Below the pieces are notes generated by a model, which did not search any database, had not been told where the DNA came from, and worked only from the letters and a program-made list of their open reading frames with translations. Source: Anabaena sphaerica FACHB-251 (GTDB lineage: Bacteria > Cyanobacteriota > Cyanobacteriia > Cyanobacteriales > Nostocaceae). Taken from it: DNA of 64,000 nucleotides. Where the stretch lies: the NCBI RefSeq assembly GCF_014696825.1, contig NZ_JACJQU010000016.1, positions 62,001 through 126,000 of the forward strand. The letters are read 5' to 3'. Below, in pieces: positions 1 to 64,000 of this stretch. The translations under genes and the position numbers were made by a program. How positions within the stretch are numbered: position 1 is the first letter of the stretch; every line of letters starts with the position of its first letter.

Positions 1-2357
1 GCGGTGTAGGACGCACAACCAATGCTATTGCTTTTGCTCAGGCTTTAATAGATGGAAACTATCGTGTACTGTTGGTAGATGGTGATTTAGAAGCACCAGG
101 CATTAGTTGGCTTTTAGAGCAAAGACTACCTTCTCCACCTGTATCTTTTGCTGACTTAATTGCTTTGGTTCATGGTGATCCAGATCCAAAAGCAACGGAT
201 TCAATTGGATTAGTTGCTGATAGACTTCAGAATGCTTTTATTGATAATATTTATTTCTTGCCAGCATTCCGTTCGACTAAAAGATTTACTTCATTAGAAA
301 TTAAACCTGAGCATCTTATTCAAGGCGCAAAAAATCCATTTATACTGACACAAATACTGGCAGATTTAGGTAAGACTTTAAATGTAGATGTTGTTTTAGT
401 TGACTTACGTGCAGGACTGTCTGAATTGTCTACAGGACTGATTTTAGATCCACGAGTTTACCGTGTTTTTGTTACAACTTTGAGTGGACAATCGATTGCA
501 GGTACAAAGCAACTTCTAGAACTAGTGGGAGAAAGAGCGCCTTCGGTAAGAGAAACAGATCCATTACCCATAATAATTATAAGTCAAGTTCCCGAAGAAT
601 TAAAGAAATCTGAATTATTACAAGATGAAAATAAGAATCTTGATAATCTTCTTCTTGATACGTCTGAATTCTTTTTAGAAAAAGATATACAAAGTTCAGA
701 AGAAAATAACATTGATTCATCTAGATACGTTTTTGGAGAAGTCATAAGACATTTAAACCTAACCACTGGATTTTCTGATAGTTTACTAGTGTTACCGACA
801 ACATGGGAAAAAGTAAATTCTCGTCTTCATCGTTCTGGAATTGTTGATAATTTACGTCCATTGCTAGATGTATTACCCATAAAGCAAACTCAAACAATTA
901 AGGAAGATATTCGCTCAATTAGCGATCATCCTCCCGCTATAAAATCTCAAAGAGAAAGCCTTAGAGATATTAGTAAAAAATTGGTGTATGCTGAAACGGC
1001 AGAAATCAAACAGTTTTTACCTACTATTCCTCTACGTCACTTGGCTTCAGATCACAGACACCAAATTCCGATTACAGTTGTAGTTGGAGCTAAAGGTTCT
1101 GGAAAAACTTACACTTTTTTACAAATTATTCACAGAGAAAATTGGCAAAAATTTGCAGAAGATGCTTGCGCAACTCAAGTTCAGGTTGATGCTATCATTT
1201 CCCCTATTTTGGCATCAAACAATCTTAAGCCTGAAGATGTGAAACTAGTGGCAGATGTTCAAAAAAAGGCAGCACAAGCATTAGGCTTTGAAAATCCTCA
1301 AGAAATCCAAATTATTCGTGAAAACATTGAAAATTTTTGTCAGCAGGATCTTCTTGAAGGTCAGTGGAGAGAACATTGGTTAGATGTCATTGCTTGGGGT
1401 GTGGGATTCCAGCCTGAGCAAAAAGGGGCTGGTAGAGCATTAACAGAACATTTGTTTTCCCAGCAACAGCGATTGCTAGTAGTTATTGATGGACTGGAAG
1501 ATCTTTTCCAAGATTTCGCTAGTGACAAAACTCAACAGAAAGCATTGCGAGCTTTACTTCAAGCAGTTCCAGAGTGGCTGGGACAGCAACCAGGTCGTTT
1601 TTTAGGCATTCTCATTTTTATTAGACGTGATATGGTTTTGTCAGCTATACTGCAAAATGCAGCTCAGATGATGGCACGCTACGAGCCTTATGCTTTGAAG
1701 TGGAATAGAGAAGAAGCTTTAAGACTAGTAGCTTGGGTTACTTCTTTATCACCTAGTATCTCACTTATATCACAAAATACCTCACATAAGGCTATTGTAG
1801 AAGAACTTCAGAAAATGAAAGAAGAGGAGCTAACACAGATTTTAGTTCCTCTATGGGGGAAAAAAGTGGGTACTGATACCTCCAAGGAAGCTGCTTCAGC
1901 TAGATTTGTAATAGCAGCACTTTCAGACTTTAGAGGACAAATTCAATCACGAGATTTAATGCGTCTTCTTTACTTAGCAGCGGAAGCTTCTGTAGATGAT
2001 AATGATGATCGCTGGTTAAACCGTATTCTTACTCCCAAAGGAATCAAAGGCGCTTTACCAGAATGTAGCACAGAAAAAATAGCAGAAATTGAAAAAGAAA
2101 ATACTACCCTGAAAGATATTTTTGCTAAATTACGCGATCTTTTTGAAGAGGAGCGAAAAATTCCTTTTACACGGCAGCAATTAAGATTATCTTTGGAAGA
2201 AATGAAAATATTAGAGGAAAACGGTGTAATTATTCGAGAAAAAGATGATTATTATATGCCAGAAATATTTCGTTTAGGGTTAGATTTTAAACTTACAGAA
2301 GCAGGGCGACCTGCTGTGATGTCTTTAGCTCGCCGCGCTGCTAAACAGGGAAGTTGA
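1..2357 (+). CDS. KGGVGR-variant ParA-like ATPase fused to a second P-loop domain (5' end missing)
   Basis: The reading frame is open from the left edge, so the start lies outside the window. The first visible codons read GGVGRTT, a deviant Walker A of the ParA/MinD type with Arg where Lys is usual, followed by VDGDLEAPG, the second motif of that fold. A second P-loop, GAKGSGKT, lies near nt 1087-1113, with a possible Walker B (LLVVIDGLEDLF) near nt 1470-1500. The end has a helical, charged region and a possible winged-helix-like tail. The layout suggests a STAND-like regulatory or defence ATPase rather than a chromosome-partition ParA, but the biological role is unknown. Family assignment is from motifs only. 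It runs convergently with ycf45. Confidence 0.75.
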   Translation, partial: GVGRTTNAIAFAQALIDGNYRVLLVDGDLEAPGISWLLEQRLPSPPVSFADLIALVHGDPDPKATDSIGLVADRLQNAFIDNIYFLPAFRSTKRFTSLEIKPEHLIQGAKNPFILTQILADLGKTLNVDVVLVDLRAGLSELSTGLILDPRVYRVFVTTLSGQSIAGTKQLLELVGERAPSVRETDPLPIIIISQVPEELKKSELLQDENKNLDNLLLDTSEFFLEKDIQSSEENNIDSSRYVFGEVIRHLNLTTGFSDSLLVLPTTWEKVNSRLHRSGIVDNLRPLLDVLPIKQTQTIKEDIRSISDHPPAIKSQRESLRDISKKLVYAETAEIKQFLPTIPLRHLASDHRHQIPITVVVGAKGSGKTYTFLQIIHRENWQKFAEDACATQVQVDAIISPILASNNLKPEDVKLVADVQKKAAQALGFENPQEIQIIRENIENFCQQDLLEGQWREHWLDVIAWGVGFQPEQKGAGRALTEHLFSQQQRLLVVIDGLEDLFQDFASDKTQQKALRALLQAVPEWLGQQPGRFLGILIFIRRDMVLSAILQNAAQMMARYEPYALKWNREEALRLVAWVTSLSPSISLISQNTSHKAIVEELQKMKEEELTQILVPLWGKKVGTDTSKEAASARFVIAALSDFRGQIQSRDLMRLLYLAAEASVDDNDDRWLNRILTPKGIKGALPECSTEKIAEIEKENTTLKDIFAKLRDLFEEERKIPFTRQQLRLSLEEMKILEENGVIIREKDDYYMPEIFRLGLDFKLTEAGRPAVMSLARRAAKQGS

Positions 2358-2372
2358 TATTTATATATATAC

Positions 2373-2397
2373 ACCCCTCTCCGCACTGAAGAGGGGG
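2373..2397. terminator. Possible hairpin between convergent genes
   Basis: CCCCTCT (2374-2380) and AGAGGGG (2390-2396) form a 7-bp stem in the 52-bp gap between two converging genes. There is no clear T tract on either side, so termination is only inferred from position. Confidence 0.35.
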
Positions 2398-2409
2398 TTA
2401 GAGGTGAAA

Positions 2410-4146
2410 TTAAGCCGGATAAATCCTTAACCGTCGATTTGGTTCTTCACCAAAACTATGGGACTTGAGCCGATAATGTTCCACCAACTCATGCTGCATT
2501 TTCCGCACCTGGGAAGAACGGGGTAATAACTCCACCGGCTGACCTTTAGGAATGACAATTTGCTCAACAGCAAGTCTCGCTTCTTCCAAAGCGTCCATCT
2601 CGTCATCACCACCAGTGTGCAGAAACAGTTGCAATTCCTTATCATCAGCAATTTCTGGCTCTTCGATATTCAGTAACCGCCGCAAACCGCGAGTAATCTG
2701 AGGAATCGTACTGGACTTAATCACATGAATTGGTACATGACGCGCCTTTGCCATTTGCCTTAGTTTAGCATGATTCTTGACGTGCGATCGCAACGCTAAA
2801 ATAGCGTCAGCACTATCTATGTCTTTTGTCAACATCACAGGCAAAGTTAGCACACTAATTACCTGTTCGAGTTGGTGACGACTCACCCCATAGGGGTAAA
2901 TGTGTAGTGGCAAATCTTCCCCATTTGGACTGATGGGTTTAGTATTAATAAAATCAATACTCTCACCATAATTGAAAGACTCATCTAACAAGCGGTCAAA
3001 TTCACTGCGCCCAGTTAGTCGTTCCCGTTCCACAGATAAAGGTGGTAGAGCTACCATTTGACCAGAAGCACGCCAGCCATTAACCTGCTTAACTGCTGGA
3101 AAAGATTCATCCTCACTGGCTAAGTTACCCCCGCGACCGTTAACTACAGATAACTGTCTGGTAATCGCCACTTTGCCTTTTTCGTCCACACTTCGCGTTT
3201 GCGGGTTAGGTTGACGACCCCGTAACAAAGTATCAACGGTATCAGCTACGCTTTCATGTACAACCCAGCGTTGTCTCTCCAACATTTCCACAGCAATCTC
3301 GAAAGTGGGAGGGGCTTTGCGTTCCAAAACCGTCTTTTGCGAACCCCGCCTTCTGGCTTCGTCATCTCCTAGCGTCACCGCTTGAATACCCCCAACCAAA
3401 TCGGCAAGGGTGGGGTTTTTGATCAAGTTTTCAATTTGGTTTCCGTGAGCAGTGCCAACTAATTGTACACCTCTCTCCGCAATTGTCCGGGCGGCTAAAG
3501 CTTCCAGTTCTGTACCAATTTCATCAATGACAATCACTTCTGGCATATGGTTTTCCACTGCCTCAATCATCACCTGATGCTGTAATTCTGGCTTGGCGAC
3601 TTGCATCCGTCTAGCGCGACCGATGGCTGGGTGGGCAATATCACCATCTCCAGCGATTTCGTTAGAGGTGTCAATAATTACCACTCGTTTATTGAAATCA
3701 TCTGCCAATACACGGGCAATTTCCCGTAAAGCAGTGGTTTTACCAACACCGGGACGACCTAGCATGAGAATTGATTTACCAGTTTCCACTAAATCGCGGA
3801 TCATGCCAATTGTGCCAAAAACTGCCCGACCGACACGACAAGTTAAACCAATAATTTTGCCGGTGCGGTTACGGATGGCACTGATGCGATGTAAAGTTTG
3901 CTCAATTCCTGCCCGATTATCTCCACCAAAGGTTCCGACTCGTTGAATGCAATCATCTATCTGTGCTTGAGTAACGGGGGTTTCGCTCAGATACTCAGCA
4001 TCATGAGGGAAGCGAGCTTCTGGGCGACGACCCAGATCCAAGACCACTTCAACTAAATTATCTCGTTGGGGATGATTCTCTAGTTTTTGGCGCAGGTCTT
4101 GGGGCAAAATGTCCAGTAACTTTTGGAGATCTTCTGTAATCGTCAT
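2410..4146 (-). CDS. ycf45: Ycf45-like AAA ATPase with R3H nucleic-acid-binding domain
   Basis: This 578-residue protein matches the cyanobacterial/plastid Ycf45 family, related to the sporulation ATPase SpoIIIAA. A P-loop (LGRPGVGKTT) is followed by VIIDTSNEIAGDGD and a Walker B region (VIVIDEIGTELEA). The C-terminus (LPRSSQVRKMQHELVEHY) has the RxxxH signature of an R3H domain, which binds single-stranded nucleic acid. The frame stays open upstream to 4236, but that extension would overlap ldpA by 38 bp and is not conserved-looking, so the ATG at 4146 (MTITEDLQKLL) is chosen. It follows ldpA by 52 bp and may be co-transcribed. The cellular role is not established. Confidence 0.88.
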   Translation of the reverse strand: MTITEDLQKLLDILPQDLRQKLENHPQRDNLVEVVLDLGRRPEARFPHDAEYLSETPVTQAQIDDCIQRVGTFGGDNRAGIEQTLHRISAIRNRTGKIIGLTCRVGRAVFGTIGMIRDLVETGKSILMLGRPGVGKTTALREIARVLADDFNKRVVIIDTSNEIAGDGDIAHPAIGRARRMQVAKPELQHQVMIEAVENHMPEVIVIDEIGTELEALAARTIAERGVQLVGTAHGNQIENLIKNPTLADLVGGIQAVTLGDDEARRRGSQKTVLERKAPPTFEIAVEMLERQRWVVHESVADTVDTLLRGRQPNPQTRSVDEKGKVAITRQLSVVNGRGGNLASEDESFPAVKQVNGWRASGQMVALPPLSVERERLTGRSEFDRLLDESFNYGESIDFINTKPISPNGEDLPLHIYPYGVSRHQLEQVISVLTLPVMLTKDIDSADAILALRSHVKNHAKLRQMAKARHVPIHVIKSSTIPQITRGLRRLLNIEEPEIADDKELQLFLHTGGDDEMDALEEARLAVEQIVIPKGQPVELLPRSSQVRKMQHELVEHYRLKSHSFGEEPNRRLRIYPA

Positions 4147-4198
4147 GCTTTCTATGGTGGTGACGTTTTTAGAGATAACGAATGAGCAACTAAAGCTC

Positions 4199-5359
4199 TT
4201 ACTGTGACTTAATCTGGGAAACGAGAGAATGAGCAAGTTTTACAGCTTGCCATAGTATTTCCGGTTCATCTTCAAGGCGGGGATTTACCTGAAAACCAGT
4301 GGGACTCACCTCCTTATGCTCTAACTGTTCAAGAACTGATGACAGCAACACACGGGCATAGCTACCATAGGCCACACCGGCGATGGAAGCAGATTGGCCA
4401 AGACGCTGAGGATCTGACGAGAGAAACTCTTCATCCTCCCCTGCGCCCCTGCGCCCCTGCGCCCCTGCCTCTTTAAGTAGTCCCATTGCCTTCAATTTCG
4501 GGACGGTGTAGCTATTAGTACCCCCTGCCAACTGCACATATCCTGGTAGGTTTGCTGCCAAAACTTTTTGCCCCAGTTTCACTGCTGCTATAGTAGTGCC
4601 ATCGCCGATGTCACCACTCATAGAGCGCCCGTCTGTTTGCCAAATTAACACTTGGGGACGGGGGACAATGATTTCATAAATTGCTTGCAGGTAATCAATC
4701 AGTCCTACACCATCATTGCAACTGATAGCTATTAACTTTAATTTTTCAGCCCAAGGAGCAATCACTTCCCACAAACGCTGGAACTCTGCCAAACGCCCTA
4801 CTTTTGTATGAATTTCTATGGCATCTATTCCCGTTGATATGATCATTGGTGCGATCGCTCCCGGCGTTGACACATAAGACGCTGTATCAATCATCTCATA
4901 AGGACAAGCTGGAAGGCAACGACCACAGCCATAACATTTTTCGGCAATAATTCCTGAATAGCTATCTTCTATCTTGTTAAACACAATAGCTTGTGCGGGA
5001 CAAATTTTTTCACAAGGTCTAGGGCAATCAGGTGGACAATTACTAGGATTAAATTCTGCTTTTCTAAAATGGGGGTCTTCTCCATCGTTAAGGCTGACCA
5101 TTAACAAGGGTAAATTGCCTTTAAAGCCAAAACCTCGCTCCTGGGCATCCATAACCAGGTCTTTGGCAACCAGTAAAGCTTCTTGAGCAGCAGCGATCAC
5201 CGCTGTATCAGCCGCCACATCTATGCAGTCAGCACCTGCTAAAGTGTAGGCTAAAGTCAAACTTCTGACCGCAGCTAGATGTTGGTAACTGGCTCCACAA
5301 ATCAGCTTGAACCAGTGACCTTGTTTTAGAGATTGTAAAGGGGCTAACAGATTAGTCAC
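4199..5359 (-). CDS. ldpA: Light-dependent period protein LdpA, iron-sulfur redox sensor of the circadian clock
   Basis: The 386-residue protein carries a Cys-rich stretch (NCPPDCPRPCEKICPA) and a ferredoxin-type CYGCGRCLPACPYEM motif, fitting the two Fe-S clusters of LdpA. In Synechococcus, LdpA links cellular redox state and light to circadian period, working with CikA and KaiA. The start codon is GTG at 5359 (frame begins TNLLAPLQSLKQGHW); the Shine-Dalgarno is weak. Residues about 297-309 (GAQGRRGAGEDEE) are encoded by an 8-bp tandem array and look like a recent insertion outside the Fe-S domain. ycf45 lies 52 bp downstream on the same strand. Confidence 0.88.
   Translation of the reverse strand: MTNLLAPLQSLKQGHWFKLICGASYQHLAAVRSLTLAYTLAGADCIDVAADTAVIAAAQEALLVAKDLVMDAQERGFGFKGNLPLLMVSLNDGEDPHFRKAEFNPSNCPPDCPRPCEKICPAQAIVFNKIEDSYSGIIAEKCYGCGRCLPACPYEMIDTASYVSTPGAIAPMIISTGIDAIEIHTKVGRLAEFQRLWEVIAPWAEKLKLIAISCNDGVGLIDYLQAIYEIIVPRPQVLIWQTDGRSMSGDIGDGTTIAAVKLGQKVLAANLPGYVQLAGGTNSYTVPKLKAMGLLKEAGAQGRRGAGEDEEFLSSDPQRLGQSASIAGVAYGSYARVLLSSVLEQLEHKEVSPTGFQVNPRLEDEPEILWQAVKLAHSLVSQIKSQ
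4435..4470. repeat. Octamer tandem array inside ldpA
   Basis: About 3.5 copies of an 8-bp unit (CTGCGCCC on the plus strand) lie within the coding sequence. Three units equal 24 bp, so the frame is kept. Confidence 0.85.
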
Positions 5360-5505
5360 ACTTCTATTATGCTGTTTTCGCCTTGAAAATTGCAGCCCAC
5401 AATCCGGAAAAAATCTAGATTTCTTGATCTGTCGTTTTCAGGCAGGAGGCAGGAGGCATCAAAAAGTTTCAATGATTATAAGGTTTTGCTTAATTTCTGC
5501 GGTTA

Positions 5506-6297
5506 CTAACTTTGTAGTTGTAATATTTCGATATTATCGCCAACTTTTATAGTTTTCCCGGCTTCTGAAGCAGGTAATCTAGTATTGACACTCAATTTAT
5601 AAAAATGATTAAACCTCGATGCAGCTACCCATGATGGCAGAGTCGCCTGACGTTGTTGTAAAAATATTTTTTGAAAGTTGGGGTAAGCCTCACCCAAGTA
5701 AGAATCCCGTGTCGGGACGACACAACGTTGACAGGGTTGGACTCCCAAAAACTGCACATCTCCCACTTGAAATGATACTGTTTCCCCGCTGTCCGTAAAT
5801 AGCCTATCTTCCCAAAATGCTGGTACACCACCAATTTCAATATTGGCACGCAGCCGACGACGTATTTCCTCCACACTCACCCCAGGGAACCAAGAAGCTA
5901 CTTCTTTCAAAGTTGCTGTACTAATCACCGTTGCACCTGGGGAGTTTGTATCATCAGGAAAACCCATATTGGTATTTTGTCTTAATTTGACAGAAAAGCC
6001 AAAAAATCCACTTAAGCTTGCTGCCAGTTGTTCCTGTTCTTGCTCAAGATGAAAAACCTGATATAAGTTGCTAGGAGGAAGTTGCAGATGAATCACTCTT
6101 TCTGTTAGAGAAAAATTGGCACGCAAGGAATGAATTTTCAGATGACGTTTAGCATTGACAAATCTACCCTGTGCGTCAACAATGGCAAACTCGCGGTCAT
6201 ACTGAAGCGGGCCACTCGGTAGAACTGTGGCTTGTTCCGCTTCGACACCATCGAGTGACTTAATCGGATATAACAAAATCTTTGCTAGATAGGCCAT
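5506..6297 (-). CDS. MOSC domain protein (molybdenum-cofactor sulfurase C-terminal type)
   Basis: The 263-residue protein has the MOSC N-terminal beta-barrel (AYLAKILLYPIKSLDGVEAEQA) and then the MOSC domain. GVQPCQRCVVPTRDS holds the conserved Cys region used in sulfur or Mo-cofactor handling in the mARC/YcbX family. The likely role is reduction of N-hydroxylated compounds or sulfur transfer to a molybdenum cofactor, with an unknown redox partner (there is no fused ferredoxin domain here, unlike E. coli YcbX). The ATG at 6297 gives the family's usual N-terminus. It stands alone, with a repeat element upstream. Confidence 0.85.
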   Translation of the reverse strand: MAYLAKILLYPIKSLDGVEAEQATVLPSGPLQYDREFAIVDAQGRFVNAKRHLKIHSLRANFSLTERVIHLQLPPSNLYQVFHLEQEQEQLAASLSGFFGFSVKLRQNTNMGFPDDTNSPGATVISTATLKEVASWFPGVSVEEIRRRLRANIEIGGVPAFWEDRLFTDSGETVSFQVGDVQFLGVQPCQRCVVPTRDSYLGEAYPNFQKIFLQQRQATLPSWVAASRFNHFYKLSVNTRLPASEAGKTIKVGDNIEILQLQS

Positions 6298-6469
6298 CTA
6301 AATAAAATTAAAAATTAAAAATTAAAAATAGGATAATTTGAGGACTTAGGCACGATGTTACCGAAAACCTGATGTTTGGGTAGTGGTAATTAATGAATTA
6401 CCGCTGCTTTCGTCATATTTTCTGACTGCTGACCGCTATAGCCTCAGACTATAGCAGTAGTATTTCTTA
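6298..6469. other. Non-coding gap between the MOSC gene and a mobile repeat
   Basis: The stretch starts with AT-rich AATTAAAA repeats next to the MOSC start, then an inverted pair GGTAATTAATGAATTACC near 6383-6400 and another around GCCTCAGACTATAGC. No open frame of interest is visible. It probably contains the promoter of the MOSC gene. Confidence 0.4.
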
Positions 6470-6634
6470 AGAGGTTGTTTGAAAAGTATTAGATGAAACC
6501 AATAATCTTCAGCAACCTAACCCCCCTTCCCCCCTTCCCTACGAGGGAATGGGGGTTTCAAAGCCTCTCCCCGCGTCGGGGAGAGGTTTGGAGAGGGGTT
6601 TATTTATACATTCAAAACTTTTCAAACATCCTCT
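6470..6634. mobile_element. MITE-like element with 18-bp terminal inverted repeats
   Basis: The left end AGAGGTTGTTTGAAAAGT (6470-6487) and right end ACTTTTCAAACATCCTCT (6617-6634) are inverted with one mismatch. The 165-bp element has no transposase frame and contains C/G-rich hairpins (the CCTCTCCCCGCGTCGGGGAGAGG region). TA flanks both ends (6468-6469 and 6634-6635), compatible with a TA target duplication. Its right end overlaps the lepB stop codon. Confidence 0.7.
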
Positions 6635-7286
6635 AAGGATTTGCAGGTGGATACAAGGGAGCCTTATCAAGACCGCCAATTTTATTAACAGGCCAGAAAC
6701 GAATTACAGCACGACCAATAATATTTTTCCGTGGTACTAGACCCCAACAACGCCCATCATAACTGCTACCACGATTATCACCTAATACTAAATATGAATC
6801 AGGCGGTATGGTTTCCGGTTTAGCCAAGAAAGGGGGTTGCGCTCCTGATGTGCAAACATCAACAACTGTACGCGCAGAGGGGAATAAATATTTATCTTCC
6901 GGGAGATATTTGTTATTAATATAGACTTTGCCATCCTTAATTTCTACTTTTTCTCCGGGTAAACCTATAATTCGTTTAATAAAGGCATCGTGGTATTGTT
7001 CTTTTTTTAGCTCATCTGTAGGCGAAAATACAACAATATCTCCTCGTTCCGGGGCAGCAAATTTATACTTCACCTTATCGACAATGATCTTGTCTGCCTT
7101 CCATTGGTCTTGTACACCATGTAGCGTCGGTTCCATGGAGCCTGTAGGAATCCAACGGGCTTCGGCGACAAAGGTACGAATTCCCAGGGCAAGAAAGACA
7201 CTCAAGATAATCGTTTTACCTAGCTCGACGATCCAGGAATTATCAGGTTGTTGGCTAGAGTTTTTATCAGACACTTGATTTTGCAT
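6633..7286 (-). CDS. lepB: Signal peptidase I
   Basis: This 217-residue membrane serine protease cleaves signal peptides from secreted proteins. One N-terminal transmembrane segment (about residues 24-43) precedes the catalytic domain in the periplasm or lumen. The catalytic Ser is residue 50 in PTGSMEPTL and the general-base Lys is residue 104 in IKRIIGLPGE. The GDNRGSSYDGR box is also present. The stop codon (TAG, 6633-6635) is partly made by the right end of a MITE-like element, so the original C-terminus may have been altered there. It is divergent from pyrC across 275 bp that must hold both promoters. Confidence 0.95.
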   Translation of the reverse strand: MQNQVSDKNSSQQPDNSWIVELGKTIILSVFLALGIRTFVAEARWIPTGSMEPTLHGVQDQWKADKIIVDKVKYKFAAPERGDIVVFSPTDELKKEQYHDAFIKRIIGLPGEKVEIKDGKVYINNKYLPEDKYLFPSARTVVDVCTSGAQPPFLAKPETIPPDSYLVLGDNRGSSYDGRCWGLVPRKNIIGRAVIRFWPVNKIGGLDKAPLYPPANP

Positions 7287-7561
7287 GAAATTACTTAAAT
7301 TTTAGGGTAAGAGGCAAGCACTGAACTCATCAGGGAAGACTTTATTTATTATCTTAACTAGAGAAGGGTGTTTTCCTCATCAAGATAGCCTTGGGAGAAG
7401 TTGTTTGATAAACCTATATACTTAAATCAGTGAGCAGTAGACATTTGATGATTTTGATTGTGTAGGCTTGACTATCAAAAATTGCCAGTAATTGCTATTT
7501 TGTTCCAGTAACACGATGAAACTGCTCACTGAATAACTGATAACTGATAACTTATAAGTCC

Positions 7562-8881
7562 ATGTCATCTCCAAAAAGTTTACTGATTCGCCAAGCGCAC
7601 CTCATTCTACCCAATGGTGACTTAATGATTGGGGATGTGCTGACGCAAGGGGGGAAAATAGTCGAGGTAGCGTCAGAAATAGCTAATGCTACACCAACTC
7701 AAGAAATTGACGCACAAGGGTTGACTTTGTTGCCTGGAGTAATTGATCCGCAGGTGCATTTCCGAGAACCAGGACTAGAACACAAGGAAGACTTGTTTAC
7801 GGCTAGTTGTGCTTGCGCTAAAGGGGGTGTCACCTCCTTTCTAGAAATGCCGAATACAAGACCTTTGACAACCAGCCAGTCAGCTTTAGATGACAAACTA
7901 CAAAGGGCTGCCAATAAGTGCTTAGTTAATTATGGCTTTTTTATTGGGGCAACGGCAGAGAATTTAACAGAATTACTTTTGGCGCAGCCGACACCGGGAA
8001 TTAAGATTTTTATGGGGTCAATGCACGGTCAGTTGCTGGTTGACCAAGAAGATTTATTGGAGAGAATTTTTGCTCAAGGAAGCCGCTTAATTGCTGTTCA
8101 TGCCGAAGATCAAGAGAGAATTAACCAACGAAGACAGGAGTTTGCGGGTATTCATGATCCGGCTGTTCATTCCCAAATTCAAGATAATCAAGCGGCACTG
8201 TTAGCAACACAACTGGCATTAAAGCTTTCTAAAAAATATCAGCGCAGGTTACATATTTTGCATCTGTCAACTGCTGAAGAAGCCGAGTTACTGCGTGAGG
8301 ATAAACCGAGTTGGGTGACAGCGGAAGTGACACCACAACATTTGTTGTTAAATACCAGTGCTTATCAAACAATTGGCACATTAGCGCAGATGAATCCACC
8401 GTTGCGATCGCCCCACGATAATGAAATCCTTTGGCAAGCTTTACGGGATGGTGTAATTGATTTTATCGCCACTGACCATGCACCACACACTCTAGAAGAA
8501 AAAGGTCAAATTTACCCTAACACTCCTTCAGGAATGCCTGGGGTAGAAACTTCCCTGCCTTTGATGTTAACTTCCGCAATGGCAGGAAAATGTACTATTG
8601 CCCAAGTTGTTAACTGGATGTCTAAGGCAGTAGCTACTGCTTATGGTATTCCCAACAAGGGAGAAATTACTCCTGGTTACGATGCGGATTTAGTTTTAGT
8701 AGACTTAAACACCTACCGTCAGGTTAAGCGAGAAGAAGTTATCAGCAAATGTGGTTGGAGTCCTTTTGAAGGTTGGAATTTAACTGGCTGGCCTGTAACA
8801 ACAATTGTCGGGGGTGAAATTGTCTATGACAAAGGGCAGGTAAATACACAAGTGCGCGGTCAAGCTTTAACTTTCGTGTAG
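7562..8881 (+). CDS. pyrC: Dihydroorotase, pyrimidine synthesis
   Basis: The 439-residue amidohydrolase cyclises carbamoyl aspartate to dihydroorotate. Motifs: DPQVHFREPG near residue 60, MPNTRP, an AVHAED His, an ILHLS His and the IATDHAPHT catalytic Asp. Gln stands in place of the first His of the usual HxH pair. From memory of the family, this QVHFREPG variant occurs in a broad group of bacterial dihydroorotases, so activity is still expected. It is not next to other pyr genes. A degenerate paralogue lies at 49148-50443 and lacks more of these residues, which makes this copy the likelier active enzyme. Confidence 0.9.
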   Translation: MSSPKSLLIRQAHLILPNGDLMIGDVLTQGGKIVEVASEIANATPTQEIDAQGLTLLPGVIDPQVHFREPGLEHKEDLFTASCACAKGGVTSFLEMPNTRPLTTSQSALDDKLQRAANKCLVNYGFFIGATAENLTELLLAQPTPGIKIFMGSMHGQLLVDQEDLLERIFAQGSRLIAVHAEDQERINQRRQEFAGIHDPAVHSQIQDNQAALLATQLALKLSKKYQRRLHILHLSTAEEAELLREDKPSWVTAEVTPQHLLLNTSAYQTIGTLAQMNPPLRSPHDNEILWQALRDGVIDFIATDHAPHTLEEKGQIYPNTPSGMPGVETSLPLMLTSAMAGKCTIAQVVNWMSKAVATAYGIPNKGEITPGYDADLVLVDLNTYRQVKREEVISKCGWSPFEGWNLTGWPVTTIVGGEIVYDKGQVNTQVRGQALTFV

Positions 8882-8896
8882 TAAATATTTTTACTA
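8879..8896 (+). terminator. Weak AT-rich hairpin at the pyrC stop
   Basis: TAGTAAA and TTTACTA form a 7-bp stem that includes the stop codon. No T tract follows. Its role is uncertain. Confidence 0.25.
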
Positions 8897-9051
8897 TGCG
8901 TATTTAGTATAAAAATAGGAAATATCATACATTAAATTTCGGCTGGGATGAGCAACTGCTTTTGTGGCTAAATCTCCAGCTTAGTTTTTCATGGGTAACT
9001 AATCATTGACAAACTAAAAATTATCTAAAAATTCTCAATGTGAGGGTGATT

Positions 9052-10227
9052 ATGTCTTTTAAAATTCTCAGTTTAGATGGTGGTGGGATTCGTGGAGTCA
9101 TCACAGCAAGAATACTTAATCAAATCGAACAAGAAATTAGAAAACAAGGCAAAGGATACTATTTAAACGAATATTTTGACCTAATTGCTGGTACTTCTAC
9201 AGGCTCAATTTTAACGGCTGGGATTGCTGTTGGTAAAGAAAGTTATGAACTAATGGATTTGTATGTGAAAAAAGGTAAAGATATATTTCCCCAATCCCAA
9301 AAAGAGAGATACAAAATATTTCCAGCACCTATGCGCTCAATTTTGGAAGTATTTTCTAAACCTAAATATTCTCATGATGGTATTATACATACTCTCAAAA
9401 AAGAATTTGGTTCCAGCAAAATTAAAGATATTGAAGAACCAATTATATTGATATTAGCTTATGATACATTATATCGAAATACAACATTTTTTACTAATTG
9501 TAATCCTGATCTTGGCGCTCGTTGGTATGATGATTGTTATTTGTGGCAGTTATGCGTTGCTTCTGCTTCAGCGCCAACTTTTTTCCCTCCTTATAAATTA
9601 GTACCAGTTGATAAAGAGAAATTTGGTAATTGGGAATTTCCACATATTGATGGCGGAGTTTCTGCTAATAACCCTGCCTTAGCAGCATTGAGTTTAGTAA
9701 TGCGGTTAAGTCACTCGGCAATTTTGCCAGAAATCAAGCAAAAATATAAATTAGATAATGTGGAGTTGGAAGATATCTCTATCCTATCTATTGGTACTGG
9801 ACAAACTACTGACCCATATCGCTTTGAGGAAGTTAAGAATTGGAGAGGTTTAAACTGGGCGCAAAATATTACTGATATTTTTATGGACCCGACTTCAGAA
9901 ATTGCCAGTACAATGTGCCTTAATATTATGGGTGGAAATCAGTCGAAACGCTACTTAAGACTTCAGTTTGATTTAAATGAAAGATTTCAAGCTGAAGATG
10001 GGGAGACTTATAAAGATCCCCGCAGTGTGGTGGAGAGAGAGAAGAGAAAAAACCAATTCACAAAACAGAGAGTCAGTGAACAAATAGATAATGCTAGTGA
10101 GGAGTTTGTGAGACAGTTAATAGATACTGCCTCTGCATTTATTGAGTATGGGCGTAGCTACTCTAATAGAAACGAAACTGGTCCTTTAGTAAAAGATGCG
10201 ATCGCTGCTTTCATCAAGAATAATTAG
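9052..10227 (+). CDS. Patatin-like phospholipase
   Basis: The 391-residue lipid acyl hydrolase has the oxyanion motif DGGGIRG at residues 9-15, the nucleophile elbow GTSTG with Ser49, and the catalytic Asp200 in HIDGGVSANNP. It uses a Ser-Asp dyad to remove acyl chains from phospholipids or glycolipids. The frame is open from 9040, but the ATG at 9052 has a good Shine-Dalgarno (GAGGGTG) just upstream. Related patatins act as CBASS effectors (CapV), but no cyclic-nucleotide synthase lies nearby, so a lipid-turnover role is more likely. A strong terminator follows. Confidence 0.88.
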   Translation: MSFKILSLDGGGIRGVITARILNQIEQEIRKQGKGYYLNEYFDLIAGTSTGSILTAGIAVGKESYELMDLYVKKGKDIFPQSQKERYKIFPAPMRSILEVFSKPKYSHDGIIHTLKKEFGSSKIKDIEEPIILILAYDTLYRNTTFFTNCNPDLGARWYDDCYLWQLCVASASAPTFFPPYKLVPVDKEKFGNWEFPHIDGGVSANNPALAALSLVMRLSHSAILPEIKQKYKLDNVELEDISILSIGTGQTTDPYRFEEVKNWRGLNWAQNITDIFMDPTSEIASTMCLNIMGGNQSKRYLRLQFDLNERFQAEDGETYKDPRSVVEREKRKNQFTKQRVSEQIDNASEEFVRQLIDTASAFIEYGRSYSNRNETGPLVKDAIAAFIKNN

Positions 10228-10240
10228 TAAAAGAAGTTAT

Positions 10241-10275
10241 AAATAAAAAGGTCGTTTTTACCTTTTTATTTTTTA
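10241..10275. terminator. Bidirectional terminator between the patatin gene and tsaE
   Basis: AAATAAAAAGGT (10241-10252) and ACCTTTTTATTT (10260-10271) form a perfect 12-bp stem with a 7-nt loop. T-rich sequence follows on the plus strand and an A/T flank lies on the other. Both genes converge on it. Confidence 0.8.
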
Positions 10276-10282
10276 ATACTAG

Positions 10283-10756
10283 TTAGTAATTTCCTCTAGG
10301 CTGTAATAGTACATCGTTGATCATTTCACAGTTAAAAGCAGTAATCTCAGCTTGACGAGTGCCAGATTCACCATAAGTTAAACATACCTTGAAATAACTA
10401 TCTGGTAGATATGGCATTCTTTCCGCCCACTCAATAGCGACAATTCCCGGTATAACTTCCATCCCTTCCCAGTAACTTTCTAAATTCAAGCCTGTCACTT
10501 CTTGAGGTTCTAGACGATACAAATCTAGATGATAAAGGGGAATGCGTCCTTCTGTGTATTCATTAATCAAGGTAAAAGTAGGACTGACAATAGAGTCAGT
10601 GATACCTAGACCCTTACCAATACCTTGCACCAAGGTAGTTTTGCCAGCACCCAAGTCACCTTCTAGTAAAATTACAGTGCCAGCAGTCAGGTCTTGACCC
10701 AGGGTAATACCTAATTGCTGTGTTGCTTCTGTATCAGGAAGGAAAAGTTTAGTCAT
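10283..10756 (-). CDS. tsaE: TsaE, ATPase of tRNA t6A synthesis
   Basis: The 157-residue P-loop protein ([10 protein letters not shown]) belongs to the TsaB-TsaD-TsaE complex that adds threonylcarbamoyl to A37 of ANN-decoding tRNAs. [21 protein letters not shown] and [13 protein letters not shown] are typical family segments. The frame stays open to 10861, but the extra 35 residues are encoded by heptamer repeats (TTGGTGA and similar). The ATG at 10756 gives the normal family length. It lies downstream of the YvcK-like gene on the same strand, separated by the repeat tract. Confidence 0.93.
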
Positions 10757-10842
10757 TGGTGATTGGTGATTAGTAATTGGTGATTGGTGATGGGGAAAAA
10801 CTCTTACCCAGTCCCAAGTCCCCAGTCCCAAGTCCCCATCAT
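10755..10842. repeat. Heptamer tandem repeats between the YvcK-like gene and tsaE
   Basis: TTGGTGA-type heptamers (10755-10791) are followed by CCCAAGT/CCCCAGT-type heptamers (10809-10840). They create a false in-frame N-terminal extension of tsaE. Confidence 0.8.
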
Positions 10843-12212
10843 TTCCCATGCTGCGCTCCACTGTACCATTTCAACAAAACTTTAGCTAGTTTTTGTGGGT
10901 CGTGACGAACAAAACCAGTTTCATCTTCATACAAAATGTTAGCGGGAACAATTCGCCGTCCTAGTTGGGTGACAGATTCTCGGTCTAAGAAAACTGGATG
11001 GGAATTTTGTTGGGCGTAACGGATCAGGGCTTGGGCTGATGGGGTTTTTTTATGTACTAATACAGCATCAAAAAGCCTTCTGTCACCGCAAGCTTCATCA
11101 ATGGCTTGGATGTGTTCAGCAACAGTGTATCCTTCTGTTTCACCCGGTTGGGTCATGATATTGCAGATATAGATACGAGGTACTTTTGTGGCTGAGATCG
11201 CATCGGCAATTTCTGGAACTAGCAAATTTGGGATTAAGCTAGTATACAGACTGCCAGGACCAATAATAATGTAATCAGCCTCTTTAATTGCCTTAATCGC
11301 TGAGGGTAAAGCGGGTGGATGTTCAGGAATACAGCCAATTTTAACAATTTTTCCGCCAGCTTTGGGAATACTAGACTCACCTTCAATGCGGCGGCCATCT
11401 GCTAATTCTGCCCAGAGACGAACATCACTAAGGGTTGCGGGTAAAACTTGTCCTCTCACGGCCAGCACTTTGGAACTAGCTGCAACTGCCCTTTCTAAAT
11501 CTCCAGTAATATCAGTCATGGCAGTTAAAAACAAATTACCAAAACTGTGACCTGTCAACCCGTCCCCAGCGCGAAAACGATATTGAAACAATTCTGTTAA
11601 TAACTTTTCTTCATCTGCTAGTGCAGCCAAACAATTGCGAATATCTCCAGGAGGTAAAACGCCAAATTCTTGACGCAACCTGCCAGAAGAACCACCGTCA
11701 TCAGCCACTGTCACAATAGCCGTAATATTAGCACTATAGGTTTTTAAGCCTCTGAGTAAGGTAGAAAGTCCAGTACCGCCACCAATGACGACAATTTTTG
11801 GACCTCGGTACAAACGGCGATGTGCCAGGAGAACATCGATTAGTTCTTCATCATCGCCTTGCGGCCTTAACACTTGAGTAATTGAACCTACAGTGCGAGA
11901 TTGTCCCCACAGTAACAACAGCACACCGCACAGCAATACCAACGGTCCGCTGATATAGTTGGGCAATATCTCTGTGAGAAATCCCAGTAAACCACGAAGA
12001 AACTCTAATATCCAAAAAATTGGGGTTAGCTTAATCCAAATAGCCAACCCCAAACTTGCCAATAAAACACCCCCAACACTGACTAGGAACCAGCGTTTTA
12101 CCGATATTCCAGGGGATAACCACTTAAACCACTGGTTAACCCGATGGGAAGTGCGGCTGTGTGACTGGAGTTGTATGGCGTTGAGAGCTTGTCTAAGAAA
12201 ACCGATTGACAT
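10839..12212 (-). CDS. yvcK: YvcK/CofD-like protein (UDP-GlcNAc-binding gluconeogenesis factor family)
   Basis: About 457 residues. Two hydrophobic segments (roughly residues 40-65 and 85-105) form a membrane anchor before the YvcK domain, which begins [17 protein letters not shown] and continues with [15 protein letters not shown] and [13 protein letters not shown]. In Bacillus, YvcK binds UDP-GlcNAc and links carbon metabolism to cell-wall synthesis; the biochemical activity here is inferred. The frame opens at 12236, but the ATG at 12212 ([14 protein letters not shown]) follows AGGT and gives a natural start. The membrane extension is unlike the soluble Bacillus protein and seems typical of cyanobacteria. 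Confidence 0.88.
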
Positions 12213-12663
12213 ACCTAATAGGGAACAGTGGTACAAACAATGTTTAACAGAAAATGTACACTACCTGGTTTTAAGACCAAGAGTGAAATCAATTTAAAAT
12301 TCCAAAAGTCAAAATTTCAACAAGATTCAAGGATATAACAGGTGACAGGTGAGCCACTGCGGTGGACGGGTTTCCCGACTTGTAGCAACTGCCGTCAAGT
12401 GGCGAACCCCGAAGGGGTGACAGGGCTAAAAGTCTTTTGGTGTCTAAGTTTGATTATCAGTTCGTGAACTACAGCCTTGTCCATTGCTATAAAAAAAGGA
12501 CAATCAAGATTTAGAAGAAAAAACCTTTACCCAAACTAAGTTACAACTTGCAGATAGAAAACCCGGAACAGTATTGATACGAATGTACCTCTAATTGATA
12601 ACCTGAGTTATGCACCTTGAGATCTGGGTAAATATCAATTTTATGCAAATTTAGGAAGATATT
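12213..12663. other. Intergenic region between divergent yvcK and ruvC, with repeats
   Basis: The 451-bp gap holds a GTGACAG heptamer remnant and a dispersed repeat at 12358-12421. Both divergent promoters should be here; no consensus site is convincing. The ruvC Shine-Dalgarno (AGGAAG) sits 5-8 bases before its ATG. Confidence 0.5.
12336..12421. repeat. Heptamer remnant plus dispersed cyanobacterial repeat
   Basis: GGTGACAGGTGA is followed by a tract with CACTGCGGTG, TTTCCCGACTTG and CCCCGAAGGGG, short palindromic pieces of a kind scattered in Nostocales genomes. No coding frame is present. Confidence 0.6.
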
Positions 12664-13155
12664 ATGGAAAAGCGAATTTTAGGATTAGATCCGGGATTAG
12701 CAATTGTGGGATTTGGCGCGATCGCATGGAGCCAAAGTCAAGGTAAAGTACAAGATACAACCGTAAAGATGCTGGATTTTGGCGTAATTCGCACTTCAGC
12801 CGATATGGAAATGAGTCAGCGACTATGTACTTTATTTGACGATTTACACACCCTGATGGACGATTTGCAACCGGATTTGGTGGCAATTGAAAAGTTATTC
12901 TTCTATCGTATGGCAAATACTATTGTTGTTGCACAGGCGCGGGGTGTATTAATGTTGGTTCTGGGACAACGCAAGCTTCCTTATGTAGAGTTCGCCCCTC
13001 CTCAAATTAAGCAAGCTTTGACAAATTATGGTAAGGCGGATAAGGCAGAAGTACAAGACGCTGTAATGCGGGAGTTAGATTTAGATGAAATTCCTAGACC
13101 AGATGATGCAGCGGATGCTTTAGCGGTGGCGTTAACTGCTTCATTTCAGTTGTAA
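12664..13155 (+). CDS. ruvC: Holliday junction resolvase RuvC
   Basis: The 163-residue endonuclease resolves four-way DNA junctions in recombination, normally with RuvAB. The first catalytic Asp is residue 9 in [14 protein letters not shown], the Glu is in [15 protein letters not shown], and the final acidic pair is in [13 protein letters not shown]. The ATG is preceded by AGGAAG at a good distance. No ruvA or ruvB lies nearby, as is common in cyanobacteria. Confidence 0.95.
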
Positions 13156-13160
13156 TTTTG

Positions 13161-13228
13161 TAAAAAGAGAATAGTTAGTTAAACTGGAGAATAATTAATT
13201 AAACTGGAGAATAATTAATTAAACTGAG
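13161..13228. repeat. 20-bp tandem repeat
   Basis: Two identical 20-bp units (AAACTGGAGAATAATTAATT, 13181-13200 and 13201-13220) are flanked by a diverged copy and a partial copy. They lie just after ruvC. Confidence 0.85.
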
Positions 13229-13432
13229 TCTGTCACCCATGACATCCATTGAACTATCAAGGAGTTGAGCGATCGCTACACCTACCGGATACATCATACT
13301 TTTCCCCTAGACACGGGTTGATGCGATGCATACGGTGAGCAAAGCTATCGTAGCTTGTATTCAAGTCAGTTCAAAATATATCAACATAATATTATTGTTA
13401 CCAGAACAATTTTCAACGCCTACCTACTTACT

Positions 13433-14026
13433 ATGAATTCTCCTGCCAAACCCCGGAAGTTACCAACCCAAGCTATAGCCGCTAAAATATTTCACTCTAT
13501 TAATATTATTAGCCTGTTTTTAATGCTTACCAGTGGATTGCAAATTTATAACGCTAATCCCGTTTTTGGTGGCCGTGCAGGTTTGCATATTCTTCCTATT
13601 TTTACTTTAGGCGGTTGGTTAGCAGGAAGTAGACACTGGCATTTTGCAGCTATGTGGATATTTTCTCTCAATCTTTTATTTTATGGAATTTATATTTTAA
13701 TAACCCGACGTTGGCGACATAGATTTGTGGGAAGTAATGATATTAAAGCTTTACAAAAAACGCAAAACCCCAAACGTCTAACTTACGCTTGGCATCGAAT
13801 TATTTACACATCTATTATTCCCATATTATTGTTAGCCATATTGACAGGAATAGGAATGTACAAACCTGCTCAATTTCCTTGGATAGTTGATATGTTTGGT
13901 GATTGGCAAGCATTAAGGATTGTGCATTTTGCTTCTGTGCCATTGGTGGTAATATTTGTAATTATTCACTGGCGGTTGGGACAGAACGCTGGGGGAGAAG
14001 AACTAACAGCATCTATGTTTTGGTAG
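13433..14026 (+). CDS. Membrane cytochrome b (b561/YedZ-like) partner of the Mo oxidoreductase
   Basis: The 197-residue protein has four likely transmembrane helices with His in each of several helices (KIFHSINI, GLHILPIF, AWHRIIY, RIVHFASV, VIIHWRLG), enough for two b hemes. It is the di-heme cytochrome b/b6 type that passes electrons between the quinone pool and a periplasmic enzyme. The gene 118 bp downstream encodes a molybdopterin oxidoreductase, so the two probably form a pair like MsrQ-MsrP. The frame opens at 13355, but the ATG at 13433 (MNSPAKPRKLP) starts just before the first helix and is preferred. Confidence 0.82.
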   Translation: MNSPAKPRKLPTQAIAAKIFHSINIISLFLMLTSGLQIYNANPVFGGRAGLHILPIFTLGGWLAGSRHWHFAAMWIFSLNLLFYGIYILITRRWRHRFVGSNDIKALQKTQNPKRLTYAWHRIIYTSIIPILLLAILTGIGMYKPAQFPWIVDMFGDWQALRIVHFASVPLVVIFVIIHWRLGQNAGGEELTASMFW

Positions 14027-14043
14027 GTTTTTAAATTAATATT

Positions 14044-14074
14044 TTAACGCAGATAAACGCAGATAAACACAGAT
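14044..14074. repeat. Short tandem repeat (AACGCAGATA)
   Basis: Three units of AACGCAGATA or close variants follow the cytochrome gene. Confidence 0.7.
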
Positions 14075-14144
14075 AGTTTTTGACTATTATCAAATAGATA
14101 CACAATTTTTGTGAGAGATTTTAATTAGGGGGAGTGATTAAATC

Positions 14145-14885
14145 ATGAATCATACTAATAAAAAAGACCTAATTCATATAGTTAAACCTCAATTTAACCG
14201 CCGTAAGTTTTTACAAATATCAGGAATTTCTAGTATAGGTGGTTTACTTAGTAGTTGTGGTACACCAGCATTAGAAGATTTGGTAGGTAAACTTTCTGAA
14301 CCATTAAATCAAAAGGTGGAAGAATTAATTTTTCAACCGCAGAAACTTGTACCAGAATTTGCTGTTAGTGAAATTCAACCAGAAGCTTTAATCATTAATA
14401 GTTTCCGCAATACACCAATTATTGATGTAGATAAATTCCGGTTAATTATTGATGGTGAAGTAAATAATCCCGTGAGTTTAAGTATGGCAGAAATTCAAGC
14501 TTTACCTTTAAGTTCTATGATTATTCGTCATGTTTGTGTTGAAGGTTGGGCTGCAATTGTCCAATGGGGTGGTATACGTTTACGTGATTTAATTACTTTA
14601 GCTCAACCGCAGGAAAATGTTAAGTATGCTTTTTTTAAATCAGCAGATGGTTATTATGAAAGTTGGGATTTAGCATCAGCTACCCATCCGCAAACTTTGT
14701 TAGCATATCAAAAAAATGGTGAAAAATTGCCTGTTGAAAATGGTGCGCCTTTGCGTTTAGCTTCTCCTATTAAATTAGGTTATAAACAAAGTAAATGGGT
14801 AACGCGAATTACTTTAACTAGCCATCTATCAGCGTTTAAAGGTTATTGGGAAGATCAGGGTTATGAATGGTTTGCGGGGTTGTAA
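14145..14885 (+). CDS. Tat-exported molybdopterin-dependent oxidoreductase (sulfite oxidase/MsrP superfamily)
   Basis: The 246-residue protein begins with a twin-arginine signal (FNRRKFLQ, Arg19-Arg20) and a lipobox-like LLSSC ending at Cys38, so it may be a Tat-exported lipoprotein. The sulfite oxidase-type Mo domain follows; Cys131 in RHVCVEGW is the expected Mo ligand. GYKQSKWVTRI near the end is also typical. The substrate is unknown; methionine sulfoxide reduction, as in MsrP, is a reasonable guess given the cytochrome b partner upstream. Molybdenum supply may come from the ModBC gene 7 kb away. Confidence 0.85.
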   Translation: MNHTNKKDLIHIVKPQFNRRKFLQISGISSIGGLLSSCGTPALEDLVGKLSEPLNQKVEELIFQPQKLVPEFAVSEIQPEALIINSFRNTPIIDVDKFRLIIDGEVNNPVSLSMAEIQALPLSSMIIRHVCVEGWAAIVQWGGIRLRDLITLAQPQENVKYAFFKSADGYYESWDLASATHPQTLLAYQKNGEKLPVENGAPLRLASPIKLGYKQSKWVTRITLTSHLSAFKGYWEDQGYEWFAGL

Positions 14886-14901
14886 ATATTGTTGTAAATA
14901 T

Positions 14902-14977
14902 TGTAGGTTGGGTTAAGCGACAGCGCAACCCAACAACCCCTAAAATGTTGGGTTTCCTTCTGTCAACCCAACTTACA
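14902..14977. repeat. Palindromic repeat with inverted ends
   Basis: TGTAGGTTGGGTT (14902-14914) and AACCCAACTTACA (14965-14977) are inverted with one mismatch. It is a hairpin-forming 76-bp unit with more AACCCAAC motifs inside. A GGTTGGGTT/AACCCAAC motif recurs near 33771-33861. Confidence 0.75.
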
Positions 14978-15006
14978 TATTTGAAACATTTATTAGGAAA
15001 ATAAAA

Positions 15007-16440
15007 ATGAACTTTTTTGATAAATTAAATACGACAATTTCCCAAAATCAAAGTTTGCTATTTGTAGGACTTGATCCAAATCCTGAAATGATTCCAGCCT
15101 GTTATCAATCATCTGATTTGATGACTGGTTTGGAAAATTGGTTGCAATTTATGATTACTGAAACGGCTAATTTTGTTTGTGCTTATAAACCAACTTTGGG
15201 ATTTTATGAAGCTTTAGGTGTAAGGGGTTTAGAACTTTTAATCAAAACATTAAATTCTATTCCTGCCCATATTCCGATTATTTTAGATGCTAAACATGGT
15301 GATTTAAATACTAGCAGTATTTTTGCACATTCAATATTTACAGAATGGCAGGTAGATGCTGTTACTCTTAGTCCCTACACTGGTCAGGATCATGTTGCAC
15401 CATTTTTAGTTTATCCTGATAAATCTGTGTTTATTTTGTGTTGTACTTCTAATCCTGGCGCAGCTATTTTACAGCAATATCCTAATAATAATGCACCGCT
15501 TTATTTACAGGTTGTACAGGAATCAAAAAACTGGGGAACTCCAGAACAATTAGGGTTGGAAGTAGGAACTACAAATGCTGAGGTTTTAAAATCTACTCGT
15601 TCTCTTGCGCCGGAAAGAATCATTATGGCACGGAGTATTTGGGCTGAGGATGGGAATCTAAAAAAGATTTTAGCAGCGGGTTTAAATGCTAACGGTGATG
15701 GTTTATTGATTCCTGTTCCGCAAGATATGTTGAGTAGTACCAATTTATCTCAACAAGTTCAATCTTTACGCACAGAAATTAATCAATTTAGAAGTGAATT
15801 TATCCATGATGCTTCTAGTTGTGATGTCTGGTTTCCTGATATTGATGTCAAAGATAAACACCCTCATCAAGATTTGATTTTACAACTTTTTGATATTGGT
15901 TGTATTATGTTTGGGGAATTTGTTCAAGCTTCAGGGGCAACTTTTCCTTATTACATTGATTTGCGGAAAATAATTTCTAATCCGCAAGTTTTTAATCAGG
16001 TTCTTAGTGCTTATGAAGAAATTTTAAAAGGTCTTACTTTTGATAGGTTGGCTGGTATTCCCTACGGTTCTTTACCTACTGCAACTGGTTTATCTTTACG
16101 GCTGCATTGTCCAATGATTTTTCCTCGTAAGGAAGTGAAAGCGCATGGTACACGCAAGGTTATTGAAGGTAATTTTCATCCTGGGGAAACGGTTGCAGTA
16201 GTTGATGATATTCTTATCAGTGGTAAAAGTGTGATGGAAGGGGCGGAAAAAATTAAATCAGTGGGATTAAAGGTTAATGATATTGTGGTTTTTATTGACC
16301 ATGAACAAGGTGTAAAAGATCGGTTAAAAGAAAATGGTTATTGTGGTCATTCGGTTTTAACTCTTTCGGAAATTGTGAATACTCTACACGAAGTAGGAAG
16401 AATAAATGATCAGCAATTGTTAGCTTTTCAAGAAAGTTAG
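15007..16440 (+). CDS. pyrFE: Bifunctional orotidine-5'-phosphate decarboxylase / orotate phosphoribosyltransferase
   Basis: The 477-residue fusion catalyses the last two steps of UMP synthesis. The N-terminal half is a PyrF2-type decarboxylase (FVGLDPNPEM, LDAKHGDLNTSS with the catalytic Lys-Asp pair, TLSPYTGQD). The C-terminal part, from about residue 290, is the phosphoribosyltransferase with the PRPP loop VAVVDDILISGKS. The domain order is the reverse of eukaryotic UMP synthase. AGGAAAA precedes the ATG. The fusion is known in cyanobacteria. Confidence 0.93.
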   Translation: MNFFDKLNTTISQNQSLLFVGLDPNPEMIPACYQSSDLMTGLENWLQFMITETANFVCAYKPTLGFYEALGVRGLELLIKTLNSIPAHIPIILDAKHGDLNTSSIFAHSIFTEWQVDAVTLSPYTGQDHVAPFLVYPDKSVFILCCTSNPGAAILQQYPNNNAPLYLQVVQESKNWGTPEQLGLEVGTTNAEVLKSTRSLAPERIIMARSIWAEDGNLKKILAAGLNANGDGLLIPVPQDMLSSTNLSQQVQSLRTEINQFRSEFIHDASSCDVWFPDIDVKDKHPHQDLILQLFDIGCIMFGEFVQASGATFPYYIDLRKIISNPQVFNQVLSAYEEILKGLTFDRLAGIPYGSLPTATGLSLRLHCPMIFPRKEVKAHGTRKVIEGNFHPGETVAVVDDILISGKSVMEGAEKIKSVGLKVNDIVVFIDHEQGVKDRLKENGYCGHSVLTLSEIVNTLHEVGRINDQQLLAFQES

Positions 16441-16516
16441 TATTTAGTATTATAGAAATGAGAAATTGCTATTTATATTGCTGGCTTTATCATAGCTGGT
16501 ATTATATACTACATTT

Positions 16517-17602
16517 ATGCAGATAAAATTTTCTTTGGAACAATTACTTAAATGGTTAATTTTGACTTTACTATTTCCGCTCATTTTTCTGAATGGGTGG
16601 CTGTTATTTTTACTATTGCAATATTTCCAACCATTGGTGACGACTCTGATTTTAGCAGTTTTGCTGGCTTTTATTTTAAACTATCCTGTTTCAGTAATTC
16701 AGCGATGGGGGATTAAGCGCAACTATGCAGTAACATTAGTTGTACTAGCAACTGTGATAATTTTAGCTGCTGTAGGTATCATTTTAATCCCTATTATTTT
16801 AGAGCAATTTCATGAAATGGCTAAATTACTTCCCCAGTGGATTGAAGATAGTTCAGCCAAACTTCAAAAATTAAATATTTGGGTTTTTGGTCAGAGATGG
16901 CAACTGGATTTAAGTCAGATATTAACTAATATTATCAATCGTTTACCTAATGAATTAGAGTATATATCTGATAAGCTTTTTAGTTTAATTGTTAATACAA
17001 TTGATAGCATTTCTGAGGCATTAATTACAGTAGTCTTGACTATTTATCTATTAATAGATGGTGAAAGAATTGTTGAGGGATTATTGAAAAAATTACCTGG
17101 GAATTTTGGTCAGGCTGTGAAAAATTCTCTCCAGCAAAACTTTCAAAATTACTTGATAGGTCAGATCAGTTTAGCTTTGTTGATGGGATTTTCCCAAACA
17201 TTGATGTTTTTAGTTTTCCGTGTTCAGTTTGGTTTACTTTTTGGTTTGGGTGTGGGAATTTTAAGCTTAATTCCCTTTGGAGATGTTGTAAGTTTGATAA
17301 TAATAATTTCAATTATAGCTTCCCATGACTTTTGGTTAGCTGTACAAATTTTAGCTGTTGCTGTTGTGATTGACCAATTAATTGATCAAGCGATCGCTCC
17401 CCGTCTTTTGGGTAAATTTACAGGTATTAGACCAATCTGGGTGATAATTTCTTTACTCATGGGAACTTATATTGCTGGGGTGTTAGGTTTGTTAATTGCT
17501 GTACCTGTGGCGGGTGTGATCAAAGATACGGTAGATGCTGTCTTTGCTGAGGTTGAGGGTAAAGCAGGGCTGGAGATTTTAGAAGAGTCAACATCGTTGT
17601 GA
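16517..17602 (+). CDS. AI-2E family (PerM-like) membrane transporter
   Basis: This 361-residue integral membrane protein has about 7-8 hydrophobic helices. Pairs at both ends flank a central soluble segment around residues 90-150. VTLVVLATVIILAAVGIILIP, VVLTIYLLIDGERI and IDQLIDQAIAPRLLGK are typical of the family. Members include the AI-2 exporter TqsA and Na+/H+ antiporters, so the substrate cannot be named. It follows pyrFE by 76 bp and may share its transcript. Confidence 0.85.
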   Translation: MQIKFSLEQLLKWLILTLLFPLIFLNGWLLFLLLQYFQPLVTTLILAVLLAFILNYPVSVIQRWGIKRNYAVTLVVLATVIILAAVGIILIPIILEQFHEMAKLLPQWIEDSSAKLQKLNIWVFGQRWQLDLSQILTNIINRLPNELEYISDKLFSLIVNTIDSISEALITVVLTIYLLIDGERIVEGLLKKLPGNFGQAVKNSLQQNFQNYLIGQISLALLMGFSQTLMFLVFRVQFGLLFGLGVGILSLIPFGDVVSLIIIISIIASHDFWLAVQILAVAVVIDQLIDQAIAPRLLGKFTGIRPIWVIISLLMGTYIAGVLGLLIAVPVAGVIKDTVDAVFAEVEGKAGLEILEESTSL

Positions 17603-17974
17603 GGTTGGGGGCTAATTAACGGATAATCATTGGCTTATATATCCGAATAGAAAAACTAATAGCTTGATTTGCAGTTATTTTCCAAAATCGTAGTTATAGC
17701 TACATACAATCCTAGAAAGCATAGATAACATTAAAAAAATATTGTACTGGAAGAAAGCATCTTGAGAACAACCTTTTTTGTTCTGTGTTTATCTTCTTAT
17801 CTTGCGGAAAACCGCATATAGGAGTCTATCTTCTTCAGAAATTTACCTGATTTTAATAGTATCAAATTCCTCTGGTCTAATCTTTTAGGCTAAGAAGTTC
17901 TCCCACAAGATTGAGGCAGGTATGGACAAAATCCTGTCATTATGCAACATAAGCTAAACGTAAAGGAGTTTACC
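17603..17974. other. Long intergenic region with two small hairpins
   Basis: The 372-bp gap contains AGAACAA...TTGTTCT (17765-17784) and TGCGGAAAACCGCA (17803-17816), either of which could end the upstream transcript. The remainder probably holds the promoter of the following small gene. Nothing coding is visible. Confidence 0.4.
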
Positions 17975-18232
17975 ATGCATCGACAAATGTGCTGGTTATC
18001 TAAGTCTGGAGATGACGGAGAGAAAATTTTGCATTTGCAAACTGCACCCGGTCAACCTTGGCGGCCTTATACGGCGTTTCCTCAATTTTCAGTTGCAGAT
18101 TATCAAATACCCGGTGGTTCTAAGGGTTGGGCAACTTATCAAAAACTGTTAAAAGCTGGCTGGAGTTTAGTTCCTAGCGCACGGGCAAACGAGTTTAGCA
18201 ATAGCTTGGCAAAGTCAACAGTGCCAAATTAA
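17975..18232 (+). CDS. Small conserved-looking protein of unknown function
   Basis: The 85-residue protein starts MHRQMCWLSKSGDDGEK and contains many aromatic residues (PWRPYTAFPQF). There is no signal peptide or membrane segment, and the family is not recognised. The start is well supported: AAAGGAG lies 8 bases before the ATG at 17975, whereas the frame opening at 17942 has no such site. It ends with a 4-bp tail-to-tail overlap with the gamma-glutamyltransferase gene. Confidence 0.7.
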   Translation: MHRQMCWLSKSGDDGEKILHLQTAPGQPWRPYTAFPQFSVADYQIPGGSKGWATYQKLLKAGWSLVPSARANEFSNSLAKSTVPN

Positions 18233-19956
18233 TAGCCTTTGGCTGAACCTTCACCACGGGGATCTGCGGCTCCTTCTAAGGTATCCTTTTCTGTAACAGC
18301 AATCGCATTAATATTACCCCAAGGTGTAGTTTCTTTGATTTTCTGTCCGCGACGGCGTAGGTCTTGCAAGGTTAACGCATCTAAACCCCAAGACTCGACA
18401 CGCAACTCATCGGGTAGCCACTGGTGATGTATGCGTGGCACAGAAACGGCTGCACCAACATCCATTTTGTATTCCAAAACATTCAGTATTATTTGCAATA
18501 CTTGGGTGATGATGGTGCTACCACCAGGCGCACCTACAGCTAAACGCAAGCGGTTGTTTTCGGTGACGATGGTGGGTGTCATACTGGAAAGTGGTGTTTT
18601 CCGGGGGGCGATGCTATTTGCTTCGTTACCAACTAAACCAAAGGCGTTTGGTACTCCTGGTGCAGCTGCAAAATCATCCATTTCGTTATTTAAAACTATT
18701 CCTGTTCCCGGTGTGACTATTCCCGCACCAAAACCTAAGTTAATGGTGAAGGTTAAACTGACGGCGTTTCTGTCTGCGTCAACTACGTTTAAATGACTGG
18801 TTTCTGTTTTTTCAGGAATTTTTGTTGTTTTCAGTCCTGGTTTTATTTCTGTTGATGGTGTCGCCTTATTCATGTTAATTTGTTGGCGACGTTTTTGGGC
18901 GTAATTTTTGCTAATTAGTTCAGAAACGGGGACTTTCACAAAATCAGGATCACCTAAATATTGAGAGCGATCGCTGTAAGCAATTTTCATGCTTTCTATC
19001 ATTAAATGTATCGCGTCTGGGTGATTCCATCCTAATGATTTTAAGTCTGTGTCACCGATAATATTTAACATTTGTAATAAATGAACGCCTCCTGATGATG
19101 GAGGTGGCATAGAACAAATTTTAGCTTTTCGGAAATTTCCACAAACAGGAGTGCGCCAAATTGTTTTATATGATTTTAAATCTTCGAGAGTAATTAAACC
19201 ACCATTTTTGGCCATGTCATCAGCGATAAGTTTGGCAATTTCTCCGGTGTAAAAACTTTGGGGATTTTGAGAAATGGTTTCTAATGTTTTAGCTAAGTCA
19301 GTTTGAATAAAACTTTCTCCTGGTTGATAATATTCACCGTTGCGAGTGAAGATTTTACTTGCTGCGGGGTTGTTAAGTATTGCTTGTTTAAGGTTTTCGT
19401 AAGCTGAAATAGAACGCCAAGAGATTCTATCACTGATAATAAAACCATTTTTAGCAAGGGAAATTGCAGGTTTAACAACTTCTTGCCAAGGTAGCTTTCC
19501 ATAACGACGATGTACTTCATACATTCCTGCAACAGTTCCCGGTGTTGCTACTGCTAAATAACCTGTAATACTCGCACCGGGAATCACTTTACCATTAGCA
19601 TCTAAATACATATTTTTTGTTGCTTTGATGGGTGCGCGTTCCCGAAAATCTAAAGCTTTAATTTCTCCGGTTTTTTGAGAATGAAATAGTAGGAAACCAC
19701 CGCCACCAATACCTGCGGAAAATGGTTCAACTACGGAAATTGCAAAGGTGGTCGCTACTGCTGCATCTACCGCATTTCCGCCTTTTTTTAATATTGAAAG
19801 TCCGGCTTCACTGGCTAAGGGGTTGGCGGAAGTTACCATTCCTTTTTTGCTGCGTAGGGGTACGGTGATGGTGGCTGATGCTGCTTGGGTAGTGAGGATA
19901 GCAGTGAGGGAGATGAAGGAGATGATGAGGTTTTTGGTTTTGGTGATGGTAGGCAT
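18229..19956 (-). CDS. ggt: Gamma-glutamyltransferase
   Basis: The 575-residue exported enzyme hydrolyses or transfers the gamma-glutamyl group of glutathione. A signal peptide covers about residues 1-27. The large subunit has SANPLASEAGLSILKKGGNAVDAA and EPFSAGIGGGGF. Autocleavage is expected before the Thr of TSHLNVVD, which becomes the nucleophile of the small subunit. The glycine pair needed for the tetrahedral intermediate is probably in VGAPGGS. The gene is divergent from the toxin-antitoxin operon. Confidence 0.93.
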   Translation of the reverse strand: MPTITKTKNLIISFISLTAILTTQAASATITVPLRSKKGMVTSANPLASEAGLSILKKGGNAVDAAVATTFAISVVEPFSAGIGGGGFLLFHSQKTGEIKALDFRERAPIKATKNMYLDANGKVIPGASITGYLAVATPGTVAGMYEVHRRYGKLPWQEVVKPAISLAKNGFIISDRISWRSISAYENLKQAILNNPAASKIFTRNGEYYQPGESFIQTDLAKTLETISQNPQSFYTGEIAKLIADDMAKNGGLITLEDLKSYKTIWRTPVCGNFRKAKICSMPPPSSGGVHLLQMLNIIGDTDLKSLGWNHPDAIHLMIESMKIAYSDRSQYLGDPDFVKVPVSELISKNYAQKRRQQINMNKATPSTEIKPGLKTTKIPEKTETSHLNVVDADRNAVSLTFTINLGFGAGIVTPGTGIVLNNEMDDFAAAPGVPNAFGLVGNEANSIAPRKTPLSSMTPTIVTENNRLRLAVGAPGGSTIITQVLQIILNVLEYKMDVGAAVSVPRIHHQWLPDELRVESWGLDALTLQDLRRRGQKIKETTPWGNINAIAVTEKDTLEGAADPRGEGSAKGY

Positions 19957-20060
19957 TTTTATGGTAGGGGATATTAATTAGACCACAGGTTAAAATCATT
20001 AATTTTAGTAGCTAGATAAAATATTTGACATTTTTCGAGCTAAATGGTTAAACTATTACT

Positions 20061-20103
20061 ATAGTGTTAGGACATTTGCCGTACATATAATTTATCACAC
20101 TAT
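20061..20103. promoter_or_regulatory. Promoter and probable operator of the toxin-antitoxin operon
   Basis: ATAGTGT (20061-20067) and ACACTAT (20097-20103) form an inverted repeat bracketing TATAAT (20086-20091), a perfect -10 hexamer. It lies 22 bp upstream of the DUF1778 gene. RHH-fold antitoxins of this family repress their own promoter, so this is a likely binding site. Confidence 0.55.
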
Positions 20104-20124
20104 GTTATTTGTGTAGAGGCTATC

Positions 20125-20436
20125 ATGACTCATACATCAGCTAAAAGCAGCCGAGCAAAATCCTTGCGATCTAAATCAGAAAGATTAGAAGCCCGTATCA
20201 GTCCAGAAAATAAGGAATTGTTCCAACGTGCGGCTGATATTCAGGGGAGGACACTCACAGATTTTGTAGTTAGCAGTCTTGTCAGTGCGGCAAACCAGAT
20301 TATTCAAGAAAATGAAATAATGATATTAAGCAGAAAAGACCAAGAGGTTTTTGTAGAAGCACTGCTGAATCCACCTGAACCCAGCGAAAAGTTACGGGCT
20401 GCTGCTCAACGTTATAAAAAGAATATGGGTGTATAA
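20125..20436 (+). CDS. DUF1778 (TacA-type) antitoxin
   Basis: The 103-residue protein has the ribbon-helix-helix DUF1778 domain (SERLEARISPENKELFQRAADIQGRT, residues about 19-43), which binds DNA as a dimer. The C-terminal half (LNPPEPSEKLRAAAQRYKK) is the flexible segment that neutralises the toxin. It ends immediately before the GTG start of the GNAT gene, so the two are translationally coupled. The first 18 residues are rich in Ser, Lys and Arg, a basic tail. Together they form a TacAT-type type II module. Confidence 0.92.
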   Translation: MTHTSAKSSRAKSLRSKSERLEARISPENKELFQRAADIQGRTLTDFVVSSLVSAANQIIQENEIMILSRKDQEVFVEALLNPPEPSEKLRAAAQRYKKNMGV

Positions 20437-20967
20437 GTGGAAAATTTAATAGATAGTTCTGATGCTTTCAAGCATTATTTAATAGAGCCGCTAGGAAAAA
20501 AACATAACCGGGCGGCCTTCTGTTGTGGTGTTGATAAACTAGATAATTATTTTCAAAAACACGCTGGGCAAGATGCACGTAAACGAATGGCAGCCCCATT
20601 GGTTTTAGTAGAAAAAAGTTCTGGAAATATAGCAGGTTTTTATACATTATCATCAACAAGTATTAAATTAGAAGAATTGCCTATAGAGATAACTAAAAAA
20701 CTGCCAAAATATCCTCTACTTCCTGCTACTCTTTTAGGTAGATTAGCTGTAGATCAAAACCATCGCCAGAAAGGGTTGGGCGAAATGTTGTTAATTGATG
20801 CTCTATATCGTAGTCTGAAAAGTGAAATTGCCACACTTGCTGTTGTGGTTGAAGCTAAAGATGATCAAGCACGATCATTTTATGAGCATTATCAATTTTC
20901 TCGCTTTCCTGATTATTCTCACAGGCTCTTTTTGATGATGGATACAATAGAGAAAATGCTTACATAG
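20437..20967 (+). CDS. GNAT acetyltransferase toxin (TacT-type)
   Basis: The 176-residue protein is a GNAT-fold enzyme. Acetyl-CoA binding motif A is seen in LLGRLAVDQNHRQKGLGEMLL (R-x-x-G-x-G type), and the C-terminal FYEHYQFSRF supplies the conserved Tyr. Toxins of this class acetylate the amino group of charged tRNAs and block translation. It starts with GTG directly after the antitoxin stop (TAAGTG). The catalytic residues look intact, so it may be active. Confidence 0.92.
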   Translation: MENLIDSSDAFKHYLIEPLGKKHNRAAFCCGVDKLDNYFQKHAGQDARKRMAAPLVLVEKSSGNIAGFYTLSSTSIKLEELPIEITKKLPKYPLLPATLLGRLAVDQNHRQKGLGEMLLIDALYRSLKSEIATLAVVVEAKDDQARSFYEHYQFSRFPDYSHRLFLMMDTIEKMLT

Positions 20968-21084
20968 TGATTATAAGGAATTAGCAATAAATACAATATG
21001 CTGTAAATAGCAGCAGTCAATTATTAGATTTACTCATTTTGTAAATTTTCAAATCACAACAGACATCATCAAATCGAAATTATT

Positions 21085-21930
21085 ATGACTACAGTTGTAT
21101 GTTGGTTAAACAAATCAGAAGAGGAACACAGATTATGGTCTATTGCTGATACTCAAATATCAAGAAAAGATCGAGACGTATTGGGTAAACAAATTGTTTA
21201 CACCGAACTATTAAAATATGGAGCTAAGATATTTCCTTTATACATAAAATGTAAAACGGACTTTTTTAGTCCTAATCCCTATTTTGAACATTCAATAGGT
21301 ATGGCATATGCAGGAGCTAGTTTGATAGGACTAAATATTTATGCAACATTAGCTAATATCCTTCAAAATCTCAATAATTGTAACAAAGAAATTCCTTCAA
21401 TATCAGATGTTGCTAATTGTGTAAAAAATTTGCTTGAACTCATGGCTATTTCTGTAGGAGCAAGTGGTAGTGATGCTACTTGTGAAATTGCAATATTTGG
21501 ATTTTGCTATCCCAGTTATCAATTTAAAATTTTTCATTTAGAAACTGATATTAGTAGTGGAAAATTAGAAATTAAAGTTACCGAAGGAGATATATCAAAT
21601 GATAATTATTTTCTATTACTTGGATCTAAGAAGGATGAAATCAGAACATTCATTTATCAAAAAAGAACAGAATATGAAAAAACTCATTTGGAATGGTGGT
21701 ATGCACCTGAAAAAGTCATAAAAGAAATTGTCTCAGAAAAAAAATTTAATGGTATAGGTGGTTCAGTTCAGAGGGGTATTAGCACAAAATCAGGATTTCA
21801 ACTGTATTCTTATGTAGTTCCTCTAAACAAAGGCGATTCTCAAGCGGGAATACTATATCAAAATATTGATATCTTTCAAGAAATAGGTCTTGTTGGTAAC
21901 TGTATTATAGGTATTCCTGGATTATCCTGA
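21085..21930 (+). CDS. Orphan protein resembling a proteasome-type Ntn hydrolase
   Basis: The 281-residue protein is not a recognised family. Its N-terminus reads MTTVVCWL, then IADTQIS (Asp22), a KYGAKIFPL segment (Lys48) and IGMAYAGAS. That order matches the layout of proteasome beta subunits and HslV: Thr nucleophile after Met removal, then Asp, Lys, and a small-residue beta strand. GASGSDATCEIAIFGF may correspond to the conserved Ser-Gly turn. No signal peptide is present. It stands alone, 117 bp after the toxin-antitoxin pair and before ModBC, with no hslU or other unfoldase nearby. The assignment is an inference from pattern only. Confidence 0.5.
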   Translation: MTTVVCWLNKSEEEHRLWSIADTQISRKDRDVLGKQIVYTELLKYGAKIFPLYIKCKTDFFSPNPYFEHSIGMAYAGASLIGLNIYATLANILQNLNNCNKEIPSISDVANCVKNLLELMAISVGASGSDATCEIAIFGFCYPSYQFKIFHLETDISSGKLEIKVTEGDISNDNYFLLLGSKKDEIRTFIYQKRTEYEKTHLEWWYAPEKVIKEIVSEKKFNGIGGSVQRGISTKSGFQLYSYVVPLNKGDSQAGILYQNIDIFQEIGLVGNCIIGIPGLS

Positions 21931-22005
21931 ATATTTTCAATTTATAACCAGTAATTACATTTTTATATATAGCCAATCTCCTGATTGACCCCATTCCCTA
22001 TTACC

Positions 22006-22018
22006 TGGTATAATACCA
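22006..22018. promoter_or_regulatory. Palindrome with embedded -10-like sequence before modBC
   Basis: GGTATAATACC is a perfect inverted repeat around one base and contains TATAAT, 25 bp before the ATG. It could be a promoter/operator, or part of a dispersed repeat. Confidence 0.3.
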
Positions 22019-22042
22019 ACTAAGTTGGAATTTTTACAAATT

Positions 22043-23851
22043 ATGCCACAGGACTTATCACCCCTCTGGATATCGTTAAAAACCTCATTTTTAGCGACTT
22101 TTATCACCTTCTTTTTAGGTGTTGGTGCTGCTTACTGGATGCTGGGATATCGGGGTAAAGGGAAATCTATAATTGAAGGGATATTCGTTGCACCGTTGAT
22201 TTTACCGCCTACGGTTGTGGGTTTTTTGTTGTTGCTATTTTTTGGTAAAAATGGTCCTGTTGGTAAATTACTAGAACCGTTTAACCTGACTATAGTATTT
22301 ACTTGGTATGGTGCGGCTATAGCTGCAACGGTGGTATCTTTCCCATTAATGTATAAGACTGCATTGGGAGCTTTTGAACAAATTGATGCTAATTTATTGC
22401 GGGTAGCGAGAACTTTAGGCGCTAAGGAATTAACAATATTTTGGCGGGTAAGTTTACCTTTAGCTTTTCCTGGAATTTTAGCAGGTGCAACTTTAGCTTT
22501 TGCTCGTGCTTTGGGTGAATTTGGTGCAACTTTGATGTTAGCCGGTAACATTCCTGGACAAACGCAGAATATACCAATGGCGATATATTTTGCTGTGGAA
22601 GCTGGGGATATTAAAGAAGCCTGGTTTTGGGCAATTATTATTGTGTCAATTTCTCTATCAGGAATTATTTTAACTAACTTCTGGCAAGAACAAAAGCATA
22701 AAATTAGACGTACAGATAAAGCAGAAAATCGACAAATAGAACCAGAAAATCAATCCTTTTCTTTACCTCTTCATTCTTCTACATCTGGCTTATTTTTAGA
22801 TATTGAAAAAAACCTGACAAGTTTTCATCTAAAGATTGCTTTTGCTACCGATAATCAACCTTTAGGTTTGTTGGGTGGTTCTGGTGCGGGAAAAAGTATG
22901 ATTCTCCGTTGTGTTGCGGGAATAGAAACACCAACCAAAGGCAGAATAGTATTAAATGATAGAGTTTTATTTGACTCAGGAAAAGGAATTAATATTCCTA
23001 GTCGTCATCGAAAAATAGGTTTTTTATTTCAGAATTATGCTTTGTTTCCTCATTTAACTGTGGCGCAAAATATCGCCTTTGGTTTACCCAAAGAATTATC
23101 TAATAACAATATCAAGTTAGAGGTAGAAAAGCAATTAATAGCTATGCACTTAGAGGGACTAGGCGATCGCTATCCTCACCAACTTTCAGGAGGTCAACAA
23201 CAACGGGTAGCTTTAGCTAGGGCTTTGGCAAGTCAACCAGAAGCATTACTTTTAGATGAGCCATTTTCTGCCCTGGATACACACCTGCGGAGTCAATTAG
23301 AACAACAAATGACGAAAACTTTAGCTGAATATTCTGGTGTGACTTTATTTGTTACTCATAATATGGAAGAAGCTTATCGGCTTTGTCCCAATCTATTAGT
23401 ATTAGAACATGGTAAAGAAGCTCATCATGGTTCTAAGTATGAAATTTTCCAACATCCTGCTACTATGAATGTTGCAAAAATCACTGGATGTAAAAACTTT
23501 TCTAGTGCTGTATTTATATCATCCCAAAAAGTTGAATCAATTGATTGGGGTTGTACTTTGGAAGTTGTAGAATCAATTCCTAATCAATTATCTCACATTG
23601 GCATTCGCGCCCATCAAATTGAATTTCACAATGACGCTACACAGGAAAATACTTTTCCCTGTTGGTTAGTGAGAACTAGCGAAACTCCTCACCGCATGAC
23701 TTTATTTTTAAAGTTACATTCCCCGGCGGAAAATATTCATGATTATCACTTGCAAGCGGAAGTTTATAAGGAAAAATGGGTGACGATAAAAGACAAACCT
23801 TTTCCTTGGTATGTACATTTAGATCCTGTGCGGTTGATGTTGATGGAATAA
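22043..23851 (+). CDS. modBC: Molybdate ABC transporter, fused permease and ATPase (ModB-ModC)
   Basis: The 602-residue fusion imports molybdate. Residues about 1-225 are the ModB permease with five or so helices and the EAA loop (RVARTLGAKELTIFWRVSLP). The ATPase follows: Walker A GGSGAGKS, signature LSGGQQQRVALARA, Walker B ALLLDEPFSALD. The last 120 residues resemble a degenerate ModC C-terminal Mo-binding domain. The ATG at 22043 is chosen over the TTG at 22025. No ModA gene lies nearby, so the binding protein must be encoded elsewhere. The Mo oxidoreductase at 14 kb would need this supply. Confidence 0.9.
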   Translation: MPQDLSPLWISLKTSFLATFITFFLGVGAAYWMLGYRGKGKSIIEGIFVAPLILPPTVVGFLLLLFFGKNGPVGKLLEPFNLTIVFTWYGAAIAATVVSFPLMYKTALGAFEQIDANLLRVARTLGAKELTIFWRVSLPLAFPGILAGATLAFARALGEFGATLMLAGNIPGQTQNIPMAIYFAVEAGDIKEAWFWAIIIVSISLSGIILTNFWQEQKHKIRRTDKAENRQIEPENQSFSLPLHSSTSGLFLDIEKNLTSFHLKIAFATDNQPLGLLGGSGAGKSMILRCVAGIETPTKGRIVLNDRVLFDSGKGINIPSRHRKIGFLFQNYALFPHLTVAQNIAFGLPKELSNNNIKLEVEKQLIAMHLEGLGDRYPHQLSGGQQQRVALARALASQPEALLLDEPFSALDTHLRSQLEQQMTKTLAEYSGVTLFVTHNMEEAYRLCPNLLVLEHGKEAHHGSKYEIFQHPATMNVAKITGCKNFSSAVFISSQKVESIDWGCTLEVVESIPNQLSHIGIRAHQIEFHNDATQENTFPCWLVRTSETPHRMTLFLKLHSPAENIHDYHLQAEVYKEKWVTIKDKPFPWYVHLDPVRLMLME

Positions 23852-23879
23852 TCAGATTTTGGATTTTAGATTTTGGATA

Positions 23880-25139
23880 TTATTGTTTCAGCAACAAATA
23901 AAATAACTGTCCATCGCTAACTGTAACACCAGCGCGATCGCCTGCTATGTCACCTGTTCCTAAATAATAATCTACCCTACCAGCGCCTTTAATTGCACCA
24001 CCTGTATCTTGATCTAATACATAACGGCTAACTGTACGATTTTCCAATTCATTGTTATTATTAACAAAAGGAAAAGGTGCGCGAATTAAAGCTAAAGCAC
24101 CAGGAGGCATTAAAGATTTATCTGTAGCTATAGAACGTTCTGGAGTCAGCGGTACACCAACAGAACCGTGTGCCGATCTACCGTAGGTTTCTCTGAAAAA
24201 TACAAAACTGTTATTGCGGGGAAGATAAACATCCAAATCTTGGGGATATTTTTGGAAATACTCAAAAATTGTCGGCATTGTTACGCCCTTTTCTGGTAAT
24301 TTTCCCGCCTCTACTAATGTGCGACCCAAACTTTTATAATTATAAGCTGTATTACCAGCATATCCTATAGTTGTTTCCGTTCCATCAGTTAATTTTAAGC
24401 GTCCCGAACCTTGAATTTGAATAATATAAGGTTCAAATCTGTCTCGAAACCAAAATAACTCTAAACCCTTTAATTTACCTTTATAACCTTGTAAACCATC
24501 TGCACCTTCTAACTCTAACCTAGTGGGATGAGGTCTAGTCCAAGATCCTAAATTTGGTGGTAAGCGATAAACAGGATATTTAAATTCTTTGGTTGGTTTG
24601 CGACTAGCTAAATATAATGGTTCATAATAAGCAGTAAACAAAACTGTTCCTTGACTATCTTTACCAACAGATTGATAATAGACAAACTCTTTCTCAATCG
24701 CTGCTTGTAATTCTTGAGGCGACTTAGTTGACAATACTAATTGTCGGAATCTTTGCAAACTACGATAAACCCTATCTCTCGTAATTCCAGGAATTTTATA
24801 TCTTTGATAAGCAGCCGCAGCCCGACCTGTTTTTAAATATCTTAAACTTTGATCAATAGATTTGAGTAATGCCTTCCTATCTGCTATTTTCTCCTGTTCA
24901 CTACCATAGATCCTTTCATCTAAACAAGAAGCATCATTTTCACAACAACCAACCGGTAATCTTTGGAGAAGTACAGGTGCATTTTTGGTGTTTTCAGTTT
25001 TCAAAGATGTTGGTAAATTCCACTTGGTTACTTGACATTCTGGAGAAATTACGTCTTTGTTTTTTATCGCTGGCATTTCCAGGAAAAAAATCGTCAAAAA
25101 AAACGGTAAGCTGACAGTTGTGTTAAATATTTTTTTCAT
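23880..25139 (-). CDS. mltA: Membrane-bound lytic murein transglycosylase A
   Basis: The 419-residue protein cleaves peptidoglycan glycan strands to 1,6-anhydromuramic acid. A signal-like N-terminus (residues 1-24) precedes a Cys-containing low-similarity segment. The MltA domain follows (QGTVLFTAYYEPLY, FRDRFEPYIIQIQGSGRLKL), then the 3D domain (DQDTGGAIKGAGRVDYYLGTG). It is convergent with modBC, separated by 28 bp of TTTTGGA-type repeats. Confidence 0.92.
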   Translation of the reverse strand: MKKIFNTTVSLPFFLTIFFLEMPAIKNKDVISPECQVTKWNLPTSLKTENTKNAPVLLQRLPVGCCENDASCLDERIYGSEQEKIADRKALLKSIDQSLRYLKTGRAAAAYQRYKIPGITRDRVYRSLQRFRQLVLSTKSPQELQAAIEKEFVYYQSVGKDSQGTVLFTAYYEPLYLASRKPTKEFKYPVYRLPPNLGSWTRPHPTRLELEGADGLQGYKGKLKGLELFWFRDRFEPYIIQIQGSGRLKLTDGTETTIGYAGNTAYNYKSLGRTLVEAGKLPEKGVTMPTIFEYFQKYPQDLDVYLPRNNSFVFFRETYGRSAHGSVGVPLTPERSIATDKSLMPPGALALIRAPFPFVNNNNELENRTVSRYVLDQDTGGAIKGAGRVDYYLGTGDIAGDRAGVTVSDGQLFYLLLKQ

Positions 25140-25205
25140 GAAATTAATCTAAAGGAATAGGTGACAGGTGACAGTTAAGAGGTAATAGGGAATAATTATG
25201 GCATC

Positions 25206-25329
25206 AAGTAGGTAAGCGTTGAAAATTGTCGTCATGGCAAGGCAAAAGGCACTCATGCAAGAGGGAAGAGACTGTCAGAGATTTTACATTTTGTTACATA
25301 CCTTGGTTTTTTCGAGCCGACTTACTTAC
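25206..25329. repeat. Dispersed element, copy B (AAGTAGGT family)
   Basis: It begins AAGTAGGTAAGCGTTGAAAA, continues with TTGTCGTCATGGCAAGG, and ends TTGTTACATACCTTGG...CTTACTTAC. The same ordered blocks occur at 62188-62344 (inverted) and 62818-62936. A GTGACAG heptamer pair lies just upstream at 25160. Confidence 0.7.
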
Positions 25330-25365
25330 CAATCGCAAATTATGAATTATGAATTATGAATTTAT

Positions 25366-26682
25366 TTACTCATTCATATTATGGTATGTAGCAACAGCTG
25401 AAGGAGATATGCGATTCAAATAACGGAAAATCCAATATTTGAAAATTGTATCTAAAATCACGGGAAATGTAGCAATGAATAAAAAGATAAAATCCCTATT
25501 AGCTGGTAAACCCCAGTGTCTTGATAAGCCTTCCAGAATTACTTCCCAACCGTGGGGAGAGTGAAAACCGACAAAAACATCAGTGAACAATATAATAATA
25601 AATGCTTTGGCACTATCACTCAATCCATATACTACATGATCAAAGAAATCTTTGAGAACTGTGATAGATGACTTGCTGATGATTAACAGCCAGATAAAAG
25701 CAACTACAGAAAAAATATCTGCAAACACATTTTTAATTGCATTGGCACTTTCACGTCGAAACTCCTCTGCTACCTCCTTTGCTTTTTCGTGCATTTGGCT
25801 TTCTATCGCTTCAGATGATAGCGGAGGTGCATTACTTATCAGATTTTCAAACTTGATTCTTTCTTCAAATTTTTGCAGTTCTACCAGTGCTTCTTCTTCC
25901 ATTTCCTCATTGATAAAAATCTGCTCTGGTTCTGAACTTCTAAAATGCTCAACTAACGGACCTACTACTACAGCTTTAGCGATTTGGTGGGTGAGAAGGG
26001 GGATAATAATTAATAATAAAATAAACCGAACAGATATAATTGTTGTTTTTTGCGTTTGTCGAAAATTTTGCACTACGTCTTTTTCAGCATTGGGATCTAA
26101 TTCTGCTTGTAAACGAGTAATAGTTGTTAAAATTGAGCGCGGTAAAATCCCTGTACTATCAGCTTTTCGCTTTGGCTGAATATCACTGTTTTTAACTGAT
26201 GATTTTGGTGTGATTGGTTGGGTAATTACTTTATTATCTGCTACAGTTATAGATGGAGAAACGACATTATTGACAGAACTTGTTTCTATATCATAATTTG
26301 TGTATTTGGCAATAACTTGATCAATGAATTCTAGCTTTTCTAAAACTAAAGCTGGATTGGGATATTCTATACCTGTTTTAGCTGCCGCTTTTTGCTTAGA
26401 TTCATTTGAGAACCAACGGCTGGCTTTAAACTCTGTCAGCCGCATCCGCACATCTTTTAATAATTTCTTTAGATCAGCCTGAAAATAATCCATGACACTA
26501 CTACTGTACATAGCAGAATCAGGGCTGATTTTATTACCATTAAAATGATTGTCTTCGATTTCCTTAATCTTTAACGCTGTTTGGTAAGCTTCCTCCAAAG
26601 AGCGTTCTGGTGTCAGTAAGTACCATCTGTAAGCAGTTAGCAAAAAAGAGTATATTTTTTGACTAAACACAGAATTTTTCAT
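25366..26682 (-). CDS. pcxA: Proton extrusion protein PcxA (CotA/CemA family)
   Basis: The 438-residue protein is needed for light-driven proton extrusion and inorganic-carbon or pH homeostasis in cyanobacteria; the plastid homologue is CemA. A soluble N-terminal half opens MKNSVFSQKIYSFLLTAYRWYLLTPERSLEEAY. Four transmembrane segments follow, at about residues 215-235, 320-340, 360-375 and 400-420. The frame opens with TTG at 26688; the ATG at 26682 is preferred. It is divergent from the helicase-like gene. Confidence 0.92.
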   Translation of the reverse strand: MKNSVFSQKIYSFLLTAYRWYLLTPERSLEEAYQTALKIKEIEDNHFNGNKISPDSAMYSSSVMDYFQADLKKLLKDVRMRLTEFKASRWFSNESKQKAAAKTGIEYPNPALVLEKLEFIDQVIAKYTNYDIETSSVNNVVSPSITVADNKVITQPITPKSSVKNSDIQPKRKADSTGILPRSILTTITRLQAELDPNAEKDVVQNFRQTQKTTIISVRFILLLIIIPLLTHQIAKAVVVGPLVEHFRSSEPEQIFINEEMEEEALVELQKFEERIKFENLISNAPPLSSEAIESQMHEKAKEVAEEFRRESANAIKNVFADIFSVVAFIWLLIISKSSITVLKDFFDHVVYGLSDSAKAFIIILFTDVFVGFHSPHGWEVILEGLSRHWGLPANRDFIFLFIATFPVILDTIFKYWIFRYLNRISPSAVATYHNMNE

Positions 26683-26769
26683 CCTCAATTATCATCTAAC
26701 ATGGTTTGGCGATTCTTAAACTTAAGTTAACGCAGAAGGTATACTAACAAATCCATAAGGAGTATATTT

Positions 26770-28950
26770 GTGATTTCAGATTCTGTTTGGATTGTCGGTA
26801 CTAGTCGCAGCGGTAAAACTACTCGTTTAGCCGAACGGTTTTGTTATTGGGTGCAGAAAAATGGCAACCAACCTATAGAGTCATTTTATACGAAAAATCA
26901 AAATCAGAAAAAAGCTCAAAGCACAATCAAAACATCAAATCTTCTCCAAACAGAACCCGGAGTTTTAGTTTTAGCATCTAACGATGATAATCGCCGAACA
27001 TTAAGCGATAAAATTGTCACCTTGACTTCTGGAAAATACCCAATCCGTGCTAAAACAACCTTGGGGTTTATTCAGGATGAAGTTGTTTTATTTTGGCCGT
27101 TATTAATTGAATGTTTACAAATTAAAGCACAATTTCCGGTGAGATTGCGCCCCGAAACTGAGCAAGAATTAGCAACAAAACTTTGGGATTTTCAGTTAGA
27201 TGCGGAAACTTTGCGCCGTGCAGGAGTGAATGAGTATCGCTTAGTGAGGCGGATATTAGACCTATGGCAACTAGCGGCTTATAGTGGTACACCTTGTGAA
27301 GATATTGCTGAAGTTTTGCAAACAGGTTTACAAGAAAATGCCAGTAAACTAGAACCAGAACTTTTAGGATCTTTGTTGCTAAATTGGCGGAATTGGTGTT
27401 TAGAAAGAGGATTATTAACCTATGGATTGATTACTGAACTCTACAACCAGCATTTGTTAACTAATAGCGATTATCAGCAACGTTTAAAACAACGTTATCA
27501 GAGGGTAATAGCTGATGATGTAGATGATTATCCAGCTATAGCCTATAACTTGTTTGAGTTTCTGTTAGATGGCGGTGCGGTGGGAGCATTTAGCTATAAT
27601 CCTGATGGGGGAGTGCGTTGGGGTTTGGGTGCAGATCCTCAATATTTAGCCAGGTTAGCAAAGCGTTGTCAGGTAGAAAATTTAATCAGTCCAACAGTAG
27701 ATAATTTAGCTAATCTACTGGCTACGTCGATGATAGAATTAGTTACTGAACCGATGACAATGTTGAGTTTACCAAAGTCGGTAAAGTGTATCCAAATTCC
27801 CTCTCGCGCTCAACTTTTGCGTCAAACAACAGATGTGATCATTGATGGGATTAAATCGGGAAAGGTAGAACCGGAAGAAGTAGCGATTATCGCTCCTGGG
27901 TTAGATGCGATCGCACGTTATACTCTCATAGAAATATTAACTAAGCAAAATATCCCGGTAGAATCTCTCAATGATCAACGTCCCTTAATTAGTTCACCCG
28001 CTGTCAGAGCATTACTTACCTTACTCACTTTAGTTTATCCTGGTTTGGGGCGATTAGTAGACCGGGATGAAGTTGCAGAAATGTTGGTGATTTTAAGTCA
28101 GAGTAACACCAATTATGGAGATGATGGAGAGAAAAAAGAATCCCCACAACCGAAAATTGATCCGGTGCGTGCTGGGTTAATAGCAGATCATTGTTTTGTA
28201 CCCCATCCAGATAACCCCCACTTGTTAGAAGTAAAAACATTTGAACGCTGGGATAGAATCGGATATACTGCCACTAAAGCTTATAATGAGATATTAGAGT
28301 GGATTAAAAAACAGCGTGGGGAATATCAACAAAGTCCTCTCCCTACACCAATTTTTCTCCTATACAAAGCAATTCAAAACTTTTTGTGTAAAGATAATAA
28401 TCCCCCATTTCAAACACTAGCAGCATTACGAGAATTATTAGAAACTGCTCAACATTATTGGGAAATAGATACGAGGTTAAGACAAACAGATTCCGTCTTA
28501 CTTTCACTTCACACTCAACAAACCCTCACGACTACAATTGCTGAATTTATTCAACTATTACGACGTGGGACAATTACCGCTAACCCCTATCCTATTCGTC
28601 CCATTGGTAATGCCAAAAAAGCCGTTACTTTAGCTACCGTCTTCCAATACCGTGCGAGTCATAGATATCACAAATGGCATTTTTGGCTGGATGCGGGTTC
28701 ACCCCTCTGGGCTAAAGGTGGTGCAGCCACTTTGTTTGGTGCTACTTTATTTCTTAGAGATAGGTTAGGAGAACCTTGGACAGCAGCAGATGAACAAGAA
28801 TCAGAAACGCAACGATTACGTCGGATTATAGCAGATTTACTGGCTCGTGTTTCTGAAAGAGTTTATTTATGTCACAGTGATTTAGCTGTAAATGGACAAG
28901 AACAAATAGGTCCTTTATTATCTTTAGTTCATTCTTGTGATGTCATATAG
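26770..28950 (+). CDS. UvrD/AddB-like superfamily I helicase relative
   Basis: The 726-residue protein starts with GTG at 26770, supported by AAGGAG 7 bases upstream. A Walker A is present (GTSRSGKTTRL, residues 9-19). RVIADDVDDYP is a Walker B candidate and GGAVGAFSYNPDGGVRWGLG resembles the region after motif II in UvrD. LATVFQYRASHRYHKWHFWLDAG sits where motif V/VI would be but is strongly altered. It may be an AddB-like inactive helicase that assists end processing of DNA breaks. No nuclease Cys cluster was seen. Confidence 0.65.
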   Translation: MISDSVWIVGTSRSGKTTRLAERFCYWVQKNGNQPIESFYTKNQNQKKAQSTIKTSNLLQTEPGVLVLASNDDNRRTLSDKIVTLTSGKYPIRAKTTLGFIQDEVVLFWPLLIECLQIKAQFPVRLRPETEQELATKLWDFQLDAETLRRAGVNEYRLVRRILDLWQLAAYSGTPCEDIAEVLQTGLQENASKLEPELLGSLLLNWRNWCLERGLLTYGLITELYNQHLLTNSDYQQRLKQRYQRVIADDVDDYPAIAYNLFEFLLDGGAVGAFSYNPDGGVRWGLGADPQYLARLAKRCQVENLISPTVDNLANLLATSMIELVTEPMTMLSLPKSVKCIQIPSRAQLLRQTTDVIIDGIKSGKVEPEEVAIIAPGLDAIARYTLIEILTKQNIPVESLNDQRPLISSPAVRALLTLLTLVYPGLGRLVDRDEVAEMLVILSQSNTNYGDDGEKKESPQPKIDPVRAGLIADHCFVPHPDNPHLLEVKTFERWDRIGYTATKAYNEILEWIKKQRGEYQQSPLPTPIFLLYKAIQNFLCKDNNPPFQTLAALRELLETAQHYWEIDTRLRQTDSVLLSLHTQQTLTTTIAEFIQLLRRGTITANPYPIRPIGNAKKAVTLATVFQYRASHRYHKWHFWLDAGSPLWAKGGAATLFGATLFLRDRLGEPWTAADEQESETQRLRRIIADLLARVSERVYLCHSDLAVNGQEQIGPLLSLVHSCDVI

Positions 28951-28984
28951 TTACAGCTACTTTCAGGTAAATAGACCACAAGCA

Positions 28985-29062
28985 GACCTCTCTCCTACAA
29001 GGAGATAGGCTTTGATTTTCTCCCCTTCCCTTGTAGGGAAGGGGCTGGGGGTTAGGTCTAAT
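28985..29062. repeat. Dispersed palindromic repeat
   Basis: CTCCTACAAGGAG and CCCCTTCCCTTGTAGGGAA (arms at 29022-29030 and 29036-29044, 9-bp stem) lie between convergent genes. The hairpin may also terminate the helicase transcript. A related G/C-rich unit is inside the MITE at 6470-6634. Confidence 0.7.
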
Positions 29063-29138
29063 AACTGCTGTAATAACTATATCTCCAACTTATTCAAAAA
29101 ATCGGGTATCTAGGTCAAAGACAATGGGTATAAGAGGT

Positions 29139-30623
29139 TTAATCATAATTCCCTAAAACTTCAAGATTACAAGCCATATAACCAATTGATAAGGGTGATT
29201 TATTTCCTAAAAGTAAGGAAATTTTTGCTAATATTTGCGGTAAACTTACACCATATACTCGCTTTAATTTTTCCCTCAACTGATTGATAATGCGTTCCCC
29301 GGTGATATCATCTGTACCTGGACGCAATAACCAATGAGTTCGCAATATTTGTAAATGGCTAATATCTTGATGTTTTGTAACTCTTTGAATTTCTTTAGCA
29401 GCGTTTTCTATTAATTCGTCAGTGACTATTTTCATGACTAATGGTTGTAAGCTAAATGAAGTTTCATGATCACTTACCCATCTTTCTAAAAGTGATTTGT
29501 TTTCTAATTCTACAATTCCTAATAAAACTGTTCCCGGATCAACAGATATAAGTAAGTGGGTTTGCAAGCGAGAAAAAGATATGGGTTCTTGCCAAATAGC
29601 TAACCAATAGATTATGTCTCTCTCTAATTCTGATAATTTATCTAGTTGTTGTTTGATGATAATTTTCAGTCTTTCCCCAACAATTAAGGTATTCTGATTG
29701 ATAAATTCAGCTACATTACCAGCAAACACAGATTGAATAAATGGTGTGACAAGTTTTAAGCCTAAAGGATTACCTCTATACAGTTGAATTAATGCTAATA
29801 AACCTAATTCTTTACCTGTAAATCCTCTGCACTTCAATAATTCTAAAGCTTCTGTTTTTGACAAACCATGTAATTTAATATTGGCAACTGTTTTTGTATT
29901 TACTTCTGTATAATTTTGTTTTTCTCGACTGGTAGTAATAATGCAGCTTTGATGACGATATAAACTGAGTTTTTGCACAAAATCACTCAATTCTGAATTT
30001 CTACTAACCGTATCTATGCCATCTAAAATCACTAAACAGCGATGTTTTTGCAAATGTTGGACAAGTTGAAAACTCCCTGCTTGAACATTATCAACATTTT
30101 TTTGATTCAACGCGTTTAATAAATTATTCAATAAATCAATAATTGATGTGGGATAATGGAAAGATTTCCAAATTATAAACTTAAATTGAGACTTAATATT
30201 ATCGACTAAAGCTAAAACTAGAGAAGTTTTACCAATTCCACCTATACCAGTAATATTGATTGATCTACAACCAGCTTTTACCCATGTTTCTAATTGTAAT
30301 ATTTCTTCATTTCTCCCATAAAAACTTTCTAAATTAGGTGCTTCATACCAATCTAGATATATTGGATAATTATCTATATTTACATCATTTACATCAGTGA
30401 GTTCGGCGATATTTTCCCAGTTAGTAATTCCTACTACTGCACAGATAGAGATAAAGATTTCTTTCTGAATGCGATCGCCTTGCCAAAATCTTCTTAAAGT
30501 AGCTTTAGAAGTATGGGCATCTTGCCACCAACGCGCTGTACTGGTTTTTGTCCATCCTAACCGCTGACGGGCTTTATCAACAATTTCTAATCCTGTGCTT
30601 GATGCTTTGAGAGAGTTGGACAT
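29139..30623 (-). CDS. NB-ARC STAND ATPase with N-terminal HTH-like domain, lacking a repeat sensor
   Basis: The 494-residue protein has an N-terminal domain of the cyanobacterial HTH-like type (STARWWQDAHTSKATLRRFW) and then an NB-ARC ATPase: Walker A GIGGIGKTSLV, Walker B CLVILDGID, sensor IITTSR, and GNPLGLKLV (GLPL-like). A winged-helix region (PISFSRLQTHLL) follows. STAND proteins normally go on to WD40, TPR or pentapeptide repeats that sense a ligand. This one stops about 60 residues later (SIGYMACNLEVLGNYD), close to where such repeats begin in relatives. It may be truncated or a compact variant. Role unknown. Confidence 0.82.
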   Translation of the reverse strand: MSNSLKASSTGLEIVDKARQRLGWTKTSTARWWQDAHTSKATLRRFWQGDRIQKEIFISICAVVGITNWENIAELTDVNDVNIDNYPIYLDWYEAPNLESFYGRNEEILQLETWVKAGCRSINITGIGGIGKTSLVLALVDNIKSQFKFIIWKSFHYPTSIIDLLNNLLNALNQKNVDNVQAGSFQLVQHLQKHRCLVILDGIDTVSRNSELSDFVQKLSLYRHQSCIITTSREKQNYTEVNTKTVANIKLHGLSKTEALELLKCRGFTGKELGLLALIQLYRGNPLGLKLVTPFIQSVFAGNVAEFINQNTLIVGERLKIIIKQQLDKLSELERDIIYWLAIWQEPISFSRLQTHLLISVDPGTVLLGIVELENKSLLERWVSDHETSFSLQPLVMKIVTDELIENAAKEIQRVTKHQDISHLQILRTHWLLRPGTDDITGERIINQLREKLKRVYGVSLPQILAKISLLLGNKSPLSIGYMACNLEVLGNYD

Positions 30624-30651
30624 AGGTTTTTATATGATAATTAAGGGATTT

Positions 30652-30684
30652 AGATCCCCGACTTCTTTGAGAAGTCGGGGATCT
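30652..30684. repeat. Perfect 15-bp-stem hairpin repeat
   Basis: AGATCCCCGACTTCT (30652-30666) and AGAAGTCGGGGATCT (30670-30684) pair perfectly around a 3-nt loop. This unit is common between genes in Nostocales. Confidence 0.85.
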
Positions 30685-31077
30685 GGATGTTGTAGAATAT
30701 TATATTAATTGCTATCATTTCATTATTTCCAGGAAAACCTACCTGAAACCATTGAAAATAATGCGATTATCAACCAGTTCAGGTATATTAAACTCTATGC
30801 CTAAAACTTCTAACAAACTTTCACCCCACAATCTCAAACGATAGTAAGTTTCTCGAATATTCTTAGTTGTTCCTTCAACACCTTCTCTAAATTGCCTATT
30901 TGATGAACATATGTGACTAGTGATTGAAAATTTAAAACAACGATATTCCTAACTTTTCAAAGAAATAGAGTATCTGATCCCACTCACTGAACCCACAACT
31001 GAGCATAAAACTGAGCATATCTCCCTGAAAAACCAACCTACGCTAGAGACATACAACAACAGCGACAGGTAAAAACT
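30685..31077. other. Intergenic region upstream of the VIT/vWA gene
   Basis: Apart from the gene remnant described separately, the AT-rich part from 30913 to 31077 should contain the promoter of the VIT/vWA gene. No consensus site stands out. Confidence 0.4.
30739..30912 (-). pseudogene. Coding-like remnant without a start codon
   Basis: On the minus strand a frame ending with TAG at 30739-30741 reads through NIRETYYRLRLWGESLLEVL and on to DNRIIFNGFR before the stop. Composition looks like real protein, but no ATG/GTG start with a Shine-Dalgarno is visible. It resembles the C-terminal end of a gene whose front part has been lost. The family is not recognised. Confidence 0.4.
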
Positions 31078-33528
31078 ATGACTCGTAACCTAGAAACTCA
31101 ACCCAGTGGTTTATACATTCAAACCCCCAACCAACAAGCGATCGCTTTTCCCCTCAAACACACAGAAGTTAAAGCTAAAGTTAGCGGTAACATCTCACGG
31201 GTGGAAGTTACCCAAACCTTTGAAAACCCCTTTACAACTACTCTAGAAGCTACTTATATTTTCCCCCTACCTGATGAAGCCGCAGTTGATGATATGCTGA
31301 TTCGGATAGGCGATCGCACAATTCAAGGCAGTATCAAAAAACGCCAAGAAGCACAGCAAATTTACGAACAAGCTAAACGACAAGGACGCACCGCCGGACT
31401 CTTAGAACAAGAAAGAGACAACATTTTCACCCAATCCCTCGCTAACATCAAACCCGGTGAACAAATTGATGTGATTATTCGCTACACCGAAAGCCTTAAA
31501 TTTGAGGGTGGAAATTACGAGTTTGTCTTCCCGATGGTAGTTGGACCTCGTTACATTCCCGGTATCACCATCGAAGAAAATACCGCTGGTGGTGGTTCCG
31601 CACTTGCACCCATGAGTTTAAATCAAGATACCGATTTAGTCCCAGATGCTTCCCGGTTGAACGCTCCCATTCTTCCCAATGGAATGCGATCGCGTCATGA
31701 TATTAATGTCACCATAGAAATTAACGCTGGTGTAGAAATACAGAATATTAACTCACCCTCTCACCACATTCAAATTACCCGTAACGGACAAATAGTACAG
31801 GTAAAACTTGCTGATGGAGACACAATACCCAACAAAGATTTAATTATACGCTACCAGATAGGTAGTAAAAAAACTCAAGCTGCCTTACACATCCAAGCTG
31901 ATGAACGGGGTGGACACTTTGCAGTTTACTTGATTCCCGCCCTTGAGTATCGCCCAGATCAGCTTGTGCCTAAAGATGTAATATTTTTAATTGATACATC
32001 CGGTTCCCAAAGTGGCGCTCCACTGATACAATGTCAAGAATTGATGCGCCGTTTTATCAATGGACTTAATCCCCAAGATACATTTAGTATCATAGATTTT
32101 GCTGATACGACACAGCAACTTTCAGCCGTTCCCCTGTTCAACACTCCCCAAAATCGCCGACTAGCACTTAACTACATCAACCGTTTAAATGCTGGTGGGG
32201 GAACAGAAATGTTAAAGGGTATTCGCACGGTCTTAAATTTCCCTGTTACAGAGTTTAACAGGTTGCGAACTATTGTTTTATTAACTGATGGTTATATCGG
32301 TAATGAAAACCGAATTTTAGCAGCAGTACAACAACATCTGCAACCAGGAACTCGTTTACATAGCTTTGGTGCAGGTAGTTCAGTCAATCGCTTTTTACTG
32401 AATAGAATCGCCGAAATAGGCAGAGGTATTGCCCATATTATTCGTCATGACGAACCAGTGAATGAGGTAGTAGAAAAATTCTACCGTCAAATTAATAATC
32501 CCGTTTTTACTAACATCAAATTACAATGGGAAGGTGATGGAGAATCGCCAATTATCTATCCATTAACCCCACCAGATTTATTTGCAGAACAGCCATTAGT
32601 ATTATTTGGCAATAAATCAGATCGTCTTGCTGGTAAACTGCACATTACTGGCATAACCGCCGATGGTAAACATCATCAACAAACCTTTAATATTAACTTT
32701 ACCGTCACAGGTAATCCTGGTATTGCCCAACTTTGGGGACGTTCTCGCATTAAAGATCTAATGAATCAAATGGTTAGTGGTGACACAAAAGCAGGTGTAG
32801 AAGCAGTCACCAATACAGTATTAACTTATCAATTATTATCCCAATATACCGCCTTTATTGCTGTTAGTGATGAGGTGAGAGTTAATCCTTTAGAAGATTC
32901 TCTATCTCTACAAGTACCTGTAGAAATGCCCGAAGGTATTAGCCATCAACGTAAAATAATTGGTAGTGCTGCTCTCATCGGAAGACGGCCATCTCTCTCA
33001 CGTCCTCAACCTCCCATGTATGCACCCGCACCTGGACTTGAATCATTACCAGATGATTTTGCTAATCTTGGAGCTTTGTTAAGTAAACCTGAACCATCTG
33101 TAATATCTGAACCATTATCAGATGCAGAGTTAACGGATTTTTTGGCTGATTTTACAGCATTAAATAATGAAGATTCAGATCCCAATGAAATAAAAGGACG
33201 TGGTTATCCAGTTCCACTCTCTCTGAAACCAGTTGATCAGAATAACCCTCGTTTAAAGATAGTAAATATCACAGGAATAACTCAGTCAATGATATCTCTA
33301 ATTACTGATTATCTCCAAACAATTCCATTACCTGAAGGTGTTAGTGGTGAGTTAGTATTTGAGTTTGAATATCATCATGGCAGAGTGAAAAATGTGGCAT
33401 TAGATGAAGACAATTCAACGATTCAGGAATGGCAAACAATTGATATCATCTTCCGGAAATTATATACTTGGAAATGTTCAGAAAAGTTCATCGGTCAAGT
33501 GGTGTTAAAAATTCAAATTCAACCATAG
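31078..33528 (+). CDS. VIT and von Willebrand factor A domain protein
   Basis: The 816-residue protein has an N-terminal VIT domain (ALKHTEVKAKVSGNISRVEV region, TYIFPLPDEAAVDDM) of about 130 residues. A vWA domain starts near residue 300 with an intact MIDAS motif (VIFLIDTSGSQSG, and later GGGTEM and LLTDGYIGNE). The Pro/Ser-rich stretch about residues 640-720 is a linker, then a beta-rich C-terminal domain of about 100 residues. No signal peptide or sortase motif is visible, so it is probably cytoplasmic. Function is unknown; vWA-VIT proteins bind partners in a metal-dependent way. Confidence 0.85.
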   Translation: MTRNLETQPSGLYIQTPNQQAIAFPLKHTEVKAKVSGNISRVEVTQTFENPFTTTLEATYIFPLPDEAAVDDMLIRIGDRTIQGSIKKRQEAQQIYEQAKRQGRTAGLLEQERDNIFTQSLANIKPGEQIDVIIRYTESLKFEGGNYEFVFPMVVGPRYIPGITIEENTAGGGSALAPMSLNQDTDLVPDASRLNAPILPNGMRSRHDINVTIEINAGVEIQNINSPSHHIQITRNGQIVQVKLADGDTIPNKDLIIRYQIGSKKTQAALHIQADERGGHFAVYLIPALEYRPDQLVPKDVIFLIDTSGSQSGAPLIQCQELMRRFINGLNPQDTFSIIDFADTTQQLSAVPLFNTPQNRRLALNYINRLNAGGGTEMLKGIRTVLNFPVTEFNRLRTIVLLTDGYIGNENRILAAVQQHLQPGTRLHSFGAGSSVNRFLLNRIAEIGRGIAHIIRHDEPVNEVVEKFYRQINNPVFTNIKLQWEGDGESPIIYPLTPPDLFAEQPLVLFGNKSDRLAGKLHITGITADGKHHQQTFNINFTVTGNPGIAQLWGRSRIKDLMNQMVSGDTKAGVEAVTNTVLTYQLLSQYTAFIAVSDEVRVNPLEDSLSLQVPVEMPEGISHQRKIIGSAALIGRRPSLSRPQPPMYAPAPGLESLPDDFANLGALLSKPEPSVISEPLSDAELTDFLADFTALNNEDSDPNEIKGRGYPVPLSLKPVDQNNPRLKIVNITGITQSMISLITDYLQTIPLPEGVSGELVFEFEYHHGRVKNVALDEDNSTIQEWQTIDIIFRKLYTWKCSEKFIGQVVLKIQIQP

Positions 33529-33567
33529 GATAATGCCTGTTTTAATACTTATCCAATCTATTTATTT

Positions 33568-33676
33568 TTCGTTCCCATACTCTGTATGGGAATGAATTAT
33601 AGAAGGCTCTGCCTTCTATTTCAAGCACAGGCAAAGCCTCTGTAATAGCATTCCCAGTCAGAGACTGGGAACGAGA
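33568..33676. repeat. 109-bp four-hairpin element, copy 1
   Basis: The unit has inverted ends (TTTCGTT/AACGAGA; here the first bases differ slightly from the TCTCGTT of the other copies) and four hairpins: CCCATAC/GTATGGG, AGAAGGC/GCCTTCT, CACAGGC/GCCTCTG (one mismatch) and CCCAGTC/GACTGGG. Copies 2 and 3 are at 34727-34835 and 60842-60950, each exactly 109 bp. Confidence 0.9.
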
Positions 33677-33730
33677 TAAAATGTGTTTGGGCTGGTAATT
33701 GGTGATGGGGAAAAACAATTATTGATTAGG

Positions 33731-33933
33731 GAATACTGTTTAGTTAAGGCTAAAAAACGAAAATACGTAGATTGGGTTGAGGCACGTATCCCTTCGGGAC
33801 ACTACTTGTTCGCAAAGCGTGCTGTAAGCATACACGCAGTGTCCCGGAGGCATAACCCAACATTTTCAATATTTTGTTGGTTTTATACAATGGGTTATTT
33901 GCGTGGTAATTTTCGTTAACCGAACAGTATTGT
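33731..33933. mobile_element. MITE-like element with degenerate terminal inverted repeats
   Basis: The left end AATACTGTTTAGTTAA plus ACGAAAAT and the right end ATTTTCGTTAACCGAACAGT are inverted with small gaps. Inside lie ATTGGGTTGA/AACCCAAC inverted motifs and other short palindromes. No transposase is present. A 78-codon frame across it is not a gene. Confidence 0.55.
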
Positions 33934-34024
33934 TGTGCGATGGGCTTCTAGCCCGTCCAAATTTCCACCAATCCCCAAAATCTTTACAATATATAAAGTA
34001 CAGCCATCATTCATAAGAAAAACA

Positions 34025-34690
34025 ATGGGAATATTCGGTTTTGGTAAAAAACTGGCCATACCTACACCTGAGCAAGCGTTACCAGGACGCACAGAAAAAA
34101 TGCCAGTACCTGCAAAACATTACGTCAACAGTAACCCCCTCAAACCTCCGTTTCCTGAAGGTATGGAAACTGCCATGTTTGGTTTAGGCTGTTTTTGGGG
34201 TGCAGAACGCAAGTTTTGGCAACAAAACGGAGTTTACAGCACTGCGGTAGGTTATGCTGCTGGTTACACACCTAACCCCACCTACAGAGAAGTATGCACA
34301 GGCATGACTGGTCATAATGAAGTAGTATTAGTAGTGTTTGATCCGCAGGTAATTACTTATTCCCAACTGCTAAAAGTCTTCTGGGAAAGCCACAACCCCA
34401 CCCAAGGAATGCGTCAAGGTAATGACTCTGGCACTCAATACCGTTCTGGTATTTATGTATATTCACAGACTCAAAAGCAACTAGCAGAAGCATCACGGGA
34501 CGCTTATCAACAAGCTTTAGAAAAAGCAGGGTATGGGGAAATTACCACAGAAATTTTAGATGCACCTGAATTTTATTATGCTGAAGACTACCATCAACAG
34601 TATTTAGCTAAAAATCCCGGTGGTTATTGCGGTTTAGGTGGTACTAATGTTGCTTGTCCTGTGGGTGTTTCTGAAGCCCCAGTCAGTTAG
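34025..34690 (+). CDS. msrA: Peptide methionine sulfoxide reductase A
   Basis: The 221-residue enzyme reduces methionine-S-sulfoxide in proteins. The active site GCFWGAE has Cys56 as nucleophile, and the [20 protein letters not shown] region holds a further Cys that can resolve the disulfide. The frame opens at 33935, but the ATG at 34025 ([13 protein letters not shown]) is the natural start. It is flanked by two directly repeated 109-bp elements about 1.05 kb apart. Confidence 0.95.
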
Positions 34691-34726
34691 AAGAACCGAT
34701 TCATAATGTAGAGTGGGTAGGGGTTT

Positions 34727-34835
34727 TCTCGTTCCCATACTCTGTATGGGAATGAATTTTTCAAGGCTCTGCCTTGAATGATACCAGAGTCAGAGTCTCT
34801 GTGATAGCATTCCCAGTCTCAGACTGGGAACGAGA
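34727..34835. repeat. 109-bp four-hairpin element, copy 2
   Basis: Ends TCTCGTT and AACGAGA pair. Hairpins: CCCATAC/GTATGGG, TCAAGGC/GCCTTGA (the two outer pairs are changed on both sides relative to copy 1), CAGAGTC/GTCTCTG (one mismatch) and CCCAGTC/GACTGGG. It has the same orientation as copy 1. Confidence 0.92.
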
Positions 34836-34847
34836 TCAACGATATCA

Positions 34848-36041
34848 TTAAAATGCGTGCATGAGATAAGCGAAAACTCCCATCCAAATAATAATACTCA
34901 CAGGTGCGCCAATCATAATCCCAGCGATCGCCCAACCTCTTTGATGGGCTTTAAATTGTTCAATACTGCGCCAGTGTCTACTTTTCCAAGCCCACTCATT
35001 ACCTTTAAAACCGAGAGCGATTGTCATGATTCCGCCAATATGGGGGATAAAACACAGCAACCCATACCAAACATTATTAGGCCACATCCACAACCAAGGC
35101 ATCAAAAACGCCCCCCAATTCCAACCTAAAATTTCCTCTGGTACTGGTGCATATTGATTAGATATACCACATCCAGAATTGTTAATGACATCTTTGATCT
35201 CTAAGTGTTCAACTGCTCTTTTTGGGCTAACTGTATCCCCAGATTTGAGCGCAGTCAAGGCTTGATTTGCATTACTAAAACGTTGTTCTGGTGCGGGTTC
35301 TATTAGCTTCTGCAACCAATTTTCAAAGGACAAACTCAGACTAACTCGGTCTGCAAATTGTATTCGTAAATCTTGCTGAGGTAAATCTGCGGGAGGAAGA
35401 CCAGTTAATAAATGAATTAAAGTTGCTCCTAAAGCATACAAATCCGATGCAGGAACCGCCCGACCTCCAAATTGTTCCATAGGTGCATAACCATAAGTAC
35501 CGACAACGGTAAAAGTTACACCTTCTTTAGCAGCTTTATCTTGAACAGCCCCAAAATCAACTAAATAAATTTGATTATCTTCACCCCAAATCAAATTACT
35601 TGGTTTAATATCTCGATGTAAAACTCCTGGATTTAACTCATGTAAATAGGTGAGAATTTTTAAAACCTTAACAGCAATTTTTCTAACTTTATTTTCCGTA
35701 AATCTTTCACCAGCAACGAGTTTTTCTTTGAGAGATTCACCAGGAATATATTCTTGAATCAAGCCAAACCAGAGACTGCGGTCATCAATACAAAAATAAT
35801 CAATATACTTGGGGATACAAGGATGATTTAGTTGTTTCAGAATCTGTCCTTCTCTCTCAAATAGTTTGAGGTCATCCCACTGAACAGCACCACCAAAAGC
35901 CAAGAGTTTGACGACAACTAAAGAATTTTCTGGGTTAGTGGCTTGCAAATCCTTAGCTAACCAAGTTTGGCGAATTCCATTATTCCCAAGTTGGCGTTGG
36001 ATTTGATAACGGTCTTGTAATATTTCTTCTGTTTGCAGCAT
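34848..36041 (-). CDS. Serine/threonine protein kinase with C-terminal membrane segments
   Basis: The 397-residue protein carries a Hanks-type kinase domain in residues about 12-265: HRDIKPSNLIW catalytic loop, DFGAVQD Mg-binding motif, GTYGYAPMEQFGG activation and P+1 segment. The Gly-rich loop (QLGNNGIRQTW) is loose. After a 30-residue linker, two hydrophobic segments (about 310-345 and 370-395) look like a TM hairpin domain often fused to cyanobacterial kinases. The substrate is unknown. It lies in a signalling-rich stretch with a histidine kinase and an adenylate cyclase on the same strand. Confidence 0.9.
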   Translation of the reverse strand: MLQTEEILQDRYQIQRQLGNNGIRQTWLAKDLQATNPENSLVVVKLLAFGGAVQWDDLKLFEREGQILKQLNHPCIPKYIDYFCIDDRSLWFGLIQEYIPGESLKEKLVAGERFTENKVRKIAVKVLKILTYLHELNPGVLHRDIKPSNLIWGEDNQIYLVDFGAVQDKAAKEGVTFTVVGTYGYAPMEQFGGRAVPASDLYALGATLIHLLTGLPPADLPQQDLRIQFADRVSLSLSFENWLQKLIEPAPEQRFSNANQALTALKSGDTVSPKRAVEHLEIKDVINNSGCGISNQYAPVPEEILGWNWGAFLMPWLWMWPNNVWYGLLCFIPHIGGIMTIALGFKGNEWAWKSRHWRSIEQFKAHQRGWAIAGIMIGAPVSIIIWMGVFAYLMHAF

Positions 36042-36235
36042 TTAGACACCTGCTGGCAATTTACGCTCAGTTTATTCCCCGACTATTCCAGGATAATCAA
36101 TTGAATGAGAAAATGTAAAGGAAGCAGGAGAATAGATGACAGATAAAGGGTGACAGGTGAAAGATCTGAGTTTTTCCTAATTACGAATTATAAATTACTT
36201 TCGCGAAGCGTTTCCGAAGGAAATATGATGAATTA

Positions 36236-38920
36236 TCATGTTCTCCCAGCTAAATTAGCAACCACCGCTGCTAATTCTCCAGGATTTATCGGCTTGGGAA
36301 TATGTAACTGAAAGCCGGCTAACAAAGCTTGGGTGCGGTCTTCTGCTCTAGCATAAGCTGTTAGTGCCACTGCGGGAATTTTTCCTCCTTGATCACTAGG
36401 AAGACTTCTAACTTTACGAATTAGTGTATAGCCATCTTCTTGGGGCATTCCAATATCACTTATTAATATATCTGGGTGGAATTGTGATAACGCCTTCAGT
36501 GCTTCTTGAACACAAGTTACAGCGAGGACTTGAGCGCCATATTGTCCTAAAATTGTGGTGAGCAAATTCCGTGTATCTGCTTCATCATCAACAACAAGTA
36601 CCCGCACATCTTGCAGGATTGAGAATTGCTGATTAACAAAATCGCTTTTGGCTGAAAATGGGTGTGGCTTTGGTGTATTATTTTCGCTCATTAAGGCTTT
36701 CATGGGTAAATTGACGGTGAAGATTGACCCATGTTCTATTCCTGGACTGCTGGCGGAAACTGTGCCGCCGTGCAGTTCTACCAAATGACGGACGATGGCT
36801 AATCCTAATCCTAATCCGCCGTGCGATCGCGTAGTTGAGCTATCAGCTTGGCGGAAGCGTTCAAATACATGAGGTATAAATTCAGGAGAAATTCCTATTC
36901 CAGTATCACTGACTTGAATTTGCACACGGGAATTAATTCGCTCTAGTTTTACCTGAACTCTTCCTCCCTTGGGTGTAAACTTGACAGCGTTGGAGAGCAA
37001 ATTCCAGATTATTTGTTGCAAGCGGTTAGCATCAGCTATCACTAACCCCAGTGCTGGGTCAAATTCTGACTCAATGGAAATACTTTTAGCATCTGCGGCT
37101 GGGCGCACAGTGTCGATAGCTGCTTCTACTACTGGGGCAAGTTCCACTGGACGCAGATTAAGGTGAAGTTTGCCACGGATAATCCGGGAAACATCCAAAA
37201 CATCTTCAATTAATTGTGCTAAAGCACGACTGTTACGGTCTATGGTATCCAACGCTGTAGCAGTGGTAGCCTCATTAAACTTACGGCTTTTGAGTAGCTG
37301 TGTCCACCCTAACATGGCATTGAGGGGGGTGCGGAGTTCGTGAGAAAGTGTGGCTAAAAACTCATCTTTGATGCGGTTAAGAGCTTCTGCTTCAGCCCTA
37401 GCTGCTTGTTCTCGCTCTAGTAATTGTTCCCGTTCTTGCTCTGCTTGCTTACGTTCGGTAATGTCAATCATGAACCCATGCAGTAGCTTTGGTTCATCTT
37501 CACCCCGCAGCACATTAACAATGTCATATAACCAAACCACTCTGCCATCTGCGGCCAACATTCTATATTCAAATTCGTAATTTTCCAGTGATTGTGAAGA
37601 GTGGAAACAATAATTAACTACCCATTCCTGATCATCTGGGTGGATGTGTGTTGCCCAAAAATTTTCATTGTACCAATCATTTGAGGGATAACCGAGAATT
37701 GCTTCACTTTGGGGACCAATGTATGTAAAATTCCCAGTTTTAGAATCTGCTTCCCAAGGAATAACGCGCACTTTTTCTGTTAATTTCCGAAATTTTTCTT
37801 CGCTTTGTTTAAGCGCAAATTCGGCTTGTTTTTGCTCAGTAATATCTCTCATGAGAGCCACAAATCCTTTCACTATTCCTTGCTGATTAAATTGGGGAAT
37901 GTAAGTGACGCTTGTATGACGTTTTGTACCATCTTGATGAAATATTTGGGTTTCGTAGGTGACTTCCTTTCCTGATAGGGCTGTTTCTACATAAGGAGAA
38001 ATTGTTTGATAAATTGACTTTCCTAAAAATTCTTCCAGGTGCTTACCATAAATTTCAGAGGTGGGTATGCCAAACCATTCTTCATATTTTTTATTATTAA
38101 AGCGATAACGCTGTTGAGCATCAACATAAGAAATTTTTGCTGGCAAAGAATTGGTAATCAAGCGCAGTTGTTCTTCCTGTTTCTGTAGGGACTCCTCTGC
38201 TTGTTTACGTTGACTGACATCTACCACAAACCCGATGATTTGTTCTGAATTATTGTCTAATAATGCCAAACCTACTATAACACTAACCCGACTGCCATCT
38301 TTACGGATGTATTGTTTCTCAAAAGGTTGACAAACTCCTTGAGTTTTTAACTCAACCTTTAAGTTTTCGCTTTGTTCCACATATTCTGGAGGTGTTATTT
38401 CTCGAACGTTTATTCGTCCTGTTAGTAGTTCTTCTTGTGAATAACCTACCATTTTTAAAAAGGCATCATTTGCTTCTAACACTTTGCCATTCATATCAGT
38501 TATAATCACCCCGATAATGTTGGCATTTTTCAATCTTCTGAATCGAGATTCACTCGCAGCCAGGTATTGGATATTTATTTCTAACTTCTGTTTAGCAGCA
38601 CGTAATTCTGAGTTGAGCCAATTGATCAATAGTGTTATCATCATAAATAATGATAACTTAATTATACTGTTGAGACTATCAACATGAAATGAAAATTTGG
38701 GGTTGATAAAAAAGTAGTTGACAGCTATGGTAGAAGAAATAGTAGCTAATATCCCTGGCTTGATGCCACCATACCAGGTACTAATTGCTATAGCCCCAAA
38801 AAATAGCAGAAAAATAGATCGATCTAGAAATGGCTGTAACACGAATGTTAGTACCAAGGCGATACCAACAGATACAATCGCCACACCATAGTTTAATAGA
38901 AGGGAAACTCTTCCTTTCAA
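36236..38920 (-). CDS. Hybrid sensor histidine kinase with DUF4118, three PAS domains and a receiver
   Basis: The 894-residue membrane kinase starts with TTG at 38920, supported by AAGGAG 8 bases upstream. Order: KdpD-like DUF4118 helices (residues about 8-100), three PAS/PAC units (about 125-245, 250-370, 375-495), a coiled coil, HisKA with HELRTPLNAMLGW, HATPase_c (NLLSNAVKFTPKGG, GGLGLGLAIV) and a C-terminal receiver with phospho-acceptor Asp in ILISDIGMPQEDGY. The signal could be redox, light or a small ligand. No response regulator gene is adjacent, so output may go through phosphotransfer or another regulator. Confidence 0.92.
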   Translation of the reverse strand: MKGRVSLLLNYGVAIVSVGIALVLTFVLQPFLDRSIFLLFFGAIAISTWYGGIKPGILATISSTIAVNYFFINPKFSFHVDSLNSIIKLSLFMMITLLINWLNSELRAAKQKLEINIQYLAASESRFRRLKNANIIGVIITDMNGKVLEANDAFLKMVGYSQEELLTGRINVREITPPEYVEQSENLKVELKTQGVCQPFEKQYIRKDGSRVSVIVGLALLDNNSEQIIGFVVDVSQRKQAEESLQKQEEQLRLITNSLPAKISYVDAQQRYRFNNKKYEEWFGIPTSEIYGKHLEEFLGKSIYQTISPYVETALSGKEVTYETQIFHQDGTKRHTSVTYIPQFNQQGIVKGFVALMRDITEQKQAEFALKQSEEKFRKLTEKVRVIPWEADSKTGNFTYIGPQSEAILGYPSNDWYNENFWATHIHPDDQEWVVNYCFHSSQSLENYEFEYRMLAADGRVVWLYDIVNVLRGEDEPKLLHGFMIDITERKQAEQEREQLLEREQAARAEAEALNRIKDEFLATLSHELRTPLNAMLGWTQLLKSRKFNEATTATALDTIDRNSRALAQLIEDVLDVSRIIRGKLHLNLRPVELAPVVEAAIDTVRPAADAKSISIESEFDPALGLVIADANRLQQIIWNLLSNAVKFTPKGGRVQVKLERINSRVQIQVSDTGIGISPEFIPHVFERFRQADSSTTRSHGGLGLGLAIVRHLVELHGGTVSASSPGIEHGSIFTVNLPMKALMSENNTPKPHPFSAKSDFVNQQFSILQDVRVLVVDDEADTRNLLTTILGQYGAQVLAVTCVQEALKALSQFHPDILISDIGMPQEDGYTLIRKVRSLPSDQGGKIPAVALTAYARAEDRTQALLAGFQLHIPKPINPGELAAVVANLAGRT

Positions 38921-39145
38921 TATAGGTCTCCTTTAGTGCTGCAAGCTACTTGAATTTGCCCTGAAATTTAGTCAGACACGGCGCTATAGTTCCATAACTA
39001 TTATGCAACTGGGCAATCCAAAGCTTATATTTCTTGACTAGGAATCTATCTAAAGTAGTAAAAATCTATGTAAGTTTACTTTTTCAGGTATAGACTCTAT
39101 CATGTCCCTAATTAATATTATTAGCAGATGTTGAGGAATAAAACT

Positions 39146-40450
39146 TTATTGATTGTTAAATTTTGCTCTCAGGAGTAAGTAAGTGTTCATTTCCCCTTTA
39201 CCTTTGACTTCAATTAAGCCGCGTTCTTGGAGTAAATAGTTTTCTTTTAACAGATGATAGCTGGCTTCACAAACCTGGATACAACCTGGTATACCATGTG
39301 ATTCCATTCTACTAGCAGTATTAACTGTATCTCCCCACAGATCATAAGCAAATTTTTTTAACCCAATCACCCCTGCTACTACTGGACCAGTGCTAATACC
39401 AATACGGATACGAAACGATTGATTTTGTTCTTGGTTGAACCTAGCTACAGCCTGTTGCATATCCAGCGCCATATTAGCTATGGCTATGGCATGATCACTG
39501 CGATGATTAGGTAAACCAGCAACTGCCATATATGCATCACCAATAGTCTTGATTTTCTCGATTCCATGCAGTTCTGCTAATTCATCAAATAAGCAGAATA
39601 TTTCGTTTAATAACTCCACTAGTTGAGGTGGGGAAGTATGACTAGAAAGCTCCGTAAATCCTACAATATCAGCGAATAAAACTGTTACTTCCAGGAAGCT
39701 ATCAGCAATGGTTGTAGGTTGTTGTTTTAATTGTTCAGCTATTACCTGTGGTAAGATATTTAAAATCAGTTTTTCTGATTGTTTTTGGGCTATTTCTAAT
39801 TCTTGTCTCGACCTAAATTCTTGTTTCTTCAACTGTTCATATAAATAAACAGAAAAAACACAAATTAGTGCAGTCCAAAAGAAATAAATTCCATTTTCTA
39901 CATAAAAATATAATGGATGTCTAAATTGAGGACGATAGATTAAGTACAATCCTAAATAAGAGACAATCGTACCAATTTGTGAGATGAGATGAGTTCGCCA
40001 TAATACAGGAATAAGAGTGGCTTGAGTGATAAACATCAAATTCCAAATATTAGTAAAAGGCTCTACAAAATCAAACAGAATGGCCGTATAAATTTGGACA
40101 ACACAAGTTACAGCCCAAGATAAACTTAAAAAAATTAAATGTGGGTAACGATGTCCTAGTTTAGTCTGGCATAATAACCAACAAATCAAAATGAAAAATT
40201 CAATTACTAAACCAATTTTCAAGGCATATAATTTTCCATGAGGTTGTTGATTCACCCAGACAAAAAAAGCAGTCAGTGTTAAACCAACAATGAGCATGAT
40301 TTTTGTTTGCAATTCTAAACGCTTGAGTATAAAGCGCCGCCGCTGTTCTTTGTAGGATTCAACCTGGCTTACATCTATTTGCAAGTCCAATATTTCCGGA
40401 GTAAACAGCGCCTCTATTCGGGTTGTACCAAAATCTCTTTTGGGAATCAT
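39146..40450 (-). CDS. Class III adenylate cyclase with multi-helix membrane domain
   Basis: The 434-residue protein has six or so hydrophobic helices (about residues 50-205), a short coiled-coil linker and a catalytic domain. Metal-binding Asp residues are in VLFADIVGFTELSS and KTIGDAYMA. The base-selecting residues are Lys in EKIKTIGD and Asp in AYDLWGDTVNTASRME, which specify ATP, so it should make cAMP. The Asn and Arg of the last motif stabilise the transition state. It is divergent from the helicase gene, with a 53-bp gap. Confidence 0.9.
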   Translation of the reverse strand: MIPKRDFGTTRIEALFTPEILDLQIDVSQVESYKEQRRRFILKRLELQTKIMLIVGLTLTAFFVWVNQQPHGKLYALKIGLVIEFFILICWLLCQTKLGHRYPHLIFLSLSWAVTCVVQIYTAILFDFVEPFTNIWNLMFITQATLIPVLWRTHLISQIGTIVSYLGLYLIYRPQFRHPLYFYVENGIYFFWTALICVFSVYLYEQLKKQEFRSRQELEIAQKQSEKLILNILPQVIAEQLKQQPTTIADSFLEVTVLFADIVGFTELSSHTSPPQLVELLNEIFCLFDELAELHGIEKIKTIGDAYMAVAGLPNHRSDHAIAIANMALDMQQAVARFNQEQNQSFRIRIGISTGPVVAGVIGLKKFAYDLWGDTVNTASRMESHGIPGCIQVCEASYHLLKENYLLQERGLIEVKGKGEMNTYLLLRAKFNNQ

Positions 40451-40503
40451 GCACTTTTTAGGTTATGAGTAGTTAAATGTGAACAGTTGGGAGAAAACCT
40501 AAC

Positions 40504-42129
40504 ATGGGTCGCAACCCTACTTTAACTTTTGATCGTGGTACGTTAATTTTACACCCACCACCACGCAGCAAAGCTTGGATAGACTTTGCCACATGGGATG
40601 ATAGAATCGAAAAATTCCGCATTCCCGCCATTAGATACCGTTCTTTAGTCGAAGCACTGCAAGCAGAAGAGACAAACTTTACTGATGAGGCTAAGAAATT
40701 TTATCCTCTAGAGTTGGTTCCCAGTTTGGAAATGACTCCCTATCCCCACCAAAATGAGGCTTTAGCGGCTTGGAAATTGGCGGGAAGGCAGGGGGTTGTG
40801 GTGCTGCCCACAGCGGCGGGTAAGACTTATTTGGCTCAAATGGCCATGCAAGCGACACCGCGCACGACATTGATTGTTGTCCCCACTTTGGATTTGATGC
40901 ACCAGTGGTATGCACACCTGACAGCGGCTTTTCCTGATGCGGAATTAGGTTTGCTGGGGGGTGGTTCACGGGATCAAACACCGATTTTGGTAGCAACTTA
41001 TGATAGTGCGGCTATTCATGCGGAAAGTTTGGGTAATAAATATGCTTTGATTATTTTTGATGAATGTCATCATTTACCGACTGATTTTAATCGGGTAATT
41101 GCTGAATATGCGATCGCACCCTATCGACTGGGACTTTCTGCTACACCAGAACGCACAGATGGTAAACACGCTGATTTAAACATTCTCATTGGTAGAGAAG
41201 TTTATCGCCAACGTGCTGAAGATTTGGCGGGTAAGGCTTTGGCAGAACATCAAGTTGTGCAGATAAAAGTGAAGTTATCCCAACTTGAACGAGAAAGATA
41301 TAACCAGCTAATTCAAACCCGCAATGATTTTTTAAAGCAATCTCGCATTTCTTTGGGAAGTTTACAAGGTTGGCAAACTTTTGTACAAATGAGTGCGCGA
41401 TCGCAGGTAGGACGCAGGGCAATGTTAGCACATCGGCAAGCAAAAGAAATCGCTCTGGGGACTGATGGTAAGTTAAGAATTCTGATTGATTTATTAGCTG
41501 AACATTACCCCGCAAGGATGTTGATTTTTACGGCTGATAATGCTACTGTTTACCGCATTTCTCAAGATTTGTTAATTCCCGCTATCACTCATCAAACTCC
41601 GGTGAAGGAAAGGCATGAAATTTTATCTAAGTTTAAGGAGGGGCAATATAATACTTTGGTTGCTTCTCATGTCTTAAATGAGGGGGTTGATGTTCCTGCA
41701 GCTTCAATAGCAATTATTCTTTCTGGTACTGGTTCTGCTAGGGAATATGTTCAGCGTCTGGGTAGAGTTTTACGTAAGGGAAATCTGGAAAATAAACAGG
41801 CGATTTTATATGAAGTCGTGGCTGAGGATACTAGTGAGGAGGGAACTTCTGCTAGGAGAAGAGGAGAGAATAAAAGCATGGGAGCAGAGGAGCAGGGGAG
41901 TAGGGGAGCAGGGGAGCAAGGGAGCAGAGGGGAGCAGGGGAGCAGAGGGGAGAAGAAAGGAAGAAAGGGAAATTTAAAGGTTGTTTATGGGGGTGGTCAG
42001 GAAAGAAGTGCTAAGGCTGCTGAACAGTTAGAAATTAATTATTCAACACAGAAGAAGGATGTTACCAACGGAGTTATTGATTCATCGTCAAAACGGGGAG
42101 GAGATTATCCCGAAGAGACTGAAACTTGA
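40504..42129 (+). CDS. XPB/Ssl2-like DEAD/DEAH helicase
   Basis: The 541-residue superfamily II helicase starts with a small N-terminal domain (residues 1-80), then RecA-like domain 1 with Walker A LPTAAGKTYLA, IIFDECHHL and LGLSATPERTDG, and RecA domain 2 with LIFTADNATV, ASHVLNEGVDVPAAS and YVQRLGRVLRKG. XPB opens DNA at damage and promoters. The gene downstream encodes the Bax1-type nuclease partner and overlaps it by 71 bp. Residues about 459-486 (EEQGSRGAGEQGSRG and on) come from an octamer array in the tail after the helicase core. Confidence 0.9.
   Translation: MGRNPTLTFDRGTLILHPPPRSKAWIDFATWDDRIEKFRIPAIRYRSLVEALQAEETNFTDEAKKFYPLELVPSLEMTPYPHQNEALAAWKLAGRQGVVVLPTAAGKTYLAQMAMQATPRTTLIVVPTLDLMHQWYAHLTAAFPDAELGLLGGGSRDQTPILVATYDSAAIHAESLGNKYALIIFDECHHLPTDFNRVIAEYAIAPYRLGLSATPERTDGKHADLNILIGREVYRQRAEDLAGKALAEHQVVQIKVKLSQLERERYNQLIQTRNDFLKQSRISLGSLQGWQTFVQMSARSQVGRRAMLAHRQAKEIALGTDGKLRILIDLLAEHYPARMLIFTADNATVYRISQDLLIPAITHQTPVKERHEILSKFKEGQYNTLVASHVLNEGVDVPAASIAIILSGTGSAREYVQRLGRVLRKGNLENKQAILYEVVAEDTSEEGTSARRRGENKSMGAEEQGSRGAGEQGSRGEQGSRGEKKGRKGNLKVVYGGGQERSAKAAEQLEINYSTQKKDVTNGVIDSSSKRGGDYPEETET
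41876..41960. repeat. Octamer tandem array inside the helicase gene
   Basis: A purine-rich run of GGGAGCAG-type 8-bp units, partly diverged, is read in frame as repeated EQGSRG. It resembles intergenic arrays. Confidence 0.85.
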
Positions 42130-43273
42130 TCAGCAACATTTGGATTTGGCAAGTGATTTGATTGGTTTTTTTAAAGACGCGGTGGGGAAATCTCAAGGGG
42201 TTCTTGAACGTCAATTGGCAGATTTTGAAGGCGATACTACTGATTATCGCATGAAGCGCGGTTTGGCTTATGTTCTTAAAAGTAGTTTCTGCACTTTTGA
42301 GGTTGTTAGTCCACTGGAACCGACTATGTTACGGGAACGGGTGTTTTCTTTGGCTGCAAAATCTGTTTCTAGTCGGGAAGCAACTGATGTGGTTTTGACT
42401 AAAATCGCTGATGATTTGAGTCAGGAATTACAACAGGAGGTTTTACCAATTCAGGTGCGTGATGGTCTTTATGCTGATTTATCTGAAAATAAAATTTTAA
42501 CTGCTTTTGATGCTCCTAAGTCTGAAGATTTATTACATCGTTATAATTTATCTCAGGTGCAAGGTGTGTTTTATAAAGCCAGTCAGTTGGTGTTAAATGC
42601 TCACCGCAATGTACCGGGAGAATATAAGTTGTTATTTCGTTATCTGAAGTTGTTTCAATTAATGGCTTATATTGAAGGTGATGCTGACCACGGTTTTACT
42701 ATTAGTATTGATGGTCCAACAAGTTTATTTAGTCCTAGTACCCGTTATGGTTTGGCGATCGCTAAATTAATTCCCGCTTTACTCCATGTAACAAAATGGA
42801 GTTTAGCCGCCACTTTACAAACACGAGATTTTTATACAAATGAATGGAAAACTGGCAGGTTTACTCTCAATTCTGAATGTGGTTTAGTTTCTCACTATCC
42901 TAAAGGTAAGCCCTATGATAGTATGTTAGAACAGTCTTTTGCTGATAAATGGGATGCTTTAAAAAGCGGGTGGATATTAGAGCGAGAAGTTGATTTACTT
43001 CCGATTCCCGGTAGTGTCATGATTCCCGATTTTCGCCTCGTTCATCCTGATGGCAGAACTTTTTTATTAGAAATCGTTGGTTATTGGCGACCGGAATATT
43101 TACAAAAGAAGTTTTCTCAGGTACGTCGTGCCAATTGTGATAATTTAATTTTAGCAATTTCTGAAAGATTGAATTTAGAAAAGGCAGGTGTTAAATTAAA
43201 TGATGTCCCAGCAAGAATTGTTTGGTTTAAAGAAAAGTTATTACCAAAAGCAGTTTTAGCTGTAATGGAATAA
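42059..43273 (+). CDS. DUF790 protein, Bax1-like nuclease partner of XPB
   Basis: The 404-residue protein begins MLPTELLIHRQNGEEIIPKRL, as expected for the DUF790 family whose archaeal member Bax1 is a nuclease working with XPB. The C-terminus contains MIPDFRLVHPDGRTFLLEIVGYW, a PD-(D/E)xK-like nuclease core (Asp, then Glu-Ile-Val). The start at 42059 lies inside the helicase gene in another frame, giving a 71-bp overlap; AAGAAGG abuts it. The overlap and the paired functions argue for co-translation of a repair helicase-nuclease. Confidence 0.87.
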   Translation: MLPTELLIHRQNGEEIIPKRLKLDQQHLDLASDLIGFFKDAVGKSQGVLERQLADFEGDTTDYRMKRGLAYVLKSSFCTFEVVSPLEPTMLRERVFSLAAKSVSSREATDVVLTKIADDLSQELQQEVLPIQVRDGLYADLSENKILTAFDAPKSEDLLHRYNLSQVQGVFYKASQLVLNAHRNVPGEYKLLFRYLKLFQLMAYIEGDADHGFTISIDGPTSLFSPSTRYGLAIAKLIPALLHVTKWSLAATLQTRDFYTNEWKTGRFTLNSECGLVSHYPKGKPYDSMLEQSFADKWDALKSGWILEREVDLLPIPGSVMIPDFRLVHPDGRTFLLEIVGYWRPEYLQKKFSQVRRANCDNLILAISERLNLEKAGVKLNDVPARIVWFKEKLLPKAVLAVME

Positions 43274-43332
43274 TTTTGGTAATTGGTAATTGGTAATTAT
43301 CTTGTTCCTGACTCTTGACTCCTATTTTTAAC

Positions 43333-44148
43333 ATGAATCCAACTGTTACCCGTCCCGCTTGGACAACTGACTTAGAACTAGAAATCTTTGAGAAAATAAT
43401 TAATCAACACGCACCCCATCTACCAAAAAAACGTTTACATGAAACCAAACCCCCGGAAACAACAGAAGAAATTGAAAACTTCTATCGTTTTCGTGTTGCA
43501 GGTGCGGCTCATGATTTGTTTATTGTTCAAGTTTGTGCTAATATAATTGGTCAAATTCCTGACCCAGAACTTCAGTTATTTTTAAGTCAGCAAATTGGTG
43601 ATGATGGCGCACACGCAGAAAATACCCGTCGTAGGGCGCAAGTCATATCAGGACGTGATCCCATTGAAGATATACAACGACAAGTACAAAAACATTGGGA
43701 TTATATGGGAGATTTACCCATTCGTAATTGGCAAGGTTTTTTGGCTTTTGAGTTACATTATGAAATGCACATTGTGGCATCTTTATTAGTTAATAGTCGT
43801 ACCAGTAAAATTAGTGACCCTGAATCAGCTAAATTTTCCGCTACTCGAATTCAACCAGAAGAAGCTTTTCACCGTGTCGGCGTTGTAAAATGGTGGCAAC
43901 GCAAGTATGACCAAGCTTCCCCAGCAGAAAAAGCAGATTTAGTTGCACAAATATTAGAACTTGATGAAGAAGGACAAAACAGAAGAAATCCTTACCTCAA
44001 GGAACATTGGCAACTTACGCATACAGCTATTGGTACGGATATTGATGATTTACCAAAAATTTACGATGCTTGGCGGCAGGAAGTGCTGGCTTACTTTTTA
44101 GATACTCCTGTTTCTCGACTTCCTCAACTTGTGAGTGTTAATGATTGA
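43333..44148 (+). CDS. Putative ferritin-like di-iron protein
   Basis: The 271-residue protein is mostly helical with residues that could bind two metals: Glu48 and His60 in IENFYRFRVAGAAHD, Asp91/His94/Glu96 in GDDGAHAEN, the FELHYEMH helix, and EEAFHRVGVVKWW. The pattern of E/D and H in four helices fits the ferritin-like superfamily, which includes oxygenases and rubrerythrin-like proteins. The family is not recognised, so substrate and role are unknown. The frame opens at 43315, but the ATG at 43333 is preferred since the upstream part is repeat sequence. It is 60 bp downstream of the Bax1-like gene. Confidence 0.65.
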   Translation: MNPTVTRPAWTTDLELEIFEKIINQHAPHLPKKRLHETKPPETTEEIENFYRFRVAGAAHDLFIVQVCANIIGQIPDPELQLFLSQQIGDDGAHAENTRRRAQVISGRDPIEDIQRQVQKHWDYMGDLPIRNWQGFLAFELHYEMHIVASLLVNSRTSKISDPESAKFSATRIQPEEAFHRVGVVKWWQRKYDQASPAEKADLVAQILELDEEGQNRRNPYLKEHWQLTHTAIGTDIDDLPKIYDAWRQEVLAYFLDTPVSRLPQLVSVND

Positions 44149-44490
44149 GAATAGGTGACAGGTGACAGGTGACAGGTGACAGGGAAGAGAGAGTAGGGGG
44201 GAAAATCCGTAAGTACGAATTACGAAATAATAGGAATAGGTGGGCAATGCCTACCATACAATATTTTTTTATTTATGAAATATTTTAATTTTTTCTTAAG
44301 AATTTAATCAAAAAAATATTACATTTTTTTATACTTTTCAGGGTTTTTATAAAGGAAAATTTAATTATTTAAATAACTTAACTAAAGACCAGCATTATTA
44401 TTAACTTATGTAGTTGGAAATACAAATATATCTAAAGTCAGATTTATAATTATCGGATGTAAGAATATCTTTATTAAAAACAGCAAAACA
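44149..44490. other. Heptamer array and AT-rich leader
   Basis: GTGACAG occurs about five times in tandem at 44155-44183, then GGTGGGCAATGCCTACC (a dispersed palindrome) near 44239, then an AT-rich stretch with T runs that probably holds the promoter of the next gene. No coding frame. Confidence 0.6.
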
Positions 44491-44832
44491 ATGAAAGCTA
44501 AATTTCCTGCTACCTTAACAATTATAGCTGCTTTTTTGAGCTTAAATAGCGCCGTGTATGCACAATCAATGGCACAGCCTCAACCTGGAAGTTTTACTTT
44601 AAAGGGTGATTCTTTAGTTAATATTAATGATCGCAACGCCAAAAATGATTTTCGCAAGTTTTTTGAGCAAATCTCCCAGAATCAAGCTCAAGAAAACACA
44701 ATTTCTGAAGAATTACCTCTGAGTGAGTCAATAACAATTCCTTATACTCCTATATTTTTACAACCCGCATATCAAAATCTGAATGAAAATGACGGGTTAC
44801 AGTTGCAGCTAGATTTGAGTGATGGTAATTGA
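44491..44832 (+). CDS. Small secreted protein of unknown function
   Basis: The 113-residue protein has a clear signal peptide (MKAKFPATLTIIAAFLSLNS, cleavage probably after AVYA). The mature part of about 90 residues is rich in Asn, Gln and acidic residues and has no recognised domain or Cys. It is likely periplasmic or secreted. The start is the only ATG ahead of the signal sequence; the leader upstream is AT-rich. Confidence 0.65.
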   Translation: MKAKFPATLTIIAAFLSLNSAVYAQSMAQPQPGSFTLKGDSLVNINDRNAKNDFRKFFEQISQNQAQENTISEELPLSESITIPYTPIFLQPAYQNLNENDGLQLQLDLSDGN

Positions 44833-44875
44833 TACTTCCCCACTACACACTCCACGCCAAACACCACATTCAGGA

Positions 44876-45187
44876 CTAATGCTTAATTAGTTCTATGCCT
44901 AATTTGCTCCCTATTTCCATAACATTATTTGTAAAGTCTGTCATACCTGCAATCGGGGCAGCAGCTACACTAGCAGCAGTTAGTAAAGCTACTAGACGCT
45001 TTCTGAGTTTGGGTAAATTGCGTTCTTTTTCTGGTTTTTGAATTTCTACTTCTACATCATCAATATCAATGGTGATGTCTTCACGGATTTCTGTTGGAAA
45101 TTGGGCGGCAGTTTGGCGCATGGTGCTGATAATTTGCATTAGTTCTGCTACGCTTGCACCGTTTGTTTGAGTTAAGTCATTAGACAT
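44876..45187 (-). CDS. Small protein paired with the Roc-COR gene
   Basis: The 103-residue protein has an amphipathic N-terminal half (SVAELMQIISTMRQTAAQFPTEIRED), an acidic centre (DIDDVEVEIQKPEKE), and a hydrophobic segment (VALLTAASVAAAPIAGMTDF). The start has GGAG 8 bases upstream. It follows the LRR-Roc-COR gene by 81 bp on the same strand. From general acquaintance, similar short proteins sit beside large NTPases in cyanobacteria; the function is unknown, perhaps a partner or membrane-associated regulator. Confidence 0.65.
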   Translation of the reverse strand: MSNDLTQTNGASVAELMQIISTMRQTAAQFPTEIREDITIDIDDVEVEIQKPEKERNLPKLRKRLVALLTAASVAAAPIAGMTDFTNNVMEIGSKLGIELIKH

Positions 45188-45222
45188 CTCCGGTAATTAA
45201 ATGTGCGTGGTTTGAAACCCTT

Positions 45223-45251
45223 GTAGAGACGTTCCGGCGGAACGTCTCTAC
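45223..45251. repeat. Perfect palindromic repeat
   Basis: GTAGAGACGTTCC and GGAACGTCTCTAC are perfect 13-bp arms around a 3-nt centre. This unit is widespread in Nostocales intergenic DNA. It lies 18 bp after the Roc-COR stop codon. Confidence 0.9.
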
Positions 45252-45268
45252 CATATTTCCGGAGAGGT

Positions 45269-47248
45269 CTATTGATATTGCAGCATTACGCCACTGCGCC
45301 AATAGATTTGGTTATGGATTTTTTCGTGGGTGTTAACAATGAAGCGGGAGATGATGCTTTCGGGGAGAACTTTGTAATGGTATTGAAATTCCAGGGTTTC
45401 GCCTTCTAGTTCTGTTTTGTCTGGTTGGTCTTTAGGCAGAAGTCCCGCAATCAAGAATTTTGGTGGTTGACATTCTAGTTGAAAGCAAAGCTCAAATTCC
45501 TTCATCAGCCCGATTAGATAGTCGTGACGCTGGGTAGGGTAACGCTCTGGATTGAGGATGCGGGAGAGATCATTGTGGGTGAATATGCCTTTGCTTTTAG
45601 TTTTGAGGGTTTCATCGCTCAGGAGTGCATAAATACCTTCTGTCACCCAGTTGGGTTTGAGGACGTTGAAATTTTGGAGGATGGGATGATCACGGAAGTT
45701 GAGAACTAAGCCAAGTCTATGCAGCAGGTCAATAAGTTGTTCTTGGTTTTGTTCTTCAGGAATCTCGTTTTGATAGCAGATGCCAATATAGTTACTGTAG
45801 GTGATGAAGTCTTCATTCATGGATTCAAGTTGTTGTTTAACTTCAAACCATGAGAGGGGTAGAAGGTCGTAGACTTCTTTGAGGTTGGCGATTTGCTTCA
45901 AAATGGCCGTGCGAAGTTCATCAATGCCGATATTGTCTTGGCAGGAAGTTTCAATAATGTCTTGAATATTAGGATATTTTTCCCGTAATGCCTTGCGGTT
46001 GATGTCTAGGGGTTGTTCATCTTTTTTGTTGCCAACGATAATCACGGGGGACTGGCCACCAAAGCTTTCAATTAGTTTCAGCCAATATTCGATGCGGTTT
46101 TCTTCTTCGCTGGTGCGACAATTACAGACTAGGAGATAGAGGCTACGCTTAGTCAGAAAAAACTGATGGGTGGCGTGATAAATTTCCTGGCCGCCAAAGT
46201 CCCAAACATTCAGGCGGATGTCTTTGCTATTTACCTGTACGTTCCAAGTTTCTACATTGAGTCCGTCGGTTTGGGGTTGATTGTTTTCATATTTATTACG
46301 GATTAGTCGCTCGATGAGGGATGTTTTGCCGACGCTACCTTGTCCGATGAGTAAGAGTTTGGCTTCGTTGAGTGGACGCACTTCACCGCTACGGAGTAAT
46401 CGCAAGTAATTGAAAATGTCTTCAACTGAACCAGCATCATCAAAAGAAGATCCTAAAATCTCTGGTGAAATAGGAAGCCGATTTCCCCGTAAATCTAATT
46501 TTTCTAATTTCGGTAAACTTTCAATCGCCTCTGGTATCTCCGTTATTTGGTTGTCATTGAGGTAAAGGTGGGTGAGATTGGTTAAATTAGCGATCGCCTC
46601 TGGTATCTCGGTGATTTGGTTGGAAAAGAGGTAAAGCTGCGTCAGATTGGTTAATTTGGCAATTGCCTCTGGTATCTCAGTGATTTGGTTGTTATAGAGG
46701 ACAAGCTGGGTGAGATTGGTTAAATTGGCAATTGCCTCTGGTATCTCAGTGATTTGGTTGTTATAGAGGACAAGCTGGGTGAGATTGGTTAAATTGGCAA
46801 TCGCCTCTGGTATCTCGGTGATTTGGTTGGAAAAGAGGTAAAGCTGCGTCAGATTGGTTAATTTGGCAATTGCCTCTGGTATCTCGGTGATTTGGTTGTT
46901 ATAGAGGACAAGCTGGGTGAGATTGGTTAATTTGGCAATTGCCTCTGGTATCTCGGTGATTTGGTTGTTATAGAGGACAAGCTGGGTGAGATTGGTTAAT
47001 TTGGCAATTGCCTCTGGTATCTCGGTGATTTGGTTGTTATAGAGGACAAGCTGGGTGAGATTGGTTAATTTGGCAATTGCCTCTGGTATCTCGGTGATTT
47101 GGTTGTTATTGAGGTAAAGCTGGGTGAGATTGGTTAATTTGGCAATCGCCTCTGGTATCTCGGTCAAATTTTTCCGCGACAAGTCTAACTTTTCCCAACC
47201 CTCAGCCGCAGCGCGATCTATCAGTACCAACAACTCATCCTGCTTCAT
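45269..47248 (-). CDS. Roco protein: leucine-rich repeats, Roc GTPase and a shortened COR domain
   Basis: The 659-residue protein starts with a 28-residue cap, then ten 23-residue leucine-rich repeats (TEIPEAIAKLTNLTQLxL..), then a Roc GTPase (GQGSVGKTSL P-loop, DFGGQE, VGNKKD base motif) and a COR dimerisation domain. Bacterial Roco proteins are GTP-regulated dimers related to LRRK2. The protein ends with WRSGVMLQYQ, short of the C-terminal part of COR seen in most relatives, just before a palindromic repeat. The neighbouring small gene follows on the same strand. Confidence 0.9.
   Translation of the reverse strand: MKQDELLVLIDRAAAEGWEKLDLSRKNLTEIPEAIAKLTNLTQLYLNNNQITEIPEAIAKLTNLTQLVLYNNQITEIPEAIAKLTNLTQLVLYNNQITEIPEAIAKLTNLTQLVLYNNQITEIPEAIAKLTNLTQLYLFSNQITEIPEAIANLTNLTQLVLYNNQITEIPEAIANLTNLTQLVLYNNQITEIPEAIAKLTNLTQLYLFSNQITEIPEAIANLTNLTHLYLNDNQITEIPEAIESLPKLEKLDLRGNRLPISPEILGSSFDDAGSVEDIFNYLRLLRSGEVRPLNEAKLLLIGQGSVGKTSLIERLIRNKYENNQPQTDGLNVETWNVQVNSKDIRLNVWDFGGQEIYHATHQFFLTKRSLYLLVCNCRTSEEENRIEYWLKLIESFGGQSPVIIVGNKKDEQPLDINRKALREKYPNIQDIIETSCQDNIGIDELRTAILKQIANLKEVYDLLPLSWFEVKQQLESMNEDFITYSNYIGICYQNEIPEEQNQEQLIDLLHRLGLVLNFRDHPILQNFNVLKPNWVTEGIYALLSDETLKTKSKGIFTHNDLSRILNPERYPTQRHDYLIGLMKEFELCFQLECQPPKFLIAGLLPKDQPDKTELEGETLEFQYHYKVLPESIISRFIVNTHEKIHNQIYWRSGVMLQYQ
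46475..47164 (-). repeat. Ten 69-bp repeats encoding leucine-rich repeats
   Basis: The array codes for 23-residue LRR units. Units 2-4 have the same protein sequence (VLYNNQI at the end) and nearly the same DNA; units 5 and 8 share YLFSNQI; units 6 and 7 are alike. The tenth unit is diverged. The pattern implies recent unequal crossing over. Confidence 0.9.
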
Positions 47249-47385
47249 AATTCCAAGGCTAAGGGTAAGAGAAAAGAAGATTGATGGAGATTATTTTAAC
47301 TTATCAGTGTAAATGCTAGGTTATGGCTGTTTACTGTCAGAATCAGGATGTCCAGGATTCAAGGATGAACAGGATGAAAAGAAGG

Positions 47386-47453
47386 ATTTCATCACCAATT
47401 ACCCATTACCCATTACCCATTACCAATTACCCATTACCCATTACCCATTACCA
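47386..47453. repeat. Heptamer tandem array (CCATTAC)
   Basis: About nine copies of the CCATTAC/CAATTAC heptamer fill the gap before the histidine phosphatase gene. The rest of the 293-bp gap (47249-47541) has a dispersed repeat with CAGGATG motifs and the promoter region. Confidence 0.85.
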
Positions 47454-47541
47454 GCCTCAACTAGATAACTAGCAACTTGAGTTAGTAATCTATTAGCTGA
47501 TTTGCAGTAAAATTAGTCCTTTAGAGAGAAGAGGTTTTTTA

Positions 47542-48885
47542 ATGACTCGTGTCATCATTGTGCGTCATGGGCAAAGTACATATAACATTGAACGACGTAT
47601 CCAAGGACGTACTGATGCGTCAACGTTAACGGATAAAGGTCGGAGCGATGCGGGTAAAGCGGGTAAAGCCCTGAGTAATATAGCATTTACCGCAATATAC
47701 AGCAGTCCCCTCAACCGAGCGAAGACAACAGCGGAAATTATTCATAATGAGTTGGTGGAAAAGTCTGCTGTGATTCAGGTTTCTGAAAATCTGGTCGAAG
47801 TAGATTTACCTTTATGGGCGGGAATGTTATCTGCTGATGTGAAAGAGAAGTTCCCTGATGACTATAGTATTTGGAAAAAACGCCCCCATGAATTGCGGAT
47901 GATGATTAATGACGCACAGGGGACACAAGAACTATTTCCTGTTCTGTCTTTATATGAACAAGCCAAGCAGTTTTGGCAAGAAATTTTATCTCGTCATCAA
48001 GGGGAAACTATTCTTATAGTTGGTCATAATGGTATTAACCGCGCCCTGATTAGTACAGCTTTGGGTATTCTTCCCAGTGGCTATCATGGAATACAACAGT
48101 GTAACTGTGGAATTAGCGTTTTGAATTTTGCGGGCGGTTTGGGTGAACCAGTGCAGTTAGAATCAATGAATCAGACGCAACACCTGGGAGAGAGTTTACC
48201 TAGTTTGCGACCAAATCATCAGGGATTTAGATTATTATTAGTACGTCACGGGGAAACAGAATGGAATCGTCAAGGTAAGTTTCAAGGACAAATTGACGTT
48301 CCTCTCAATGATAATGGCAGAAACCAAGCCGGAAAAGCTGGGGAGTTTCTCAAAGATGTGGCGATTGATTTTGCTTTTAGCAGCACTATGGCACGTCCGA
48401 AAGAAACAGCGGAAATTATTCTCAAGCAGCATCCTGATGTCAAGTTGCAATTACTAGATGGTTTAAGAGAAATCAGTCACGGAACCTGGGAAGGTAAATT
48501 TGAAGCCGAAATAGAACAGGAATTTCCCGGAGAGTTGGAACGCTGGCGCACTCATCCCGCCGAAGTGCAGATGCCGGCAGGGGAAAATTTACAACAGGTA
48601 CGGGAACGCAGTGTAGCCGCTTGGCAGTCAATATTACAAGCTGCTGAGGAAAATCAACTCCAAACCGGTTTGGTAGTGGCTCACGATGCGACGAATAAAA
48701 CCTTGCTATGTCATATCCTGGGTTTATCACTAGAAAATTTCTGGAATTTCCGTCAAGGTAACGGTGCAGTTAGTGTGATTGACTACCCTTCAGGAGCAAG
48801 TGGTTTACCTGTGCTGCAAGCGATGAATATTACTGGTCATTTAAGTGGGGGTGTACTGGATAAAACGGCAGCAGGAGCATTGTAG
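47542..48885 (+). CDS. Tandem two-domain histidine phosphatase (phosphoglycerate mutase-like)
   Basis: The 447-residue protein has two complete phosphoglycerate mutase-like domains. The first starts VIIVRHGQSTYN (His9) and the second, near residue 232, LLLVRHGETEWNRQGKFQG. Each has a later His (VGHNGINRALI and VVAHDATNKTLL). They share a low-molecular phosphatase fold; the substrate is unknown, with sugar or cofactor phosphates most likely. The spacing of catalytic residues looks normal in both. GAGG lies upstream of the ATG. Confidence 0.9.
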   Translation: MTRVIIVRHGQSTYNIERRIQGRTDASTLTDKGRSDAGKAGKALSNIAFTAIYSSPLNRAKTTAEIIHNELVEKSAVIQVSENLVEVDLPLWAGMLSADVKEKFPDDYSIWKKRPHELRMMINDAQGTQELFPVLSLYEQAKQFWQEILSRHQGETILIVGHNGINRALISTALGILPSGYHGIQQCNCGISVLNFAGGLGEPVQLESMNQTQHLGESLPSLRPNHQGFRLLLVRHGETEWNRQGKFQGQIDVPLNDNGRNQAGKAGEFLKDVAIDFAFSSTMARPKETAEIILKQHPDVKLQLLDGLREISHGTWEGKFEAEIEQEFPGELERWRTHPAEVQMPAGENLQQVRERSVAAWQSILQAAEENQLQTGLVVAHDATNKTLLCHILGLSLENFWNFRQGNGAVSVIDYPSGASGLPVLQAMNITGHLSGGVLDKTAAGAL

Positions 48886-49147
48886 GATATTGGTTTAGGC
48901 TTATGCTACGCTATGCTATCGGCTGTCGGTGATGGAATTTTAGATTTTGGATTTTGGATTTTAGATTTTTCCATTATAGCCATGGACAGGGTGGTTAGGA
49001 CATCAATTGATAATGAAACTCCCACTACAAAAGGGTTTTACTCCTGACTCCTGCTATAATTCCAAATCCGAAATTTAAATTTTGCATCTTCAAGAAATAA
49101 AATAAACAAACTACTGACTCACTCATAGGTAATAGCCGATAGATACA
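48886..49147. other. Intergenic region with ATTTTGG heptamer repeats
   Basis: TTTTAGA/TTTTGGA heptamers (48938-48970) and CTCCTGACTCCTG are present. The remaining part should hold the promoter of the next gene; no clear site is seen. Confidence 0.5.
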
Positions 49148-50443
49148 ATGACAACTGAACTGCTGCAAAAAGTACGGGTAATCGATCCGGTTTCGGAAAC
49201 TGACCAAATAGCTGATGTGTTAATTGTTGATGGTTATATCCAAGCAATTGCACCGCAAATTTCTGATATTAGCGCCGATATTTCTATTAAAGATTGTCGG
49301 GGTTTGGTGATCGGTGCTGGGTTGGTGGATTTATATAGTCATTCCGGTGAACCAGGGTTTGAAGAAAGAGAAACTTTAATTTCTTTTTTGCAAGCTGCAT
49401 CTGCTGGTGGTTTCACGAGAGTGAGTGTTTTACCTGATACATTTCCGGCTATTGATAACCCGGCTCTGGTGGCACAGTTGCAGAAGCAAATTAAATTAGA
49501 GGAGAGTTTACATTCTTCTTCTCCCCTGCACCCCTGCACCCCTGCACCCCTGCTTCAAGTTTGGGGTGCTATTACCTCTGATTTAGCTGGTAAGCAATTA
49601 ACAGAGTTTGCTGATTTAGCTACTGCTGGGGTTGTGGGTTTTACGGATGCTAAACCTTGGGAAAATTTGGGTATAGTTAGGCGGGTTTTGGAATATTTGC
49701 AACCTTTTGGTAAACCTGTGGCGTTTTGGCCATGCGATCGCCATTTATCAGCAAATGGGGTAATGCGGGAAAGTGGGGAGGCTTTGCGGATCGGTTTACC
49801 CCCTATTCCAGCTAGTGCGGAAACAAGTGCGATCGCTGCTTTGTTGGAATTAGTCGCCGATATCAGAACTCCTGTTCATATTATGCGGGTTTCTACAGCC
49901 CGGAGTGTGGAATTAATCGCCACTGCAAAGTTTCAAGGTTTACCAGTGACAGCCAGCACCACTTGGATGCACCTGTTACGAGATACCACAGATGTGAAGA
50001 GTTATCATACAGCCTTGCATTTAGACCCGCCTTTAGGTAATCCTAGTGATGTAGCGGCTTTGCGTGGGGGTGTGCGTGGAGGTGTGATAGATGCGATCGC
50101 TATTGATCATGCAGCTTACACCTATGAAGAGAAAGTTCAGGCTTTTGCTGAATCACCACCGGGGGCAATTGGTTTAGAATTAGCATTACCTTTATTGTGG
50201 CAAAATCTGGTAGAAACTGGAGAATTTACAGCTTTAGAATTATGGCGAGTTTTAAGTAATCAACCAGCAGCGTGTTTACAACAAGAAATTAAACCTATTA
50301 AACCCGGTGAAAAAGCCGAATTAACATTATTTGACCCTGAGGAAATCTGGACAGTTAATAGAGAGAATCTTTATACACTTTCTAATAATACACCTTGGTT
50401 TGGACAACAAATAAAAGGTCGCGTTTTGCAAACTTGGTGTTAA
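49148..50443 (+). CDS. Dihydroorotase-like protein with degenerate active site
   Basis: The 431-residue amidohydrolase is a paralogue of pyrC. At the metal site, DLYSHSGEPG replaces DPQVHFREPG, so the substrate Arg is lost as well as the first His. The next ligand region reads FWPCDRHLSANG (no obvious His match), while VHIMRVSTARS and AIDHAAYTYEE keep one His and the Asp. It is therefore probably not a normal dihydroorotase; inactive paralogues (PyrX-like) can support carbamoyltransferase assembly. Residues about 121-135 (SSPLHPCTPAPLLQ) come from an octamer array. Confidence 0.8.
   Translation: MTTELLQKVRVIDPVSETDQIADVLIVDGYIQAIAPQISDISADISIKDCRGLVIGAGLVDLYSHSGEPGFEERETLISFLQAASAGGFTRVSVLPDTFPAIDNPALVAQLQKQIKLEESLHSSSPLHPCTPAPLLQVWGAITSDLAGKQLTEFADLATAGVVGFTDAKPWENLGIVRRVLEYLQPFGKPVAFWPCDRHLSANGVMRESGEALRIGLPPIPASAETSAIAALLELVADIRTPVHIMRVSTARSVELIATAKFQGLPVTASTTWMHLLRDTTDVKSYHTALHLDPPLGNPSDVAALRGGVRGGVIDAIAIDHAAYTYEEKVQAFAESPPGAIGLELALPLLWQNLVETGEFTALELWRVLSNQPAACLQQEIKPIKPGEKAELTLFDPEEIWTVNRENLYTLSNNTPWFGQQIKGRVLQTWC
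49520..49552. repeat. Octamer tandem array inside the dihydroorotase-like gene
   Basis: CCTGCACC-type 8-bp units occur nearly four times. Three units keep the frame. Confidence 0.85.
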
Positions 50444-50444
50444 A

Positions 50445-50516
50445 GCAGGTGACAGGTGACAGAGAAGGAAGTGATACTTATTTCCTGTTCCCTGTTCCCT
50501 GTTACCTGTTCCCTTA
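50445..50516. repeat. Heptamer arrays (GTGACAG, TTCCCTG)
   Basis: GCAGGTGACAGGTGACAG is followed by TTCCTGTTCCCTG-type heptamers that run up to the stop codon of the next gene. Confidence 0.8.
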
Positions 50517-51137
50517 TGTCAGTTCTAACCAACCTTGATAACCAGTAACAATGCGATCGCCATCTTTGAGAACGTGAACTTCTATTTGATCACTAGCCCA
50601 ACTAATTTGATCTTTAAATTCTGGGTTAAATACATGAACTTGTTGATTTTTAGAAGAAACGGGAGACAAGGGAGAATTAATTGCTTGAGACTGGACAAAA
50701 GGACCGTCAATTAAAATATCTAATTGTGCTAACAATTCTTGAGAACCGGGAGGCGCTGATTCAGATTGTAATTGCTTGAGAGTAAAACCAGTAAAAGCCA
50801 TCACATTTAGCCCAGCGGCTTTAACTTTACGTGCTAAACTTGCCAGTGCGGATGCTTGCCAAAATGGTTCACCACCAGAGAAAGTTACACCTGTATTATG
50901 GGGATTTTTGAGAATATCTTCAGCTAGGGTATCAATAGCCACTAACTTGTTAATTTCAAAAGTCCAAGAGTCGGGATTAAAGCAACCATCACACTCACGG
51001 GGACAACCTTGCACCCAAACCACAGCCCGACAACCAGGACCATTAACTTCTGACTTATCAACATAACCCATAATATTCAGATAGCCAGCGGGAATTTCTT
51101 TGAGTGCTGATAAGATTTCTGTTGTTGTTGTAGCCAT
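50514..51137 (-). CDS. Radical SAM activating enzyme (NrdG/anaerobic RNR activase-like)
   Basis: The 207-residue protein has the radical SAM cluster motif GCPRECDGC (Cys45, Cys49, Cys52; C-x3-C-x2-C), a GG motif in VTFSGGEPFWQ, and a short partial barrel typical of NrdG-type activases. Such enzymes generate a glycyl radical on a partner. The usual partner NrdD is not nearby, so its target cannot be named. The stop codon lies next to heptamer repeats. ATG at 51137. Confidence 0.82.
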   Translation of the reverse strand: MATTTTEILSALKEIPAGYLNIMGYVDKSEVNGPGCRAVVWVQGCPRECDGCFNPDSWTFEINKLVAIDTLAEDILKNPHNTGVTFSGGEPFWQASALASLARKVKAAGLNVMAFTGFTLKQLQSESAPPGSQELLAQLDILIDGPFVQSQAINSPLSPVSSKNQQVHVFNPEFKDQISWASDQIEVHVLKDGDRIVTGYQGWLELT

Positions 51138-51191
51138 CTTTATTAACTCCTTAAAAATACAACAGTAAGCAATTAGGTAATTCGTAATTCG

Positions 51192-51415
51192 TAATTAGGG
51201 TTTGCTGAAAAAGTCTTGTCGTGGAGACAGGGAACTCTTAACAGGGAACAGGGAACAGTTTCAAGAGTTGGATGGGAGCAATTTTTACTGGGAATCAAAC
51301 TGAAATGCAAGGTTTTCAAGTTCCCACGCCATAAAATCTTGCACTTTTTGAAAGTCAAAATTCCTCAAACCTTTTACCTGTAAAGTTTTCCAATTTATTC
51401 AGCAAGCCCTAATTA
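51192..51415. mobile_element. MITE-like element with 18-bp terminal inverted repeats
   Basis: TAATTAGGGTTTGCTGAA (51192-51209) and TTCAGCAAGCCCTAATTA (51398-51415) are inverted, matching 17 of 18. The element is 224 bp, has an inner inverted pair, and carries GGGAACA heptamers inside. It has no transposase and sits between two radical SAM genes. The 302-bp gap between genes is otherwise repeat sequence. Confidence 0.8.
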
Positions 51416-51439
51416 GGAAAGACTCTTACCTGTCACCTG

Positions 51440-52261
51440 TCACCTGTCACCTAGTATGGGATAGCGCACAGGAATTTTAGTAGCAGTGTGAATTTTTTGT
51501 GCCATAGCACTGAGTTCTTCCGGGGTTAGCAATTTGAAATTCTCACAAGCATAGGCGCGAGATTCAGCAATATCATTACCTCTGGATTCTAACTGACTAA
51601 CTAAGACGCGGGGGCGGGAAGGAATGTTAATTTGTATTTCATCAGGTTGGAGAACTTTAAGCAAATGGATATAACCTGCTTGGGTTTCCGCTGTCCAAGA
51701 AGACAAAATCATGGTTTGTATTGCCATCCTTCCCTGATATTCCTGTCTAAATTGTGTAATTCCCTGAATAATATCTGGTAAATCAATCTTCTCTAGAGGC
51801 TGATTAATTTGCCGTAGTTGATTTGACGAAACAGCATCGAGTTTGACGGCGACAATATCCGCTAGTAATAAAGCGTTACGGACGGATTTATCACCTAATA
51901 ATGTGCTATTCGTTAATACTACTTTTGGTTGTTTAAAGATTTCTTTTATAGCTGCGAGAATTTCTTCTAAATTAAGTGCTAGGGTAGGTTCACCACTACC
52001 ACTCACAGTCACTACATCTAACTGTATTTCCCTTTGTGCGATCGCTTGCAGTTCAGAGATAATTTGGCTAGTAGGGACAAAAATTTGCTGTTGAGTAGTT
52101 TGTTGTTGAATATTACCTAGCTGACAATATATACATTTAAAGGAACAGGTAGATATTATCCCTATAGGATCGATACCGAGCGATCGCCCAAATCGCCCAG
52201 ATTTTACTGGCCCATACACTGCGGCACAGTGGGGTTTTTGGCTTGATGGTGATGCGCTCAT
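51440..52261 (-). CDS. Radical SAM protein of unknown function
   Basis: The 273-residue protein has the cluster motif CSFKCIYC (Cys39, Cys43, Cys46), a SGSGEPTLA glycine motif, and a partial barrel. The substrate is unknown. The frame opens at 52309, but the ATG at 52261 is preceded by GAGG. The last residues, LGDR, and the TGA stop are encoded by the GTGACAG heptamer array, so the original C-terminus may have been replaced. It is on the same strand as the NrdG-like gene. Confidence 0.8.
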   Translation of the reverse strand: MSASPSSQKPHCAAVYGPVKSGRFGRSLGIDPIGIISTCSFKCIYCQLGNIQQQTTQQQIFVPTSQIISELQAIAQREIQLDVVTVSGSGEPTLALNLEEILAAIKEIFKQPKVVLTNSTLLGDKSVRNALLLADIVAVKLDAVSSNQLRQINQPLEKIDLPDIIQGITQFRQEYQGRMAIQTMILSSWTAETQAGYIHLLKVLQPDEIQINIPSRPRVLVSQLESRGNDIAESRAYACENFKLLTPEELSAMAQKIHTATKIPVRYPILGDR

Positions 52262-52265
52262 TACT

Positions 52266-52377
52266 ACCTCACAACTTAGCCTAGTTTGATATCTGTCGAG
52301 ATCATGCAAAACACCAGATTTATTTATAATTTAGAACTAGTTTGTGAGGAAGTTGTGAGGTAAATTCCCAAAGTGAG
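52266..52377. promoter_or_regulatory. TGTGAGG repeats upstream of a radical SAM gene
   Basis: ACCTCACAACTT (52266-52277) is inverted relative to AAGTTGTGAGGT (52348-52359). TGTGAGG also occurs at 52341-52347, 12 bp before the copy at 52353, and GTGAGG again near 52371. It may be an operator or a repeat; no factor is recognised. Confidence 0.25.
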
Positions 52378-52539
52378 GAAATGCTGAAAATTGTTAAGGC
52401 GATGTCTTAATCACGTAATAATTCAGGAGTCAGAATAATTATCAAATCAGGAATTAAAAGATTCGAGATTTTCACAAAAAAATCAAGCATGATCCTCAAC
52501 CTTATTTATTCTGCATTCTCTATTCTGTACCCTGAATCG

Positions 52540-53037
52540 TTACTTAATTACTTCAAACTTTTCTACAGTTAGATATAATTCTTCATCAGCCATCTGAAAA
52601 TCATAATCAATATTAATTTGGGTGGGATAGCCAAATTTAGGATGATACTTCACAGTTAAACTTGCTGCTTTTCTGTTAATTCCATCTTGGATCACATCAA
52701 AAAGCTTGGGAATAGTATCATATTGTTTGAATAGTTCTTTATCTGCCGGCTTACTAGTTGCCACATAAGTAACTGCTGTTGTGACACCATTACGCACTTC
52801 AATCACTATCGGTCCCCTAGCTTCGGCTGTACAGAAGCAACTTCTAGTTAGAGTATAGCGATAATTGGCGATTTTTTGTTTTTTCCACAAACGAAGATTA
52901 GACTTTAATATTTGTGTATTTTTTTGACTTGGTTGTGCTTGAGTTACCTGTATGGGGGTGGAGATTTTAGAAAAGACTGGTAAGTTGAAACTCAGGGAAA
53001 TTAGTAATCCTGCACCAATGGCTATAGGTAAACGCAT
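52540..53037 (-). CDS. Secreted DUF6174-like protein
   Basis: The 165-residue protein has a signal peptide (MRLPIAIGAGLLISLSFNLP) and a small beta domain typical of DUF6174: W, then KIANYRYTLTRSCFCTAEARGP, IVIEVRNGVTTAVTY, and a terminal ITIDYDF-like strand. The CFC motif is a metal- or disulfide-forming candidate. The function is unknown. The frame opens with TTG at 53088, but the ATG at 53037 starts the signal peptide. Confidence 0.75.
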   Translation of the reverse strand: MRLPIAIGAGLLISLSFNLPVFSKISTPIQVTQAQPSQKNTQILKSNLRLWKKQKIANYRYTLTRSCFCTAEARGPIVIEVRNGVTTAVTYVATSKPADKELFKQYDTIPKLFDVIQDGINRKAASLTVKYHPKFGYPTQINIDYDFQMADEELYLTVEKFEVIK

Positions 53038-53161
53038 ATTTATTTTGATCCTGTGTTGGTTGATGTGTTTTCTTGGTAGGGTGGGCAATGCCCAGCAGCA
53101 GTTCTTGAGTATTTGCCTGGTGTGAAGGAAATAACAGTTTAATTTTTTATTTTCCTTCTCA

Positions 53162-54388
53162 CTAATTCCCCTTAACTGCTTTACTAAAAATACGACAATA
53201 AAACCATGTCATAAGTTCCCTAATAGGAAATAGTACATAAGTTAGCGGGTTTACCGTGACAATAATATTTCTAAAATCCCGCTTGGCTAAAAACAAAATT
53301 CCCTGTGCCACTTGGTTAGCTGACATCACACCATAGGGATTAAGTTGACTTTTGAAAGGACCCAAAATCAATTTTCTAATGACACAAACTCCATCCAACC
53401 GTTTGAGAGTAATAATATCACCTAACGCCCTTTTGCTAAGTTCATACAGAGGACTTAAAGCTGGTGAAACTTCCGCTTCTGATGTGTTTACCCAAATTTC
53501 TTTAGTAGCTTTTGCGTCTGATCCAGTAACAGTTTCTGAGAATATATCTATCAACCGCAAAGCTGAGAAAGTGTTAACTTCGTAAGAATTGTAAATAGCT
53601 GTGGATGTGCGATCGCCATAAACATTTACCCCATGATTGATAATTAAAATATCAACCTTTTCTAAATTGGCTTTTAGTGCCGCTTCATTCCCCAATTCCC
53701 AAGAAATTACTTTTAACCCGGTTTGTAAATCTATTTTATCTGGGTTAGTTGTTAAAGCAATAACTTTGGCATTATGCTTAATTAGTTCTGCGGTTAATGC
53801 TTGTCCTAAAGCCCCAGAAGCACCAGTTAAAGCAATGGTTTTACCTTTCAGAGAAAGTCCGGTTCCTAGTATTCTATCCACGAGAGGAAATACACCACTG
53901 TAATAAGCATTAACATCATCAAAATGATGTCGCCAATGATAAGTTCTATTCACGAACCAAACAGAAGGAATGGCTTCTAAAGGTCCAGGTAAATGGTTGT
54001 AATCTGTGTCTATTGTACCTTGAAAATATCGCAAAGATGCACCATATAAAAAAGTGACAGCATAAGCGACTCCCAACCATAACCCCCATTGCTGAACAAC
54101 TAAAGCAATTATTGTTAATAGAACTACCAGTATAATTGACTCAACTATGTCGTGATACAACTGGGAATCTAAGTAAGCTTTTTGGGAAACTAACGTTAAA
54201 TCCCGACGGTAAGCTGCATGATGCTTATTATGCCATTTTGCCAGCCAGGTGACTTGATGACACAAAGCATGGTAAATATCTCTTAATATCTCCGCAAGCA
54301 ACAGGGAAGAAACGCCCCAGGTAGTGAACTGTACGCAGTTGTTTACTAACACCCAATCAATTGTTAAGCTTTGAGCCAAAATCATCAT
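53162..54388 (-). CDS. Fused fatty acid hydroxylase/sterol desaturase and short-chain dehydrogenase
   Basis: The 408-residue protein has an N-terminal membrane domain (about residues 1-175) with His clusters of the di-iron hydroxylase superfamily: HALCHQ, WHNKHHAAYRR and WRHHFDD. The C-terminal part is a Rossmann SDR: TGASGALGQAL cofactor loop, ILIINHGVN, and YELSKRALG (Tyr-x3-Lys). The combined enzyme could oxidise a lipid and reduce or oxidise the product, in the manner of wax or carotenoid-modifying enzymes; the substrate is not known. The double ATG at 54388/54385 leaves the start slightly uncertain. Confidence 0.85.
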   Translation of the reverse strand: MMILAQSLTIDWVLVNNCVQFTTWGVSSLLLAEILRDIYHALCHQVTWLAKWHNKHHAAYRRDLTLVSQKAYLDSQLYHDIVESIILVVLLTIIALVVQQWGLWLGVAYAVTFLYGASLRYFQGTIDTDYNHLPGPLEAIPSVWFVNRTYHWRHHFDDVNAYYSGVFPLVDRILGTGLSLKGKTIALTGASGALGQALTAELIKHNAKVIALTTNPDKIDLQTGLKVISWELGNEAALKANLEKVDILIINHGVNVYGDRTSTAIYNSYEVNTFSALRLIDIFSETVTGSDAKATKEIWVNTSEAEVSPALSPLYELSKRALGDIITLKRLDGVCVIRKLILGPFKSQLNPYGVMSANQVAQGILFLAKRDFRNIIVTVNPLTYVLFPIRELMTWFYCRIFSKAVKGN

Positions 54389-54458
54389 ATTTCTGGTGAC
54401 ACATTTTTTCTTAATTCTTCTTCATAATAAATAATGATGACCCAAATTTCTGAAGATG

Positions 54459-55436
54459 TTAATTTTGGTGGGTAGTCTCCAATAATTTTACACTGGCGTA
54501 AAGTGCATCTATATAAGGTGTAGGTGTTTGCGTGAGTTTACCTAATTCTATCACTGCGCCAACAATCGCTTCTATTTCCGTTGGTCGTCCCGCTTCGATA
54601 TCTTGTAACATTGATGTTTTATGAGCGCCAACTTTTTCTGCGCCATCAATTCGCTGTTCTAAGCTAATGCCAAAATTGATACCTAATTTTTCTGCGATCA
54701 CTTGCGCTTCTAGCATCATATTTTTAGCTAGTTCACGGGTAAGAGGGTATTGGGCAATGGCTTCTAGAGTTGCACCAGTTAAGGCACTGATGGGATTAAA
54801 AGCGATATTTCCCCATAATTTTATCCATATTTCTGTTCTAATTTGATTACGTACAGGGGCTTTAAATCCAGCTTTTTTCAAAGTTTGGGATAATAATTGG
54901 ATACGTTCAGTTTTAGAACCGTCAATTTCTCCCAGGGTAAATCTTTCACCTTCAATGTGCTTAATTACTCCCGGTTCGACTATTTCTGCCGCAGGATAAA
55001 CCACACAACCAATTACCCGGTCAACATTAATACAGTTTTCAATAATACCATCTGGGTCAACAGATTTTATGTTTGTTCCCTCATACTCACCCCCATGTTT
55101 GCGGAAGTACCACCAAGGAACACCATTTTGGGCTGTAACTACCATTGTTTTTTCATGGTAGACATGGGGAAGAGAAGGCGCAATCGCACTCACGCTAGTA
55201 GTTTTTACGGCTAAAATTACAACATCTTGGGGAGAAACTTCTGTAATATCACTTGTAGCTAAAGCTGGAGTAGCAACCAAGTCAGAAGCATCAGCAGATA
55301 TTAACCTCAGTCCATTTTTTTTGATGGCTTCTAAATGGGAACCGCGAGCAATTAAAGTTACCTCTTCACCTGCTAAACTTAACTTAGCTCCGAGATAACC
55401 ACCAATAGCACCAGCACCAACAATACAGATTTTCAT
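54459..55436 (-). CDS. panE: 2-Dehydropantoate 2-reductase (ketopantoate reductase family)
   Basis: The 325-residue protein has the NADPH loop VGAGAIGGYLGA and the family's later segments (VVTAQNGVPWW, WIKLWGNIAFNPISALT with Lys and Asn of the active site). It reduces ketopantoate to pantoate in CoA synthesis; paralogues with other 2-oxoacid substrates exist, so the symbol is provisional. Its ATG overlaps the stop of the upstream ligase by 4 bp (ATGA), implying coupled translation. Confidence 0.85.
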   Translation of the reverse strand: MKICIVGAGAIGGYLGAKLSLAGEEVTLIARGSHLEAIKKNGLRLISADASDLVATPALATSDITEVSPQDVVILAVKTTSVSAIAPSLPHVYHEKTMVVTAQNGVPWWYFRKHGGEYEGTNIKSVDPDGIIENCINVDRVIGCVVYPAAEIVEPGVIKHIEGERFTLGEIDGSKTERIQLLSQTLKKAGFKAPVRNQIRTEIWIKLWGNIAFNPISALTGATLEAIAQYPLTRELAKNMMLEAQVIAEKLGINFGISLEQRIDGAEKVGAHKTSMLQDIEAGRPTEIEAIVGAVIELGKLTQTPTPYIDALYASVKLLETTHQN

Positions 55437-56923
55437 ATATTCAATAATTTCGCCATTGTTAACCGTTGTAACTTACCCGTAGCACCACGAGGTAAAGCTT
55501 CTAAAATGTGAATTTGTTTAGGTACTTTAAAATCAGCTAACATAGTTGAGCAATGTTGCTGAAGTTCCTTTTCACTAACTTCTAATTTCAGGACAACAGC
55601 AGCATGAATTTCTTCACCTAAACTCTTATGAGGAACTGCAAAAGCTAAAGCTTCAGCAACCGCAGGATGACGTAATAAAACATCATCAACTTCCAAAGGT
55701 GAAATTTTTTCCCCACCTCGGTTAATTAATTCTTTAATTCTCCCAGTTAACCGCAGATATCCATCCGCATCTATTTTTCCCTGATCTCCAGTACGAAACC
55801 AACCATTAACAAAAGCAGTCGCGTTAGCATCGGGATTATTTTCATAACCATCAATAACGTTTGCACCTTTAACAACTACTTCCCCTAAACTACCTTGAGG
55901 TAATAAATTACCTTCCTCATCCATAATTCCCACATCTACATTAAAACCATAACCCACAGTTCCCGGTTTACGGATTTTTGGTGGTAAGGGATTTGTTGAC
56001 ATTAAGTGTGCTGCTTCCGTCATACTGTAAGATTCTAAAACGGGAGAATTTAAAGTATTTTCCATTTGTTCAATAATGACTGGTGCTAAAGATGCACTAC
56101 TAGAACGAATGAAACGGAAGGGATTATTTTTAACAATTTCTTGATTACGAATTGCCCGTGCTAAAATTGTTTGGTGCATGGTAGGCGCTGCGGAATACCA
56201 AGTAGGTTTGTAAGTTTCTACCAGTTTCCAAAATTCCAAAGCATTAAAACCATTGGGACAAATTAAAGTTCCTCCTGATGCGAGGGTTGCTAACAAACAT
56301 CCTACCAAGCCATGAATGTGGAACAGGGGCATTAAACAAAGTGTAATATCAGCAGATGTGAGGGAATAAGCCCCGATAATATTATTAGCAGAAGCGATTA
56401 AGTTACGATGACGAATAGGTACACGTTTGGGACGGCTGGTAGTACCGCTAGTATGTAAAATCATGGCTATATCATCAGCTTCGGGAGGTTCTGTATTGAT
56501 GGTTTTTGCTGATGTTGGTTTAACTAATTCAAAGTTTAAAGTCCCATCATGATTAACTTGGGCATTAATTAACATCATATCGGGTGTTGCTGCTGCAATA
56601 GCAGCTTCTGGAGTTCCCGATAATGTAATTAATGCTTTAGCTTGGGTATCTTCGTAATAAAAAGCAAATTCTTCTTGCTTATATTTAGGATTTAAAGGTG
56701 CAGCAGTTCCACATAAAGCAGATGCTAAAAAGGTAATAGCCATTGGTGTACCATTAGTCATGGCTATGGCTATCCTTTCTCCCTTTTTTAAGCCAAAGCT
56801 GTGCAGTTGAGATACTAATTTAGTGATATTTTCACGTAACTGCTGATAAGTAATGACTGCACCATCAGGAGTTATTAAAGCTGAATGATTGTTTTCTTGG
56901 GTAAATAATGTAAATATGTTCAT
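55433..56923 (-). CDS. AMP-forming acyl-CoA ligase, oxalate-CoA ligase-like
   Basis: The 496-residue adenylating enzyme has the ATP loop LHTSGTTSRPKRVP, YSMTEAAH, and GYLRLTGRIKELINRGGEKISP with the hinge and catalytic Lys in RGATGKLQRL. The sequence resembles oxalyl-CoA synthetases of the AAE3/Pcs60 group more than long-chain ligases, from general recognition. The frame opens at an ATG (56935) made by heptamer repeats; the ATG at 56923 (MNIFTLFTQENN) is preferred. The panE-like gene follows with a 4-bp overlap. Confidence 0.82.
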   Translation of the reverse strand: MNIFTLFTQENNHSALITPDGAVITYQQLRENITKLVSQLHSFGLKKGERIAIAMTNGTPMAITFLASALCGTAAPLNPKYKQEEFAFYYEDTQAKALITLSGTPEAAIAAATPDMMLINAQVNHDGTLNFELVKPTSAKTINTEPPEADDIAMILHTSGTTSRPKRVPIRHRNLIASANNIIGAYSLTSADITLCLMPLFHIHGLVGCLLATLASGGTLICPNGFNALEFWKLVETYKPTWYSAAPTMHQTILARAIRNQEIVKNNPFRFIRSSSASLAPVIIEQMENTLNSPVLESYSMTEAAHLMSTNPLPPKIRKPGTVGYGFNVDVGIMDEEGNLLPQGSLGEVVVKGANVIDGYENNPDANATAFVNGWFRTGDQGKIDADGYLRLTGRIKELINRGGEKISPLEVDDVLLRHPAVAEALAFAVPHKSLGEEIHAAVVLKLEVSEKELQQHCSTMLADFKVPKQIHILEALPRGATGKLQRLTMAKLLNI

Positions 56924-56929
56924 TTTATT

Positions 56930-56995
56930 AGTCATTAGTCATTAGTTATTAGTTATTAGTTACTTTTTTCTCTGTCACCTGTCACCTGTCACCTT
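56930..56995. repeat. Heptamer arrays (ATTAGTC/ATTAGTT, CTGTCAC)
   Basis: ATTAGTC/ATTAGTT units lie upstream of the ligase, and CTGTCAC units reach into the permease gene, where they encode its last residues and stop. Confidence 0.85.
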
Positions 56996-58021
56996 TCCCC
57001 GAGATTCTAAAGCTAAAGCGATCGCAATAAATAATACGGTAAAACCTTGAATAGCATAAACTACGGTGACGGGTACTCCGGCGCTACGTTGCATGATGTT
57101 TGCACCGCTACGAAGGGAGGCAAAAAAGAGGGAAGTTAAGACTACACCCCAAATATTACCACGACTTAAAAAGGCGATCGCAATGGCATCAAATCCATAA
57201 CCGGGGGAAACTTGTTCAAATAATCGATATTTTAAACCCATGACTTCACACGCACCTGCTAACCCTGCTAAACCTCCTGCTAAACTCATGATTAACATAA
57301 TAGTCTGTTCTACAGAAATTTTCGCATAACGGGCGGCGATGGGGTTAAAACCAACAGTGCTAATTTGGTATCCTAAAGGCGATCGCACTAATAATACCCA
57401 TAAAATCCCCGCTGTAATTAATGCTAATAAAATTCCCGCATGGGCAAGACTTCCGGGTAAAATAATTGGTAATTGGGCAGTTTTAGCAATTAGTGATGAA
57501 TAAGGACTAGGTGCTGCTGGTGCTTTTAAAGGATTTTGTACCAAATAGCTAATTAAATTTATAGCAATGTAATTTAACAGTAAAGTGGTAATTACTTCAT
57601 TTACCCCTTTTATGGCTTTGAGATAACCGGGAAACCAACCCCAAACCGCACCAAAAACAAACCCGATAAATAACGCCAAAGGTATGTGAATCAATGCAGG
57701 TATTCCTTGCACATATAACCCGATTAAACTACTTCCCAAAGCACCTAAATAAATTTGTCCTTCCCCACCAATATTAAATTGACCGCCACGTAATGCTACC
57801 AAAACACCTAAACTTGTAAATAATAAAGGAGTCATTTTGGTGAGGGTATTACCAAAACCAAAATAGGTAGTAAGGGATTCTTTAAATAAAGCTGTATATG
57901 CAACAATGGGATTAGCACCAGCTAACAATATTAAACCAGCACCAACTAATAAAGCCAAGGCGATCGCTATTAGGGGTGATAAAATTGGTAGTAAGAGTTT
58001 AATTCTATTAGCTATAAACAT
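56975..58021 (-). CDS. ABC transporter permease, BMP/nucleoside type (NupP/YufP-like)
   Basis: The 348-residue protein has about eight to ten transmembrane helices. GGEGQIYLGALG, GFNPIAARYAKISVEQT and ISVIDAIAIAFLSRG-like segments are typical of the first permease of guanosine/purine nucleoside importers. The C-terminus VTGDR and its TGA stop are written by the GTGACAG heptamer array. A second permease would be expected, but none lies in the window. The unknown gene upstream separates it from the ATPase. Confidence 0.85.
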   Translation of the reverse strand: MFIANRIKLLLPILSPLIAIALALLVGAGLILLAGANPIVAYTALFKESLTTYFGFGNTLTKMTPLLFTSLGVLVALRGGQFNIGGEGQIYLGALGSSLIGLYVQGIPALIHIPLALFIGFVFGAVWGWFPGYLKAIKGVNEVITTLLLNYIAINLISYLVQNPLKAPAAPSPYSSLIAKTAQLPIILPGSLAHAGILLALITAGILWVLLVRSPLGYQISTVGFNPIAARYAKISVEQTIMLIMSLAGGLAGLAGACEVMGLKYRLFEQVSPGYGFDAIAIAFLSRGNIWGVVLTSLFFASLRSGANIMQRSAGVPVTVVYAIQGFTVLFIAIALALESRGKVTGDR

Positions 58022-58093
58022 TTAACTTATCTATCTGAATAACTGATGCAAATTTGAACAACCCATCAGCCTTCTATTTTAGTTACTATTAAA

Positions 58094-59170
58094 CTAACCC
58101 AACACTGTTGAAGAGAACATCTGCGATAACGCCTCAAAATATGGCATTAATGTGTTAGCCTGTTGAGGAGTCAAGCGGTCAAATATTTCATACCTGAGCA
58201 AATACAGCATTTGGCGAACCAATTCCCACTGCACTTGTAATGTAGGATAAAGCATTACACACAGAGGAAATAACTCTTCTTGGATAGCAGCGAGACTTCC
58301 TTCCAAAGCACATACCCATAAATATACTTGAAACATTTCCACATCGCGGATGCTAGATACTTTGACTATGGGATCACTCAAGAACCCAGACATAGAGTGA
58401 TACTTTGGAAAAAGCTCAATTATCCTTTGGCGAACGTTATAAGCAATTTGGGTGCTATTTGGTAATAGGGTTTGCACTGTGGATATTACAGGGGAATCAT
58501 AATCATGTGTAGCTGCTGCTTGATAAGCACGTTGCAGTGGCATATACAAGTGATCATCAATGACTTTAAAGTATGCACCAACTAATTTTTGTTCCATCGG
58601 TTTAAGCTCTTCTTTTAGCATTTCACTAGTGTAATGAAACTGCATACTCACAAAGCCAATTAGTCTAGGATCAATACTTGTGTATTTCTGTCTGATTGCT
58701 CCTATATCCGCACTAATTACCGTAGCTAATTTCTCTGGGCCTACCTGTTGAGTATAAACTTCCAAAGCCTGTTGATCAAGTAGATCAGCTTCTTGATCTA
58801 GTTTCATTACCAAGGAAAGAGGGCGTGATGATGTTTGTTGAGTGTATACATTTAAAGCTTTTTGGTAAATCCTAAAAGAATCTGCCGCAATGTCCCAAGG
58901 ATTAATGATGTTAGGATCAATACCGTGCTGCTTAACTTCCTCTGATAACAGAAATTCGGTTTTACCCCACGCTTTGGCGCTGATAGACCGTAAAGACAGC
59001 ATGATTTTTTGAGCAGTTTTCTCTCGTCCCCTTGGCGAAACTATCTCTGACAAACTGAGATGCTCGCCAGATTCTTGGCTGCTAGTATTAATATCGAGGC
59101 TTTTGACATACTTACTAGCCCATTGCTGTGCTAAAGATTCAACAGACTTATGAGATTCTATTTCGGACAC
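58094..59170 (-). CDS. Helical protein of unknown function inside the transporter gene group
   Basis: The 358-residue protein starts with GTG at 59170 without a clear Shine-Dalgarno. It is predicted mostly helical, soluble, with QQ-rich segments (ALEVYTQQ and NVYTQQTS repeated-looking pieces at about residues 108 and 136). No signal, membrane segment, or catalytic motif stands out and the family is not recognised. It lies between the permease and ATPase genes on the same strand, so it may be co-transcribed without being part of the transporter. Confidence 0.65.
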   Translation of the reverse strand: MSEIESHKSVESLAQQWASKYVKSLDINTSSQESGEHLSLSEIVSPRGREKTAQKIMLSLRSISAKAWGKTEFLLSEEVKQHGIDPNIINPWDIAADSFRIYQKALNVYTQQTSSRPLSLVMKLDQEADLLDQQALEVYTQQVGPEKLATVISADIGAIRQKYTSIDPRLIGFVSMQFHYTSEMLKEELKPMEQKLVGAYFKVIDDHLYMPLQRAYQAAATHDYDSPVISTVQTLLPNSTQIAYNVRQRIIELFPKYHSMSGFLSDPIVKVSSIRDVEMFQVYLWVCALEGSLAAIQEELFPLCVMLYPTLQVQWELVRQMLYLLRYEIFDRLTPQQANTLMPYFEALSQMFSSTVLG

Positions 59171-59308
59171 TACTTTGAAATTATTTGCTAATTAGTTTTC
59201 AGTATATATTCAGTGATTATACAGCAAATCTAGTACCCAATTTTTTGCAATTTTTTGATTTTATTTCCTGGTTTAAGCGTTTCTAGGACAGAATTAGATA
59301 TATAGGCT

Positions 59309-60796
59309 TTAGCTTGCATTTATAATTGTACTACCTGCCATTAATAAACCAATTTCCTCAATAGTTGCTGATTGTGCATCCAAAATATCAACAAACTCGC
59401 CTTTATATATGACAGCAATGCGATCGCTCATCGCCATTACTTCCTCTAACTCAGTGGAAATATACAAAATACCCGCCCCTCGTTCCCTCTCTCTTAACAA
59501 TTTTGTATGTACTACCTCTGTCGCACCTACATCTAATCCCCTCGTAGGTTGCATAGCAATAATTAACTTTGGTTCTCCTGCTAATTCTCTTGCTAAAACT
59601 ACCTTTTGTTGATTTCCTCCTGATAAATTACTTACCTTTACATCTTTACTATTCATCCGCATATCAAATGCTTCTATTGCCGCTTGAGCATTATTTTTAA
59701 TAGCTTGTTTTTCTAATAAAAAATGGCGAACAAATGGTATTTTCCTGAAACTCTTTAAAATTAGATTTTCTCCAATAGTAAACTGTAATACCAACCCCAT
59801 TTTCTGCCTATCTTCTGGGATATAACCAATTTTTAAACCCTGATCACTTGCTGGATTATACCCAATTTTACCTTGTTTAATATTTCGCAAACCTGCAATA
59901 GCATCTGCTAATTCTCGCTGTCCATTTCCATCTACTCCTGCAACTCCTAAAATCTCCCCTTCCCGCAGTTGAAAAGAAATATTATGAACGGCATTTATCC
60001 CCCGATCATCTGCAACTTGTAAATTTTCTACCGATAATAATAATCTTCCCAAAGATGCGGGAGATTTTTGCAAATGCAAAACAACTTCCCGCCCTACCAT
60101 TAATTCAGCTAACTCCTGATTTGTAGTAGTTTTAGTATTTGTTGTTGCCACAACTTTACCCCGACGTAATACAGTTACTGTATCACACAAATTCATTACT
60201 TCGGTTAATTTGTGACTAATAAAAATAATCGTATTTCCCCGATCCGCAAGTTGACGCAAAATCGCAATTAATGTTGTTACTTCTTGAGGTGTTAGCACTG
60301 CTGTTGGTTCATCGAGAATCAACAATTTTGCTTGACGATAGAGAACTTTAAGAATTTCTACCCGTTGTTGTATTCCTACTGGTAAATCTTCAACTTTAGC
60401 ATTCGGGTTAATTTCTAATTGATATGCTTGCGATAAAGCTGATATTTCTTGTTGTTTTTGCCGTAAATTTAAACGCCATGTTTTTTCAGTCCCTAAAATA
60501 ATATTTTCTGTCACTGTTAATTTGGGTACAAGCATAAAATGTTGGTAAATCATGCCAATACCCAATTTAATCGCTTCTTTAGGTGAAGTAATGTTTACAG
60601 GCTTTTCTTCTAGATATATTTGCCCAGAATCTGGTTGATAAATCCCACTAATAATATTCATCAACGTTGTTTTACCTGCGCCATTTTCACCTAAAATTCC
60701 ATGAATTTTACCAGCTTCAACAGATAAATTAATATTATCATTAGCAACAAATGAACCAAAGCATTTAGTAATATTTTCTAAGCGGAGATATATCAT
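59309..60796 (-). CDS. ABC transporter ATPase, BMP/nucleoside type (tandem domains)
   Basis: The 495-residue protein has two ABC domains. Domain 1: Walker A GENGAGKTTLM, weak signature DLPVGIQQRVEIL, Walker B LLILDEPTAVLT. Domain 2 has a degenerate Walker A (GVDGNGQRELA) and signature NLSGGNQQKVVLARE. This layout is typical of sugar and nucleoside importers (NupO/YufO, RbsA type). With the BMP lipoprotein upstream, the substrate is probably a purine nucleoside. A 109-bp repeat sits between it and the BMP gene. Confidence 0.9.
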   Translation of the reverse strand: MIYLRLENITKCFGSFVANDNINLSVEAGKIHGILGENGAGKTTLMNIISGIYQPDSGQIYLEEKPVNITSPKEAIKLGIGMIYQHFMLVPKLTVTENIILGTEKTWRLNLRQKQQEISALSQAYQLEINPNAKVEDLPVGIQQRVEILKVLYRQAKLLILDEPTAVLTPQEVTTLIAILRQLADRGNTIIFISHKLTEVMNLCDTVTVLRRGKVVATTNTKTTTNQELAELMVGREVVLHLQKSPASLGRLLLSVENLQVADDRGINAVHNISFQLREGEILGVAGVDGNGQRELADAIAGLRNIKQGKIGYNPASDQGLKIGYIPEDRQKMGLVLQFTIGENLILKSFRKIPFVRHFLLEKQAIKNNAQAAIEAFDMRMNSKDVKVSNLSGGNQQKVVLARELAGEPKLIIAMQPTRGLDVGATEVVHTKLLRERERGAGILYISTELEEVMAMSDRIAVIYKGEFVDILDAQSATIEEIGLLMAGSTIINAS

Positions 60797-60841
60797 TTTG
60801 CTAGGACTTAAAAAAAATCATCCAATTATAATTTCTCATTA

Positions 60842-60950
60842 TCTCGTTCCCATACAGAGTATGGGAATGAATTTTAGAAGGCTCTGCCTTCCGTTAAAGC
60901 AGAGGCTTTGCCTCTGTGATCACATTCCCAGTCTCAGACTGGGAACGAGA
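60842..60950. repeat. 109-bp four-hairpin element, copy 3
   Basis: Ends TCTCGTT/AACGAGA. Hairpins: CCCATAC/GTATGGG, GAAGGC/GCCTTC, CAGAGGC/GCCTCTG and CCCAGTC/GACTGGG. It is inserted between the BMP gene and the ATPase gene of one operon-like group. Confidence 0.92.
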
Positions 60951-60985
60951 TAACGATATAAACCAAACCATGTAATTAAAAATTA

Positions 60986-62041
60986 TCAAACTTGTGTTTT
61001 CTGCACACAACGGGTATCTTTACCACCTTCTTTACATGATGCAAAGGTAATTTTTTTATCGACGATTTCCTGTTTTCTAGCCATCACTTTTTCTTTCACT
61101 GCTTCTGGAAGCATTTCCCCAAATTTACCTAGAGATAATATTTCTGGTTGTTCAAAACCAATAGTATAAATTTGTCCTTTCAACTGTTTCTTTTGGGCTA
61201 ATTCTGCTAAATAAGTAATGGCTAAATCTAGTCGCTTAACCGCACTTGTTAAAACAGCTTTAGGAGCAACAGCCAACTGATCTTTTGTATTACCAAAAGC
61301 ATAAACACCTTTGTCACTCGCGGTTTGCAAAACTGCGGCTGAAGCTGTATCTAGCCATTGAAAAATTACATCGTTTCCCGCAGAAATCAAAGCTAAAGTA
61401 GCTTCTTTACCCTTAGATACATCACTCCAATCACCAGTAAAAGTAGAAGTAATTTGGATATTTGGGTTAATAGATTTTGCACCTAATTCAAAGCCGCGTA
61501 ATTCTTGCTGTGTGGCTTCAAATTCTTGTCCAGCAATGTAAGCTAATTTGTTAGATTTAGTGACAGAAGCACCGATAATTCCACATAAATAACTAGCTTG
61601 GAGATGATCTATTCGCAAAGCAGCAATATTATCGCCTTTGATAGAACCGTTAACAGCCACAAAGAAAGTATTAGGAAATTGGGAAGCAACTTGTTCTATC
61701 GCTGCATCAAATTGTCCACCGTGAGCAAATACTACATTATATCCTTTACGAGCAAAATCTGTTAATACTTCCGCTTGATCTGCTTGGGAGACGTTTTCCA
61801 CATAAGCAATATCTGCACCTAGCTTTTGTTTTGCTAAGTTCACACCTTCATAACCAGATTGATTCCAAGCTTGATCTGTGATGATTCCAGGAAGAGCGAT
61901 AGCTATTTTCAAACCTTCATTACCACTGGCCGCTGTCGGGGTTGGGTTGGGATTATTAGCGCAAGCTTTCAGCAGCAAGCTAGTACCTAATGTTCCTGAA
62001 CTATACCAAAGAAATTTACGCCGATTTAACTTTAACACCAT
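60986..62041 (-). CDS. BMP-family substrate-binding lipoprotein
   Basis: The 351-residue protein has a Tat-like signal (NRRKFLW) and a lipobox LLKAC ending at Cys27, followed by the BMP domain (KIAIALPGIITDQAWNQSGYEG, VVFAHGGQFDAAI, IAGQEF). Relatives bind purine nucleosides or related compounds and deliver them to an ABC importer. The ATPase gene follows on the same strand. Tat export of a binding lipoprotein is unusual but seen elsewhere in cyanobacteria. Confidence 0.9.
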   Translation of the reverse strand: MVLKLNRRKFLWYSSGTLGTSLLLKACANNPNPTPTAASGNEGLKIAIALPGIITDQAWNQSGYEGVNLAKQKLGADIAYVENVSQADQAEVLTDFARKGYNVVFAHGGQFDAAIEQVASQFPNTFFVAVNGSIKGDNIAALRIDHLQASYLCGIIGASVTKSNKLAYIAGQEFEATQQELRGFELGAKSINPNIQITSTFTGDWSDVSKGKEATLALISAGNDVIFQWLDTASAAVLQTASDKGVYAFGNTKDQLAVAPKAVLTSAVKRLDLAITYLAELAQKKQLKGQIYTIGFEQPEILSLGKFGEMLPEAVKEKVMARKQEIVDKKITFASCKEGGKDTRCVQKTQV

Positions 62042-62187
62042 AGTTCATCCTCACATACACAACTTGAGTTATTTAAATACTTTAAAGGTCTGAGCGTTAT
62101 TTTAAAAAAAATTGTCTGATTTTTTGCTAATTTTGACTAAAGGCAGATTAACAGCAAGTAAAAATGATCTAGTAATAGAAATAAGTA
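62042..62187. other. Upstream region of the BMP gene
   Basis: AT-rich, with T and A runs near 62100. It probably contains the promoter of the BMP transporter genes; nothing clear is seen. Confidence 0.4.
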
Positions 62188-62344
62188 TAAGTAGGTGGGA
62201 AGAGAAAAACCGTAGATGCGGAGCGGCTTCTCGAAGAGTAGTATGTAACCAAAAGTAAAATTGCCCAAAACTTCTTCTCTGTTCCCTGTTCCCTGTTCCC
62301 TGTTCCCTTGTCATAACGACAATTTTTAACGCCAACCTACTTAA
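62188..62344 (-). repeat. Dispersed element, copy C (AAGTAGGT family, inverted)
   Basis: Read on the minus strand it gives AAGTAGGTTGGCGTTAAAAA, TTGTCGTTATGACAAGG, then GGGAACA heptamers, TTTTGGGCAATTTTACTTTT and GTTACATAC, ending near TAAGTAGG-type sequence on the plus strand. It is inverted relative to copy A on the other side of doxX. Confidence 0.75.
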
Positions 62345-62409
62345 AGTGAAATAGAAAACATGAGTAGAGTAATTCCAAAGAATTCTTACGTGTCACCCTT
62401 GCCATATCT

Positions 62410-62802
62410 ATGATCATAGCTGGAGTCACGCACTTTGCCTTTCCTGAACCCTACGTCAAAATTGTACCTTCACAACTTCCGGCACCTTTAGAATTAGTTT
62501 ATCTAAGTGGTTTTTATGAAATTCTGGGCGGGATTGGGTTATTCGTGCCACCTCTGAGTCAAGCGGCCGCTTGGGGATTAGTAGCCCTTTTTATTGCCGT
62601 GTTTCCTGCTAATATTAATATGGCAGTTAATCATATTAAAATTGAACATATACCAAACTCACCTTGGTTTCAAGCAGTAAGATTACCATTTCAAGCAGTA
62701 TTAATCGCTTGGGCTTGGTGGTATACTAAACCTTCAGATAAAGAAAAACAAGCTTCGATTATTCCTAAATCACTGATTCCTGATCAATTAGATTGGGAAT
62801 GA
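62410..62802 (+). CDS. DoxX-family membrane protein, probably with frameshifted start
   Basis: The 130-residue protein shows DoxX-type segments (MIIAGVTHFAFPEPYVKIVP, LELVYLSGFYEILGGIGL, ALFIAVFPANINMAV) and four helices. Starting at 62410 drops the front of helix 1. In the same frame upstream, codons for FLRVTLAIS continue that helix but no start is available. One added A in the AAA run at 62377-62379 would join the ATG at 62360 and give MSRVIPKEFLRVTLAIS. The gene is thus either frameshifted or affected by a base error. Function of DoxX proteins is uncertain (redox or thiosulfate links). Confidence 0.7.
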   Translation: MIIAGVTHFAFPEPYVKIVPSQLPAPLELVYLSGFYEILGGIGLFVPPLSQAAAWGLVALFIAVFPANINMAVNHIKIEHIPNSPWFQAVRLPFQAVLIAWAWWYTKPSDKEKQASIIPKSLIPDQLDWE

Positions 62803-62817
62803 TGTGTTTGCTTGGTG

Positions 62818-62936
62818 ATAAGTAGGTGGGTGTTAAAAATTGTCGTTGTGACAAGGCGAAAAGCAAAAGGGAATAGGTTTTGGGCAATTTGACTTTTCGT
62901 TACATACTTTGGTTTTTTTGTGCCTTTCTACTTAAG
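62818..62936 (+). repeat. Dispersed element, copy A (AAGTAGGT family)
   Basis: TAAGTAGGTGGGTGTTAAAA, TTGTCGTTGTGACAAGG, GGTTTTGGGCAATTTGACTT, GTTACATACTTTGG and a CTACTTA end. Same block order as copies B and C. The ends are inverted (AAGTAG/CTACTT). Confidence 0.75.
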
Positions 62937-62978
62937 TTTTCAGAGATAATGGAGATCAGCAAATAAATAGGATTGTTT

Positions 62979-63473
62979 ATGAGTGCATCCCAAACATTAA
63001 AACAATTAAAAGCAGAATGGATCACACCTGAAAATTTTCAACGTTATGGACAGGTGATATTTGCTAGTCAAGACGGTAAATCTTTTGATCAGGAAGATGC
63101 ACATTTAAATTTACAAAATGGCATTCCCCGTTTTTATATTATGCGATTGCACAACAAAGGAACCAAGTTTCATAAAATTACTCGTCATATCCAATGTACT
63201 CAATGTTTGGGTTCTTTGGAAGGTAAGGATTGGTTCATGGCAGTTTGTCCACCTAACAATGAGATTAATGAACCTGTATTAGAAGAAATTTCTGCTTTTC
63301 GCATTCCGGGGAATAGTTTTATTAAGTTAGAAGTAGGAACTTGGCACGCAGGACCATATTTTGATCATGACTTTGTTGATTTTTATAATCTAGAGTTAAG
63401 TGATACAAACGTGGTAGATCATTTCACTCATGATTTTATCAAAAGTCATCAGTTAGAGTTTGAAATGGTATAG
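62979..63473 (+). CDS. Ureidoglycolate lyase-like protein
   Basis: The 164-residue cupin-like protein matches the ureidoglycolate lyase (AllA) family, which splits ureidoglycolate into glyoxylate and urea. Segments: EWITPENFQRYGQVI at the start, HNKGTKFHKITRHIQCTQCLG, and VGTWHAGPYFDHDFVDFYNLE with the metal- or acid-base His residues. The frame opens with TTG at 62973; the ATG at 62979 has AGGA upstream. No other allantoin genes lie nearby, so the actual substrate is not proven. Confidence 0.78.
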   Translation: MSASQTLKQLKAEWITPENFQRYGQVIFASQDGKSFDQEDAHLNLQNGIPRFYIMRLHNKGTKFHKITRHIQCTQCLGSLEGKDWFMAVCPPNNEINEPVLEEISAFRIPGNSFIKLEVGTWHAGPYFDHDFVDFYNLELSDTNVVDHFTHDFIKSHQLEFEMV

Positions 63474-63555
63474 TAGGTGACAGGGTACAGGTGACAGGGA
63501 ACAGGGAATAGGGAATAGAATGTTATTTGTTTATCCTCCTGACTCCTGACTCCTG
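63474..63555. repeat. Heptamer arrays (GTGACAG, GGGAACA, CTCCTGA)
   Basis: Three different heptamers follow one another between two convergent genes, starting one base after a stop codon. Confidence 0.8.
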
Positions 63556-63566
63556 AATCATTACTT

Positions 63567-64000
63567 CTAAGTTCCCAACATTTGTAAATTATGCAAAGTT
63601 GAATAAAGTCCCCCTGTTTCTATCAATTGTTCATGACTTCCCTGCTCAATTAATTCCCCACGCTTCAAGACAAAAATCCGGTCTACATCGCGAATTGTTG
63701 ACAAGCGGTGAGCAATTATTATTGCAGTTCGTTTTGTTAACAACTGATTTAATGCCTGTTGAATTAACGCTTCTGTCCCCACATCTAAACTAGCTGTAGC
63801 CTCATCTAATACCAAAATTTGTGGGTTACGAATAGCAGCCCGTGCAAAGGCTAAAAGTTGCTTTTGTCCACTAGAAATATTTGTTCCTCTTTCTCGTAAT
63901 TGCGTATCATAACCTTGGGGTAATTGCTCAATAAAATCAGCTACATTAGTTTTTTCTGCTGCTTGTTCAATCTCTTCAAAGGTGTAACTATCACCTAAAG
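63567..64000 (-). CDS. ABC transporter ATP-binding protein, C-terminal end (truncated by window)
   Basis: The frame is open to the right edge on the minus strand, so only the last 144 residues are seen. They include FIEQLPQGYDTQLRERG, a modified signature ISSGQKQLLAFARA, Walker B ILVLDEATASLD and the switch His in IIAHRLSTIRDVD. The layout is typical of half-size ABC exporters (permease-ATPase fusions such as MdlB). The expected LSGGQ reads ISSGQ. Substrate is unknown. Confidence 0.88.
   Translation of the reverse strand, partial: LGDSYTFEEIEQAAEKTNVADFIEQLPQGYDTQLRERGTNISSGQKQLLAFARAAIRNPQILVLDEATASLDVGTEALIQQALNQLLTKRTAIIIAHRLSTIRDVDRIFVLKRGELIEQGSHEQLIETGGLYSTLHNLQMLGT

Follow-up and report, generated by a model that had tools for sequence, protein, structure and literature searches.

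We describe here a 281-residue protein, encoded in a 64,000-nucleotide stretch of the Anabaena sphaerica FACHB-251 genome (the window), that is almost certainly a proteasome-beta-type Ntn hydrolase as judged from its predicted fold and its family. The fold and the active site are well supported, sequence and model together suggest that the protein is very probably an active hydrolase, and we hold with high confidence that its gene is a mobile accessory gene. In the reading that we regard as the best, and as rather likely, the protein is an N-terminal-threonine protease that serves as a single-gene conflict or defence effector; for a defence or conflict role of the gene taken by itself, which we infer from context, we see the chances as about evenly balanced.

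The gene and its neighbourhood

The gene lies in a variable slot bordered by a toxin-antitoxin pair and a transporter gene, as follows.

20125..20436, + strand: TacA-type antitoxin, left border of the slot; a sister copy (99% identical) matches Pfam PF08681
20437..20967, + strand: TacT-type GNAT toxin, left border of the slot; a sister copy (97% identical) matches GNAT models
20968..21995, no strand: variable slot (1,028 bp), over which the homology shared with two sister genomes is interrupted
21085..21930, + strand: gene for the proteasome-beta-like Ntn hydrolase, 281 aa, starting MTT, assigned by model and fold matches
22025..23851, + strand: ModBC fusion (molybdate transporter), conserved right border of the slot; matches in 107/118 family genomes at E<=1e-150, some of them to the second half only

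We take 20437..20967 to be TacT and 22025..23851 to be ModBC, names that an earlier sequence-only reading of this DNA had also used. That reading had the open reading frame right (281 aa, starting MTT, with D22 in ADTQ, K48 in YGAK and G77 in YAGAS, each at the place it gave), and the ORF positions bear out the flanking by TacAT and ModBC. The 281-aa gene starts 117 bp downstream of the TacA/TacT pair on the same strand, and no AAA+ unfoldase was seen by eye among the ORFs listed for 17000-27000, in keeping with the earlier remark that the gene has no unfoldase neighbour. The label of orphan was mistaken: the host genome (6.19 Mb) carries a second copy (paralogue G000:C4) with 49% identity, and there are homologues in Proteobacteria. 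The names of homologous loci in the host's family include Anabaena, Nostoc and Trichormus.

Predicted fold

An AlphaFold2 model of the window protein, computed from this protein and 12 homologues, has a mean pLDDT of 85.9 and a pTM of 0.86, and its strand and helix order is that of a proteasome beta subunit, giving a predicted alpha-beta-beta-alpha fold with flanking helices. Foldseek against the PDB returned 811 matches, 407 of them at E<=0.001 (best E 6.4e-7), and the best 50 of the 811, which are those listed, are all proteasome chains; the structure prediction and fold search that the sequence-only reading had proposed as its check thus came out in its favour. With VIA-align, residues 2..260 of the model superpose on residues 1..192 of yeast beta5 (5d0v_Y; Z 19.4, 2.5 A over 186 residues, 14% identity), a span that includes Thr2, Asp22 and Lys48 and in which Thr2 falls on the catalytic Thr1 of yeast beta5. 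Rows at most 1 Z unit apart are treated as tied, and Anbu 5nyw (18.6) is among them. The second protein modelled is a viral-contig copy that shares 99% identity with an E. coli member and 24% with the window protein. Its model has a pLDDT of 80.9 and matches Anbu 5nyw at Z 18.8 (3.5 A over 209 residues), level with proteasome chains.

Searches of sequence libraries were largely silent. Pfam and NCBIfam gave no match above cut-off for the window protein, and below threshold only weak ones to DUF5125 and urea carboxylase. PF00227 (Proteasome subunit) did not match it at E<=10, nor six family members at E<=1, and it had no match in the host genome. None of the families of PADLOC-DB 2.0.0 matched at E<=10, PHROGs at E<=1 gave weak matches only (best 5.8e-4, for the Acinetobacter member), and the PDB searched by sequence returned nothing credible for the window protein or for a 13-row profile.

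Active site

The residues expected to form the active site, and the lengthened hairpin that adjoins them, are encoded as follows.

21088..21090, + strand: Thr2 codon, predicted N-terminal nucleophile after Met1 removal (= proteasome Thr1); from VIA-align, and conserved in 20/20 rows
21148..21150, + strand: Asp22 codon (= proteasome Asp17); 20/20 rows, aligned by hhalign onto the Asp of Anbu and HslV
21226..21228, + strand: Lys48 codon (= proteasome Lys33); 20/20 rows, aligned to the Lys of Anbu and HslV
21229..21315, + strand: lengthened strand-4/strand-5 hairpin, residues 49-77, ending in Gly77 (= oxyanion Gly47); from residue spacing and the model

Thr2, Asp22, Lys48 and Gly77 are invariant in 20/20 rows of the family alignment, at identities down to 23%, and they are part of a set of 11 invariant columns (T2, W7, D22, K48, G77, G139, C141, G180, P208, G226 and Q229). 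The three residues that had been named beforehand all fall among these 11, for which we put the chance at roughly 5e-5 (11*10*9 / 281*280*279). The Thr-Asp-Lys layout of proteasome/HslV type, to which the sequence-only reading had seen a resemblance, is supported by the predicted fold and the conserved residues together. In a profile alignment the Thr, the Asp, the Lys and the next glycine are matched to those of Anbu and HslV.

The 20 rows are non-redundant, the window's own locus being kept out among the dropped duplicates. Left out were the own locus, repeat records and near-duplicates (L001, L004, L008, L009, L011-L015, L020, L021, L028, L030, L031 and L044, where L004, which is also frameshifted, and L020 each nearly duplicate a row that was retained); L003, a non-significant match (E 0.07) from the window's own genome; the broken or partial copies L017, L037, L043 and L045, together with unfetched E. 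coli matches; and the other subtypes L018, L019 and L023-L026.

Met1 precedes Thr2 in 19/20 rows, so that removal of Met1 is likely; the Vibrio copy has ATC at this position. The position of proteasome Ser129, which we map to residue 181, is Asp in 15/20 rows, and we count this against the reading as a whole. We also note that the Vibrio plasmid copies (L005:8001 and L004:8001-8884) are without ATG at the conserved start, that the ATC found there in L005 stands behind a Shine-Dalgarno-like AGGAG, and that the annotated starts of L004 and L005 lie further in, leaving out the Thr.

The spacing between the Lys and the Gly is 29-32 residues in 20/20 rows, and, counted on the sequences, 15 in HslV, 15 in L019 and 18 in Anbu. 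The model has strands at residues 49-57 and 66-77 that form a long hairpin, the S4/S5 numbering being our own mapping.

Exchange at the TacT-ModBC slot

The neighbourhood is conserved, at about 88-93% DNA identity, in G222 and G031, two relatives that belong to genus g32. Their homology with the window breaks off with the stop codon of TacT (20967) and is picked up again at 21996. In place of the gene, their slot holds an AAA_21 ATPase and a DUF4276 protein (by Pfam in G222 and by similarity in G031). The ATPase matched 151 PADLOC models, with HEC-01A the best (2.3e-73) and AriA the next among other systems (9.1e-35), and the second gene matches HEC-01B (4.8e-16), HEC-01 being a candidate defence system in PADLOC; the name HEC-01 was absent among the matches listed in a search of open-licence PubMed Central text. 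Because G222 and G031 share a genus, the slot exchange may be one event. The HEC-01B-like gene of G031 appears to be split into two ORFs (L095:5455-6087, - strand), so that the pair may no longer be intact in this genome.

The ModBC surroundings of ten relatives were read. The TacAT slot occupied by the HEC-01-like pair is present in two of the ten (G222 and G031), while in G223 GGT and ModBC are separated by other genes. For G014, G062, G063, G064, G199, G200 and G238, a search with the genes that lie to the left in the window turned up none of these close to ModBC. TacAT itself (window 20125-20967 compared with L094 and L095) is nearly identical across species, with dS of 0.03-0.06 as against 0.27-0.45 for the flanking genes, which argues that the region recombined recently.

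Distribution and mobility

A profile search finds the gene in 7/217 genomes of the host's family (nine matches minus the L018 and L019 subtypes), one of which (L017/L037) is without the middle of the gene, and phylum-wide 3/386 cyanobacteria match at E<=1e-10. Members occur on plasmids (7 of 72,556 records, from Vibrio, Azoarcus, Acinetobacter, E. coli and Ruegeria) and on 7 viral contigs, and there are more copies in Bordetella, Aurantiacibacter, Pseudomonas, Nitrosospira (a truncated copy) and other cyanobacteria (9 loci). DNA matches are present in 42/5,426 E. coli genomes; six of the 42 have at least 80% query coverage and at least 99% identity, and 36 are at 60-80% identity and, among the matches listed, cover only the first 252 query bases. 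A member of this latter group, L022, encodes 306 residues that are alignable throughout. Among the E. coli copies that were read, those in prophages have the tor genes or an integrase on one side and genes for phage tails on the other, and another E. coli context is an ICE, with the copy behind a conjugation ATPase.

Other searches were negative within their scope: a genome scan with the single protein confirmed 0/35 candidates, a single-sequence search of 60 relatives matched the host genome alone, a search of phage records found no family member, and one viral scan found none either, the 7 contigs having come from other viral searches. In a tree of the 20 rows, in which 7/17 inner branches are strong, the cyanobacterial rows form two groups, one of which branches from within a set of viral, alpha-proteobacterial and beta-proteobacterial rows. 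Broken copies are found through internal deletion (L037), frameshift (L004) and truncation (L043). The deleted copy, L037:7962-8456, is from Anabaena lutea, and the truncated Nitrosospira copy, L043:8001-8308, stands beside an IS-like sequence. Against the view of the gene as cargo, the paralogue's ortholog group occupies one fixed place in three genomes.

Evolutionary rate

The paralogue (G000:C4) differs from the counterpart that A. catenula has in the corresponding position by 38 nonsynonymous and 6 synonymous changes (dN/dS 1.66), whereas four neighbours in this comparison have dN/dS of 0.08-0.24, and the ratio of 38:6 departs from the 199:333 of the longest neighbour with p 1.8e-10. Within the gene, however, the nonsynonymous excess is non-significant (p 0.34), so that relaxed constraint is possible, and positive selection is rejected as a demonstrated result. 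The low dS of this pair points to recent exchange. Residues 1-99 hold only 2/31 of its amino-acid changes (p 2.7e-4, with the boundary set after viewing the list). Compared with a Sphaerospermopsis counterpart, the paralogue has a dN/dS of 0.57, and ten neighbours have 0.09-0.38. Five other family pairs have dN/dS of about 0.09-0.16 and are kept under constraint, the cyanobacterial pair L040-L016 has 0.55, the window copy against the paralogue has 0.66, and two further pairs are saturated at synonymous sites.

Candidate defence genes beside family members

Twenty-six neighbour proteins from 16 loci, picked by eye and some of them as much as about 3 kb off, were compared with PADLOC models. At E<=1e-30, matches were obtained for 8/26 proteins from 5/16 loci, with 4 of the 8 from one Vibrio locus, as against 1/10 other window genes used as a control; at E<=1e-13 the figures are 11/26 and 2/10. 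The matches at the stricter threshold are to CBASS cyclases (Vibrio and Pseudomonas), PDC-S59, Tmn and PDC-S64, and in the Vibrio CBASS locus there are reverse-transcriptase, SLATT and PDC-M27 genes as well. The candidate defence genes beside some copies hint at a defence link and are suggestive at most; as proof of defence they are rejected, since 5/16 loci is not clearly above the background of 1/10 controls. The two control genes that matched, at window 34851-36041 (- strand; PD-T4-6, 1.8e-62) and 39149-40450 (- strand; PycC, 7.2e-14), are presumably an ordinary kinase and an ordinary cyclase. Among the papers listed in searches of open-licence PubMed Central text, none was seen to tie such a protein to phage defence.

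Proposed role and alternatives

Judging from the family, the Ntn hydrolase would be made without a propeptide, and methionine aminopeptidase would strip Met1 and so expose Thr2. Thr2 would then attack a peptide or amide bond with its own amino group as the base, Lys48 and Asp22 would tune it, and the backbone of Gly77 would provide the oxyanion hole, while the lengthened S4/S5 hairpin and the variable C-terminal part may shape substrate choice or assembly. The gene very probably travels as mobile accessory cargo, with no dedicated unfoldase seen alongside, and its context suggests that the most likely job is that of a conflict effector, probably directed against phages or other mobile elements, that would cut a particular or partly unfolded protein.

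The functional hint for the family is the exact swap with a candidate defence pair, together with the copies in prophages, an ICE and plasmids. A more specific proposal, which we offer tentatively, is that the gene, carried on plasmids, in prophages, in an ICE and in swappable chromosomal slots, acts by itself in immunity: its product would be a threonine protease of proteasome fold, made with no propeptide, that might cut a phage or host protein on infection. If true, this would be bacterial defence by proteasome-type proteolysis that needs neither ubiquitin-like tagging nor an unfoldase, and it would link proteasome-type proteases to the conflicts of bacteria with their parasites. There are natural E. 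coli members, so the defence idea is directly testable there. Many bacterial proteasome relatives are of unknown role, and the main survey, by Fuchs, Alva and Lupas 2021, gives no informative genomic contexts for proteasome-like homologues (PMC8665760).

Several other roles are to be weighed against that of a conflict effector. With the fold and active site shared and no unfoldase seen alongside, the protein might be a stand-alone housekeeping-type protease that clears unfolded or damaged proteins in the manner of an uncapped 20S proteasome or BPH, and clean-up roles of this kind are proposed for BPH and other homologues in Fuchs 2021 (PMC8665760). We consider this unlikely in view of the rare and patchy occurrence (3/386 cyanobacteria), the mobile contexts, the swapping of the slot with a candidate defence pair, and the broken copies.

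It is likewise improbable, in our view, that the protein is a specific protein ligase, transpeptidase or amidase. The archaeal connectase, with its ligase/transpeptidase-type activity, shows the proteasome fold to be capable of such chemistry, as described in the same paper (PMC8665760), and in all 20 rows the active site is kept and the adjoining hairpin lengthened, but the traits of connectase are missing, and the model does have H1 and H2.

That the gene is what remains of a mobile gene, inactive or in decay, is a slim prospect. The broken copies elsewhere (L037, L004 and L043) would fit such decay, and so would the higher dN/dS of the group closest to the window copy (0.66 for this copy against the paralogue); on the other side, the window copy is intact with all 11 invariant residues, other pairs are at 0.09-0.16, and the changes in the G000:C4/A. 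catenula pair avoid the N-terminal half. We give hardly any credence to the gene being a third part of the TacAT locus, for instance a regulated antitoxin protease: it does follow TacAT on the same strand by 117 bp, TacAT looks recently exchanged (dS 0.03-0.06 against 0.27-0.45), and upstream of the gene there is, in L040, what we take to be a MazF-like gene at a distance of 68 bp and, in L032, an immediately adjoining helix-turn-helix gene, but G222 and G031 have the same TacAT without such a gene alongside, by which an obligatory part of TacAT is rejected, and another two-gene toxin-antitoxin pair directly adjoins only in the L040/L016 lineage, in neighbour lists that were read by eye.

Comparison with known proteasome relatives

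Two further types of protein were met in the searches. The L019 type, found in one cyanobacterium and on plasmids of Pseudomonas, Agrobacterium and Arcobacter, resembles the family in a profile match (E 5e-10 over 194 columns), a similar start, the (A)SDSRISW motif and the Lys, but is without the S4/S5 lengthening (15 residues), and the Arcobacter row of this type, unlike the family, starts MS and has Glu in place of the Asp. A HEPN/Toprim gene (PF18871, 3.7e-51) precedes the Arcobacter copy by 31 bp, and the gene that follows downstream in L023-L025 encodes 175-218 aa with no Pfam match. The 336-aa protein at L018:1159-2169 (- strand, genome G032) is of another subtype (MT start, TDSS, IKLF and CFAG) and has no Pfam match; there is a 4-bp overlap between its start and the end of the ORF upstream, which we take to resemble a type I restriction specificity subunit (hsdS), and the 336-aa protein is possibly a restriction-linked proteasome-like enzyme.

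Anbu shares with the window protein the MT start and the same fold (5nyw_C, Z 18.6, 2.8 A, 195 residues), and profile similarity extends over the first half (hhalign, pairwise E 1.2e-4). It differs in its S4/S5 spacing (18 residues, against 29-32 here), in the PF00227 match that is missing here, and in its long C-terminal helix H5, which is absent from the model, where the last helix is residues 263-267. With HslV, the Thr1/Asp17/Lys33 residues and the glycine of FAGG align, although a single-sequence pairwise match is non-significant (E 0.13); E. coli HslV, however, has 176 residues, a short S4/S5 and adjoins hslU, whereas the neighbours in the window are TacAT and ModBC. Connectase is without H1 and H2 and has a two-helix insert in the S3/S4 region, whereas the model has helices at residues 79-94 and 106-124 (H1 and H2) and strands in the S3/S4 region.

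The nearest likeness in kind is to the proteasome-like homologues of Fuchs, Alva and Lupas 2021 (PMC8665760). These share the proteasome-beta fold, the Thr/Asp/Lys triad and the oxyanion Gly, a Met-Thr start without a propeptide and no linked unfoldase seen, and are prokaryotic and sometimes phage-borne. The text of that paper places insertions at the N-terminus, in S3/S4, after H1/H2, in H3/H4 and at the C-terminus, and the S4/S5 hairpin lengthened here, compared by description only, lies outside these five. The earlier suggestion that the protein is undescribed therefore stands in part: the proteasome-like homologue of unknown role is, as a kind, known already, 22 subfamilies (such as CPH, GPH, DAH and PMI-1 to 6) having been described (Fuchs 2021, PMC8665760) and set beside ours by description only, and, as far as our searches of the open-licence PubMed Central literature show, novelty lies in the longer hairpin and in the defence-like exchange at the slot.
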